Shown here: positions 1 to 44,864 of the stretch, piece after piece
Layout of the letters: every line of letters begins with the position of its first letter
Numbering within the stretch: position 1 is the first letter of the stretch
Source: Clostridiales bacterium
GTDB taxonomy: Bacteria > Bacillota > Clostridia > Oscillospirales > QAMX01
NCBI GenBank assembly: GCA_012800055.1
Contig: JAAZKA010000048.1
Span: forward strand, 1 to 44,864
Length of the DNA: 44,864 bases
Direction of reading: 5' to 3'
Notes under the pieces: generated by a model
Database searches by the model: none
Told to the model about the DNA's origin: nothing
What the model saw: only the letters and a program-made list of their open reading frames with translations
Program-made: the position numbers and the translations under genes

Positions 1-2567
<2,567 letters not shown>

Positions 2568-2581
2568 CGGAGGATCCTCCT

Positions 2582-3019
2582 TTATTCTTTGTAATCAATA
2601 GTATAACACAATTTTTTAGAAATACCAGTAAACTTTTTGCCGTAACGCATCTCTTTCCCGGCACGTCCGGCAAAATCACGAAAACCGTTTTGCATGAACG
2701 GCAGGGATAAATGCGCATAAATAACCGCTGAATTGAGTGTAGCGGCACAGTTTTCAGCGTTTTTGCAAGCTTTTGCAGGCGTTCTTGCAAATTTATTATT
2801 ACATACCATATAATATTGTTGGGCGGTATGGGATACCGACGAAAAAATCTCCGTTTTCACAAGATTCCACCCGAGGTTTTCAATGGGTTCATATCCTCGA
2901 GCCGGACACCTGACGCGCAGGGTCATATAGCTGCCGATGCAGACATCGGAGCGCTTGAGCAGACCTGTGAGCAGCAGCAGACCGACCGCGCATGCCGCAG
3001 CCGCGAGGATGAGCGGCAC
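2582..3019 (-). CDS. Hypothetical small membrane protein (GTG start assumed)
   Basis: Frame reads VPLILAAAACAVGLLLLTGLLKRSDVCIGSYMTLRVRCPARGYEPIENLGWNLVKTEIFSS...; one N-terminal TM helix. Start uncertain; the tracked ORF reads through the tRNA and its terminator. Confidence 0.3.
   Translation of the reverse strand: MPLILAAAACAVGLLLLTGLLKRSDVCIGSYMTLRVRCPARGYEPIENLGWNLVKTEIFSSVSHTAQQYYMVCNNKFARTPAKACKNAENCAATLNSAVIYAHLSLPFMQNGFRDFAGRAGKEMRYGKKFTGISKKLCYTIDYKE
2600..2605 (-). promoter_or_regulatory. Candidate ppdK extended -10 element (TGTTATACT)
   Basis: Reverse strand reads ...GTGTTATACTATTG about 33 nt upstream of the TTG start; no good -35. Confidence 0.35.
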
Positions 3020-3058
3020 ATCTTTCCGGATTTCGTCACGTTCCCTTCCGGAATCGTG

Positions 3059-3096
3059 AAAAAAGTCCCGCGAAACCTTAGGCTTTACGGGACTTT
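3059..3096 (-). terminator. Rho-independent terminator downstream of tRNA-Cys
   Basis: Reverse strand AAAGTCCCG-TAAAGCCTAAGGTTTCG-CGGGACTTT followed by a T-run. Confidence 0.85.
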
Positions 3097-3104
3097 CGCT
3101 GTGT

Positions 3105-3179
<75 letters not shown>

Positions 3180-3198
3180 ATACCGTCGACGTTTTTTT

Positions 3199-3227
3199 AT
3201 TATACACGATACTTTCTGATTTGTCAA
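3199..3227 (-). promoter_or_regulatory. Consensus sigma-A promoter of tRNA-Cys
   Basis: Reverse strand TTGACA-17 nt-TATAAT, exact consensus. Confidence 0.85.
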
Positions 3228-3276
3228 GGGAAAAATTCTCTTTTTTCGTCAAAGCCGGGCGGACGCAGGAAGGGGC

Positions 3277-3305
3277 TTGCGAAAACGCCGCAGTTCTGAT
3301 ATAAT
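3277..3305 (+). promoter_or_regulatory. Promoter of the CorA-like ORF
   Basis: TTGCGA-17 nt-TATAAT. Confidence 0.7.
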
Positions 3306-3339
3306 AGGCTTGCAATGAAACCATTCGGGGAGGGCTTCT

Positions 3340-3696
3340 ATGAAGCAGGTGCTTTACACGCGCGACATCGCCGCAGTCTTGTCGCATATGGATCACGCGG
3401 TGCTCTCCTACCTCAATTCCGGACAGATCGAGACGTTCGAGAGCTTCCGTACCTTTGACATTCTTGCGTTCGACTGGTACGATATTTACGACCTGTCCGC
3501 TGAGCCGTCGCAGATGATGATTTACATCGACCGCGACGACGTCTTCTTCCTGTGCGAAAACGATCTGTCCTTAATAATGAACTTTATCAACATGCCGGAG
3601 CTGACCTGGCAGGGCGGTTACCCGACGATCATCGGTGTCTGCGTCGCGGTCGTCGCAGGACTGCTCATCATGTTCAAACGTAAGAAATGGATTTGA
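3340..3696 (+). CDS. Internally deleted CorA-like magnesium transporter remnant / mini-protein
   Basis: 118 aa. C-terminus LIMNFINMPELTWQGGYPTIIGVCVAVVAGLLIMFKRKKWI matches the CorA (G)MN-loop/last TM/FKRKKW tail. N-terminus ...SQMMIYIDRDDVFFLCEN resembles the start of the CorA soluble domain. The central helices and TM1 are absent. Confidence 0.6.
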   Translation: MKQVLYTRDIAAVLSHMDHAVLSYLNSGQIETFESFRTFDILAFDWYDIYDLSAEPSQMMIYIDRDDVFFLCENDLSLIMNFINMPELTWQGGYPTIIGVCVAVVAGLLIMFKRKKWI

Positions 3697-3756
3697 ACCC
3701 GAAAACCCGCAGGGCGGGATGACTGCATCCCGCTGCAACGATAAAAGGAGACCGTC

Positions 3757-4428
3757 ATGAAAGAGACCATCTACACCATCCCCATAAACGAGGTATTCGA
3801 GCAGAAATGCGGCTGTCCGATGTGTACACTGGCGAAACGTACCGAGACCAAGACGCTTGAATACATCATGGGCGCCGCGATGATGGAGTCGGACGTACGC
3901 GAGAGCACCAACCGCGAGGGCTTCTGCGCGCGCCACTACGCCAACATGATCGCGATGAACAACCGGCTGTCACTGGCGCTGACCATCGAAAGCCGATTGA
4001 AGACCGTCGCCGACCTCACCGACGCGTTCGCGAAATCTCCCAATTCGCGCAGCGCCGCGAACATCGCGAAGACCGGGCGGTCGTGCTTCGTCTGCGGGAA
4101 GGTCACGTCGGAGCAGGAGCGCTACTACGAGAACCTGCTGGGGATGTGGCGCGATGAGGAACACTTCCGCGAACTGTTCAGGCGTCAGGAATATTTTTGC
4201 CTGCCGCACTTCGGGGAACTGCTGGAGCGCGCGAACCGTGCGCTGCCCCGGAAGTATGCCGCCGTCTTCGCCCGTGACCTTGCCGGCATTGAGCAGGCCT
4301 GGCTCGAACGGATGCGCGGCGAGGTCAGCGGGTTTACCAGGAGCTTTGACTACCGCTATAACGGGGAACCGTTCGAAAAAGAGGCCGTCGAGCGCGCAGC
4401 GGCGTTCCTGTCGGGGCTGAACGCGTGA
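3757..4428 (+). CDS. DUF6062-like cysteine-rich protein
   Basis: MKETIYTIPINEVFEQKCGCPMCTLAKRTETKTLEYIMGAAMMESDVRESTNREGFCARHYANM...CFVCGK...YFCLPHF; RBS AAAGGAG. Confidence 0.7.
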   Translation: MKETIYTIPINEVFEQKCGCPMCTLAKRTETKTLEYIMGAAMMESDVRESTNREGFCARHYANMIAMNNRLSLALTIESRLKTVADLTDAFAKSPNSRSAANIAKTGRSCFVCGKVTSEQERYYENLLGMWRDEEHFRELFRRQEYFCLPHFGELLERANRALPRKYAAVFARDLAGIEQAWLERMRGEVSGFTRSFDYRYNGEPFEKEAVERAAAFLSGLNA

Positions 4429-4455
4429 GCATACGAACGAAACGGAGGAGCCCGG

Positions 4456-5148
4456 ATGCTTGACCCACATAAATATACCGCGCTGCTGCTCGATGCCGAC
4501 GAGACGCTTTTTGACTTCCTTACAGCGGAGAGGCAGGCGTTCACGCAGCTCGTCGAGAGCTTTGGCTACCCATGCTCCGACGGGATGTACGCACGCTACC
4601 ATGAGGTCAACCGCGCATGTTGGAAGCGTCTGGAGCGTGGGGAGATAACGAAAGTATCGGTGCAGTTCGACCGCTTCACCGAGACCTTCCGTGAGTTCGG
4701 GTATGCCGTCGACCCCGTCGAGGCAAGCCGCCGTTATCGGGAGATGCTTGCGGACTGCTCGATCCTGTTGCCCGGCGCACTCGACACGGTGCGCGCACTT
4801 TCAGGATGCTTCCGGCTCGTCATCGTTACCAACGGCGTGCTGACGACCCAGACCAAGCGCTTTCACGCATCCGCGATCAGACCATACATCGCGGCGATGC
4901 ATGTCTCCGACGAGGTAGGTTACCCGAAGCCCGACCGCCGCTTCTTCGACACAGTGCTCACACGAGAGGGTCTGTGCGCGGACGAATGCCTGGTCGTAGG
5001 CGACTCGCTGACGAGCGACATCCTCGGCGCATACAACGCCGGAATCGACGCCGTGTGGGTTGACGCGTCGCGCAGCGGAACTCCCACAACTGCGCTTGCG
5101 TCCATCGCATCGATCACCGAACTGCCGGGACTTCTGGGGCTTTTATAA
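4456..5148 (+). CDS. HAD-family hydrolase, YjjG/YfnB-type nucleotidase
   Basis: LLLDADETLFDF (motif I), VTNGVLTTQTKRF (II), GYPKPDRRFF (III), VVGDSLTSDILGAYNAG (IV). Confidence 0.85.
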   Translation: MLDPHKYTALLLDADETLFDFLTAERQAFTQLVESFGYPCSDGMYARYHEVNRACWKRLERGEITKVSVQFDRFTETFREFGYAVDPVEASRRYREMLADCSILLPGALDTVRALSGCFRLVIVTNGVLTTQTKRFHASAIRPYIAAMHVSDEVGYPKPDRRFFDTVLTREGLCADECLVVGDSLTSDILGAYNAGIDAVWVDASRSGTPTTALASIASITELPGLLGLL

Positions 5149-5871
5149 TTGTGTGCGCCGCCACGCAAGCCCCATCTCGATATCATTGAGCAGCACGCCG
5201 TCCGCGCGCAGGTTCGCGATCGCGTCAAGGTCCTGCGCATTGCCGTCCATCGTCGACAGCGCGCCGTCTCCCTTGCGCCACATCATGATCCAGACCTCGC
5301 CGCCGCAGACCTCGCGCACTGTGTCCGGCGTTATTTCACCGTCGCCTGCGGGGAAAGGCAGCCATTGCTGCCACAGCCGGATGATGCCCGCGCCGCCCGC
5401 CGAGAACTCACGGTACGGTTCCCTGCTCGGCATGAACGCAAGGATGCGCTCCCTGGGCAGTTCCCGGCGCATCTCCGCGAGCGATTCCAATGACTGCACG
5501 CCCGCGATGATCGGGAAGCGTGAGCCGCCCACCTTCTTCGCGAACGCCTCACCCAACGGATGCTTGATGTGCAGCAGCACCGGCGCGGTGCCCGTATAGT
5601 CCGCGAGCAGTCCGTCGAACGTCAGCAGGTCGCGCCCTTTGGCTTTGAGCGCCGCGCGCATCTCGTCCTCCGTGACGCTGTCGACGGCGGCATCCACTCC
5701 GGCAAGTCTCTGCAGCGTGTTGTCGTGGAAGATCACGAGGTGACCGTCGCGCGTCGGCTGCACGTCGCACTCCACCGCATCCGCACCGAGCGATGACGCG
5801 TAATGAAGACTCTCGAGCGTGTTCTCCGGGCGTACCTTAGATGCGCCTCTGTGGGCAATCAGTTTCAGCAT
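5143..5871 (-). CDS. Glycerophosphodiester phosphodiesterase family protein
   Basis: MLKLIAHRGASKVRPENTLESLHYASSLGADAVECDVQPTRDGHLVIFHDNTLQRLAG: GDPD HRG/ExD/HD signature. Confidence 0.9.
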   Translation of the reverse strand: MLKLIAHRGASKVRPENTLESLHYASSLGADAVECDVQPTRDGHLVIFHDNTLQRLAGVDAAVDSVTEDEMRAALKAKGRDLLTFDGLLADYTGTAPVLLHIKHPLGEAFAKKVGGSRFPIIAGVQSLESLAEMRRELPRERILAFMPSREPYREFSAGGAGIIRLWQQWLPFPAGDGEITPDTVREVCGGEVWIMMWRKGDGALSTMDGNAQDLDAIANLRADGVLLNDIEMGLAWRRTQL

Positions 5872-5936
5872 ATCGGTTTATACCGCCTTTTCTGTATTTT
5901 ATCCGTTTTTTCGGAATGATGAAGGAGGAAACGGCC

Positions 5937-7259
5937 ATGTCCGCAGCGGCATTGGTATTGGGCGGCGGAGGATCGCGCGGGGCGTATGAAATCGGCGTCT
6001 GGCGTGCGCTGCGGGAGCGCGGGGAACACTTCGATATTGTCACCGGCACGAGCGTCGGGGCAATCAACGGCGCGATGATCGCACAGGGTGACTTCGACCT
6101 TGCGGAAAAGATATGGAGCGAGATCACCACCGACATGGTGCTGTCGATGGAGGACGTGCCGGGGGATAAGACGCCGCGCGACCGGCTTATCCGGCTCGGT
6201 ATCTTAGCGCGGGAGATTGCGGTGAAAGGCGGAGCAGATTCGGAGCCGTTGCGGCGGCTGCTGGAGTCCGTGCTCGATGAGGATCGCGTGCGGGCGTCGG
6301 AAATGCGTTTCGGCCTGGTGACCGTGCGTCTGCCGGACTTCAAACCCTGTATGCTGCTCATCGACGAGATTCCGCAGGGGCAGCTCATCGACTACGTTCT
6401 GGCGTCGAGCGCCTTCTTTCCGGCAATGCGCAAGCAGCTGATCGGCGACACCGCCTATATCGACGGCGGATATTTCGACAACCTGCCGGTGGCTCTGGCG
6501 ATCAGGGCGGGAGCGGAGCGCGCGGTCGTGGTGGATATCCACGGCGCCGGGATGCCGCACCGCGCGAAGGAACTCGGGAAACTTGAACTGCATGTCATCT
6601 CATCGGGATGGAATCTGGGGTCGATACTGCTGTTCGACGCGGAGAATGCGCGGCGCAATATGACACTCGGATACCTCGACGCGATGAAGTCCTACGGCGT
6701 CTACGGCGGCGGGCTGTACGCGTTCGAGCCCGGCGAGGCGGAAAAGCTCGAGGGACATGTCGGGGAGATATACACACGGCTTCATGAGCTGCTGCCGGCG
6801 TCGCTGATGCGTCCGGTTTTACGCTTCCGCATGCTGCGTGCGCTGCGGGCACAGTACCGCGGGATGGGCGTACCTCCGCAGCTTAAGAAAGACCCGCGCA
6901 CGCCGGACACGCTACCGGTCGGTCTGATGCTCGCGGCCGCAGAAAATGCCGGACGCGTCTTCAATCTCCCGCCGACGAAGGTCTACACGGCGCGGGAGTT
7001 CGAGGACGCCGTGGTACGGGCATGCGGCGCGGTAAAGCCGGTGGACATGACGGTGCTGGAGAGCATCCTGACGGAGAAACTGAGCGCACCGCAGCGGATG
7101 GAACGGCTGCTTGAGGAAGCTGACCGCATCGACCGCGCGCATGTGGCGTGGTATCTGCTGAGGCTGCTGGACGCGGAGAATACGGCGCTGCTGTCGGCGG
7201 CTGTCGCGCTGCCGGGAGAAATGCTCGCCGCGCTCTACGTGAAGGGGCTGCGTACGTGA
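5937..7259 (+). CDS. Patatin-like phospholipase family protein
   Basis: MSAAALVLGGGGSRGAYEIGVWRAL (oxyanion glycine loop), GTSVGAING (GxSxG), YIDGGYFDNLPV (DGG). Start chosen at the ATG 3' of AAGGAGG, not the tracked 5841 start. Confidence 0.9.
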   Translation: MSAAALVLGGGGSRGAYEIGVWRALRERGEHFDIVTGTSVGAINGAMIAQGDFDLAEKIWSEITTDMVLSMEDVPGDKTPRDRLIRLGILAREIAVKGGADSEPLRRLLESVLDEDRVRASEMRFGLVTVRLPDFKPCMLLIDEIPQGQLIDYVLASSAFFPAMRKQLIGDTAYIDGGYFDNLPVALAIRAGAERAVVVDIHGAGMPHRAKELGKLELHVISSGWNLGSILLFDAENARRNMTLGYLDAMKSYGVYGGGLYAFEPGEAEKLEGHVGEIYTRLHELLPASLMRPVLRFRMLRALRAQYRGMGVPPQLKKDPRTPDTLPVGLMLAAAENAGRVFNLPPTKVYTAREFEDAVVRACGAVKPVDMTVLESILTEKLSAPQRMERLLEEADRIDRAHVAWYLLRLLDAENTALLSAAVALPGEMLAALYVKGLRT

Positions 7260-7294
7260 GAAGTCAGGCGTCCATAGAACAACGGACACTCCGC

Positions 7295-7324
7295 GCTCCC
7301 TTTCGCACGCGAAAGGGAGCTTTT
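7295..7324 (+). terminator. Rho-independent terminator after patatin gene
   Basis: GCTCCCTTTCGCACGCGAAAGGGAGCTTTT. Confidence 0.85.
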
Positions 7325-7403
7325 CTTATCCAAAAAGTCTTCAATCTATCTTATATGAGGAAAGATCGAGGGCGCAAAGTCCATAATTCGGGTAAAAATG
7401 ATA

Positions 7404-7432
7404 TTGACGCAGAAAATTTTGTGGTCTATACT
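7404..7432 (+). promoter_or_regulatory. ackA promoter
   Basis: TTGACG-17 nt-TATACT. Confidence 0.75.
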
Positions 7433-7467
7433 ATTACGGATGTTTCACATAAGAGTAGGAGTATCGT

Positions 7468-8673
7468 ATGAACATATTCGTATTGAACGCAGGAAGTTCG
7501 TCCCTTAAGTACCGCCTGTACCGCATGGAGGATCATATGGTTCTCGCGGAGGGCGGCTGCGAGCGCATCGGCATCGACGGGCGCATCAAGTACAAGAACC
7601 ACGCCGGTTTCTCCGTACGCGAGGACGTCTCTTTCCCGGACCATGAAACCGCCTTCCGCAAGGTGCTTGCGTATCTGACCGAGGGCGACGGCGCCGTCAT
7701 CTCCGACCTCAGCGAGATCAACGCCATCGGCCACCGCGTCGTCCACGGCGGCGTGCGGCTTGTCCACCCGACGCGTATCACGCCCGACATCATCCGGGAG
7801 GTCGAGGACAACCGCGACTTCGCGCCGCTGCACTCGATGGCCCAGGCCGGCGTTATGCGGCTGTGCCTGAAGCTGTTCCCGGCATCCACCTTTGAGGTCG
7901 TTGTCTTCGATACCGGCTTCCATCAGACCATGCCGCCCGAAGCGTATATGTTCGGCCTGCCCTATCATTATTATAAGGACTACGGCATCCGCCGCTACGG
8001 CTTCCACGGCATCTCCCACAGCTATGTCTCCGAGCGTGCGGCAAAGCTTTTGGACCGCGACATCAACGGGATCAAGATGGTCTCCTGCCACTTAGGCAAC
8101 GGCTCGTCCATCTGCGCCATCGACGGCGGCAAGTCCGTCGACTGCTCGATGGGCTTCGGCCCCGTCGACGGCATCATCATGGGCACCCGCTCCGGTCAGG
8201 TCGACCCCACCGCGCTGTTCTACATTGCGAAGAAGGAGAACCTCACCGTCGACCAGCTCTCTGACATGATTTCCAAGCACTCCGGCGTCCTGGGCCTCTC
8301 CGGCATCTCCAGCGACGATCGCGACATCGAGGACGCCATGCTCCACGGCAATAAGCAGGCCGCTCTCACCCGCCGCATCCAGTGCTACCAGATCCGCAAG
8401 TATATCGGCTCCTACGCGTTCATCATGGGACGCCTGGACGTCATCCTGTTCACCGCCGGTCTCGGTGAGAACTCCGCGTCCTTACGGGAAGCCGCGCTGC
8501 AGGGCATGGAGAACTACGGCGTGCAGCTTGACACGGAGAAGAATAAAGCCACCATCCGCGGCAAGGAAGGCGACATCTCGAAGGACGGCTCTCCTGTTCG
8601 TATCCTCGTTATCCCGACCAACGAAGAGCTGAAGATTGCGCTCGATACCGTGAAGCTGGTTGAGAACAGGTAA
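7468..8673 (+). CDS. ackA: Acetate kinase
   Basis: MNIFVLNAGSSSLKYRLYRM...GHRVVHGG...FDTGFHQTMP...HGISHSYVSERAA...HLGNGSSICAIDGGKSVDCSMGFGPVDGIIMGTRSGQVDP. Confidence 0.97.
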   Translation: MNIFVLNAGSSSLKYRLYRMEDHMVLAEGGCERIGIDGRIKYKNHAGFSVREDVSFPDHETAFRKVLAYLTEGDGAVISDLSEINAIGHRVVHGGVRLVHPTRITPDIIREVEDNRDFAPLHSMAQAGVMRLCLKLFPASTFEVVVFDTGFHQTMPPEAYMFGLPYHYYKDYGIRRYGFHGISHSYVSERAAKLLDRDINGIKMVSCHLGNGSSICAIDGGKSVDCSMGFGPVDGIIMGTRSGQVDPTALFYIAKKENLTVDQLSDMISKHSGVLGLSGISSDDRDIEDAMLHGNKQAALTRRIQCYQIRKYIGSYAFIMGRLDVILFTAGLGENSASLREAALQGMENYGVQLDTEKNKATIRGKEGDISKDGSPVRILVIPTNEELKIALDTVKLVENR

Positions 8674-8688
8674 CGTTCTTTGTGTATA

Positions 8689-8720
8689 AGCGCCCGGATA
8701 ATCACCTATCCGGGCGCTTT
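8689..8720. terminator. Bidirectional terminator between convergent ackA and GH2 genes
   Basis: AGCGCCCGGATA-ATCACC-TATCCGGGCGCTTT; perfect stem. Confidence 0.85.
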
Positions 8721-8730
8721 CCTGTATCTG

Positions 8731-11013
8731 TTACAGTCGGATTGCCGCCGGAGTCAGACCGTCCGCGTGCGCGTAGACCGTGAGCGTACCGGAGCCGTCC
8801 GGCTGTACCGCGGCGGCGACGCGTCCGGCGTACATCCGGCGGTCGGGACAAGTGACCGGCGTGTGATCCGCGACGTCCGAGCCGGTGCCGACAATGCGCC
8901 CGCCGTCCGCGATTACGCGTACAAAGACCTCCGCGTCGGGCACCTCACGTCCCATTGTGTCCACGCAGACGCATGTCAGCCGCAGCACATCCCCCGGCAT
9001 GGGGTTGTCCGTATCGTCGGGAATCCATTTGAGCGCCGCGGGCTTCCCGGTCGTCTCACGGACGTCTGCGGCGGTGCATTCGTCGCCGATATACCCTTCC
9101 GCGCGCAGACTTCCCGGACGGTAAGTCACCCGGAACTCCGCATGACCCGGATACGCGATCTGCGCCCGTCCGATCTGTGCGCCGTCCTGAAGAAGTCTGA
9201 CTTCCGGGCAGTTGGTGTAGACCCGCACGGTCACAGTCTCGCCTTCACGTCCGGCGAGGTTCCAGTGGCCGACGATGTGCACCATCGGCGTATCGCTCCA
9301 ATGAGAGAGGTTCTGATAAAATGCATCCTTTTTCTGGAGGAACAGGTCGAGTGCGCCGGACTGCGAGCACAGCCGCGGCCAGTCGGTTTCGCCGCGATGT
9401 TCAATACCTGCCCACTGGAAGCCGCCCGCGCACCATGGACGCTCCGCGATCCACCGCCAGGTATCCTCGCGCGGGTCGCCGAAGGTGTTGGTTTTATGGT
9501 CGTACGCGGCGAAATATCCGCGCGCCGGACAGTCGTCGTGCAGCCAGCCGCGCGTCGTGCCCATTGCCGCGCATTCGGTCACGACGAAGCCCTTCGTGGG
9601 ATACTTTGCGTGCAGTGCATCCCAGCTGTCCGGGCGGTAGTTGACGCCGATGACGTCGCAGACGTCCATGACCGGCGCATGGGCGGGATTGACACTGACC
9701 GCCGTCGTAATCGGACGCGTCGGGTCAAGTTTGCGTACCAGTGCCGCCATCGTGCGGAAGATGCGCACGCCGCGGTCATCGTCATGCAGCGGCTCCTCGT
9801 TCCCAAGCGACCACAGCACCACGCTCGGACGGCTGCGGTCACGCCGGATGAGCATCTCAAGCTGCATCAACCCCTCAGGGGAACTGGAAAACCATCTGGT
9901 CTCGTTGAGACACAGCATCCCTTGCTCATCAAGCGCGTCCATCGTGTACGCGGCCGTCGGGTAGTGTGCCGCGCGGTAGGCATTCGCGCCCATCTCCATC
10001 AACAAACGCGTACGGTGGGCATGGACACGCTTCGGCATCGCACGGCCGGTCAGTCCATCGTCCTGATGGCAGCAGACACCTTTCAGTTTGACCGGATGCC
10101 CGTTGAGGAAGAAGCCCGCATTCGGGTCGAAGCGGAACGTACGAAAGCCGGTACGCGTCCGGACCGTATCGGTGTACTCTTTCGCCGTGACGGTTGTACG
10201 CACGGTGTAGAGATTCCCCGCACCGATGTCCCACAGAACGGGATCCTCCACAGGCACCGTGAGCGTCAGCACACATTTGTCCCGGAAGCCGACCGCAGTG
10301 TCGCCTGTCAGCGCTGCAATCTCCCGTCCGGACGGGTCGATGAGCGTGTGAATGACATGTGCGCGTACATCGGCGTCGGTGTCGTTGCGGATGGTCGTCT
10401 CGACGGAAAGGATCCAGGTACCGTCGTCCATGCGTATGGGATTTGCCCATACGCCCCACAGGTCGACTGCCACCGGGTCGGTCACGGTCAGCCATACCGG
10501 ACGCACCAGCCCCGCGCCCTCGTACCACCAGCCCTCATGCTCCGCCGCGATTATTTTCACCGCGAGCAGATTCTCCGCGCCGTAGATCACAAAGTCGGTC
10601 AGATCGACCTCGAAGCTCGTATAACCGCAGAAGTTTCGGGCGAGCAGACAGCCGTTGAGATAGACCTCAGCATGGGTGGCGGCTGCCTCGAACAGCAGTG
10701 TCAGACGCTTTCCGCGCAGGGCTTCCTCTACCCGGAAGTGCTTGCGGTACCACGCGTCGTGGTAGTCGAAGTAGCCGAGGGTGTTGTTGTTTCGCACATC
10801 GGGTGTCTGCGCGATGATGTAGTCGTGCGGCACGGTCACGGGAATCCACCGCTGCCCGCCGTACGTCTCGTCATAGCGGACACTCGCGGGGCCATGGAGC
10901 ATTCGGACGGTCTTTGCGCCGGTGTAGAGCGGCCCCTTTGAGGTCGGTTTGTACGCGGGGATCGGCTCCTCACAGAAGCGCCAGTTTTGCCCGAAGTCGA
11001 TCATTTCGCGCAT
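8731..11013 (-). CDS. Glycoside hydrolase family 2 (beta-galactosidase-like)
   Basis: FGQNWRFCEEP...WIPVTVPHDY...AWYRKHFRVEEALRGKRLTLLFEAAATHAEVYLNGCLLA...EGWWYEGAGLVRPVWL...VVLWSLGNEEP (acid/base), VVTECAAMG (probable nucleophile). Confidence 0.9.
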   Translation of the reverse strand: MREMIDFGQNWRFCEEPIPAYKPTSKGPLYTGAKTVRMLHGPASVRYDETYGGQRWIPVTVPHDYIIAQTPDVRNNNTLGYFDYHDAWYRKHFRVEEALRGKRLTLLFEAAATHAEVYLNGCLLARNFCGYTSFEVDLTDFVIYGAENLLAVKIIAAEHEGWWYEGAGLVRPVWLTVTDPVAVDLWGVWANPIRMDDGTWILSVETTIRNDTDADVRAHVIHTLIDPSGREIAALTGDTAVGFRDKCVLTLTVPVEDPVLWDIGAGNLYTVRTTVTAKEYTDTVRTRTGFRTFRFDPNAGFFLNGHPVKLKGVCCHQDDGLTGRAMPKRVHAHRTRLLMEMGANAYRAAHYPTAAYTMDALDEQGMLCLNETRWFSSSPEGLMQLEMLIRRDRSRPSVVLWSLGNEEPLHDDDRGVRIFRTMAALVRKLDPTRPITTAVSVNPAHAPVMDVCDVIGVNYRPDSWDALHAKYPTKGFVVTECAAMGTTRGWLHDDCPARGYFAAYDHKTNTFGDPREDTWRWIAERPWCAGGFQWAGIEHRGETDWPRLCSQSGALDLFLQKKDAFYQNLSHWSDTPMVHIVGHWNLAGREGETVTVRVYTNCPEVRLLQDGAQIGRAQIAYPGHAEFRVTYRPGSLRAEGYIGDECTAADVRETTGKPAALKWIPDDTDNPMPGDVLRLTCVCVDTMGREVPDAEVFVRVIADGGRIVGTGSDVADHTPVTCPDRRMYAGRVAAAVQPDGSGTLTVYAHADGLTPAAIRL

Positions 11014-12719
11014 AGTGTTCCCTCCCGGATCAGCGGCTCGGTATCGGCGAGCAGCTTTCCCTCGCGGTAGGACGTCACGCCGGACGCCCGCACATCGTTG
11101 ATGAAGCGTTCGACGATCTCATCGCGTCCGGGCGCATCCTTGGGCATTCTTGCAACACGTACATAGCGCACCGACAGCCGCAGCTTCCGTACCCGTTTCA
11201 GGATTGTGTCATCGTCCGCGACGCGCTCGGCCTCGTTGAAGATGCTGTCGGCGGCGTCGAGCATCGCGTCGGGGAGATAGGGCGCGTCCGGGTTGTCGTA
11301 GATCCACATATGCGTATCGGGCGTAAACTGCGCGTGGATAAGGTCGATATACGCCTGCATGTACGCAGCGGCTTGACCGTAGTACGCGGTGAGGAATTCC
11401 GCTATACCGCGTTTTACGTCGAAGTCGGGGTTCCACAGGAGCTTCCCCACGATGTACTGCCGCAGAGCGTTCAGCTCTCCGGACTCGCGCGCGGAGTTGT
11501 TGCCCTCCTCGAAAATCCCCCGGACATTGTGCGCGATCATGAAGCGGATATTCGGCTGCAGCACGTACAGGTTCGCAAACGGCATCAGCGTATGCTTGAA
11601 GTTGACGATGTAATCCCAGACATACAGCCGTTTGCAGATGTTCGACCAGGCGCGCAGATCGTCGGCGAAGTTGCGCTTTTCGGCCGCAGGGAGGGAATCG
11701 TACCGGCTCGCAGCGCACACCTCCAGCGGATGCGCGAAGCAGCACTCGATGCTGCACAGCCGTACGCAGACATTTTCCCGCGGCTTTACATGCAGCGGCG
11801 GCGTGCGCGTGTACCTGTATGCCAGCGTGTCGATGAGGATATCGGGATAATCCTCCGCGATGTCTTCGGCGATTGCATTGACAAAGCGCAGCAGCGTCCC
11901 GGCGTGGCTGCCCTCGTATTCGTCCACCGCGCGGCAGCTCTCACAGGTGCAGTAGTTGAGCCAGTCGTTCTGCGAGACGGAGATGATGCGCGCCTCGGGA
12001 TGCGCCGTGATCCACTCCCGTACCTTCGCCTTCGCGATACGCAGCACGTCAGGGTTTGTCAGACAAAGCTGTGTCCGTCCGCCGACGCGAACGCCGTCCA
12101 CCTCGGAGAAGTACTCCGGATGCGTGTCAAACCACTCGGCGGGGTCGAGGATTTTATCGAAGCTGTGGACAAACGGATAGTACGCCATCTTGCCGCCGTG
12201 CTTTTCGGTGAGCTTTGCGTAACTTCCGTTGCTCATCAGCCGTGCGTGGAAGTCGCCGTCGTCGTAGCCTTTGAAATACGGTTCGCGGTACTCAAGCGGC
12301 GGGATGTACGTCCGGTCTATTTTCGGCATCGTCAGAACCTTCCGCTTCGGGATGACTCGCACGTCCTCAGTAAAGAAGCGGCACCCGAAGAGATCCTCCA
12401 GCAGCGCATAAACGCCGTACAGCGCGCCCCGAACGTCCGAGCCGAGGATATAGAGTGTATCACCCGAGGTCAGCAGCCGGTAACCCTCATACCCGAGCTT
12501 GTTCCAGTCAACAGGAAGGCCTTTGGTGCGGCGGTTTTTCCCCACAACCAGCTCGTGCGGCAACGGTTCCGTATTGTCGCGGACGACGGGAAACTCCGCG
12601 CCGGTGATTTCTTTGAGGAATGCGGCAAGCTCCCGCGCGGCATGTTCGACCGACGCGGACGGTTCCCGCGCGATTACGATTGTGTACCATGTTTTTCCGT
12701 TTGCGGCGAGTGTCAGCAT
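11001..12719 (-). CDS. DUF4838 domain-containing protein (predicted glycosidase-like)
   Basis: AARELAAFLKEITGAEFPVV...GYRLLTSGDTLYILGSDVRGALYGVYALLEDLFGCRFFTEDVRVIPKRK...ISVSQNDWLNYCTCESCRAVDEYEGSHAGTLLRFVNAIAEDI. Overlaps the GH2 start by 13 nt. Confidence 0.8.
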   Translation of the reverse strand: MLTLAANGKTWYTIVIAREPSASVEHAARELAAFLKEITGAEFPVVRDNTEPLPHELVVGKNRRTKGLPVDWNKLGYEGYRLLTSGDTLYILGSDVRGALYGVYALLEDLFGCRFFTEDVRVIPKRKVLTMPKIDRTYIPPLEYREPYFKGYDDGDFHARLMSNGSYAKLTEKHGGKMAYYPFVHSFDKILDPAEWFDTHPEYFSEVDGVRVGGRTQLCLTNPDVLRIAKAKVREWITAHPEARIISVSQNDWLNYCTCESCRAVDEYEGSHAGTLLRFVNAIAEDIAEDYPDILIDTLAYRYTRTPPLHVKPRENVCVRLCSIECCFAHPLEVCAASRYDSLPAAEKRNFADDLRAWSNICKRLYVWDYIVNFKHTLMPFANLYVLQPNIRFMIAHNVRGIFEEGNNSARESGELNALRQYIVGKLLWNPDFDVKRGIAEFLTAYYGQAAAYMQAYIDLIHAQFTPDTHMWIYDNPDAPYLPDAMLDAADSIFNEAERVADDDTILKRVRKLRLSVRYVRVARMPKDAPGRDEIVERFINDVRASGVTSYREGKLLADTEPLIREGTLCAK

Positions 12720-12733
12720 GTCGTATGCTCCTT

Positions 12734-13600
12734 TCAGACGCGGCGCACCGGACGGCCCTTGTTCAGCTTTACCGTGTTGTCATAGCGCCGGGCGGGGAAG
12801 ATGCGCTCGAAAATGATCATTGGCGCGATCTTCGTCAGATTGTCGAACGTATTCTGGTCGGTCACCGTCCACGCGCAGGCGAGAGCTCCGAAAGCCGTCA
12901 CGCAGCGTTTGAAGTTCCGGTTGCCGAAGAATTCATAGTCATAGGCGATGAACTGCGGACGCCCGATGAAGTTGAACAGCAGGTTCTCGAGCATGAACTT
13001 TTTCAGCGCGGACATTTTCACATCGCGCAGATTCGTCGCGAGCTGTCCGCGCATGACCTGCTTTGCATGCCGCCGGAACCAGCCGAGCACACGCGGGTCA
13101 AACGACTCGATGCAGTACGCGCCCTGATAGTTCGAAAGCAGCGCATATGTCTTCTCACACAGCTGGTTGAGGTCATTCCCGGGCTTCAGCTCGACGATCA
13201 GCGGTACGGTCCCGCGGATGACGTCGAGCGCCTGGGCAAAGGTGGGGATGAAGTGTTCGGAGCCGGAGACACGCATTTTTGTCAGCTGCGCGGCGGTCAG
13301 CTCGTCTACGCGGCGGTCTATGCGGACAAGGCGCGTAAGGGTTTCGTCATGGAAGACGATGACCTCGCCGTCGGATGACAGGCGTACGTCCAGCTCGATG
13401 CCGTAGCCGTGGCGCGCGGCGACCTCGAAGGCCTCAAGGGTGTTTTCCGGGACGTTGTTGCGCGCGGAGTGCAGGCCTCTGTGGGCGTAGGCACGGCCGG
13501 AGAGCTTCTCTGCGGTGTCCGGATCAATCTTCCCCGGATAGAGAAGATACAGATAAATCCCCAAAATGACGGCTGCCGCGAGAATGATGTACCAAAGCAT
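12734..13600 (-). CDS. Glycerophosphodiester phosphodiesterase, membrane-anchored
   Basis: MLWYIILAAAVILGIYLYLLYP (TM) then AYAHRGLHSARNNVPENTLEAFEVAARHGYGIELDVRLSSDGEVIVFHDETLTRL. Start set to the ATG after AGGGGA. Confidence 0.88.
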   Translation of the reverse strand: MLWYIILAAAVILGIYLYLLYPGKIDPDTAEKLSGRAYAHRGLHSARNNVPENTLEAFEVAARHGYGIELDVRLSSDGEVIVFHDETLTRLVRIDRRVDELTAAQLTKMRVSGSEHFIPTFAQALDVIRGTVPLIVELKPGNDLNQLCEKTYALLSNYQGAYCIESFDPRVLGWFRRHAKQVMRGQLATNLRDVKMSALKKFMLENLLFNFIGRPQFIAYDYEFFGNRNFKRCVTAFGALACAWTVTDQNTFDNLTKIAPMIIFERIFPARRYDNTVKLNKGRPVRRV

Positions 13601-13646
13601 CGAAAATCGTCCCCTCATTCTGATCTCGTACACAGAGTATATACGC

Positions 13647-13675
13647 AGTATATAACAAAAATGCTCATTCGTCAA
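13647..13675 (-). promoter_or_regulatory. Promoter of GDPD-DUF4838-GH2 operon
   Basis: Reverse strand TTGACG-17 nt-TATACT. Confidence 0.7.
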
Positions 13676-13724
13676 GAGCTGATTGCGGCAATATCAACAA
13701 AACAGAAAACTTCACCTTTTCCCG

Positions 13725-13753
13725 TTGAAATTTACGCGGATATGGTGTATAAT
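13725..13753 (+). promoter_or_regulatory. Promoter of DUF1934-argS operon
   Basis: TTGAAA-17 nt-TATAAT. Confidence 0.75.
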
Positions 13754-13791
13754 GAGCAAAATCCAAAAATACTCAATGAAGGAGACGACAT

Positions 13792-14226
13792 ATGCGCCGT
13801 GACGTTTTGATCTCCCTGCGCGGACTGCCCGAAGCCGGAGGCGCGCCCGATGCGGTGCTGACCACCGCCGGACAGCTCTACCGTAAGAACGGCCAGTATT
13901 CCATCACCTACCGTGAGACCGATCTGACCGGGATGCCGGGCGTCACGACCACGCTCAAACTCGAGCCGGATCGTGTCACGCTCCAGCGCCGCGGACGTCA
14001 GAATGACTGCATGGTCTTTCGTCAGGGTGAGAAGCACTATACCCTCGGCGATATCGACGGCGAGCCGTTCACCGTCTCCATCGCCGCCAACCGCGTGCGG
14101 CAGAACCTCACCGACTCAGGCGGCGAGGTCGACATCGACTATACGCTCCAGTTCAACGACTCCATCGCCCGCAGCTCAAGGCTCCACGTCACGGTCGGGA
14201 CACGCGCACCGTCAGTGGATGCATAA
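13792..14226 (+). CDS. DUF1934 domain-containing protein (YwiB-like)
   Basis: MRRDVLISLRGL...YSITYRETDLTGMPGVTTTLKLEPDRVTLQRRGRQNDCMVFRQGEKHYT...DIDYTLQFNDSIARSSRLHVTV; immediately 5' of argS, the usual Firmicutes neighbour. Confidence 0.85.
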   Translation: MRRDVLISLRGLPEAGGAPDAVLTTAGQLYRKNGQYSITYRETDLTGMPGVTTTLKLEPDRVTLQRRGRQNDCMVFRQGEKHYTLGDIDGEPFTVSIAANRVRQNLTDSGGEVDIDYTLQFNDSIARSSRLHVTVGTRAPSVDA

Positions 14227-14256
14227 CGGATACTTTTGTGATACAGGTGAACAGAT

Positions 14257-15948
14257 ATGAATTATAACCTTCTGGCCCGTGAGGAAGTCGGGAGGCTCGT
14301 TGAGGCGGCAGCGGTCAAGGCTGCGGCTGACGGCGCGCTGCCCGCAGCGGAGAATATCGCCTACATCGTCGAGATTCCCCGCGAGACCGCTCACGGCGAC
14401 TGGTCGACCAACTACGCGCTCGCGGCTGCCAAGCCCATGCGCATGTCTCCACGCAAGATCGCGGACGCCCTGACCGCACGCATCGACCTGACCGATACGT
14501 ACTTCGCGTCCGTTGAGGTCGCGGGCGCGGGATTCCTGAACTTCCGGCTCGGACCGAAGTGGTTCGCGAGCGTTCCGAAAACGATTCTCACCGAGGGCGC
14601 GGAGTTTGCCAAGTCCAAGGCCGCACATCCCGAGAAGATCATGGTCGAGTTCGTCTCCGCGAACCCCACGGGCCCGATGCACATGGGCAACGCGCGCGGC
14701 GGCGTTCTCGGAGACTGCCTGTCCGAAATCCTCACCTACACCGGCCACGACGTCTGGCGTGAGTTCCTCGTCAACGACGCGGGCAACCAGGTAGCGCTGC
14801 TGGGCGTATCGCTCGACGCGCGCTATCGGCAGAGTTTTCCCGAGACCGCCGACTTCCCGTTCCCGGACGACGGCTACCACGGAGAGGATGTCAAAGAGAT
14901 TGCCGCCGGGTTCAAAGCGGAATTCGGCGACGTGCGTACGATGCCCGAAGATGAGCGGCGCGAAAAGCTCGCACAGTATGCCTTGAAGCACAACATCGCC
15001 AACATGCGCCGTGACCTCGAGCGTTACGGCATCACCTACGACCGCTGGTTCCACGAGACCGAGCTGCACAACACGGGCTTCGTCGAGGATACCGTGAAGC
15101 TGCTGACGGAGAAAGGTCTGACCTACGAGAAGGACGACGCGCTTTGGTTCCGTACGACGGCATTCGACTCGAAGACACTGGCTATCCGGAAGGACGACGT
15201 CTTAAGGAAGAGCAACGGCTTTTACTCCTATTTCGCCGTCGACATCGCCTACCACCGCGACAAGTTCCTGGTGCGCGGGTTTGACCGCGTGATCAACCTG
15301 TGGGGCGCGGATCACCACGGACAGATCGCCCGCCTGAAGGCCGGAATGCAGGCCATCGGCGTCGATCCCGACCGGCTCGAGATCGTGCTGTTCCAGTTTG
15401 TCAACCTGATGCAGAACGGTGAGATCGTGCGTATGTCCAAGCGTACCGGACGCGCGGTATCGCTCTCCGATCTGCTCGACGACATCAGCGTGGATGCCGC
15501 GCGGTTCTTCTTTAACTCCCGACCGACCGACACGCGTCTGGACTTCGACCTCGACCTCGCCGTCCGCTCCGACTCCGAGAACCCGGTCTACTACGTACAG
15601 TATGCCCACGCGCGTATCTGCTCGCTGCTTGACAACCTGAGCAAGAACGGCGTGCCGGTGGACCCGAATGCCGACCTGTCGTGCCTGTCCTCGCCCGAGG
15701 AGACCGCGCTCATCCGTGCGCTCGCGGCGTTCCCGGACGAGCTGCTCACCGCCGCCGAGATGCGTGAGCCGTCGCGCGTCAACCGCTACCTCATCTCCGT
15801 CGCAGCCGACTTCCACCGCTTCTATAACGCCCATCGCATTCTCGGCACCGACGAAGCACCTGCCCGTGCCGTCCTCGCCGCCGCCGTCCGCGACGTCCTC
15901 AGGACCGGCCTCGGGATTATACGGGTTTCCGCTCCTACACACATGTAA
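14257..15948 (+). CDS. argS: Arginyl-tRNA synthetase
   Basis: VEFVSANPTGPMHMGNARGGVLGD (HIGH-like), LVNDAGNQ, WGADHHGQIARLKAGMQAIG, RMSKRTGRAVSLSDLLDDI. Confidence 0.97.
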   Translation: MNYNLLAREEVGRLVEAAAVKAAADGALPAAENIAYIVEIPRETAHGDWSTNYALAAAKPMRMSPRKIADALTARIDLTDTYFASVEVAGAGFLNFRLGPKWFASVPKTILTEGAEFAKSKAAHPEKIMVEFVSANPTGPMHMGNARGGVLGDCLSEILTYTGHDVWREFLVNDAGNQVALLGVSLDARYRQSFPETADFPFPDDGYHGEDVKEIAAGFKAEFGDVRTMPEDERREKLAQYALKHNIANMRRDLERYGITYDRWFHETELHNTGFVEDTVKLLTEKGLTYEKDDALWFRTTAFDSKTLAIRKDDVLRKSNGFYSYFAVDIAYHRDKFLVRGFDRVINLWGADHHGQIARLKAGMQAIGVDPDRLEIVLFQFVNLMQNGEIVRMSKRTGRAVSLSDLLDDISVDAARFFFNSRPTDTRLDFDLDLAVRSDSENPVYYVQYAHARICSLLDNLSKNGVPVDPNADLSCLSSPEETALIRALAAFPDELLTAAEMREPSRVNRYLISVAADFHRFYNAHRILGTDEAPARAVLAAAVRDVLRTGLGIIRVSAPTHM

Positions 15949-15974
15949 AGTTCACTCGACTTCGGGGAGGGCTT

Positions 15975-17504
15975 ATGAAAAAATATATCGGACGTTCAGT
16001 CATCGGCATCCTGCTTGCGGTATGTATGCTGTGTTCGACGGCGTATGCGCTGCCGCCGGCAATCCGTGAGGGAAAGCTCGTCACGGCACAGACGCAGTTC
16101 GAGACCGCCGAACAGCTCGCGTATTATGTGCGGAAGCTGCACATCTACTCCGGCTTGAACGACAATCCGCTGCTGCGTACGTACCAAGCCGTCATGGAAA
16201 CGGATGAGGCACTCACGCCCAATCAGCTCCGCAGGGCAATCATCCGCTACTTCGGGAAAGATGCCGCCAACTGCGAGAAATTCCTCGATTCCATGCTCGA
16301 TCTCTATGATCCGTATACCAACCTCATGACGCCGGAGGAGTACGACGCCGCCTATCCCAAAAATTCCGACTTCAAGGGCATCGGCTTCACCTTCCGCGCC
16401 TACGGGCCGTTCCTGCTCATCACCAATGTCTATGAGGACTCCCCCGCCGGACGTGCCGGCATCCTCGAAGGCGACCTCATCGCGACCATCGCAGGACAAG
16501 ATATCCGGACGCTGACCGATGAAAAGCGCACCGCGCTGATGGAGAGTACGCGCGGCAAAGAGTTCCGCGTCGGGTTGTACCGTGAGGGTGAGGACGCGCT
16601 CATCAAGCTGACCATCATGCCCGGCAAGGTCGTCGTACCGTACATCGAGTACCGCATTCTCGACGGCGGCGTAGGTTATCTTTCGATCAACCGATTCGAC
16701 GGGGATACCTTCGCCGCGGATCTCGCCGGTGCGGTAGAGGCGTTCAAGACAGCCGGCATCACCGACCTGATCATCGACGTACGCAGCAATCCCGGCGGCA
16801 GCGTGGGGCAGCTTCTCACGGCCGTCAACGCTTTTGTACCTGAGAAGGGTAAGATCATCTTCTCCGAACAGAAGCGTGACAGCAAGTTTGCCCACTACAC
16901 CACCGGAGGCGGATATGACCCCGGCGAGATATATATCCTCATGAGCGGCAACAGCGCGTCATCGTCGGAGATATTCGCCGGCTCGCTGCGCGACATGGGT
17001 TACGCGACGCTCGTCGGTACGAAGTCCTTCGGCAAGGGCTGCGGACAGGCCGGCTACTATTTCGGCAACGAAATCCTTGTCATTACCTCCACCCAGGCAA
17101 TCCTTCCCGTGACCGGCGCCTATAACGGCGTCGGACTGACTCCGGACATCGAGGTCGAGAACGCAAAGATTTCCGTGGATGTCGACGGGCTGGCGGCGTT
17201 CACGTCGGCAAAGACCGTGACGAAGAAGTCTGACGCGGCGGATATCATGGCGCTTGAGCAGCGTCTGAAGCTGACGGGTTACCTGTTTGCGGACGCCGAC
17301 GGGATCTGGGATGACGCGACCACAAAGGCGATTGCGGATGTGTACCGCGCGCTGAACAGGAGCGTGTCGGACGGAGCCGATACGGTGCTGCTGGACGCGC
17401 TCGGCGTGATGGTCGAACGGCTGCGCAGTGCCTACCGCGATACCGACGCGGCTTTGGAGAAAATTCTTGTGTTGCTCGCCGAGCGGGATACGCCGGCGGC
17501 ATAA
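15975..17504 (+). CDS. S41 family C-terminal processing peptidase, secreted, with PDZ and C-terminal peptidoglycan-binding-like region
   Basis: Signal peptide MKKYIGRSVIGILLAVCMLCSTAYA; GIGFTFRAYGPFLLITNVYEDSPAGRAGILEGDLI (PDZ); DVRSNPGGSVGQLL; LMSGNSASSSEIFAGSLRD (catalytic Ser); GTKSFGKG (Lys). Confidence 0.92.
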   Translation: MKKYIGRSVIGILLAVCMLCSTAYALPPAIREGKLVTAQTQFETAEQLAYYVRKLHIYSGLNDNPLLRTYQAVMETDEALTPNQLRRAIIRYFGKDAANCEKFLDSMLDLYDPYTNLMTPEEYDAAYPKNSDFKGIGFTFRAYGPFLLITNVYEDSPAGRAGILEGDLIATIAGQDIRTLTDEKRTALMESTRGKEFRVGLYREGEDALIKLTIMPGKVVVPYIEYRILDGGVGYLSINRFDGDTFAADLAGAVEAFKTAGITDLIIDVRSNPGGSVGQLLTAVNAFVPEKGKIIFSEQKRDSKFAHYTTGGGYDPGEIYILMSGNSASSSEIFAGSLRDMGYATLVGTKSFGKGCGQAGYYFGNEILVITSTQAILPVTGAYNGVGLTPDIEVENAKISVDVDGLAAFTSAKTVTKKSDAADIMALEQRLKLTGYLFADADGIWDDATTKAIADVYRALNRSVSDGADTVLLDALGVMVERLRSAYRDTDAALEKILVLLAERDTPAA

Positions 17505-17522
17505 AGGAAAGGAATAAAAATA

Positions 17523-17852
17523 ATGAGCGAGTATGGCAATGATTTCGTCGTCCTGAGCGACGAGGACGGCGTTGAGTCCGAGTTCGAGCATATGGATACG
17601 CTCGAGTACGAGGGTGTCACATATATGGCGTTCATCCCTGCGGAGATGTCGCTGCAGGAGGAGGCCGAGCTGGTCATTCTGAAGCTCGACGGCGAGGGGA
17701 CGGATGAGGAGGTACTCGTCTCGGTGGATGACGAGGAGCTTTTACAGAAGCTCTTTGACCTGTTCGTCGAACGCATTGACGAGGATGAGTTCTACGAGGA
17801 TACCGAGGATACGGAAGACGACGGGGACGACGATTCGTCGCAGGATCATTGA
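17523..17852 (+). CDS. DUF1292 domain-containing protein with very acidic tail
   Basis: NDFVVLSDEDGVESEFEHMDTLEYEGVTYMAFIPAE...AELVILKLDGEGTDEEVLVSVDDEELLQKLFDLFVERID. Confidence 0.8.
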   Translation: MSEYGNDFVVLSDEDGVESEFEHMDTLEYEGVTYMAFIPAEMSLQEEAELVILKLDGEGTDEEVLVSVDDEELLQKLFDLFVERIDEDEFYEDTEDTEDDGDDDSSQDH

Positions 17853-17873
17853 TCGGCTCTAACGGCGGCCGCG

Positions 17874-17912
17874 GACCGGCGCTCTCTGAAAAAGACAGCG
17901 CCGGTCTTCTTT
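17874..17912 (+). terminator. Rho-independent terminator
   Basis: GACCGGCGCT-ctctgaaaaagac-AGCGCCGGTC-TTCTTTT. Confidence 0.85.
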
Positions 17913-17947
17913 TATCCGGGAACACACGCCGGATTCGTAAAAAGCGC

Positions 17948-17976
17948 TTGCAATCCGGGGAGAACCGTTGTATAAT
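17948..17976 (+). promoter_or_regulatory. Promoter of SPT-like/SDR operon
   Basis: TTGCAA-17 nt-TATAAT. Confidence 0.75.
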
Positions 17977-18035
17977 AGATTCCAGAGCTGTGTGCGCATT
18001 CGCCACACTCCAAAACCAACACGGGGGGAAAAGCT

Positions 18036-19214
18036 ATGTCTCTTTTCACCAAATGCGTCGAGTTTACGACTGCACGCGACGTCAAAGCATCCGGTCTCTA
18101 CCCGTACTTCCATCTTCTCGAATCCCGGCAGGACACAACGGTCATCATGGAGGGCAAGCGCCGCATCATGCTCGGCTCCAACAACTACCTCGGCCTGACC
18201 GTCCATCCGGAAGTCATCGCGGCGTCGGTCGAAGCAACCGAACGCTACGGTACCGGCTGCTCCGGCTCCCGCTTTCTCAACGGCACCCTCGATTTGCACA
18301 TCGCCCTCGAACAGGAACTGGCGAAGTTCATGCGCGCTGAGAGTGCCATTACCTTTTCCACCGGTTTCCAGTCCAACCTTGCCATCATCTCCGCGCTCGT
18401 CGACCGCCACGACACGATCCTCTGCGACCGTGAGAACCACGCGTCCATCTATGACGGCTGCAGACTTTCCTTTGGCAAGACCTTGCGCTACCGTCACTCC
18501 GATATGGCCGACCTTGAGCGTCAGCTCAAGGAGCTGCCCTACGACGCGGGCAAGCTCATCATCACCGACGGCGTGTTCAGCATGAGCGGCGAAATTGCAA
18601 AGCTGCCGGACATCGTGACGCTCGCGAAGAAGTACAACGCTGCCGTCATGGTCGACGACGCCCACGGCTTCGGCGTCATCGGAGAGGGCGGACGCGGCAC
18701 CGCATCGTTTTTCCGCCTCGAAAACGAAGTCGACATCACGATGAGCACGTTCTCGAAGTCGTTGGCATCGCTCGGCGGATTCATGGTCGCAAAGGAATAC
18801 ATCGTTGACTACGTGCGCCACACGAGCCGGCCCTTTATCTTCAGCGCGTCGATTCCGCCGTCCGCTGCGGCTTCCGCACTTGCCGCTTTAAAGATCATCG
18901 AACGCGAGCCGGAACGCGTTGCGCGTCTGAAGACGTTGGCTTGCTATCTGCGAAATGGTCTGACCGAACGCGGCATCGCGCTCAAGGACAACGGCGGCGC
19001 CGATACGCCGATCGTACCGTTCTATACCTACGAAGTCGAGAAGACGCTCGTCAAGGCCAAGGAGCTTTTCGAAGCGGGCGTTTATGTCAATCCGGTGCTG
19101 CCGCCCGCAGCACCCGCCGGAGAGTGCCTGCTGCGTTCGAGCCTGATGGCGACGCATACCGAGACGCTGCTCGACGAGGCAATGGACATCATCCAAAAGG
19201 TAATGAAGCAATGA
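18036..19214 (+). CDS. Alpha-oxoamine synthase family PLP enzyme, serine palmitoyltransferase-like
   Basis: GLYPYFHLLESRQDTTVIMEGKRRIMLGSNNYLGL...RYGTGCSGSRFLNGTLDLHIALEQELAKFM...DGVFSMSGEIAKLPDIVTLAKKYNAAVMVDDAHGFGVIGEGGRG...MSTFSKSLASLGGFM (PLP Lys). The TFSKSLASLGG and GxYPYF motifs look like bacterial SPT rather than BioF/KBL. Confidence 0.75.
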   Translation: MSLFTKCVEFTTARDVKASGLYPYFHLLESRQDTTVIMEGKRRIMLGSNNYLGLTVHPEVIAASVEATERYGTGCSGSRFLNGTLDLHIALEQELAKFMRAESAITFSTGFQSNLAIISALVDRHDTILCDRENHASIYDGCRLSFGKTLRYRHSDMADLERQLKELPYDAGKLIITDGVFSMSGEIAKLPDIVTLAKKYNAAVMVDDAHGFGVIGEGGRGTASFFRLENEVDITMSTFSKSLASLGGFMVAKEYIVDYVRHTSRPFIFSASIPPSAAASALAALKIIEREPERVARLKTLACYLRNGLTERGIALKDNGGADTPIVPFYTYEVEKTLVKAKELFEAGVYVNPVLPPAAPAGECLLRSSLMATHTETLLDEAMDIIQKVMKQ

Positions 19215-20002
19215 CCCGCGCGGCAGACAATGTCCGCGTGGCGGTCATCACGGGGACGTCGTCGGGCATCGGACAGGCGTGCGCGCGGAAGTTCCTCAGC
19301 GAGGGCTTCCGCGTGTATGGACTGTCCCGGCGTCCCGGCGAGGGCATCCACATCGCCTGCGATGTCTCGGACGCGGAGAGCGTGAAAGCTGCGTTCCGGG
19401 AGATTGCCGCGCGGGAGGATTCCATCGACGTGCTTGTATGCAACGCGGGAATGGGCATCTCCGGCGCGGCGGCGTACGCGAAGCATTCGGATATCATGCG
19501 CATCTTCGGTGTCAACTGCATGGGTGTATTCTCCTGCGTGCGGGAAGCCTTGCCGCTTTTGCGCAAGGGCGCCCACATCGTGACGGTCAGCTCGGCGGCG
19601 GCGTACTTCGCCATCCCGTTCCAGGCGTACTACTCCGCGACGAAGTCTGCCGTGACCGCATATACCCAGGCGCTGCGGACGGAGCTTGCGGTGCTGGGGA
19701 TACGCGTCTGCTGCGTGATGCCCGGCGACGTGCATACCGGCTTCACCGACGCACGCCGCAAATCCGATGCCGGTGCCGAGGTTTATGGTCAGCGCATCGG
19801 GAAGAGCATCGCCGCAATGGAGAAGGATGAGCGCACCGGCATGTCCCCCGATCATGTCGCGGACGTGATTTATCGGCGCGCACAGCAGAAGAATCCGCCG
19901 CCTCTGACAACAGTCGGCGCGCTCTATAAGGTGTTCATCTTCCTCAACCGCCTGTTCCCGACGCGGCTGGTCGAATTCATCATCGCCCACATGTATTCCT
20001 GA
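19211..20002 (+). CDS. Short-chain dehydrogenase/reductase, candidate 3-ketosphinganine reductase
   Basis: [24 protein letters not shown] (TGxxxGIG), [39 protein letters not shown] (S-YxxxK); C-terminal hydrophobic stretch. Overlaps the upstream gene by ATGA. Confidence 0.8.
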
Positions 20003-20018
20003 GAAGGGAGTTTTTCCC

Positions 20019-20951
20019 ATGCCTATCAAAATCCCCGGACGTCTGCCGGCGTATGCGGTGCTCGACAAAGAGAACATCTTCGTGATGACCGTTGAACGTG
20101 CGATAACGCAGGACATCCGGCCGCTGAAGATCCTGATCCTGAACCTGATGCCGACGAAAATCGCGACCGAAACGCAGCTTCTCCGGCGGCTTTCCAACAC
20201 TCCGCTGCAGATTGAAATTGAACTGATGCAGACTTCGACCTACCGCGGACATCACACCGCGCCGGAGCATCTCGACGAGTTTTACACGACCTTCGAGCGC
20301 GTTCGAAACCAACGGTACGACGGAATGATCATCACCGGCGCGCCGGTCGAGGACATGCCGTTCGAGGACGTGAAGTACTGGCGGGAGCTGTGTGAGATTC
20401 TCGAGTGGACGAAGACACATGTCTACTCGACGCTGTACATCTGCTGGGCGGCACAGGCGGCGCTCTACTACCACTACGGCGTCCCGAAGCATCCGCTTGC
20501 GCATAAGAAGTTCGGTATCTTCGAGCACCACATCCTCGATCCGCGCGACCCTCTGCTCAGAGGCTTCAACGACACCTTCGACGCGCCGCACTCCCGCCAT
20601 ACCGAGGTGCGGCGTGAGGACATCGAGGCGGTACCGGGGCTGCGCATCCTCGCGGAGTCCGACGAGGCGGGCGTCTACCTGGCCGCCGACCAAAGTGAGC
20701 GCCACGTCTTTGTCACCGGCCACTCGGAGTATGACCCCGACACCCTCGCGCTCGAATACTTCCGTGACAAGTCGAAAGGGCTGCCTATCGACGTGCCGGT
20801 CAACTACTTCCCCGGCGACGATCCCTCGAAGCCGCCGCATGTCACCTGGCGTGCGCACGGGACGCTGCTGTTCACCAATTGGCTCAACCACTGTGTCTAC
20901 CAGAACACGCCGTACGACCTGGAGGAGCTTGCGGAGATGCAGGATGCGTAA
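20019..20951 (+). CDS. metA: Homoserine O-acyltransferase, MetA family
   Basis: [80 protein letters not shown]...[18 protein letters not shown]...VTGHSEYD. Confidence 0.95.
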
Positions 20952-22041
20952 GCTCCTGGGGTATGTGCGCGACTACGTGCTGGGCGTTGACCGGCTGCTG
21001 TTTCTGCTGTGCCTGCTGACGACGGCATGCGGACTGACGCTCGTTTACTCCGCCACGCGCACGTTCGGCTCGGACACGGCGTTTCATACCCAGCTTCTCG
21101 CGGCATTCCTCGGCGTCGCGGTGTTCATCGCGGCGTCGTGCGTGCCGTCCCGCTGGCTGACGCGATACTGGTGGGTGCTGCTCATCTGCAACATCATCCT
21201 GCAGATTCTCCCGCGCTTCATCGGTACGACGAGCGGCGGCAATCGGAGCTGGATCCGCTTCCTCGGCATCGGCATCCAGCCTGCGGAGATCGGCAAGGTG
21301 ATCTTCATCATCACCTTTGCCGCACATATCGAACGCCTGCGCGATGAGCTGAACACCGCGCTGAGTATCCTGCAGCTCGTCGGGCACTTCGGGATCATCG
21401 TGGGCTGCGTGGTGCTGTGCTCGCGTGACGACGGGATGGCGCTTGCGTACCTGTTCATCGGGTTCGTAATGCTGTTTGCGGCAGGCGTGAAGCTGCGGTG
21501 GTTCCTCGCAGCGGGCTTAACGATCGCGGTCGCGGCGCCGCTTTTATGGCAGTACGTGATGGACAACTACCAGAAGCTGCGCATCCTGGTCATCTTCGAC
21601 CCGACGCTTGACCCCGACCGCGCGTACCAGGCCGTCCAGACCCGCCGCGCCATCGCCTCCGGTCAGCTCACCGGTCAGGGATTCTTAAACGGCTCCCTCA
21701 CGCAGCGCTCGCTCATTCCGACCAAGCATACCGACGCGATCTACGCGGTGTGCGGCGAGGAATTCGGCTTTCTCGGCGCGGCGATCGTCGGGGGCCTGCT
21801 CGTCTGCATCATCCTGCGCTGTCTGTACCTGTCGGCACACATCGGCGGCGCGGACGGGCTGATTTGCGCCGGGATGGGCGGGATGCTGATGTTCCAGACT
21901 GTCCTCAACATCGGGATGAACATCGGCCTGCTGCCCGTCATCGGTCTGACCCTGCCGTTCGTCAGCTACGGCGGTACATCCCTCGTCACTATGTTCGGTG
22001 CGATGGGCATCGTCGCGGGGATACGGCTGAGAAGCCGGTGA
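20944..22041 (+). CDS. FtsW/RodA/SpoVE family glycosyltransferase
   Basis: [38 protein letters not shown]...[22 protein letters not shown]...[21 protein letters not shown]...[20 protein letters not shown]. Start moved to 20944 (8-nt overlap with metA); the tracked 5' extension is a metA out-of-frame read. Confidence 0.93.
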
Positions 22042-22080
22042 ATCTCAAACCCCATCAACACACCAATCAGGAGAGCAGCC

Positions 22081-23316
22081 ATGTCAGACACCCTTCGGGT
22101 ATTCAACGGATTCTTCCCTTACGACTACAAAGCGCTGGAGCAGACGATCGAGATGCGCGCGCGGGACGGCTGGAAGCTGACCGGCGTCGGGCGCTTGTTC
22201 CTGCGCTATACCCGTGATACGATGACGGGCAAGTCCGCGCACGTCGAGATATTTACCGGCGCGTACGAGGAAGACAACGAGGAGAAGCTCGCCGCGTACA
22301 AGAAGCGCCGCTGCGACGACGGCTGGGAGTTTATCGGCGACCTGGACTTCTTCTATTTTTGGTATATCCCCGAGGGCCAGAAGGGCTGCGACGTGACGCC
22401 GGAGGCCGAACGCCAGCTCATGCAGCGTATGGTCTGGAGCCGCGAGCTGTCCGCGTTCGGCATCATGCTCGCGATGGTCGTACTCGGGATTGTCGCATTG
22501 TTCAAGCTCTCATATACCGACTTCCTGACATTTACCGGCGTCGGGTCGATTCTGATGGCACCGCTGTTCGTCATCCCGTCGGCCATTGTTGCGGCGTACC
22601 TCTTTCGCGACGTCAAAAGGCAGAGCGCGTACCTCAAACGCGGCGAGTGTCTGCCGCAGCCCGACCTCTCCGCCGCCGTCAAACGCTACCGCGCGATGTA
22701 TACCGTGCTGTTGTGCGCCGCGGTCTATATCCTCGCAATCTTCCTGCTCGACGCCGTCTTCGGCTATACCCGCTACCTGATGCTCATCATCCCGCTGACC
22801 GTCGCGAGCGCTGCGGTACTGCTTATCCAGAAGCTGCCGAAGACGAAAGGTCGTCAGGTGCTTCTCGTCGCCGTACTCGTCCTGTGCGGCGTCGGGATGT
22901 TCATGCTCCAGCGCTGGCAGCCTGTCACAAGGTCAGCACCCGAGGATATGAGCTATGTCCTGACGCTCGAAGATGCTGCCGGAGTCGCCGGTGAGAAACT
23001 TTCCTACCGCGAAACCGTCTCACCTTTTGTACCCGCGCACTTCATCTATACCGAAAGCGACAATGCGTCCGCCGCGAAGAATGAATACTTCCGTATCCCG
23101 AACGCACTCATCCGCCGGTGGGTGTTATACGAAATCACAAAGACCATCGGGTCCAGGGCGACGCTCAAGGACGGCGACGCGGCTTTGTGGGACGCCGACC
23201 GTGTGCGGATTGCGTCGGACGGCGGCGTGCTTGTCGAGCGCGGCACGGAGATCTTTTACTACTCCGCGACCGACCCGGATAAGCAGCCCATCCCGCTCAC
23301 ACCGTTTTACAACTGA
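22081..23316 (+). CDS. DUF2812 domain-containing membrane protein
   Basis: LRVFNGFFPYDYKALEQTIEMRARDGWKLTGVGRLFLRY...CDDGWEFIGDLDFFYFWYIPEG plus several TM helices. Confidence 0.75.
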   Translation: MSDTLRVFNGFFPYDYKALEQTIEMRARDGWKLTGVGRLFLRYTRDTMTGKSAHVEIFTGAYEEDNEEKLAAYKKRRCDDGWEFIGDLDFFYFWYIPEGQKGCDVTPEAERQLMQRMVWSRELSAFGIMLAMVVLGIVALFKLSYTDFLTFTGVGSILMAPLFVIPSAIVAAYLFRDVKRQSAYLKRGECLPQPDLSAAVKRYRAMYTVLLCAAVYILAIFLLDAVFGYTRYLMLIIPLTVASAAVLLIQKLPKTKGRQVLLVAVLVLCGVGMFMLQRWQPVTRSAPEDMSYVLTLEDAAGVAGEKLSYRETVSPFVPAHFIYTESDNASAAKNEYFRIPNALIRRWVLYEITKTIGSRATLKDGDAALWDADRVRIASDGGVLVERGTEIFYYSATDPDKQPIPLTPFYN

Positions 23317-23328
23317 CGGAGGGAACGT

Positions 23329-24336
23329 ATGCACAGACTGGCCGTCATCGGCACCAATTTTGTCACCGACTGGCTCATCGATGCCGCACGCGAGGTCGAA
23401 AATGTGACCGTCGCGGCGGTACTGTCGCGCGACTGCGAGCACGGACGCGCCTACGCCGACGCACATGATATCCCCGATGTCTGCACAACGCTCGACGCGC
23501 TGTGTGAAGACCGCACAATCGACTGCGTTTATATCGCGTCGCCGAACGCGCTGCACGTCCCGCAGGCTGTGCGTCTTTTGGAAGCCGGGAAGCATGTGCT
23601 GTGTGAGAAACCGCTTGCACCCGACCTCTCCCGCTTTGACGAAGCCGTCCGCACGGCCCGGAAACAAGACCGCGTGCTGATGGAGGCGATGGTGCTTGCG
23701 CATCTGCCGTGTTGGAAGCAAATCCGTGAGACCGCCGCGCAGATCGGCCCTATACGGCGCGCTCTGTTCACCTTCTGCCAGTATTCCTCCCGCTACGATA
23801 AGTTCAAGGCAGGCATCGTTGAGAACGCGTTCAACCCGTGCCTATGCAATGGGGCGCTGATGGACCTCGGGGTCTATTGTCTCCATGCGGCGCAGCTCAC
23901 GTTCGGCACGCCGACGGATATCCGTGCCGCCGCATACCGCATCCCCGGCAGCATCGACGGTGCCGGGAGCATCATCCTCACCTATGCGGACGGAATCGCG
24001 GACATCCAGTATTCGAAGATTTCACAGGGCCTGAACGCATCGGAGCTGCAGGGAGAACGCGGGAGCCTGCTCATCGACAGCCTCACGCGGCCGAAGGCAT
24101 GGACACTGGTGCCGCGCACGGGCAAGCGTTCGGACGGCGTCGCGGTGCAGACCGCCGGCGGAGACCCCAGGACGCTCGACGTCACGCCGCCGCGCCACCC
24201 GATGGCGTACGAGCTCGAGGAGTTCCTTGCGCAGGTCGACGGCGCAAGGACGGAACGTTACCTCGACGATACCCGGGCAGTCATCGCGGTGATGGACGCG
24301 GCACGTATGCAGACCGGCATCGATTTTACCGCGTAG
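23329..24336 (+). CDS. Gfo/Idh/MocA family oxidoreductase
   Basis: LAVIGTNFVTDWLIDAARE...DCVYIASPNALHVPQAVRLLEAGKHVLCEKPLAPD; LMDLGVYCLHAA. Confidence 0.9.
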   Translation: MHRLAVIGTNFVTDWLIDAAREVENVTVAAVLSRDCEHGRAYADAHDIPDVCTTLDALCEDRTIDCVYIASPNALHVPQAVRLLEAGKHVLCEKPLAPDLSRFDEAVRTARKQDRVLMEAMVLAHLPCWKQIRETAAQIGPIRRALFTFCQYSSRYDKFKAGIVENAFNPCLCNGALMDLGVYCLHAAQLTFGTPTDIRAAAYRIPGSIDGAGSIILTYADGIADIQYSKISQGLNASELQGERGSLLIDSLTRPKAWTLVPRTGKRSDGVAVQTAGGDPRTLDVTPPRHPMAYELEEFLAQVDGARTERYLDDTRAVIAVMDAARMQTGIDFTA

Positions 24337-24390
24337 GGAAGGGTCTTGACCGTTCCGTTTCCTGCGCAGATTTATAGGAGAGGAACCTCT

Positions 24391-24990
24391 ATGCTTGATA
24401 AATCCATTCCGATCATCAGTGTAATGCTCGAGCAGCACCACCCGGACGTCTACCCGCACTTCCCCATCCCGGACGGCTATACGCTCAGCACCTACCGCGA
24501 CGGGTTCGATCTGGCGTGGGCAAAGCTCGTATACGCGACGGGCATGGCGAGCAGCGTTGAGCAGGCCCTGGAGGTCTTCGCGCACGAATTCGGGTCAGAG
24601 CCGGAGAAAATACGCACCAACTGCCTGTTTCTGCTCGATGCGCAAGGCATACCCGTCGCGACAGCGACACTGTGGCACGGCACGCATATGGGTGACGAGC
24701 GGCCGCGCGTCCACTGGGTGACGGTAGACCCTGCGCATCAGGGAAAAGGACTGTGCAAAGCTGTTTTGACCGCAGTGTTCGACCTGTTCTGGAGTCAGGG
24801 AGGCGGAGACTACCTGTACCTCACCACGCAGACCTGGAGTTATAAGGCGATCAACATCTATCAGCACTTCGGGTTCGAGCCGTACCTCGGGCCGCGTCCG
24901 GTCAACTGGAAGCAGTCGAATTACGAGACGGACAATGCGATCGCCTGGCGCATCATCAATGAGAAGCTCACCGCTTACCGGGAAGCATGA
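24391..24990 (+). CDS. GNAT family N-acetyltransferase
   Basis: PVATATLWHGTHMGDERPRVHWVTVDPAHQGKGLCKAVLTAVFDLF...LTTQTWSYKAINIYQHFGFEPYLG; start at ATG after AGGAGAGG. Confidence 0.85.
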   Translation: MLDKSIPIISVMLEQHHPDVYPHFPIPDGYTLSTYRDGFDLAWAKLVYATGMASSVEQALEVFAHEFGSEPEKIRTNCLFLLDAQGIPVATATLWHGTHMGDERPRVHWVTVDPAHQGKGLCKAVLTAVFDLFWSQGGGDYLYLTTQTWSYKAINIYQHFGFEPYLGPRPVNWKQSNYETDNAIAWRIINEKLTAYREA

Positions 24991-25004
24991 CGGAGGATGA
25001 CCGT

Positions 25005-25799
25005 ATGTATGAGCTGCCCCTCGCCCGCAGCGTATCATTCAAGGATATCACCGGGGAACTGGCAAAGAACCTCACGGATGCCGGAATCGTCAGCGTGGAG
25101 GTTTCACCGGGCGGCGTAACGCCGGTGTTCGGGACGGATGACGACCTCGCGCTGGTGGATTCCCGTCAGGAGATTCTGAAATCCCGGGGTATCCGGGTTC
25201 TGAGCTTCCACCTGCCGTTCGGATGGGACTGGGATGCGTCGACGACGACATATGAGCACCACCGCTATCTGCTCGACCGGCAGCTTCGCATCGCGGATAT
25301 CTTCCTGCGTATGGAGCCGGAGCGGTTTGTGCTGCATCCGTGCTACTGGCCGATCCCCGAAAGCGAGACGGGGATACGCGTGCGGCACATCCGCGAGAAC
25401 GCCGAGACCATCGCGCGCGTGACGGGGAAGGATGTGGCGATTGAGAACCTGAAGATCGGGCGCATCGGCGGCAGCTCGGAGGAACTGCTGAAGCTCGGCG
25501 AAGGGCTTGAACGTGTCGGCTACTGTGTGGACATGAACCACTTCATGCGTGAGCGTGCCGAGGATGCCATCCGTAAGCTGGGGAAACACATCCTGACGCT
25601 GCACGTCTCGGACTACGACTTCATCGACGAGCGCCACTGGCTGCCGGGCGAGGGTCTGAACGACTGGAACGCGATTCTCAAGGCACTCGAGGACGTCGGG
25701 TATCAGGGACCGTTTCTGTACGAGGTGCGCGCGGACTACTCCTGCGCCGCCGTCGCGGAGAATTACAGGCGGCTGTTCGATACGTACAACAGGGCGTGA
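25005..25799 (+). CDS. Sugar phosphate isomerase/epimerase-type TIM-barrel protein
   Basis: GIVSVEVSPGG...GIRVLSFHLPFGWDWDAST...VLHPCYWPI...DVAIENLKIGR...YCVDMNHFM...LTLHVSDYDFIDERHWLPGEGLNDWNAILKALEDVGYQGPFLYEV. Confidence 0.85.
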   Translation: MYELPLARSVSFKDITGELAKNLTDAGIVSVEVSPGGVTPVFGTDDDLALVDSRQEILKSRGIRVLSFHLPFGWDWDASTTTYEHHRYLLDRQLRIADIFLRMEPERFVLHPCYWPIPESETGIRVRHIRENAETIARVTGKDVAIENLKIGRIGGSSEELLKLGEGLERVGYCVDMNHFMRERAEDAIRKLGKHILTLHVSDYDFIDERHWLPGEGLNDWNAILKALEDVGYQGPFLYEVRADYSCAAVAENYRRLFDTYNRA

Positions 25800-25844
25800 T
25801 ATCCGCGCTGCCGCATCGACACTGATGTACGCTGCCGCAACAAA

Positions 25845-25878
25845 ACGGCGTGTACCGTTTTCCGATACACGCCGCTTT
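25845..25878. terminator. Hairpin terminator between convergent genes
   Basis: ACGGCGTGTA-ccgttttccga-TACACGCCG-CTTTG. Confidence 0.7.
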
Positions 25879-25889
25879 GATGGATTCGG

Positions 25890-26789
25890 TTAATTCAATC
25901 CGAGGAATTTCTCCGCGTTGCCCCGGGCGATCTTATAGAACACCTCGTCGCTGATGCGGCCTTCGTTGTTCCACCGGATCATCAGCTCCGGCAGCGGCAC
26001 CGGCATCGTCGGGAAGCACATGTCGGTTCCGAAGTACAGCCGATCCTGGAACTCGGTCATGAACTTCGGACCATACTCCTCATCGCGCGCAAAGGCGTTG
26101 TAGGCAGTGAAGTCCGACAGGTCGCCGAGAAGGTTCGGGTACAGCCGGAACAGCCGCGGCACCGCGCCCTCCTCCGTGATTTTCGACTTCGGCAGACGTC
26201 CGACCTGCCCGCCGTCGTGGTTGAACACATACCCGCGCGAGCCGACCGTCTCGAGCTTTCCGATCTCCGACCAGAACACCGGGCCGTGGCCGAAAATCTT
26301 CAGCTTCGGAAAGCGTTGCAGCGTGTGCTCGAGCTGCGGCAGACCGGGGTCATCATACAGCCCGAAATCGCCGGTCTTCACGTCCGAGCCGTCGTAGGTG
26401 ATCGACATACCGGCCTTCTCCGCGCACCTGAACAGGTTCTGCACTTTCGGGTCCATCAGCTCCATGTTCGGCATGACCTCGCCGATGCCGCGACAGCCCT
26501 TCTCCTTATAATACTCCAGCACCGGCACAAAGTCCGCGTCGGGGGAGTTGGTGAGCGTGCGCGGGTCGATGTTGCAGAAAGGCACAACGCGGTCGGGGTA
26601 CTCTGCGGCCATGTCGAGGATTTCCTCGTTGGTCTGGGGGAAGTAGATCTCCGGGCTGACAATCGGCAGGATACAGCAGCGGTCGATGCCGATGGAGGCG
26701 TTGCGTTCGAGCAGCTCATGGATTTCACAGAAGCCGGTGACAAAGGGAACCCGCCGGCGGTACGCATGGGTGTGGATGTCAATAAACAT
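25890..26789 (-). CDS. Amidohydrolase family protein (metal-dependent TIM-barrel hydrolase)
   Basis: MFIDIHTHAYRRRVPFV (HxH), PFCNIDPR, GCRGIGEVMPNM, KLKIFGHGPVFW, LYFGTDMCFP. Confidence 0.85.
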   Translation of the reverse strand: MFIDIHTHAYRRRVPFVTGFCEIHELLERNASIGIDRCCILPIVSPEIYFPQTNEEILDMAAEYPDRVVPFCNIDPRTLTNSPDADFVPVLEYYKEKGCRGIGEVMPNMELMDPKVQNLFRCAEKAGMSITYDGSDVKTGDFGLYDDPGLPQLEHTLQRFPKLKIFGHGPVFWSEIGKLETVGSRGYVFNHDGGQVGRLPKSKITEEGAVPRLFRLYPNLLGDLSDFTAYNAFARDEEYGPKFMTEFQDRLYFGTDMCFPTMPVPLPELMIRWNNEGRISDEVFYKIARGNAEKFLGLN

Positions 26790-26844
26790 GGTCGTCCTCC
26801 TGATCTTTCATATATACATACGGGAACTACGTTCTCTGTCCGCT

Positions 26845-26873
26845 ATTATACCATCATCCCGGCCGGAATGCAA
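26845..26873 (-). promoter_or_regulatory. Promoter of amidohydrolase gene
   Basis: Reverse strand TTGCAT-17 nt-TATAAT; -35 ends 2 nt before the AGGAGG of the divergent MORN gene. Confidence 0.7.
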
Positions 26874-26885
26874 GGAGGTATCTTG

Positions 26886-28244
26886 ATGTACTGCCGAAAA
26901 TGCGGAAAAAAGCTGCCGAACGATACGGTCTTCTGTCCTTCCTGCGGTTTCTCGACGGGTGTGAAAGCGTCTCCCGCGTCCTCACGGGATATGCGGGATA
27001 CGCGGGATGACGGGGAGCGCGGAAAGTTCGGAAAGCTCGGGACGGCGCTGGCGATCTCGTTCGGAGCGGTGCTGCTGGCGCTGGTCATTCTGCTGATCTG
27101 GCTGGTCAACGCGTCGAAGGGCACGCCGGCGTCGGATAAGCAGGGCGATCCGACCACCGCGGCGACGCTCTATACAACCACCGCCGCCGCTTCCGCAACA
27201 ACACACGCGACCTCCGTGTCGACTGCTTCCTCGAGCTATACAACCTACGCGACGACCTCCGCCTCTGCGACGGCGACCACGTTTGTCACGACCACCGCCG
27301 TACCGATACGAAACGGGACGTACGACGACCAGCCCTACTCCGACGGCATCTATACGGGGGAGTATAAAAACGACCTGCGGCACGGCGTCGGGGAGTTCCT
27401 GTTCATCGACGGCCGCGAGTTCCGCGGAATCTGGCGCAATGACATGCCCAACGGCTATGGGGAGATGCTGTGGCCGTCGGGCGCGAGCTATGCCGGCGAC
27501 TGGGAGGACGGCGCGATCACGGGCGTCGGGATCATGACGTACGAGAACGGCACAATCTACGAGGGAGAGCTGACCGATGCCGTCCGCGAGGGCCGCGGGA
27601 AGATCGTCTTTCCGGACGGCCGGACATACGACGGGATGTGGACGGCGGACGTGATGAACGGAGAGGGTACACTGACGATCCCGGACGTACTGACGTACAC
27701 GGGCATCTTTGCAGAGGGCGTGATGACGGATGAGATGGCGGTGATCGAGTACGCGGACGGCGACCGCTATGAAGGCGCGGTGGTGGACGGAAAGCGCAGC
27801 GGTACCGGCACGATGTTGTGGAAGAACGGTGACCGCTACACGGGCACTTACAAGAACGACGCACGGACGGGGCTGGGGACGTTCACCTGGGCAAACGGAG
27901 ACGTGTACCAGGGATCGTTTTTAGACAACAAGCGCAACGGAAACGGAACCTACACCTGGGCGGATACGGGGAACGTATACACGGGCGAATTCAAGAATGA
28001 CGCGCGGACGGGTCAGGGTGTGATGACCTACGCGGCGGGCGGCCGGTTTGAGGGGATGTTCGAGGACGGCCGGCGTGTCGAGGGGACGCTGTACTTTGCA
28101 AACGGCGACTGGATCAACGGCACATTCACCGACGACCAGGCGACGGGAAGGTTCCTGTTCTACGACGTATCGGAAGATAAGCTGGACTACGCGTATTACA
28201 AGAACGGAGAGTTCCAATACTACACGACAGGCAAAGGAGAATAG
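26886..28244 (+). CDS. Zinc-ribbon, TM, Thr/Ser-rich stalk, MORN-repeat protein
   Basis: MYCRKCGKKLPNDTVFCPSCG; TM LGTALAISFGAVLLALVILLIWLV; long T/S/A linker; about 11-12 MORN repeats (YTGEYKNDLRHGVGEFLF..., YTGTYKNDARTGLGTFTWANGDVYQGSF...). RBS AAGGAGG. Confidence 0.9.
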   Translation: MYCRKCGKKLPNDTVFCPSCGFSTGVKASPASSRDMRDTRDDGERGKFGKLGTALAISFGAVLLALVILLIWLVNASKGTPASDKQGDPTTAATLYTTTAAASATTHATSVSTASSSYTTYATTSASATATTFVTTTAVPIRNGTYDDQPYSDGIYTGEYKNDLRHGVGEFLFIDGREFRGIWRNDMPNGYGEMLWPSGASYAGDWEDGAITGVGIMTYENGTIYEGELTDAVREGRGKIVFPDGRTYDGMWTADVMNGEGTLTIPDVLTYTGIFAEGVMTDEMAVIEYADGDRYEGAVVDGKRSGTGTMLWKNGDRYTGTYKNDARTGLGTFTWANGDVYQGSFLDNKRNGNGTYTWADTGNVYTGEFKNDARTGQGVMTYAAGGRFEGMFEDGRRVEGTLYFANGDWINGTFTDDQATGRFLFYDVSEDKLDYAYYKNGEFQYYTTGKGE

Positions 28245-28245
28245 G

Positions 28246-28410
28246 ATGGATTTCGGTGCTGCGCTGCTGCTTGCGGCGGCGTTTGGGATGTGTGCGGTGC
28301 TGTGTCTGCTCGGGTACGCGAAGAAGCGCACACGCGGGCTGCTGATTGTGGGACTGGCGGCGCTGGCATTGACAATGGCAGCCGTCGCTCTGGGAGTGAT
28401 GCGGCTGTAG
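28246..28410 (+). CDS. Small two-TM membrane protein (54 aa)
   Basis: MDFGAALLLAAAFGMCAVLCLLGYAKKRTRGLLIVGLAALALTMAAVALGVMRL; starts 1 nt after the MORN stop with GGAG upstream. Confidence 0.6.
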   Translation: MDFGAALLLAAAFGMCAVLCLLGYAKKRTRGLLIVGLAALALTMAAVALGVMRL

Positions 28411-28431
28411 TGCGGACGCCGTACTTCCCGT

Positions 28432-28460
28432 TTGCTTTTTCCATGCCCATCGTGTATCAT
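28432..28460 (+). promoter_or_regulatory. Promoter of SGNH hydrolase gene
   Basis: TTGCTT-17 nt-TATCAT. Confidence 0.5.
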
Positions 28461-28499
28461 CATACGGTCACTTCTGAATAACAAAACGGAGACGGATAT

Positions 28500-29138
28500 A
28501 TGAAGACCTTTGTTTTCTTCGGAGACAGTGTGACGGAAGGCTGCTTCGAACTGTATCCCACGTCATGCGGCTTCGATACCTACCGCAGGCCGGAACTTGT
28601 GTACCACCATCTGCTCAAAGAGCCGCTTGCGGAGAAGTACGGCGATGTGGAGATCGTCAACGCGGGGATCTCCGGCGACAACTCCCACCACGCGCTCGAG
28701 CGCATCGACACGGATGTCCTGGCGAAGAAGCCGGACGCGGTGGTGGTCTGCTTCGGTCTCAACGACTGTTTCCACCCGCTGGAAAGGTATGAGGCGTCGC
28801 TCGACGAGATTTTCAGGCGGCTTCGGGATGTTCCGCGCGTAATCTTCCTCACGCCGAATATGTTCAACACCTACATCCATCCCGACACGCTGCCGGAGTC
28901 GCTGAAGGTAGCAAACACGACGATGAAGTACCAGCTCGACGGTACATTCGATCGCTATATCGACACGGCACGCGCGGTGTGTAAAAAGCACGGCGTGACG
29001 GTCTGTGATGCCTACGCCGAGTGGAAGCGCCGGTATGCACAGGGTGAAGACATGACCGCGCAGCTTGCGAATCTCATCAACCATCCCAACGCCGCGATGC
29101 ACCGGCTCTTTGCGGATATGCTGCTGCCGCTGCTCTGA
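28500..29138 (+). CDS. SGNH/GDSL hydrolase family protein
   Basis: VFFGDSVTEGCFE (block I), NAGISGDNSHHAL (II), VVVCFGLNDC (III), NHPNAAMHRLFAD (block V-like). Confidence 0.88.
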   Translation: MKTFVFFGDSVTEGCFELYPTSCGFDTYRRPELVYHHLLKEPLAEKYGDVEIVNAGISGDNSHHALERIDTDVLAKKPDAVVVCFGLNDCFHPLERYEASLDEIFRRLRDVPRVIFLTPNMFNTYIHPDTLPESLKVANTTMKYQLDGTFDRYIDTARAVCKKHGVTVCDAYAEWKRRYAQGEDMTAQLANLINHPNAAMHRLFADMLLPLL

Positions 29139-29185
29139 TGCAAAGATTCATTCCCGAAAACAACAACCGAAAGGAGCCGCCGTAT

Positions 29186-30334
29186 ATGAAGGAGCTGCCG
29201 CGTATCAAACAAATCGGTCAGAACTGGAGCAGCGACAGTCTGATGATGCTCTCGGGCACGGTGTTCAGAGGCGTCGCGGCGGTTGTCCTGTGCGTGCTGA
29301 CACTGATCGCGCGGGCACTTTTCTCCGGCAATCCGTCCGTCGCCGACGGCTACGGCGAGCTGTACCGCTATGTTGCGATGCTGCTGTCCGGCGCGCTGTC
29401 CTATATCCCCTTCTGTGTGGCGGAGATGCTGCTGTACATCGGCATCGCTGGGATCGTGTTTTATCTCGGCTGGTCGCTGTTCCGGATGCTGACAACGCCT
29501 GCCAGATTCGCGCGCGGCTGCCGGATAGCAGCGAACTTCGGGCTGACTGCAGCGCTGCTGTGGTTCTGTTTCATGCTTTCCTACGGATTCGCGTACTACA
29601 GCACGCCGCTTGCGGGGAAGATCTCACTTGACTGCCAACCGCAGGAGGTCACCGCGCTCTACGACACGACGCTGTGGCTGATGGACGAGTGCAACGCCAA
29701 CGCCGCGATGATTCCGCGCGATGAGAACGGATCCGCGACGTTCGGCTCGTTTGACGCAATCGCCGCGAGAATTGCCTCGGGCTTTGACAATTTAGGCGAT
29801 GACTATAAATTCCTCCGGGCGACCCTCGCGCCGGTCAAGCGTGTGCGGTCGTGGTACGCGATGTCGTCGTTCGGCATCACCGGCATCTACATCCCCTACA
29901 CCGCCGAGGCTGCCGTCAACCCGGACAACACCATCCCCGCGCTGCCGTTCACGATGGCACACGAGATGGCCCACCGGCTGATGATTGCGCCGGAGGATGA
30001 GGCTAACTTCGTTGCCTTCGTTGCCTGCCGCGCCAACTCCGACCGCCGTGTGCGCTACTCCGCCTACTTCATGGCTTACCGCTACTGCATCAACGCCCTT
30101 TACGCCGCTGACGCTGACCTTGCCTACGACATCATGGTTCGCGCGAACCCGCAGCTCAACCATGACCTCGAGGAGCTCAACGCGCTGATTATGAAGTACG
30201 AGACGCCCGTGAAGGACATTGGCACGGCGGTCAATGACGGCTACCTCAAAGCCAACGCCCAGCCGTCCGGCGTTCAAAGCTACGGCGAGATGGTCGACCT
30301 GCTCGTGGCGCTGCACATCAAGGAGTCCGGTTGA
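29186..30334 (+). CDS. DUF3810 domain-containing membrane protein (HExxH-like)
   Basis: Multiple N-terminal TMs, then GITGIYIPYTAEAAVNPDNTIPALPFTMAHEMAHRLMIAPEDEANFVAFVAC (HEMAH). Confidence 0.85.
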   Translation: MKELPRIKQIGQNWSSDSLMMLSGTVFRGVAAVVLCVLTLIARALFSGNPSVADGYGELYRYVAMLLSGALSYIPFCVAEMLLYIGIAGIVFYLGWSLFRMLTTPARFARGCRIAANFGLTAALLWFCFMLSYGFAYYSTPLAGKISLDCQPQEVTALYDTTLWLMDECNANAAMIPRDENGSATFGSFDAIAARIASGFDNLGDDYKFLRATLAPVKRVRSWYAMSSFGITGIYIPYTAEAAVNPDNTIPALPFTMAHEMAHRLMIAPEDEANFVAFVACRANSDRRVRYSAYFMAYRYCINALYAADADLAYDIMVRANPQLNHDLEELNALIMKYETPVKDIGTAVNDGYLKANAQPSGVQSYGEMVDLLVALHIKESG

Positions 30335-30369
30335 CGGGGAACTACGAATACTTACAAAAGGAAACGATC

Positions 30370-31101
30370 ATGATCAAGGTGATACTCAAAGCGATGCGCG
30401 TGCTGGAAGTGATCTCGGAGCGCGGCGGAGAGGCGGTGAGGCTCTCGGAACTGTCGCAAGCGCTGGGTGAGAACCCGTCGACATGCGCGGGGATCGTACG
30501 GACGCTGACGAACGCGGGTTACCTGCAGAAGGATCCGGTGCGCGGGTACCGTCTGGGTGTGATGTCGGCGTCGCTGCTGCATGGAGATTTATATGACGCG
30601 GAGCTTTTGGGGATGGCGCGGGTGTGTATGCCGGAGCTTGCGGCGAAAGAAAAGCTGTATCTGTCCTTGGCGGTTCTGCGCGGGAAGGTGCGGCACTCGG
30701 TGCTGGAAGTCGATGCGCGCGGGGCGGCGGTGATGCAGTATTCGCCGAACCCGAACGTGTTCCACTCGGCGACGGGACTGATGCTGGCGGCGCATGTGTC
30801 GGCGCCGGAGCTGGATGCGCTGATGGAGCTGTACACATTGCCCAGACGTTTTCGGTCGGGCGAGGAGTTCCGTCAGGCACTCTACATCATCCGCGCACAG
30901 GGCTTCTGTGAGCTGGCGCGTCCGGGCGGCGTGATGGCGATCGCCGTACCCATACCACAGGAGCCGGTACGCGCGTCACTCGGCTGTATGCTGCGGCCGG
31001 AGGAAAACCGCACGCCGTATGAGGTGCTGCCCATACTGCTCGACGGCGCGGGACAGATGGCGAGATGGCCGCCGGAGAATGAACAGGACATGTTAACATA
31101 A
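30370..31101 (+). CDS. IclR family transcriptional regulator
   Basis: MIKVILKAMRVLEVISERGGEAVRLSELSQALGENPSTCAGIVRTLTNAGYLQKDPVRGYRLG; C-terminal IclR effector-domain features. Confidence 0.85.
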   Translation: MIKVILKAMRVLEVISERGGEAVRLSELSQALGENPSTCAGIVRTLTNAGYLQKDPVRGYRLGVMSASLLHGDLYDAELLGMARVCMPELAAKEKLYLSLAVLRGKVRHSVLEVDARGAAVMQYSPNPNVFHSATGLMLAAHVSAPELDALMELYTLPRRFRSGEEFRQALYIIRAQGFCELARPGGVMAIAVPIPQEPVRASLGCMLRPEENRTPYEVLPILLDGAGQMARWPPENEQDMLT

Positions 31102-31137
31102 CACTACTATTCATTTTTCGGAGGTTATCTATTACCT

Positions 31138-32004
31138 ATGTGGGTAATTTTCGCTGTATTAACCGTACTTTTCTGGGGCACATCGGATGTGCTGTTCAAA
31201 TCCCGCTCTGTCTCCGCCCGAGAAAACCCGTTGTGGCTGCTTGCGTACAACGGCATCATCCTGGGCGTCTGTTCGATCGGCTACTGGGTCATCACCGGCT
31301 ACCGTTTCTCGTTCGGCAGCCTCGTCACCTACATCCCCGTCGCGGCGGTGTATCTCGCGTCGATGTACTTCTACTACCGCGCGATGCCGGTCATCGAGCT
31401 GTCGATCGCGTCGCCGATCGCAAACTGCTCGTGTATGCTGACGACGCTTTTATGCATCACCATCCTCAAGCAGCCGGTGACCTGGCTGCAGGCGGTGGGC
31501 ATCGCGCTGATTTTCGTCGCACTGATTATCCTTTCCAAAGGGGAACCCGCACCGAACAGCATGACCGCCGAGACACGCAAGAGCTACAAAATCGGCATCC
31601 TGTTCGCACTTTTGTACTTCGTGTTCGACGGCGTCGGTTCGTTTCTGGACGATTATATGCTGGGCGCGCAGCTGGATACCGAAGCGGTCATTGTCGCGTA
31701 CGGCCTTCTGTATATGGTGCTGGGTCTGGTCTGCGCGGGCATCCTTCTAAAACACGGGGAACTGCGCGGCTTCCGTCCCGACCCGATCTGTCTTGCCGGA
31801 TGTGCGTGCGAAACGGCAGGGCAGTTCACCTACGTCTACACCTACGCTGCGGGAGACGCCGCCATCGCTTCGCCGTTCATTGCGTCGTTCTGCGCGCTGT
31901 CGGTCATTCTGTCGCGGCTGTTCCTCAAGGAGAAGCTGAAGGCGTGGCAGTATGTGCTGGTGTGTATGATGGTTGCAGGTATGTTCTTGCTTGCGATTGA
32001 GTGA
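31138..32004 (+). CDS. DMT (EamA-like) family transporter
   Basis: About 10 TM helices in two repeats; MWVIFAVLTVLFWGTSDVLFKSRS...IELSIASPIANCSCMLTTLLCITILKQPVTWLQAVGIALIFVALIILS. Confidence 0.85.
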   Translation: MWVIFAVLTVLFWGTSDVLFKSRSVSARENPLWLLAYNGIILGVCSIGYWVITGYRFSFGSLVTYIPVAAVYLASMYFYYRAMPVIELSIASPIANCSCMLTTLLCITILKQPVTWLQAVGIALIFVALIILSKGEPAPNSMTAETRKSYKIGILFALLYFVFDGVGSFLDDYMLGAQLDTEAVIVAYGLLYMVLGLVCAGILLKHGELRGFRPDPICLAGCACETAGQFTYVYTYAAGDAAIASPFIASFCALSVILSRLFLKEKLKAWQYVLVCMMVAGMFLLAIE

Positions 32005-32006
32005 AG

Positions 32007-32039
32007 AGAAGCCCCCGTTTTCATAACGGGGGCTTCTTT
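32007..32039. terminator. Bidirectional terminator between convergent genes
   Basis: AAGCCCCCGTT-TTCAT-AACGGGGGCTT-CTTT. Confidence 0.85.
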
Positions 32040-32041
32040 CG

Positions 32042-33295
32042 TCAGTTCTCGTAGTTCTTTCCCGCAAGCCACAGCCTGCGGATTTTTTCGTACGCCTCGG
32101 GAGGCGCATCTTCCACGCCGCCCGGAATACGCGGCAGGAGCTGATCGCCCGCGACCTCGGGAGTCGTACACGCGTGGTCATTGCGGTACTTGCCGCGCTG
32201 AGCCGGGTCGCGCAGGTCGGGCACCTCTACCGGTATTCCGCCCGCGAGACATGACCGATACGCGAGCAGTCCGCAGATGCCCATGTCGACCGCGCGGTAG
32301 ACGTCGATGCTGTACTCCTTGCCCGGACGGTTCAGAATCTTCTGGATGAAGAAGTGCGTCGCGTAAAAATCCGAGCCGCCGTGTGTACCGAAGTTGCGTG
32401 CCAGTTCCGCATCGATGAATTTCTGCGGGAAATAGCTCTCACGATTGCCTACGCACGCCTTATCGCCTTCAATGTAGACGTTCAGGTACGGTTCGCCGAA
32501 CCGCTGTGTCTCCATACAGCCTTTATCACCGTACAGCTCATAGTTAACGCTGCCCGGCTCGCGCTTGAGGCTGCCGTGGATACTCTTGAACACCGCGCCG
32601 GAGGTCGTTGTGACCATCTCGATACCGGCGGTCATCATCGACAGCGCAGCCTGGTAGTATTTCGGGTCGAAGCGCGTCATGATGCCCGTCACCGATGCCG
32701 GACGCTCGCCGGTCATCATCAGCAGCGGCCCCAGGCTGTGGGTGCAGTAGAAGAACGGATGCATGCGGTTGCGCCAGTGCTTCGGATCGCCGTAGGTGAT
32801 GCGCGGCCAGATGGACGAGCAGTCGTGGATGTACTCGCCCTCGCCGTACGTCACGCGTCCGATGTCTCCGCGCGCGTATCTGCGCCACATCTCGAATGTG
32901 CGGTCCATGTAGCAGTAATTCTCCGCATAGGCGTAGACGAGACCCGTCTGTTCGACGGCTTCGATCAGCTCGACGGCCTGTGCCATCGTCTCGCACGGCA
33001 ATACCTCGCTCATGATGTGGCGCCCGGAGCGCAGCAGCCGTACGCCGAACGTTGCGTGTTCGTTCGCGTAGTTCGCGAGGATTACCGCGTCCATGTCATG
33101 CTTGAAGAAGTCCTCGAAGTCCGCGTACAGCGCGACCTTCAGCCCCTTCGCGTCGGCTTCGTTCTTCACCTCGTCAAGCAGCGGGGTGTACTTGTCGCAT
33201 ACCGCGACCAGTTCCGCGTCGGGATGCTTGAGCAGGACGTTGATCATCGTCTTACCGCGCGCCGCGCCGAATACACCGATCTTCAGCTTTGCCAT
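32042..33295 (-). CDS. Gfo/Idh/MocA family oxidoreductase
   Basis: LKIGVFGAARGKTMINVLLKHPDAELVAVCDKY...DAVILANYANEHATFGVRLLRSGRHIMSEVLPCETMAQAVELIEAVEQTGLVYAYAENYCYM. Confidence 0.9.
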   Translation of the reverse strand: MAKLKIGVFGAARGKTMINVLLKHPDAELVAVCDKYTPLLDEVKNEADAKGLKVALYADFEDFFKHDMDAVILANYANEHATFGVRLLRSGRHIMSEVLPCETMAQAVELIEAVEQTGLVYAYAENYCYMDRTFEMWRRYARGDIGRVTYGEGEYIHDCSSIWPRITYGDPKHWRNRMHPFFYCTHSLGPLLMMTGERPASVTGIMTRFDPKYYQAALSMMTAGIEMVTTTSGAVFKSIHGSLKREPGSVNYELYGDKGCMETQRFGEPYLNVYIEGDKACVGNRESYFPQKFIDAELARNFGTHGGSDFYATHFFIQKILNRPGKEYSIDVYRAVDMGICGLLAYRSCLAGGIPVEVPDLRDPAQRGKYRNDHACTTPEVAGDQLLPRIPGGVEDAPPEAYEKIRRLWLAGKNYEN

Positions 33296-33344
33296 ATGGG
33301 TTCCCCTCTTTCCATTCTTGTTTTCTCAGATGGTATCCGGGAAC

Positions 33345-33373
33345 AGTATATGACAGTTTACGTCAAATGTCAA
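33345..33373 (-). promoter_or_regulatory. Promoter of the oxidoreductase gene
   Basis: Reverse strand TTGACA-17 nt-TATACT. Confidence 0.75.
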
Positions 33374-33379
33374 GGGCTA

Positions 33380-33394
33380 TTTGAAAGATTCAAA
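33380..33394. promoter_or_regulatory. Inverted repeat TTTGAA-AGA-TTCAAA between divergent -35 boxes (candidate operator)
   Basis: Perfect 6-bp arms with 3-nt centre, in the 29 bp between the two -35 hexamers. Confidence 0.5.
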
Positions 33395-33402
33395 CAAGAT
33401 GC

Positions 33403-33431
33403 TTGACAAGCGGTCAGAAAAGCGGTATACT
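33403..33431 (+). promoter_or_regulatory. Promoter of DeoR-family gene
   Basis: TTGACA-17 nt-TATACT. Confidence 0.8.
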
Positions 33432-33462
33432 CATCGTGTCAGGTTAGAGGCGGGGGGTTCAG

Positions 33463-34251
33463 ATGAAGACGAACAAATCGGAGCGCAAGGCGATGCTGCT
33501 GGCGTCGCTGCTGGAACGAGGACGCGTAGAGCTCAATGAGGCGATGGCGCTGCTGAACGTATCGGAGTCGACGGCACGGCGGATGTTTGACGAGCTGGAG
33601 GATGAGCGGCGTGCGATCCGGGTACATGGCGGCGTACAGCTTCTCAGCGGGCTGACGGCGGACTACTCGTACGACGCGACATCACGCTCGGCTGAGGCGG
33701 AGAAGCAGGCGATCGCACGCGCTGCGGCGTCATATGTCCGCGACGGCGACGTGCTTTACTGTGACTGCGGGACGACGCTCGCGCACTTCTGTCGGGCACT
33801 CGCCGTACGCATCGCGGAGGAAAAGCTGCGCGTATCGATCTTCACAAACTCCATTGCGAATCTGGAGGCGTTCGCGTCGTTGGACACGTCAAGTGTCCGT
33901 CTGACGCTGACGGGCGGCATTTACCGTCCGCACCGGCGCGACCTGTGCGGGCTGCCGGCAGAGAACACGATTGCGCAGATGTGCTTTAACCGCGCATACC
34001 TCGGTGCCGACGGCTACGACCCGGGCCGCGCATTCATGGCGACCGACTTCGAGACGGCTTCACTCAACCGGCTGGCTGCGCAGCGTGCCGACGGCGTGAC
34101 AATCCTGTGCGACGCGGGAAAGCTGCGGCGGCGGTCGATGGTCGTCAGTTCACCGCTCGAGCATGTCCGCGCGCTCATTACCGACGCCGGCATCACATCT
34201 GACGAGGCCGACATACTCGAACGCGCCGACGTGCGCGTGATCACCGCCTGA
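33463..34251 (+). CDS. DeoR/GlpR family transcriptional regulator
   Basis: RGRVELNEAMALLNVSESTARRMFDELEDERRAIRVHGGVQLL (HTH); sensor domain GDVLYCDCGTTLAHFCRAL, LTGGIYRPHRRDLCG, AYLGADGYD, CDAGKLRRRSMV. Confidence 0.93.
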   Translation: MKTNKSERKAMLLASLLERGRVELNEAMALLNVSESTARRMFDELEDERRAIRVHGGVQLLSGLTADYSYDATSRSAEAEKQAIARAAASYVRDGDVLYCDCGTTLAHFCRALAVRIAEEKLRVSIFTNSIANLEAFASLDTSSVRLTLTGGIYRPHRRDLCGLPAENTIAQMCFNRAYLGADGYDPGRAFMATDFETASLNRLAAQRADGVTILCDAGKLRRRSMVVSSPLEHVRALITDAGITSDEADILERADVRVITA

Positions 34252-34253
34252 CA

Positions 34254-34296
34254 TAAGTCCCCGGGGATGCGGTTTCAGCCCGTCCCGGGGGCTTTT
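34254..34296 (+). terminator. Hairpin terminator after DeoR-family gene
   Basis: AGTCCCCGGG...CCCGGGGGCTTTT. Confidence 0.75.
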
Positions 34297-34298
34297 AC

Positions 34299-34694
34299 TC
34301 AGCCCTTACCGTACAGCGCGTAGGTGAAACGATCAAGGGCCTCCGCGCGCAGCCGGTAGAAGGAGGTCTTCTCGACACAAAGCACATCCATCAGACGGTC
34401 GATCGGGGTCGGATATACGTACATATGTTCTAATACGTACCGATGTTTATGTTCCTGTGCGTTCAGCGCGCGGTCGATGCGCGTGAGTTTGCCGCGCAGT
34501 GTCATGATGGAACGCGAGAGTTGTCCGCTCCGCTTGATTTTCCGGGCAGCATCCCTGTCTTCCATGATTTCCAGCTCGAGTTCCTCGACAATACTCTCCA
34601 TATTGGCCAATGCGGCACGGTTCAGCGCGTAATCTTTCAACTCCCTCAGCGCTTCCCTCGTCCGTCTTTCCCGTACCTTCTCCGTATTCGCCAT
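34299..34694 (-). CDS. Phage ArpU/DUF1492-like transcriptional regulator (sigma-region-4-like C-terminus)
   Basis: MANTEKVRERRTREALRELKDYALNRAALANMESIVEELE...HRYVLEHMYVYPTPIDRLMDVLCVEKTSFYRLRAEALDRFTYALYG: coiled N-terminus plus C-terminal HTH typical of phage late regulators. Confidence 0.55.
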   Translation of the reverse strand: MANTEKVRERRTREALRELKDYALNRAALANMESIVEELELEIMEDRDAARKIKRSGQLSRSIMTLRGKLTRIDRALNAQEHKHRYVLEHMYVYPTPIDRLMDVLCVEKTSFYRLRAEALDRFTYALYGKG

Positions 34695-34740
34695 GCGTAT
34701 ATCCCCTGCCCCTCAACATATCCCAATACAGCATGTCCGT

Positions 34741-34769
34741 ATTATAGCACGTTTGTACGGTTTTGTCAA
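34741..34769 (-). promoter_or_regulatory. Consensus promoter of ArpU-like gene
   Basis: Reverse strand TTGACA-17 nt-TATAAT, exact consensus. Confidence 0.85.
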
Positions 34770-34786
34770 GCACTATATTCAAATAT

Positions 34787-34825
34787 CCGGTCATACCTAA
34801 GAATATCTTCAAAAGGCATGACCGG
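34787..34825 (-). terminator. 11-bp hairpin just after pxpA stop (terminator-like, no U-tract)
   Basis: Reverse strand CCGGTCATGCC-17 nt-GGTATGACCGG; pairs fully (one G-U) only in the minus-strand RNA. Confidence 0.5.
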
Positions 34826-34831
34826 CGGTGT

Positions 34832-35599
34832 TTACACGATTTCGTTAAGCGGGGCGAGTGTGATGCAGGCGGCGGTGATGGCTTCCCGGAGTCTGCGGAC
34901 GAACGCGAGCGCGTGGGCGTTGTCGCCGTGGACGCAGACGGAGTCAACCGCGATGGGGATGATCTTCCCCGTGACGGTCTCGACTTCGCCGTGCTCGAGC
35001 ATCCGCAGCACGCGGGCGATGGCGGTGTCCTCGTCGGTGATCATCGCGCCGGGCAGCGTGCGGCTGACGAGAGAGCCGTTCTCGTTGTAGCCGCGGTCGG
35101 CGAAGACCTCTCTTGCGCACCGCAGCCCGCACTTCTCCGCTTCTGTGAGCATCGCGGAGCCGGACAACCCCAGCAGAATCAGACGCGGGTCGAAGTCCCG
35201 CACGGCCATACAGATCGCTCCGGCGAGCGCAGCATCTTTCCCCGCCATGTTATAGAGTGCGCCGTGGGGCTTGACATGCTGCAGACGCGTTCCGGCAACC
35301 TGTGCGAACGCCGCGAGTGCGCCGAGCTGGTAGAGCGTGTAGCCGTAAGCCTCATCGGGCGTGACGGTCATGTTCCGGCGTCCGAAGCCGGCGAGGTCGG
35401 GGAATCCGGGATGTGCGCCGATCGCGACGCCGGCAAGCTTCGCCGCCGCGCAGGTCTTGCGCATCACCAGCGGGTCGCCCGCATGGTAGCCGCACGCCAC
35501 GTTTGCCGACGTGATGAACGGGATGACCTCGGCGTCCTGCCCGATCGTGTACGCGCCGAAGCTCTCACCCAGGTCGCAGTTCAAGTCTACCTTTTTCAT
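34832..35599 (-). CDS. pxpA: 5-oxoprolinase subunit A (LamB/YcsF family)
   Basis: MKKVDLNCDLGESFGAYTIGQDAEVIPFITSANVACGYHAGDPLVMRKTCAAAKLAGVAIGAHPGFPDLAGFGRRNM...HVKPHGALYNMA...EVFADRGYNENGSLVSR. Start at ATG 35599. Confidence 0.96.
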   Translation of the reverse strand: MKKVDLNCDLGESFGAYTIGQDAEVIPFITSANVACGYHAGDPLVMRKTCAAAKLAGVAIGAHPGFPDLAGFGRRNMTVTPDEAYGYTLYQLGALAAFAQVAGTRLQHVKPHGALYNMAGKDAALAGAICMAVRDFDPRLILLGLSGSAMLTEAEKCGLRCAREVFADRGYNENGSLVSRTLPGAMITDEDTAIARVLRMLEHGEVETVTGKIIPIAVDSVCVHGDNAHALAFVRRLREAITAACITLAPLNEIV

Positions 35600-35702
35600 G
35601 CTGTCATTCCTTATGTGTGAAGTGATGAGTGCGGGGGACGGGATACGAGGAAAGGCAGAAGCCGTCAGCGTATGCCCCATAACTTTTCGCTTTTTACCCG
35701 TT

Positions 35703-36488
35703 TCAGTCCTTCAAATCGACGTTCCTGACGTCGGTGATGAGCATATGACCCGGCGCATGGGTGATGACGAAGCCGGGCTTGGAGGCCATGATCGCGGCCT
35801 GCGGGGTTACGCCGCACGGCCAGAAGACCGGCACCTCACCGGGGTTGATCGTCACGCTGTCGCCGAAGTCCGGACGGTTGATGTCGCGGATACCGATGAC
35901 CGCCGGGTCGCCGATGTGTATCGGCGCACCGTGGACACGCGGCATCGACGCGGTGACCGTCACGGCCTTCACGACCTGCGCGTACGGAATCGGACGCATA
36001 CTGACGACCATGTTGCCGTGGAAGCGGCCCGCGGGCGTGCAGGGAATGTTTGTCTCGTACATCGGGACGTTGCGGTCCTCCTCGATATGGCGCACCGGGA
36101 CGCTTGCCTCGAGCAACGCCGACTCGAACGAGAAGCTGCAGCCGATGAGGAAGCTGACGAAGTCGTCACGCCAGAACTTCACGATGTCGGTGTATTCGCC
36201 GGTGAGTTTGCCGTGCTCCCAGACACGGTACTTCGGGATGTCGCGCGCGATGTCTGCACCCGGCGCGATGATCGAGAGCTCCCGTACGCCGGCCTCGCTG
36301 ACCTCTAAGATGGGGCAGGGCTTCGGGTTACGCTGTGCGAACAGCAGGAACTCGAACGCCTCATCCTTCGGCAGCACCACCAGATTCGCCTGCGCATAGC
36401 CCGCTGCCATGCCGGACGTCGGTCTGCAGAGCTTTCCCTCACGGAACAGCATCCGCAGCTCCCTGGGACTCATATCAGCGTAATTCAT
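35703..36488 (-). CDS. DUF1445/YcsI family putative hydro-lyase (D-glutamate-cyclase N-domain-like)
   Basis: [48 protein letters not shown]...[55 protein letters not shown]...[32 protein letters not shown]. Start at ATG overlapping the pxpC stop (ATGA). Confidence 0.93.
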
Positions 36489-37420
36489 ACGTATTTCCAA
36501 CCGATTCCTTTCTCCAGCTTACGGTATTCCGCCTGCTGCGCTTTGTAGATATGCCGTGCTTTGTATACGGAAACCTCGGTGAAGCAGACACGGCCGCCTG
36601 GGCGTACCTGCGCGAGCTTTGCCAAATCCACCGAGATCACCGTCGCGATTTTCGCATAACCGCCGGTCGTCTGACGGTCGGCGGTGAGGATGATGGGCAT
36701 GCCCGACGCCGGTATCTGGATCGATCCCGCCGCGATGCCGTCGGAGATGATGTCGGACTTCTCCCGGGCCTGGATTGCGGGACCTTCCAGACGCGTGCCC
36801 ATCCGATCGGACGACGGCGTCACGGTGTACGTCTCGCGCAGCAGCGTCTCGATGCTCTCTTTCGGGAACAGCGCGTCCTGCGGGCCCAGCACCACGCGCA
36901 GCTCCGTGATGTCGCGCACCTCATCGGGATGGTATGCGCGCCCTTCGGTATTCTTGAGCGCGGCGCCGTACGGCAGCCAGTCGCCCGCCGCGAGTTTCCG
37001 GCCTTCATAACCGCCGAGCCTGCACTTGAGGTTCGTCGACCGGCTGCCCATCACGACGGGCACGTCGATGCCGCCCGCGACGCAAAGATATCCCCGGCAG
37101 CCGGACTTCGCCGTGCTGCACACGAGTGCATCTCCGGCGTTCACGTACACCGCCGTATAGCGCGGGAAGACGTTCCCGTTCAGCCGTGCGTTCATGTCCG
37201 CGCCGGTCAGCGCAATCACCGCCGGATAGTCGAAGCGTACGGACATTCCCGAAAGCGTCATCTCGACCGCCGCGCAGTCACGCGGATTCCCGACGAGCAG
37301 GTTGCCGATCACAAGCGCACGCTCATCCATCGCGCCGGACGGTGAAAAGCCCATGCTCTGATAGCCAATGCGTCCGAGATCCTGCACGGTGGACAGGGGA
37401 CCTGCATTGAGGATTCTCAT
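36485..37420 (-). CDS. pxpC: 5-oxoprolinase subunit C (biotin-dependent carboxyltransferase/KipA family)
   Basis: [45 protein letters not shown]...[40 protein letters not shown]...[11 protein letters not shown]...[16 protein letters not shown]. Confidence 0.96.
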
Positions 37421-38127
37421 ACGCTCCCTCCCGTCACACGCACGCGGTATGTCCCCGCCTCGACCTCCGCGCGTATCTTGTCGTATACGGCCTGATCGAC
37501 GGGGATGAAGCGGATGCGGTCGCCGGCACGGTAGAGAATGGGTTCTTCACGTCCCGGGTCGTACGGTTTTACGGGCGTCATGCCGATGAGCCGCCATCCG
37601 CCGGGTGAGTCGAGCGGGTAGACGCCGGTCTGTTCGCCGCCGATGCCGACCGCGCCCGCCGGAATCTTCGTGCGCGGTGTGGTCAGGCGCGGCGTTACGA
37701 TCGACGGGTCTAAACCGCCGAGGTATGCAAAGCCCGGTAAGAAGCCGAGCATATAGATGAGGTAGGCGGGCTTGCTGTGCCGCGCGACGACCTCGCTCTC
37801 GGAGATGCCCGCATGTGCGGCGACATCGGGGAGATCGGGGCCGTTGTAGAGCACCGGCAGCTCGAAGATACGCCCGCCGGCAGCGTCGGCATGCTCACAC
37901 TTCGCCAGCAGACGGGTCAGCGCGCGCCGCAGCTTCGGGTAGCTCGTGATGCCGGGGTCGTAGAGCACCAGCAGTGCGCGGAATGTCGGGACGGTCTCCT
38001 GCACACCGGGCAGCTTTGTCTGCGAAATGAGCGCGGCGAGTTTGCAAACGCGGGCATTCACACCCTCGTCGATACGGTCGCCGAGCTCGACGGTCAGAGC
38101 ACGGTCTCCGCAGGGATGGATGTTCAT
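37417..38127 (-). CDS. pxpB: 5-oxoprolinase subunit B (KipI family)
   Basis: MNIHPCGDRALTVELGDRIDEGVNARV...YLIYMLGFLPGFAYLGGLDPSIVTPRLTTPRTKIPAGAVGIGGEQTGVYPLDSPGGWRLIGMTP. ATG at 38127 gives ATGA overlap with the upstream gene. Confidence 0.96.
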   Translation of the reverse strand: MNIHPCGDRALTVELGDRIDEGVNARVCKLAALISQTKLPGVQETVPTFRALLVLYDPGITSYPKLRRALTRLLAKCEHADAAGGRIFELPVLYNGPDLPDVAAHAGISESEVVARHSKPAYLIYMLGFLPGFAYLGGLDPSIVTPRLTTPRTKIPAGAVGIGGEQTGVYPLDSPGGWRLIGMTPVKPYDPGREEPILYRAGDRIRFIPVDQAVYDKIRAEVEAGTYRVRVTGGSV

Positions 38128-39053
38128 AGTGAACCCTCGATTCCGAACGCGTCCCAGCCGGGAAATTCGGGATGCGGCGTGCCGGCGAGATACTGCGCGT
38201 TGGTCATCGACGACTTCCAGTAGCGCGACGTGATGCGCTCGAAGGATGTCCATATCTCGGCGGTACGGTAGTAGTCGGGCGCGGCGGGACGGTCCTCACA
38301 GGTATATTCCGCAAGCAGCGTTTCGGCGAGTTTCCCCAGCCCGGCGGAAAGCTCCATCGCCTTGCGCTCCCCGATCTCTCTTGAGGGAATCACATACTTC
38401 GGGTCACTTCCGAAGCCGCGTGCGGCGCAGTAGGCGCTGAACTTCTTGTTGCCGCCGCCGACCTCGGGATGGCGCGCCTGCGTACACAGAAGCTCCGGAT
38501 GGGTCAGCTCAGGCTTGAAGTACATCAGATAGGATGTCTCCGCCGTACCTGCGTGGGGATCGTTGGGGAACTTCTCGACGCTGCACAGTTCCCACTCGCA
38601 GCCGAAGACGATCCGCATCGGCGAGCCGGTCTTCAGGCGGTAGTAGTCAAGCAGCAGGTCGACATCGTGCTTCAGCCCCGGGACGCTGTGGCCGGAGAAC
38701 ACAATCACGGCATGGAACCCTCTGGCGTCGTAAGCGCGGAGTTGATAGAGGAGGATCTGCAGAAAGAGGAAGTTGGGGATGGCGGCGGTGAGCTGCTTCC
38801 CCATGCCGCAGGTCATCGTGGCCCAGTCGAACATCGGCTCCTCGTCGACGTGAAAAGCCATCGGCGGCGCGACAATACCGCCGTACCGATGGGCGGTCAG
38901 ATTGCAGATTCCCTCGGCGTAGTACCAGTCGACGCCGAGACAGTTGTAGACGCCGTGGCATTCCGCGTAGCCGCAGGGGACATAGCAGACCGGGCGCGCG
39001 TTGAGCCGGTCGATGAAATCGTCGGGCGTGAAGTCGAGCCAGTTTACTTTCAT
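38124..39053 (-). CDS. Creatininase family protein
   Basis: CGYAECHGVYNCLGVDWYYAEG keeps the ExH...D metal-ligand spacing; IVFSGHSVPG; NDPHAGTAETSYLMYFKPEL (HAGxxETS). RBS AGGAGG. Confidence 0.85.
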   Translation of the reverse strand: MKVNWLDFTPDDFIDRLNARPVCYVPCGYAECHGVYNCLGVDWYYAEGICNLTAHRYGGIVAPPMAFHVDEEPMFDWATMTCGMGKQLTAAIPNFLFLQILLYQLRAYDARGFHAVIVFSGHSVPGLKHDVDLLLDYYRLKTGSPMRIVFGCEWELCSVEKFPNDPHAGTAETSYLMYFKPELTHPELLCTQARHPEVGGGNKKFSAYCAARGFGSDPKYVIPSREIGERKAMELSAGLGKLAETLLAEYTCEDRPAAPDYYRTAEIWTSFERITSRYWKSSMTNAQYLAGTPHPEFPGWDAFGIEGSL

Positions 39054-39121
39054 GGGAGAAACCTCCTGTCTCGTGTGCGCAATGGTACGACATACAGGGT
39101 CATGGGTATGCTGCGTGGCGG

Positions 39122-40186
39122 TCAGTCCTTTTTGAAGAAACCGAGGGCGTCGGTCTCATCAAACCAGCGTCCGCAGCCCTTCGCGAGCTTTGCCGGATAT
39201 GCCGCCGTACGGCGCATCAGCGTCGCGAGCAACACGTTGAAGTCACGATCGAAGCCGTCAACGCCGGGGGTAAGCCGTCCGGTCATATCGACCATGCCCG
39301 CGCGGGAGGCGGCGGTCACGCACTCGCGGACACAGTCGGCATCCGGCGAGATATCCGTATCGTCGTGGAGATACGACAGCGCCGCGCAGACGGCATACAC
39401 GCCCCAGTCGGAGACGGTCGCCGTGACGGTGACGTCGGAGCCGGACACCGCTGCAAGACCTCCGCCGCAGCCGCATACGCAGGTCTCGGCGCGGGGAATC
39501 CACTTTTTCAGGTAGGGCAGCAGCGTGCCCATGCCGATCTCGTTGCCGAGGTCGCCGATCGCGACGGACGGCACGCCTTTCTCACGCAGCAGGTTCCACA
39601 GGAGGTCGGACTTAGCCTCGAGCGCGGTGATGTTCTGTCCGGCGGCGTTGTGATATTCACCGACCTGATTGGCGCCGGGAGCCTCGGTGGAGATCATCGC
39701 GCACGGCAATTCTCCGGCAGCAATCTCCCGCGCCTGCATCTTCGCGCGCAGAGGATCCTTCGCGAACGTCACGACGGCGAGCGCGTAGGGCAGCGATTTC
39801 GCGGTCTCGATGCTGTCATACGCGTGCAGACCGACGATCGGCGCCATCGAGAACGCGGCGCTGACGCAGTCCTCCGGTACGATGAGCACCGGCACTGCGC
39901 CGTACGCCTGGACAAGCGCGCGGCACAGCTGCATCGCGCCGACGATGCCGTCGGTCTCGGGCTTCTTATGCGGCAGCAGTACGAACCCGGTGAACACATA
40001 CACCGGCTTGCCTTGCTTGACATGCAGGTCGAGCGTCTTCGCGGCCTTCATGCACACCGGCATTCCCGCAAGCTCTCTTGAAGCCGGGTAGAGGATTTTG
40101 CACACCCCGTACCCGCGCGGGTCGAGGTTCATCAGGTCGTCGAGACTCTGCCCGACGTTCAGGCATGTCAGTTCTTCCTGTGTCAT
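39122..40186 (-). CDS. DUF4392 / GLUCM-C (D-glutamate cyclase C-domain-like) protein
   Basis: LVQAYGAVPVLIVPEDCVSAAF...ALEAKSDLLWNLLREKGVPSVAIGDLGNEIGMGTLLPYLKKWIPRAETCVCGCGGGLAAVSGSDVTVTATVSDWGVYAVCAALSYL. True start ATG 40186 after GGAGG; the tracked upstream extension is spurious. Confidence 0.8.
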   Translation of the reverse strand: MTQEELTCLNVGQSLDDLMNLDPRGYGVCKILYPASRELAGMPVCMKAAKTLDLHVKQGKPVYVFTGFVLLPHKKPETDGIVGAMQLCRALVQAYGAVPVLIVPEDCVSAAFSMAPIVGLHAYDSIETAKSLPYALAVVTFAKDPLRAKMQAREIAAGELPCAMISTEAPGANQVGEYHNAAGQNITALEAKSDLLWNLLREKGVPSVAIGDLGNEIGMGTLLPYLKKWIPRAETCVCGCGGGLAAVSGSDVTVTATVSDWGVYAVCAALSYLHDDTDISPDADCVRECVTAASRAGMVDMTGRLTPGVDGFDRDFNVLLATLMRRTAAYPAKLAKGCGRWFDETDALGFFKKD

Positions 40187-40202
40187 CGTAAGACCTCCGC
40201 GT

Positions 40203-41042
40203 TTATACGCCGATGTACGCGTGGAACTCGCGCATAACCTCGTCCTGGATGGATTTAAAGAGCGCGGGAGCCTTGCCTCCGACGGGTTTGCCGTCGAGAA
40301 CATTGGCGCGGAGGCAGAACTTCGACGAGCTGGAGACGATGACCTCGTCGGCGTTGTAGAGGGTGTCGAGCGTAAAGGGGGTCTCGTCGACGGGGATGTT
40401 GAGGATCTTGCAGGCGCGGATGAGGCGGGAACGGGCGATGCCGGGGAGGATGAGGTGGTCAGTGGGCGCGGTATAGAAGACGCCGTCTTTGAGAATGGAG
40501 ACGTTGGAGTGGGCGCACTCGGTGACGCGGCCGCCGCGGTGGAGGACGGCTTCATCGCAGCCGGCTTCGTCGGCAGCCTGGGCGGCCATAACACTGGGGA
40601 TGAGGTTGAGCGTCTTGATGTTGCAGTGCAGGAAACGGGTGTCCTCGAGAGTGATCAGTTTGATGGGCTTACTGAGATCAGGCAGCGGCGCGGGCGTGAC
40701 GGTGATGTAGAGGTTCGGCTCGCAGTCGGGGAACAGATGGTTGCGCTTGGCGGTGCCGCGGGAGGCCTGCCAGTAGACAAACTTTTCGTCGGCGTCGACC
40801 TGCTTCACAAGGCTGTTGAGGATGTCCTTGAGCTCCTGCTTGGAGTAGGGCAGCTTGATCCTGAGGAGACCGGCGCTGTTGAAAAAACGGTCGACGTGAT
40901 CGTCGATGAGGTAGACGACGTTGTTTTTACAGCAGGTGGCGTCGTACACGCCGTCGCCGAAGTAAAGCGCGCGGTCGTTCATCGGGACGGTCATTTCCTC
41001 GATGAGTCCGGTGCGTCCGTTGTAGTAACCGATGTTACGCAT
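40203..41042 (-). CDS. D-amino-acid transaminase-like class IV PLP aminotransferase
   Basis: MRNIGYYNGRTGLIEEMTVPMNDRALYFGDGVYDATCCKNNVVYLIDDHVDRFFNSAGLLRIKLPYSKQELKDILN...VYWQASRGTAKRNHLFP...DTRFLHCNIKTLNLIPSVMAAQAADEAGCDEAVLHRGGRVTECAHSNVSILKDGVFYT; closely follows Bacillus Dat motif order. Confidence 0.88.
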   Translation of the reverse strand: MRNIGYYNGRTGLIEEMTVPMNDRALYFGDGVYDATCCKNNVVYLIDDHVDRFFNSAGLLRIKLPYSKQELKDILNSLVKQVDADEKFVYWQASRGTAKRNHLFPDCEPNLYITVTPAPLPDLSKPIKLITLEDTRFLHCNIKTLNLIPSVMAAQAADEAGCDEAVLHRGGRVTECAHSNVSILKDGVFYTAPTDHLILPGIARSRLIRACKILNIPVDETPFTLDTLYNADEVIVSSSSKFCLRANVLDGKPVGGKAPALFKSIQDEVMREFHAYIGV

Positions 41043-41101
41043 AAAAGCAACCCCCGTCAAAAGTCATGGTGATGTATTCAGGAAAAATCTCCTTATATAA
41101 C

Positions 41102-41130
41102 AGTATAGGACGTCTCTCCCAAAAACGCAA
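41102..41130 (-). promoter_or_regulatory. Promoter of D-amino-acid/5-oxoproline operon
   Basis: Reverse strand TTGCGT-17 nt-TATACT. Confidence 0.65.
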
Positions 41131-41151
41131 GTATTTTTGAAAGACGTCCTA
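41106..41151. promoter_or_regulatory. Perfect 10-bp inverted repeat TAGGACGTCT...AGACGTCCTA spanning the dat promoter (candidate operator pair)
   Basis: Arms 41106-41115 and 41142-41151; one abuts the -10, the other lies upstream of the -35. Confidence 0.6.
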
Positions 41152-41231
41152 ATATTTTCGGCGCGGGCATGGTAAAACCGCAATAATTACGGAACAGAAC
41201 GCCGTACTCCGTATGGATGGGTATATCCGTC

Positions 41232-41693
41232 CTATCGTTTTGTCACCGTGTCCGGTATGACGGCGGTATCGTTCTTGATGGTCTTGAGGACGAAGTGGGT
41301 CTTGGTAGCCTGGACGCCCTTCATGCTCTTGATGTTGCGGTGGATGCGTTCGAGACTGTCGGAGGAGTCGGTGTAGATTTTGAGCATGAAGTCAAACTCG
41401 CCGGTGAGGTAGTAGCAGTCGACAACAAACGGGTTCTCGCGAATCATATCGCAGAAGGCGTCGAAATACTTCGGATGCTCGAGGCTGACCTCCATGAGCG
41501 CGGTGAGGTCGAGGCCGAGCTGCTTCTGATCAAGCGTCACGGTGAAACCGCGGACGATGCCCTGCTCCTCCAGCCGGCGGATGCGCTCGATGACCGCCGA
41601 GGTCGACAGGTTTACCCGCTCGCTGATCGCCGATGCGCGCACGCGAGAGTTCTGCTTCAAAAGTCTTAATATATCCAGATCTATCTTGTCCAT
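41232..41693 (-). CDS. Lrp/AsnC family transcriptional regulator
   Basis: MDKIDLDILRLLKQNSRVRASAISERVNLSTSAVIERIRRLEEQGIVRGFTVTLDQKQLGLDLTALMEVSLE...VVDCYYLTGEFDFMLKIYTDSSDSLERIHRNIKSMKGVQATKTHFVL. Confidence 0.95.
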   Translation of the reverse strand: MDKIDLDILRLLKQNSRVRASAISERVNLSTSAVIERIRRLEEQGIVRGFTVTLDQKQLGLDLTALMEVSLEHPKYFDAFCDMIRENPFVVDCYYLTGEFDFMLKIYTDSSDSLERIHRNIKSMKGVQATKTHFVLKTIKNDTAVIPDTVTKR

Positions 41694-41728
41694 AAAAACT
41701 ACCTTCCGGGAAAGCATCATTAGGATAG

Positions 41729-41762
41729 CGGCTCCCCATCTCCTGGAGAGAACGGGGAGCCG
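41729..41762 (-). terminator. Nested hairpin between AIM24-family gene and lrp-like gene
   Basis: CGGCTCCCC-(A TCTCC T GGAGA GAAC)-GGGGAGCCG; no strong U-tract. Confidence 0.45.
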
Positions 41763-41777
41763 TGATACCGTGCGGTT

Positions 41778-42458
41778 TTACTTCTTATTCGGCATGAAGG
41801 AGATGATCCTGCTTGCGAAATCCGGCAGCGACAATGTTTGCAGCCAGACCCTTCCGGGTCCCGTCAGTGTTGTGAGGAACAGACCCTCGCCGCCGAACAA
41901 CACGTTCGCGAAGCCCTTGACCATCTCGACGGAGTAATTGACGTTTGACTCGAAGATCGCCACATTGCCTGTGTCGACGATCAGCTCCTCGCCGACGCCG
42001 AGGACTTTCTCGCAGGCGGTGCCGTCGATCTCGACGAACGCCAGCCCCTCTCCGGAGAGCTTCTGCAGGATGAAGCCCTCACCGCCGAAGAAACCGGCTC
42101 TCATTCCCTTCACGACGTACGCCGAGACGGTGACACCCGGCTGCGCGCAGAGGAATGCGTTCTTCTGGCAGATGTACTCTCGTCCGCCGGAGCAGTCAAG
42201 CGCGACGATGCTTCCCGGGAACCCGGAGGCGATGGTGATCTGCTGACCGGGCGCGGACGCGGTGTAGGTGGCCATAAAGAGCGACTCGCCGGAGAGCATT
42301 CTCCCCAACCCCTTCAACAGACCGCCCTTCATGTTGGTCTCCATCCGAATGCCGCGGGACATCCAGCTCATTCCGCCGGACTGCGTGTAGATGCTCTCCC
42401 CAGCGTCAAGCGTGATGGTTACTGCCGGGAGCGTGCCTCCGAAAATTTCGTACTTCAT
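41778..42458 (-). CDS. AIM24/TIGR00266 family protein
   Basis: MKYEIFGGTLPAVTITLDAGESIYTQSGGMSWMSRGIRMETNMKGGLLKGLGRMLSGESLFMATYTA...GGEGFILQKLSGEGLAFVEIDG...FGGEGLFLTTLTGPGRVWLQTL. Confidence 0.93.
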   Translation of the reverse strand: MKYEIFGGTLPAVTITLDAGESIYTQSGGMSWMSRGIRMETNMKGGLLKGLGRMLSGESLFMATYTASAPGQQITIASGFPGSIVALDCSGGREYICQKNAFLCAQPGVTVSAYVVKGMRAGFFGGEGFILQKLSGEGLAFVEIDGTACEKVLGVGEELIVDTGNVAIFESNVNYSVEMVKGFANVLFGGEGLFLTTLTGPGRVWLQTLSLPDFASRIISFMPNKK

Positions 42459-42499
42459 GAAACAGCCTCCTTAAAAATGTATTAACGAACCCCTTTTAT

Positions 42500-42528
42500 A
42501 TCATGCCATAAAACGCCTCAAATGTCAA
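42500..42528 (-). promoter_or_regulatory. Promoter of AIM24-family gene
   Basis: Reverse strand TTGACA-17 nt-CATGAT. Confidence 0.55.
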
Positions 42529-42608
42529 GGGATTTTCTTAGGGAATTTGGATTCCGGTATTTTTATCGATATTCTTTAGCAGGCGGAAAATCTTTTACAC
42601 TTCGCTTC

Positions 42609-42637
42609 TTGACAACATTGGATTCGTCGCATATAAT
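42609..42637 (+). promoter_or_regulatory. Consensus promoter of greA-lysS
   Basis: TTGACA-17 nt-TATAAT, exact consensus. Confidence 0.85.
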
Positions 42638-42721
42638 AAGGAGTCATAAGGTACGCCCGGCAGGTTTGCGTTTTACGTGCACTATCCGCGTATGATTCTT
42701 TTGAAAAAGCAGGTGTGTTTC

Positions 42722-43195
42722 ATGAAAAAGCAGGTTAAGTTCACCCAGACACATTTCGAGCAGCTCCAGCAGGAGCTTGAATATCTCAAGACCGTTCGCG
42801 AGAAAGAGGTTGCCGACCTCATCAAGGAAGCCCGTTCCTTCGGCGACCTCTCCGAGAACTCCGAATATGACGAGGCCAAAAACGAGCAGGGCAAACTCTT
42901 CTCCCGCATCACCGAGCTTGAGGTCATTCTCTCCAATTATACCATCATCAACGAGGAAGCATATACCACCGAGGTCGTCACTCACGGCTCCCGGGTCACT
43001 GTCCGCGACTTCGAGTTCAAGGAGGAGGAGACTTATACCCTAGTCGGCTCCCAGGAAGCCAATCCCGCCGAAGGTCTGGTCTCCGACGAATCTCCCTTCG
43101 GGAAGGCACTCATGCACAAGAAAGTCGGCGACATTGCCACGGTCGACGCACCCGACGGAAAGATTCAGTACGAAATTATGAACATCGAAAAATAA
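42722..43195 (+). CDS. greA: Transcription elongation factor GreA
   Basis: MKKQVKFTQTHFEQLQQELEYLKTVREKEVADLIKEARSFGDLSENSEYDEAKNEQGKLFSRITELE...ANPAEGLVSDESPFGKALMHKKVGDIATVDAPDG. Confidence 0.96.
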   Translation: MKKQVKFTQTHFEQLQQELEYLKTVREKEVADLIKEARSFGDLSENSEYDEAKNEQGKLFSRITELEVILSNYTIINEEAYTTEVVTHGSRVTVRDFEFKEEETYTLVGSQEANPAEGLVSDESPFGKALMHKKVGDIATVDAPDGKIQYEIMNIEK

Positions 43196-43243
43196 GCCCC
43201 GCATCCCATGTCCCACAATCCATCCGAAAGGTTTATGATACTG

Positions 43244-44749
43244 ATGAATAACGATATGCCCAATGCCCCGCAGTCCGAAACGCCCGAGGTTTCCCTCTCA
43301 GAAATTTTGCAGATTCGCCGCGACAAGCTTTCCGCGCTGCAGGAGGCCGGACACGATCCCTTCGAGCAGGTACGCTATGACCGTAAACACTATGCCGCCG
43401 ACATCCGCAGCGACTTCGATGCCTATGATGGGCAAGAAGTCTCCGTCGCCGGACGCCTGATGTCCAAGCGTGTCAAGGGCAAGGCGTCCTTCTGCGACCT
43501 GATGGATGCGAGCGGAAAAATTCAGCTCTATATCAAGCTCGACAACGTCGGCGAGGAGACCTATCTCGGCTTTAAGAAGTGGGATATCGGCGATATCTGC
43601 GGCGTGCGCGGTGAGGTTTTCAGGACTCGTATGGGGGAAATCTCCATCGCCGTCGATTCTCTGACGCTGCTTTCGAAGTCCCTGCAGCCGCTGCCGGAGA
43701 AGTACCACGGTCTGCGGGATACCGATCTGCGTTACCGTCAGCGCTACGTCGACCTGATTGTCAACCCCGATGTCCGTAAGACCTTCCGGACGCGCTCGGC
43801 AATCATCCGTGAGATACGTGCTTTCCTGGATGCACGCGGCTACCTCGAAGTCGAAACCCCCATCCTCAACACCATCCCCGGCGGTGCCAACGCCCGTCCC
43901 TTCATCACCCATCACAACACCCTCGACATCGACATGTACCTGCGCATCGCGACCGAACTGCACCTCAAGCGTCTGATCGTCGGCGGGTTTGACAAGGTCT
44001 ACGAGTTGGGCCGCATCTTCCGCAATGAGGGCATGGATTCCAAGCATAACCCCGAGTTTACCTCCATCGAGCTGTACGAGGCTTACACCGATTATCACGG
44101 CATGATGGAGATCACCGAGAGCATGATTACGACCGTCGCACAGAAGGTGCTCGGCACGCAGAAGATCATGATGCAGGGCCGTGAGATCGACCTCACCTCA
44201 CCGTGGAAGAAGCTGACGATGCTCGAAGCGGTGCGGGAGTTCGTCGGCGCGGACTTCGACAGCGTATCGGAGGATGCCGACGCGCGTGCGCTTGCGAAAG
44301 CCCGCGGCGTTGAGGTCAAGGACGGCGCGACCTGGGGCGAATGCCTGTACGCAGCGTTTGACCAGAAGGTCGAGGACAACCTCGTGCAGCCGACGTTCAT
44401 CCTGGACTACCCGGTGGAGGTCTCACCGCTGGCGAAACGGAAGCCGTCGGACAAGCGCATGACCGAGCGCTTTGAGTTCTTCTACAACGGCTGGGAGGGC
44501 GGCAACGCATTCTCCGAGCTGAACGACCCGATCGACCAGAGAGAGCGCTTTGAGCGTCAGGCGGCGCTGAGAGCGGCCGGGGACGAGGAGGCCAACATGG
44601 TCGACGATGATTACTGCAACGCACTCGAGTATGGCCTGCCTCCGACGGGCGGTTTGGGCATCGGCATCGACAGACTGGTGATGCTGCTGACCGACGCCGC
44701 GTCCATCCGCGACGTGCTGCTGTTCCCGACGATGAAGCCTCTGGACTGA
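43244..44749 (+). CDS. lysS: Lysyl-tRNA synthetase, class II
   Basis: [16 protein letters not shown]...[119 protein letters not shown]...[18 protein letters not shown]. Start could be 43208, 43235 or 43244. Confidence 0.96.
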
Positions 44750-44774
44750 TGCCCTCGGGCGAAAGGATTTTAAT

Positions 44775-44864
44775 ATGTCGGATCAATCTTTCAAGAAAAA
44801 GCGCATGGGCCCCATTGCCTGGATCAAAACCTACGGCTACTACTATAAGGGTCTGCTGTGGATC
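44775..44864 (+). CDS. Unknown protein, 5' fragment (runs off right edge)
   Basis: GAAAGGA RBS then MSDQSFKKKRMGPIAWIKTYGYYYKGLLWI...; open to the window end. Confidence 0.55.
   Translation, partial: MSDQSFKKKRMGPIAWIKTYGYYYKGLLWI

Follow-up and report, generated by a model that had tools for sequence, protein, structure and literature searches.

Sphingolipids are fats best known from animals, plants and Bacteroides; the Clostridia are, to our knowledge, not usually counted among the groups that make them. The locus described here raises the question of whether a clostridial gene pair nevertheless carries out the first part of sphingolipid synthesis. An earlier note on this DNA had proposed as much for an alpha-oxoamine synthase translationally coupled to a short-chain dehydrogenase/reductase (SDR). 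The window, that is, the whole stretch of 44,864 nucleotides analysed, is one entire contig of a MAG from a gut-type member of the Clostridia, order Oscillospirales (2.14 Mb in 159 contigs; completeness 88.75%, contamination 0.92%). We find the pair to be real and well conserved and, as far as sequence can tell, it most likely represents known chemistry, namely sphingoid-base synthesis, in a new lineage and with a new gene arrangement. The genes and their putative expression signals are as follows:

17948–17976, forward strand: sigma-70-like promoter, TTGCAA-17-TATAAT (10 of 12 consensus matches)
18023–18029, forward strand: Shine-Dalgarno-like GGGGGGA, 6 nt 5' of the synthase ATG (read from sequence)
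18036–19214, forward strand: alpha-oxoamine synthase of serine palmitoyltransferase (SPT) type, 392 aa (NCBIfam, PDB matches, trees)
19195–19200, forward strand: Shine-Dalgarno-like AAAAGG for the SDR, within the SPT 3' end (read from sequence)
19211–20002, forward strand: SDR, 263 aa, KdsR-like 3-ketosphinganine reductase candidate (NCBIfam NF049977, predicted fold)

The reported overlap is indeed present as an ATGA at 19211–19214, in which the synthase stop (TGA, 19212–19214) shares bases with the SDR start (ATG, 19211–19213). Over the 3.6 kb scanned, chance alone would give 0.9 promoter-like sites of this kind. The gene that follows the SDR, after 16 bp, is metA (acetyl type; NF047918, 485.6 bits), and neither bio nor threonine-dehydrogenase genes adjoin the pair, in agreement with the earlier reading. 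Elsewhere in the window, unlinked to the pair, lie two glycerophosphodiester phosphodiesterase-like open reading frames and one for a patatin-like phospholipase (5143–5871, 5841–7259 and 12734–13675), named from recognisable motifs only.

The view that the synthase is an SPT rather than a BioF or KBL enzyme is upheld by family models, by the closest PDB structure and by phylogeny. Its top NCBIfam model is NF047600, SPT (CFB type), at 531 bits, some 138 bits ahead of the next best, with SPT beta (394), BioF (379), KBL (378), SPT alpha (327), ALAS (234) and CqsA (187 bits) ranked below. Because this score falls short of the model's cut-off of 640, itself set for Bacteroidota-type members, we label the protein SPT-type rather than a strict equivalog; the same model matched all 10 aligned homologues, with the best E-value. 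The nearest PDB protein is the Sphingobacterium multivorum SPT (3A2B/8GUH), to which the synthase is 50% identical over its full length (E 1.4e-123, 416 bits) and with which it shares the LNGT and TFSKSLASLGG motifs and every catalytic residue. These PLP and catalytic residues, N49, H135, D207, H210, K241 and R367 (N52, H138, D210, H213, K244 and R367 in the S. multivorum enzyme), are common to the wider superfamily and so are necessary, not sufficient, for an SPT. Together with A271, an SPT-type alanine 30 residues after the PLP lysine K241, they are invariant across the 10 aligned homologues. The predicted structure of the synthase (pLDDT 64) was too poor for use.

Two trees were built, a quick one of 143 proteins and a careful one of 46. 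In both, the synthase falls outside BioF/KBL and clusters with the verified SPTs of Sphingobacterium and Sphingomonas (two of the latter in the careful tree), and the careful tree splits this SPT side at 100/99 from a non-SPT side comprising E. coli KBL and BioF, Cupriavidus KBL and the Thermus BioF/KBL enzyme; ALAS, CqsA and SulA were compared with it by scores only. The trees further place the Firmicutes and Mollicutes SPTs in one clade (98/97), apart from those of Bacteroidota. The motifs from which a likeness to Bacteroides SPT had been argued (GLYPYF, GSNNYLGL, GTGCSGSRFLNGTLDLH and TFSKSLASLGGF) are all found in the 392-aa reading frame, and the grouping with SPTs stands; what does not stand is the notion that a Firmicute acquired a Bacteroides-type SPT, and recent transfer from Bacteroides is rejected because the Firmicutes clade stands apart in the tree. 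Unlike the Bacteroidota SPTs, then, this enzyme belongs to a widespread and separate Firmicutes/Mollicutes clade, scores below the NF047600 cut-off and has its gene coupled directly to that of a ketoreductase. A more distant SPT-like synthase, 48% identical, is encoded on Priestia megaterium plasmids (CP109762, locus L138, 6001–7215); in the careful tree it lies inside the SPT group and outside the Firmicutes clade, and its gene has those of a methyltransferase and an acyltransferase as neighbours, while annotation shows neither an SDR nor a ceramide synthase close by.

SDRs form a promiscuous superfamily. Of 229 NCBIfam models that match the SDR, the best is NF049977 (3-ketodihydrosphingosine reductase KdsR) at 203 bits, followed by PRK06179 at 175; since 203 bits lies below the KdsR cut-off of 400, we term the protein KdsR-like, not KdsR. 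The KdsR model is matched by all 14 SPT-adjacent SDRs scanned, and a few such SDRs, for example those of loci L068 and L059, match neighbouring SDR models better. The glycine-rich TGTSSGIG at 14–21 (TGxxxGxG), N102 and the catalytic S128, Y141 and K145 are all present, the last three being invariant in 14 homologues. Like the Bacteroides KdsR (BT_0972), this is a classical SDR: it has the Gly-rich NAD(P) motif and YxxxK, and its C-terminal end matches too, the alignment reaching the model's last position; unlike it, the protein reaches only about half of the family cut-off and its gene overlaps that of SPT, whereas the locus tags of B. thetaiotaomicron spt (BT_0870) and kdsR lie ~100 genes apart. 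The predicted structure (pLDDT 93) finds its closest whole-length fold match in the NADP-dependent 17beta-HSD1 (TM 0.88). The hydrophobic C-terminus that had been thought to fit membrane association is only partly so: it is moderately hydrophobic (best 19-residue Kyte-Doolittle mean 1.47) and is modelled as two short helices, 237–248 and 251–262, and therefore the conserved end is probably amphipathic, with no evident transmembrane segment.

The strongest evidence in the case is the gene pairing. Strong SPT matches, defined by E <= 1e-100, occur in 53 of ~395 Oscillospirales genomes and in 49 of 391 Clostridia genomes, single-contig genomes among them; ~13% of the sampled Clostridia, about 1 in 8, carry an SPT of Firmicutes type. 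A related SDR adjoins SPT in 42 of the 53 SPT-positive Oscillospirales genomes (11/11 first relatives and 31/42 others, the window included), mostly directly downstream and overlapping or almost so. Of 94 Firmicutes-type loci, 71 have the SDR family close to SPT; the second most frequent neighbour family is found in 8, and the related SDR is the sole recurrent partner. With such counts the arrangement is not due to chance, and the proposed coupling of the synthase to a ketoreductase-type SDR is supported, KdsR being the best family match and the pair recurrent. A conserved larger operon is rejected, as flanking genes vary from genus to genus; selection therefore seems to keep SPT and SDR together.

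Some individual loci deserve separate mention. Two members of the window's own family (L036, 11012–12403; L037, 2142–3542) have an M20-type peptidase/amidohydrolase after the pair's SDR, a kind of enzyme that can act on N-acyl amides. The Firmicutes-type pair also occurs in two Paludibacteraceae (Bacteroidota) MAGs (L064, 5971–7999; L066, 5992–7977), by transfer or binning error. At one Oscillospirales locus (L200; genome G270, contig C25) the SPT is broken by two TGA codons beside an SDR that is still open, through either gene decay or an error of assembly.

The Firmicutes-like character ascribed to the host is supported by the contig's ArgS, whose three closest matches come from the MAG's own family (60–64%, against at most 54% outside it). 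Because of this affinity, and of the close SPT homologues in single-contig genomes, a contaminating contig or binning artefact is rejected. The named loci include some from gut, rumen and digester MAGs and also from the cultured Peloplasma aerotolerans (Acholeplasmataceae), and the patchy distribution suggests transfer or loss. Decades-old work described lipids of ceramide type in Acholeplasma, and this would be in keeping with the presence of Acholeplasmataceae in the SPT clade.

Whether a sphingoid base would go on to be N-acylated depends on a ceramide synthase. A double-GNAT protein is encoded 3' of SPT in Zixibacteria, Planctomycetota, Myxococcota, Aegiribacteria and Rubrobacter, in the last of which an NAD(P)-dependent oxidoreductase gene comes next, and in Roseomonas the family lies within a Caulobacter-like sphingolipid island together with an acyl carrier protein, an acyl-AMP ligase and LptF/G (for comparison, see PMC11324152). 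Because of this linkage to SPT in several phyla and of the Roseomonas island, we take the family, by synteny, as a candidate bCerS. The clostridial candidates form a distinct subclade, enriched with SPT: it is present in 15 of 53 SPT-positive as against 26 of 342 other Oscillospirales genomes (odds ratio 4.8, Fisher p 5.5e-5, uncorrected for kinship), in one of them (G332) 2 kb from SPT, and these same counts reject the double-GNAT protein as an obligate SPT partner. Peloplasma has a candidate as well, which makes N-acylation plausible in some members of the SPT-positive group. The window's MAG, 88.75% complete, has no match to the ceramide synthase candidate, the clostridial candidates being a separate subclade, and it is one of 6 among the 12 SPT-positive genomes of the relatives set without a detectable ceramide synthase. 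Like the Caulobacter-type ceramide pathway (Spt, AcpR, AasR, bCerS, CerR), the system starts from SPT, and a distant double-GNAT relative occurs in many SPT-positive Clostridia; unlike it, no dedicated ACP, acyl-ACP synthetase or CerR was found linked, and a KdsR-like SDR stands instead.

The double-GNAT protein (~375 aa, with no NCBIfam model) is encoded by ~10% of Oscillospirales genomes and frequently in the absence of SPT, as in family f10 (loci L130–L137 and L142–L161), and may on that account act outside sphingolipids too.

What was computed here comprises the open reading frames and their overlap, the clade, the residues, the recurrent pairing, and the lack of bioB and of above-cut-off bioA or tdh matches. 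From the clade, residues and gene pairing we infer that the two-gene unit quite likely makes a sphingoid long-chain base of the sphinganine type; the donor, acyl chain, product, step order and any head group belong to the predicted part of the scheme. In it, the synthase would condense L-serine with a long-chain acyl thioester, either acyl-CoA or, likelier in an anaerobic bacterium, acyl-ACP, to give 3-ketosphinganine by PLP chemistry, and the coupled SDR would use NAD(P)H to reduce this product, yielding a sphinganine-type base. The ATGA overlap is expected to couple translation of both genes and would keep levels of the reactive ketone intermediate down. In some relatives the double-GNAT enzyme would likely go on to N-acylate the base, giving a dihydroceramide. 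The step order would thus be that of eukaryotes and Bacteroides, in which 3-ketosphinganine is reduced to sphinganine (PMC9278070), and not the order proposed for Caulobacter, where N-acylation would precede reduction (PMC11087976). Against the sphingoid-base reading count the scores of both proteins, which lie below their curated equivalog cut-offs, the lack of a ceramide synthase candidate in the incomplete MAG, and the promiscuity of the SDR superfamily, in which some SPT-adjacent members fit other models better.

Three other explanations must be weighed against sphinganine synthesis. The synthase might use another amino acid (alanine, glycine, cysteate or other) to yield 1-deoxy, capnine-like or other amino-ketone lipids, the ketone of which the SDR would reduce. 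Few residues set the choice of donor in this fold, the Firmicutes clade lies apart from the verified SPTs, and no dedicated head-group genes are linked at the 94 Firmicutes-type loci; set against these points, verified serine-using enzymes occupy two separate branches of the same clade, and we judge a different donor unlikely. For cysteate in particular, the SulA/CFAT cysteate acyl-ACP transferases of sulfonolipid synthesis share fold and chemistry with the synthase, but they match it at only 229–230 bits, far below the 416 of the Sphingobacterium SPT, and they carry a lysine (Lys281 in the SulA active site) at the discriminating position where Spt has alanine (PMC9304779). The synthase has A271 there and, given also the weak scores, sulfonolipid synthesis is rejected.

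A true SPT could also be paired with an SDR that acts on some ketone other than free 3-ketosphinganine, for example a 3-keto-ceramide formed by prior N-acylation, as in the order proposed for Caulobacter (PMC11087976), or a ketoacyl chain. The sub-cut-off KdsR score would allow this, as would the fold match to 17beta-HSD1, another hydrophobic-ketone reductase. The best family is nonetheless KdsR, a classical SDR and not the NDUFA9-like CerR, and the six relatives-set genomes that lack a detectable ceramide synthase, this MAG among them, would have none to supply an acylated substrate, so that we hold such a substrate to be improbable. Least credible by a wide measure is the idea that the synthase serves biotin synthesis (BioF type) or threonine breakdown (KBL type) and that the SDR next to it is unrelated. 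BioF and KBL belong to the same superfamily, and their models do reach ~378 bits on the synthase; the best SPT model lies ~150 bits higher, however, and the careful tree excludes the synthase from the KBL/BioF/Thermus group. Searches of the whole MAG returned no match to bioB, only matches below the curated cut-offs for bioA and tdh, and no second alpha-oxoamine synthase; across Clostridia, moreover, the partner is an SDR, not bio genes. A BioF/KBL identity is therefore rejected, on the tree and on the missing pathway genes.

With sphinganine synthesis as the preferred reading, we found no report in an open library of papers of this gene pair in Clostridia, or of SPT work in Clostridia or Oscillospirales, and the terms Firmicutes, Bacillota and Clostridi are absent from the main text of the Black Sea paper. 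We offer, tentatively and with more doubt than confidence, the broader proposal of a separate Firmicutes/Mollicutes sphingoid-base lineage, with its own SPT clade and coupled ketoreductase, and spread widely among gut and digester Clostridia; some of this lineage would operate without the known ceramide synthase and would end in non-ceramide or otherwise novel sphingoid lipids. Gut-made sphingolipids, which have been linked to host immunity and lipid metabolism, are attributed chiefly to Bacteroidota. The coupled gene pair offers a simple handle for spotting producers, and the reading can be tested in Peloplasma aerotolerans, a cultured species with SPT, SDR and a candidate acyltransferase. 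If about 1 in 8 Clostridia are able to produce sphingoid bases, both the sphingolipid pools of the gut and any survey limited to Bacteroides spt would have to be re-read.
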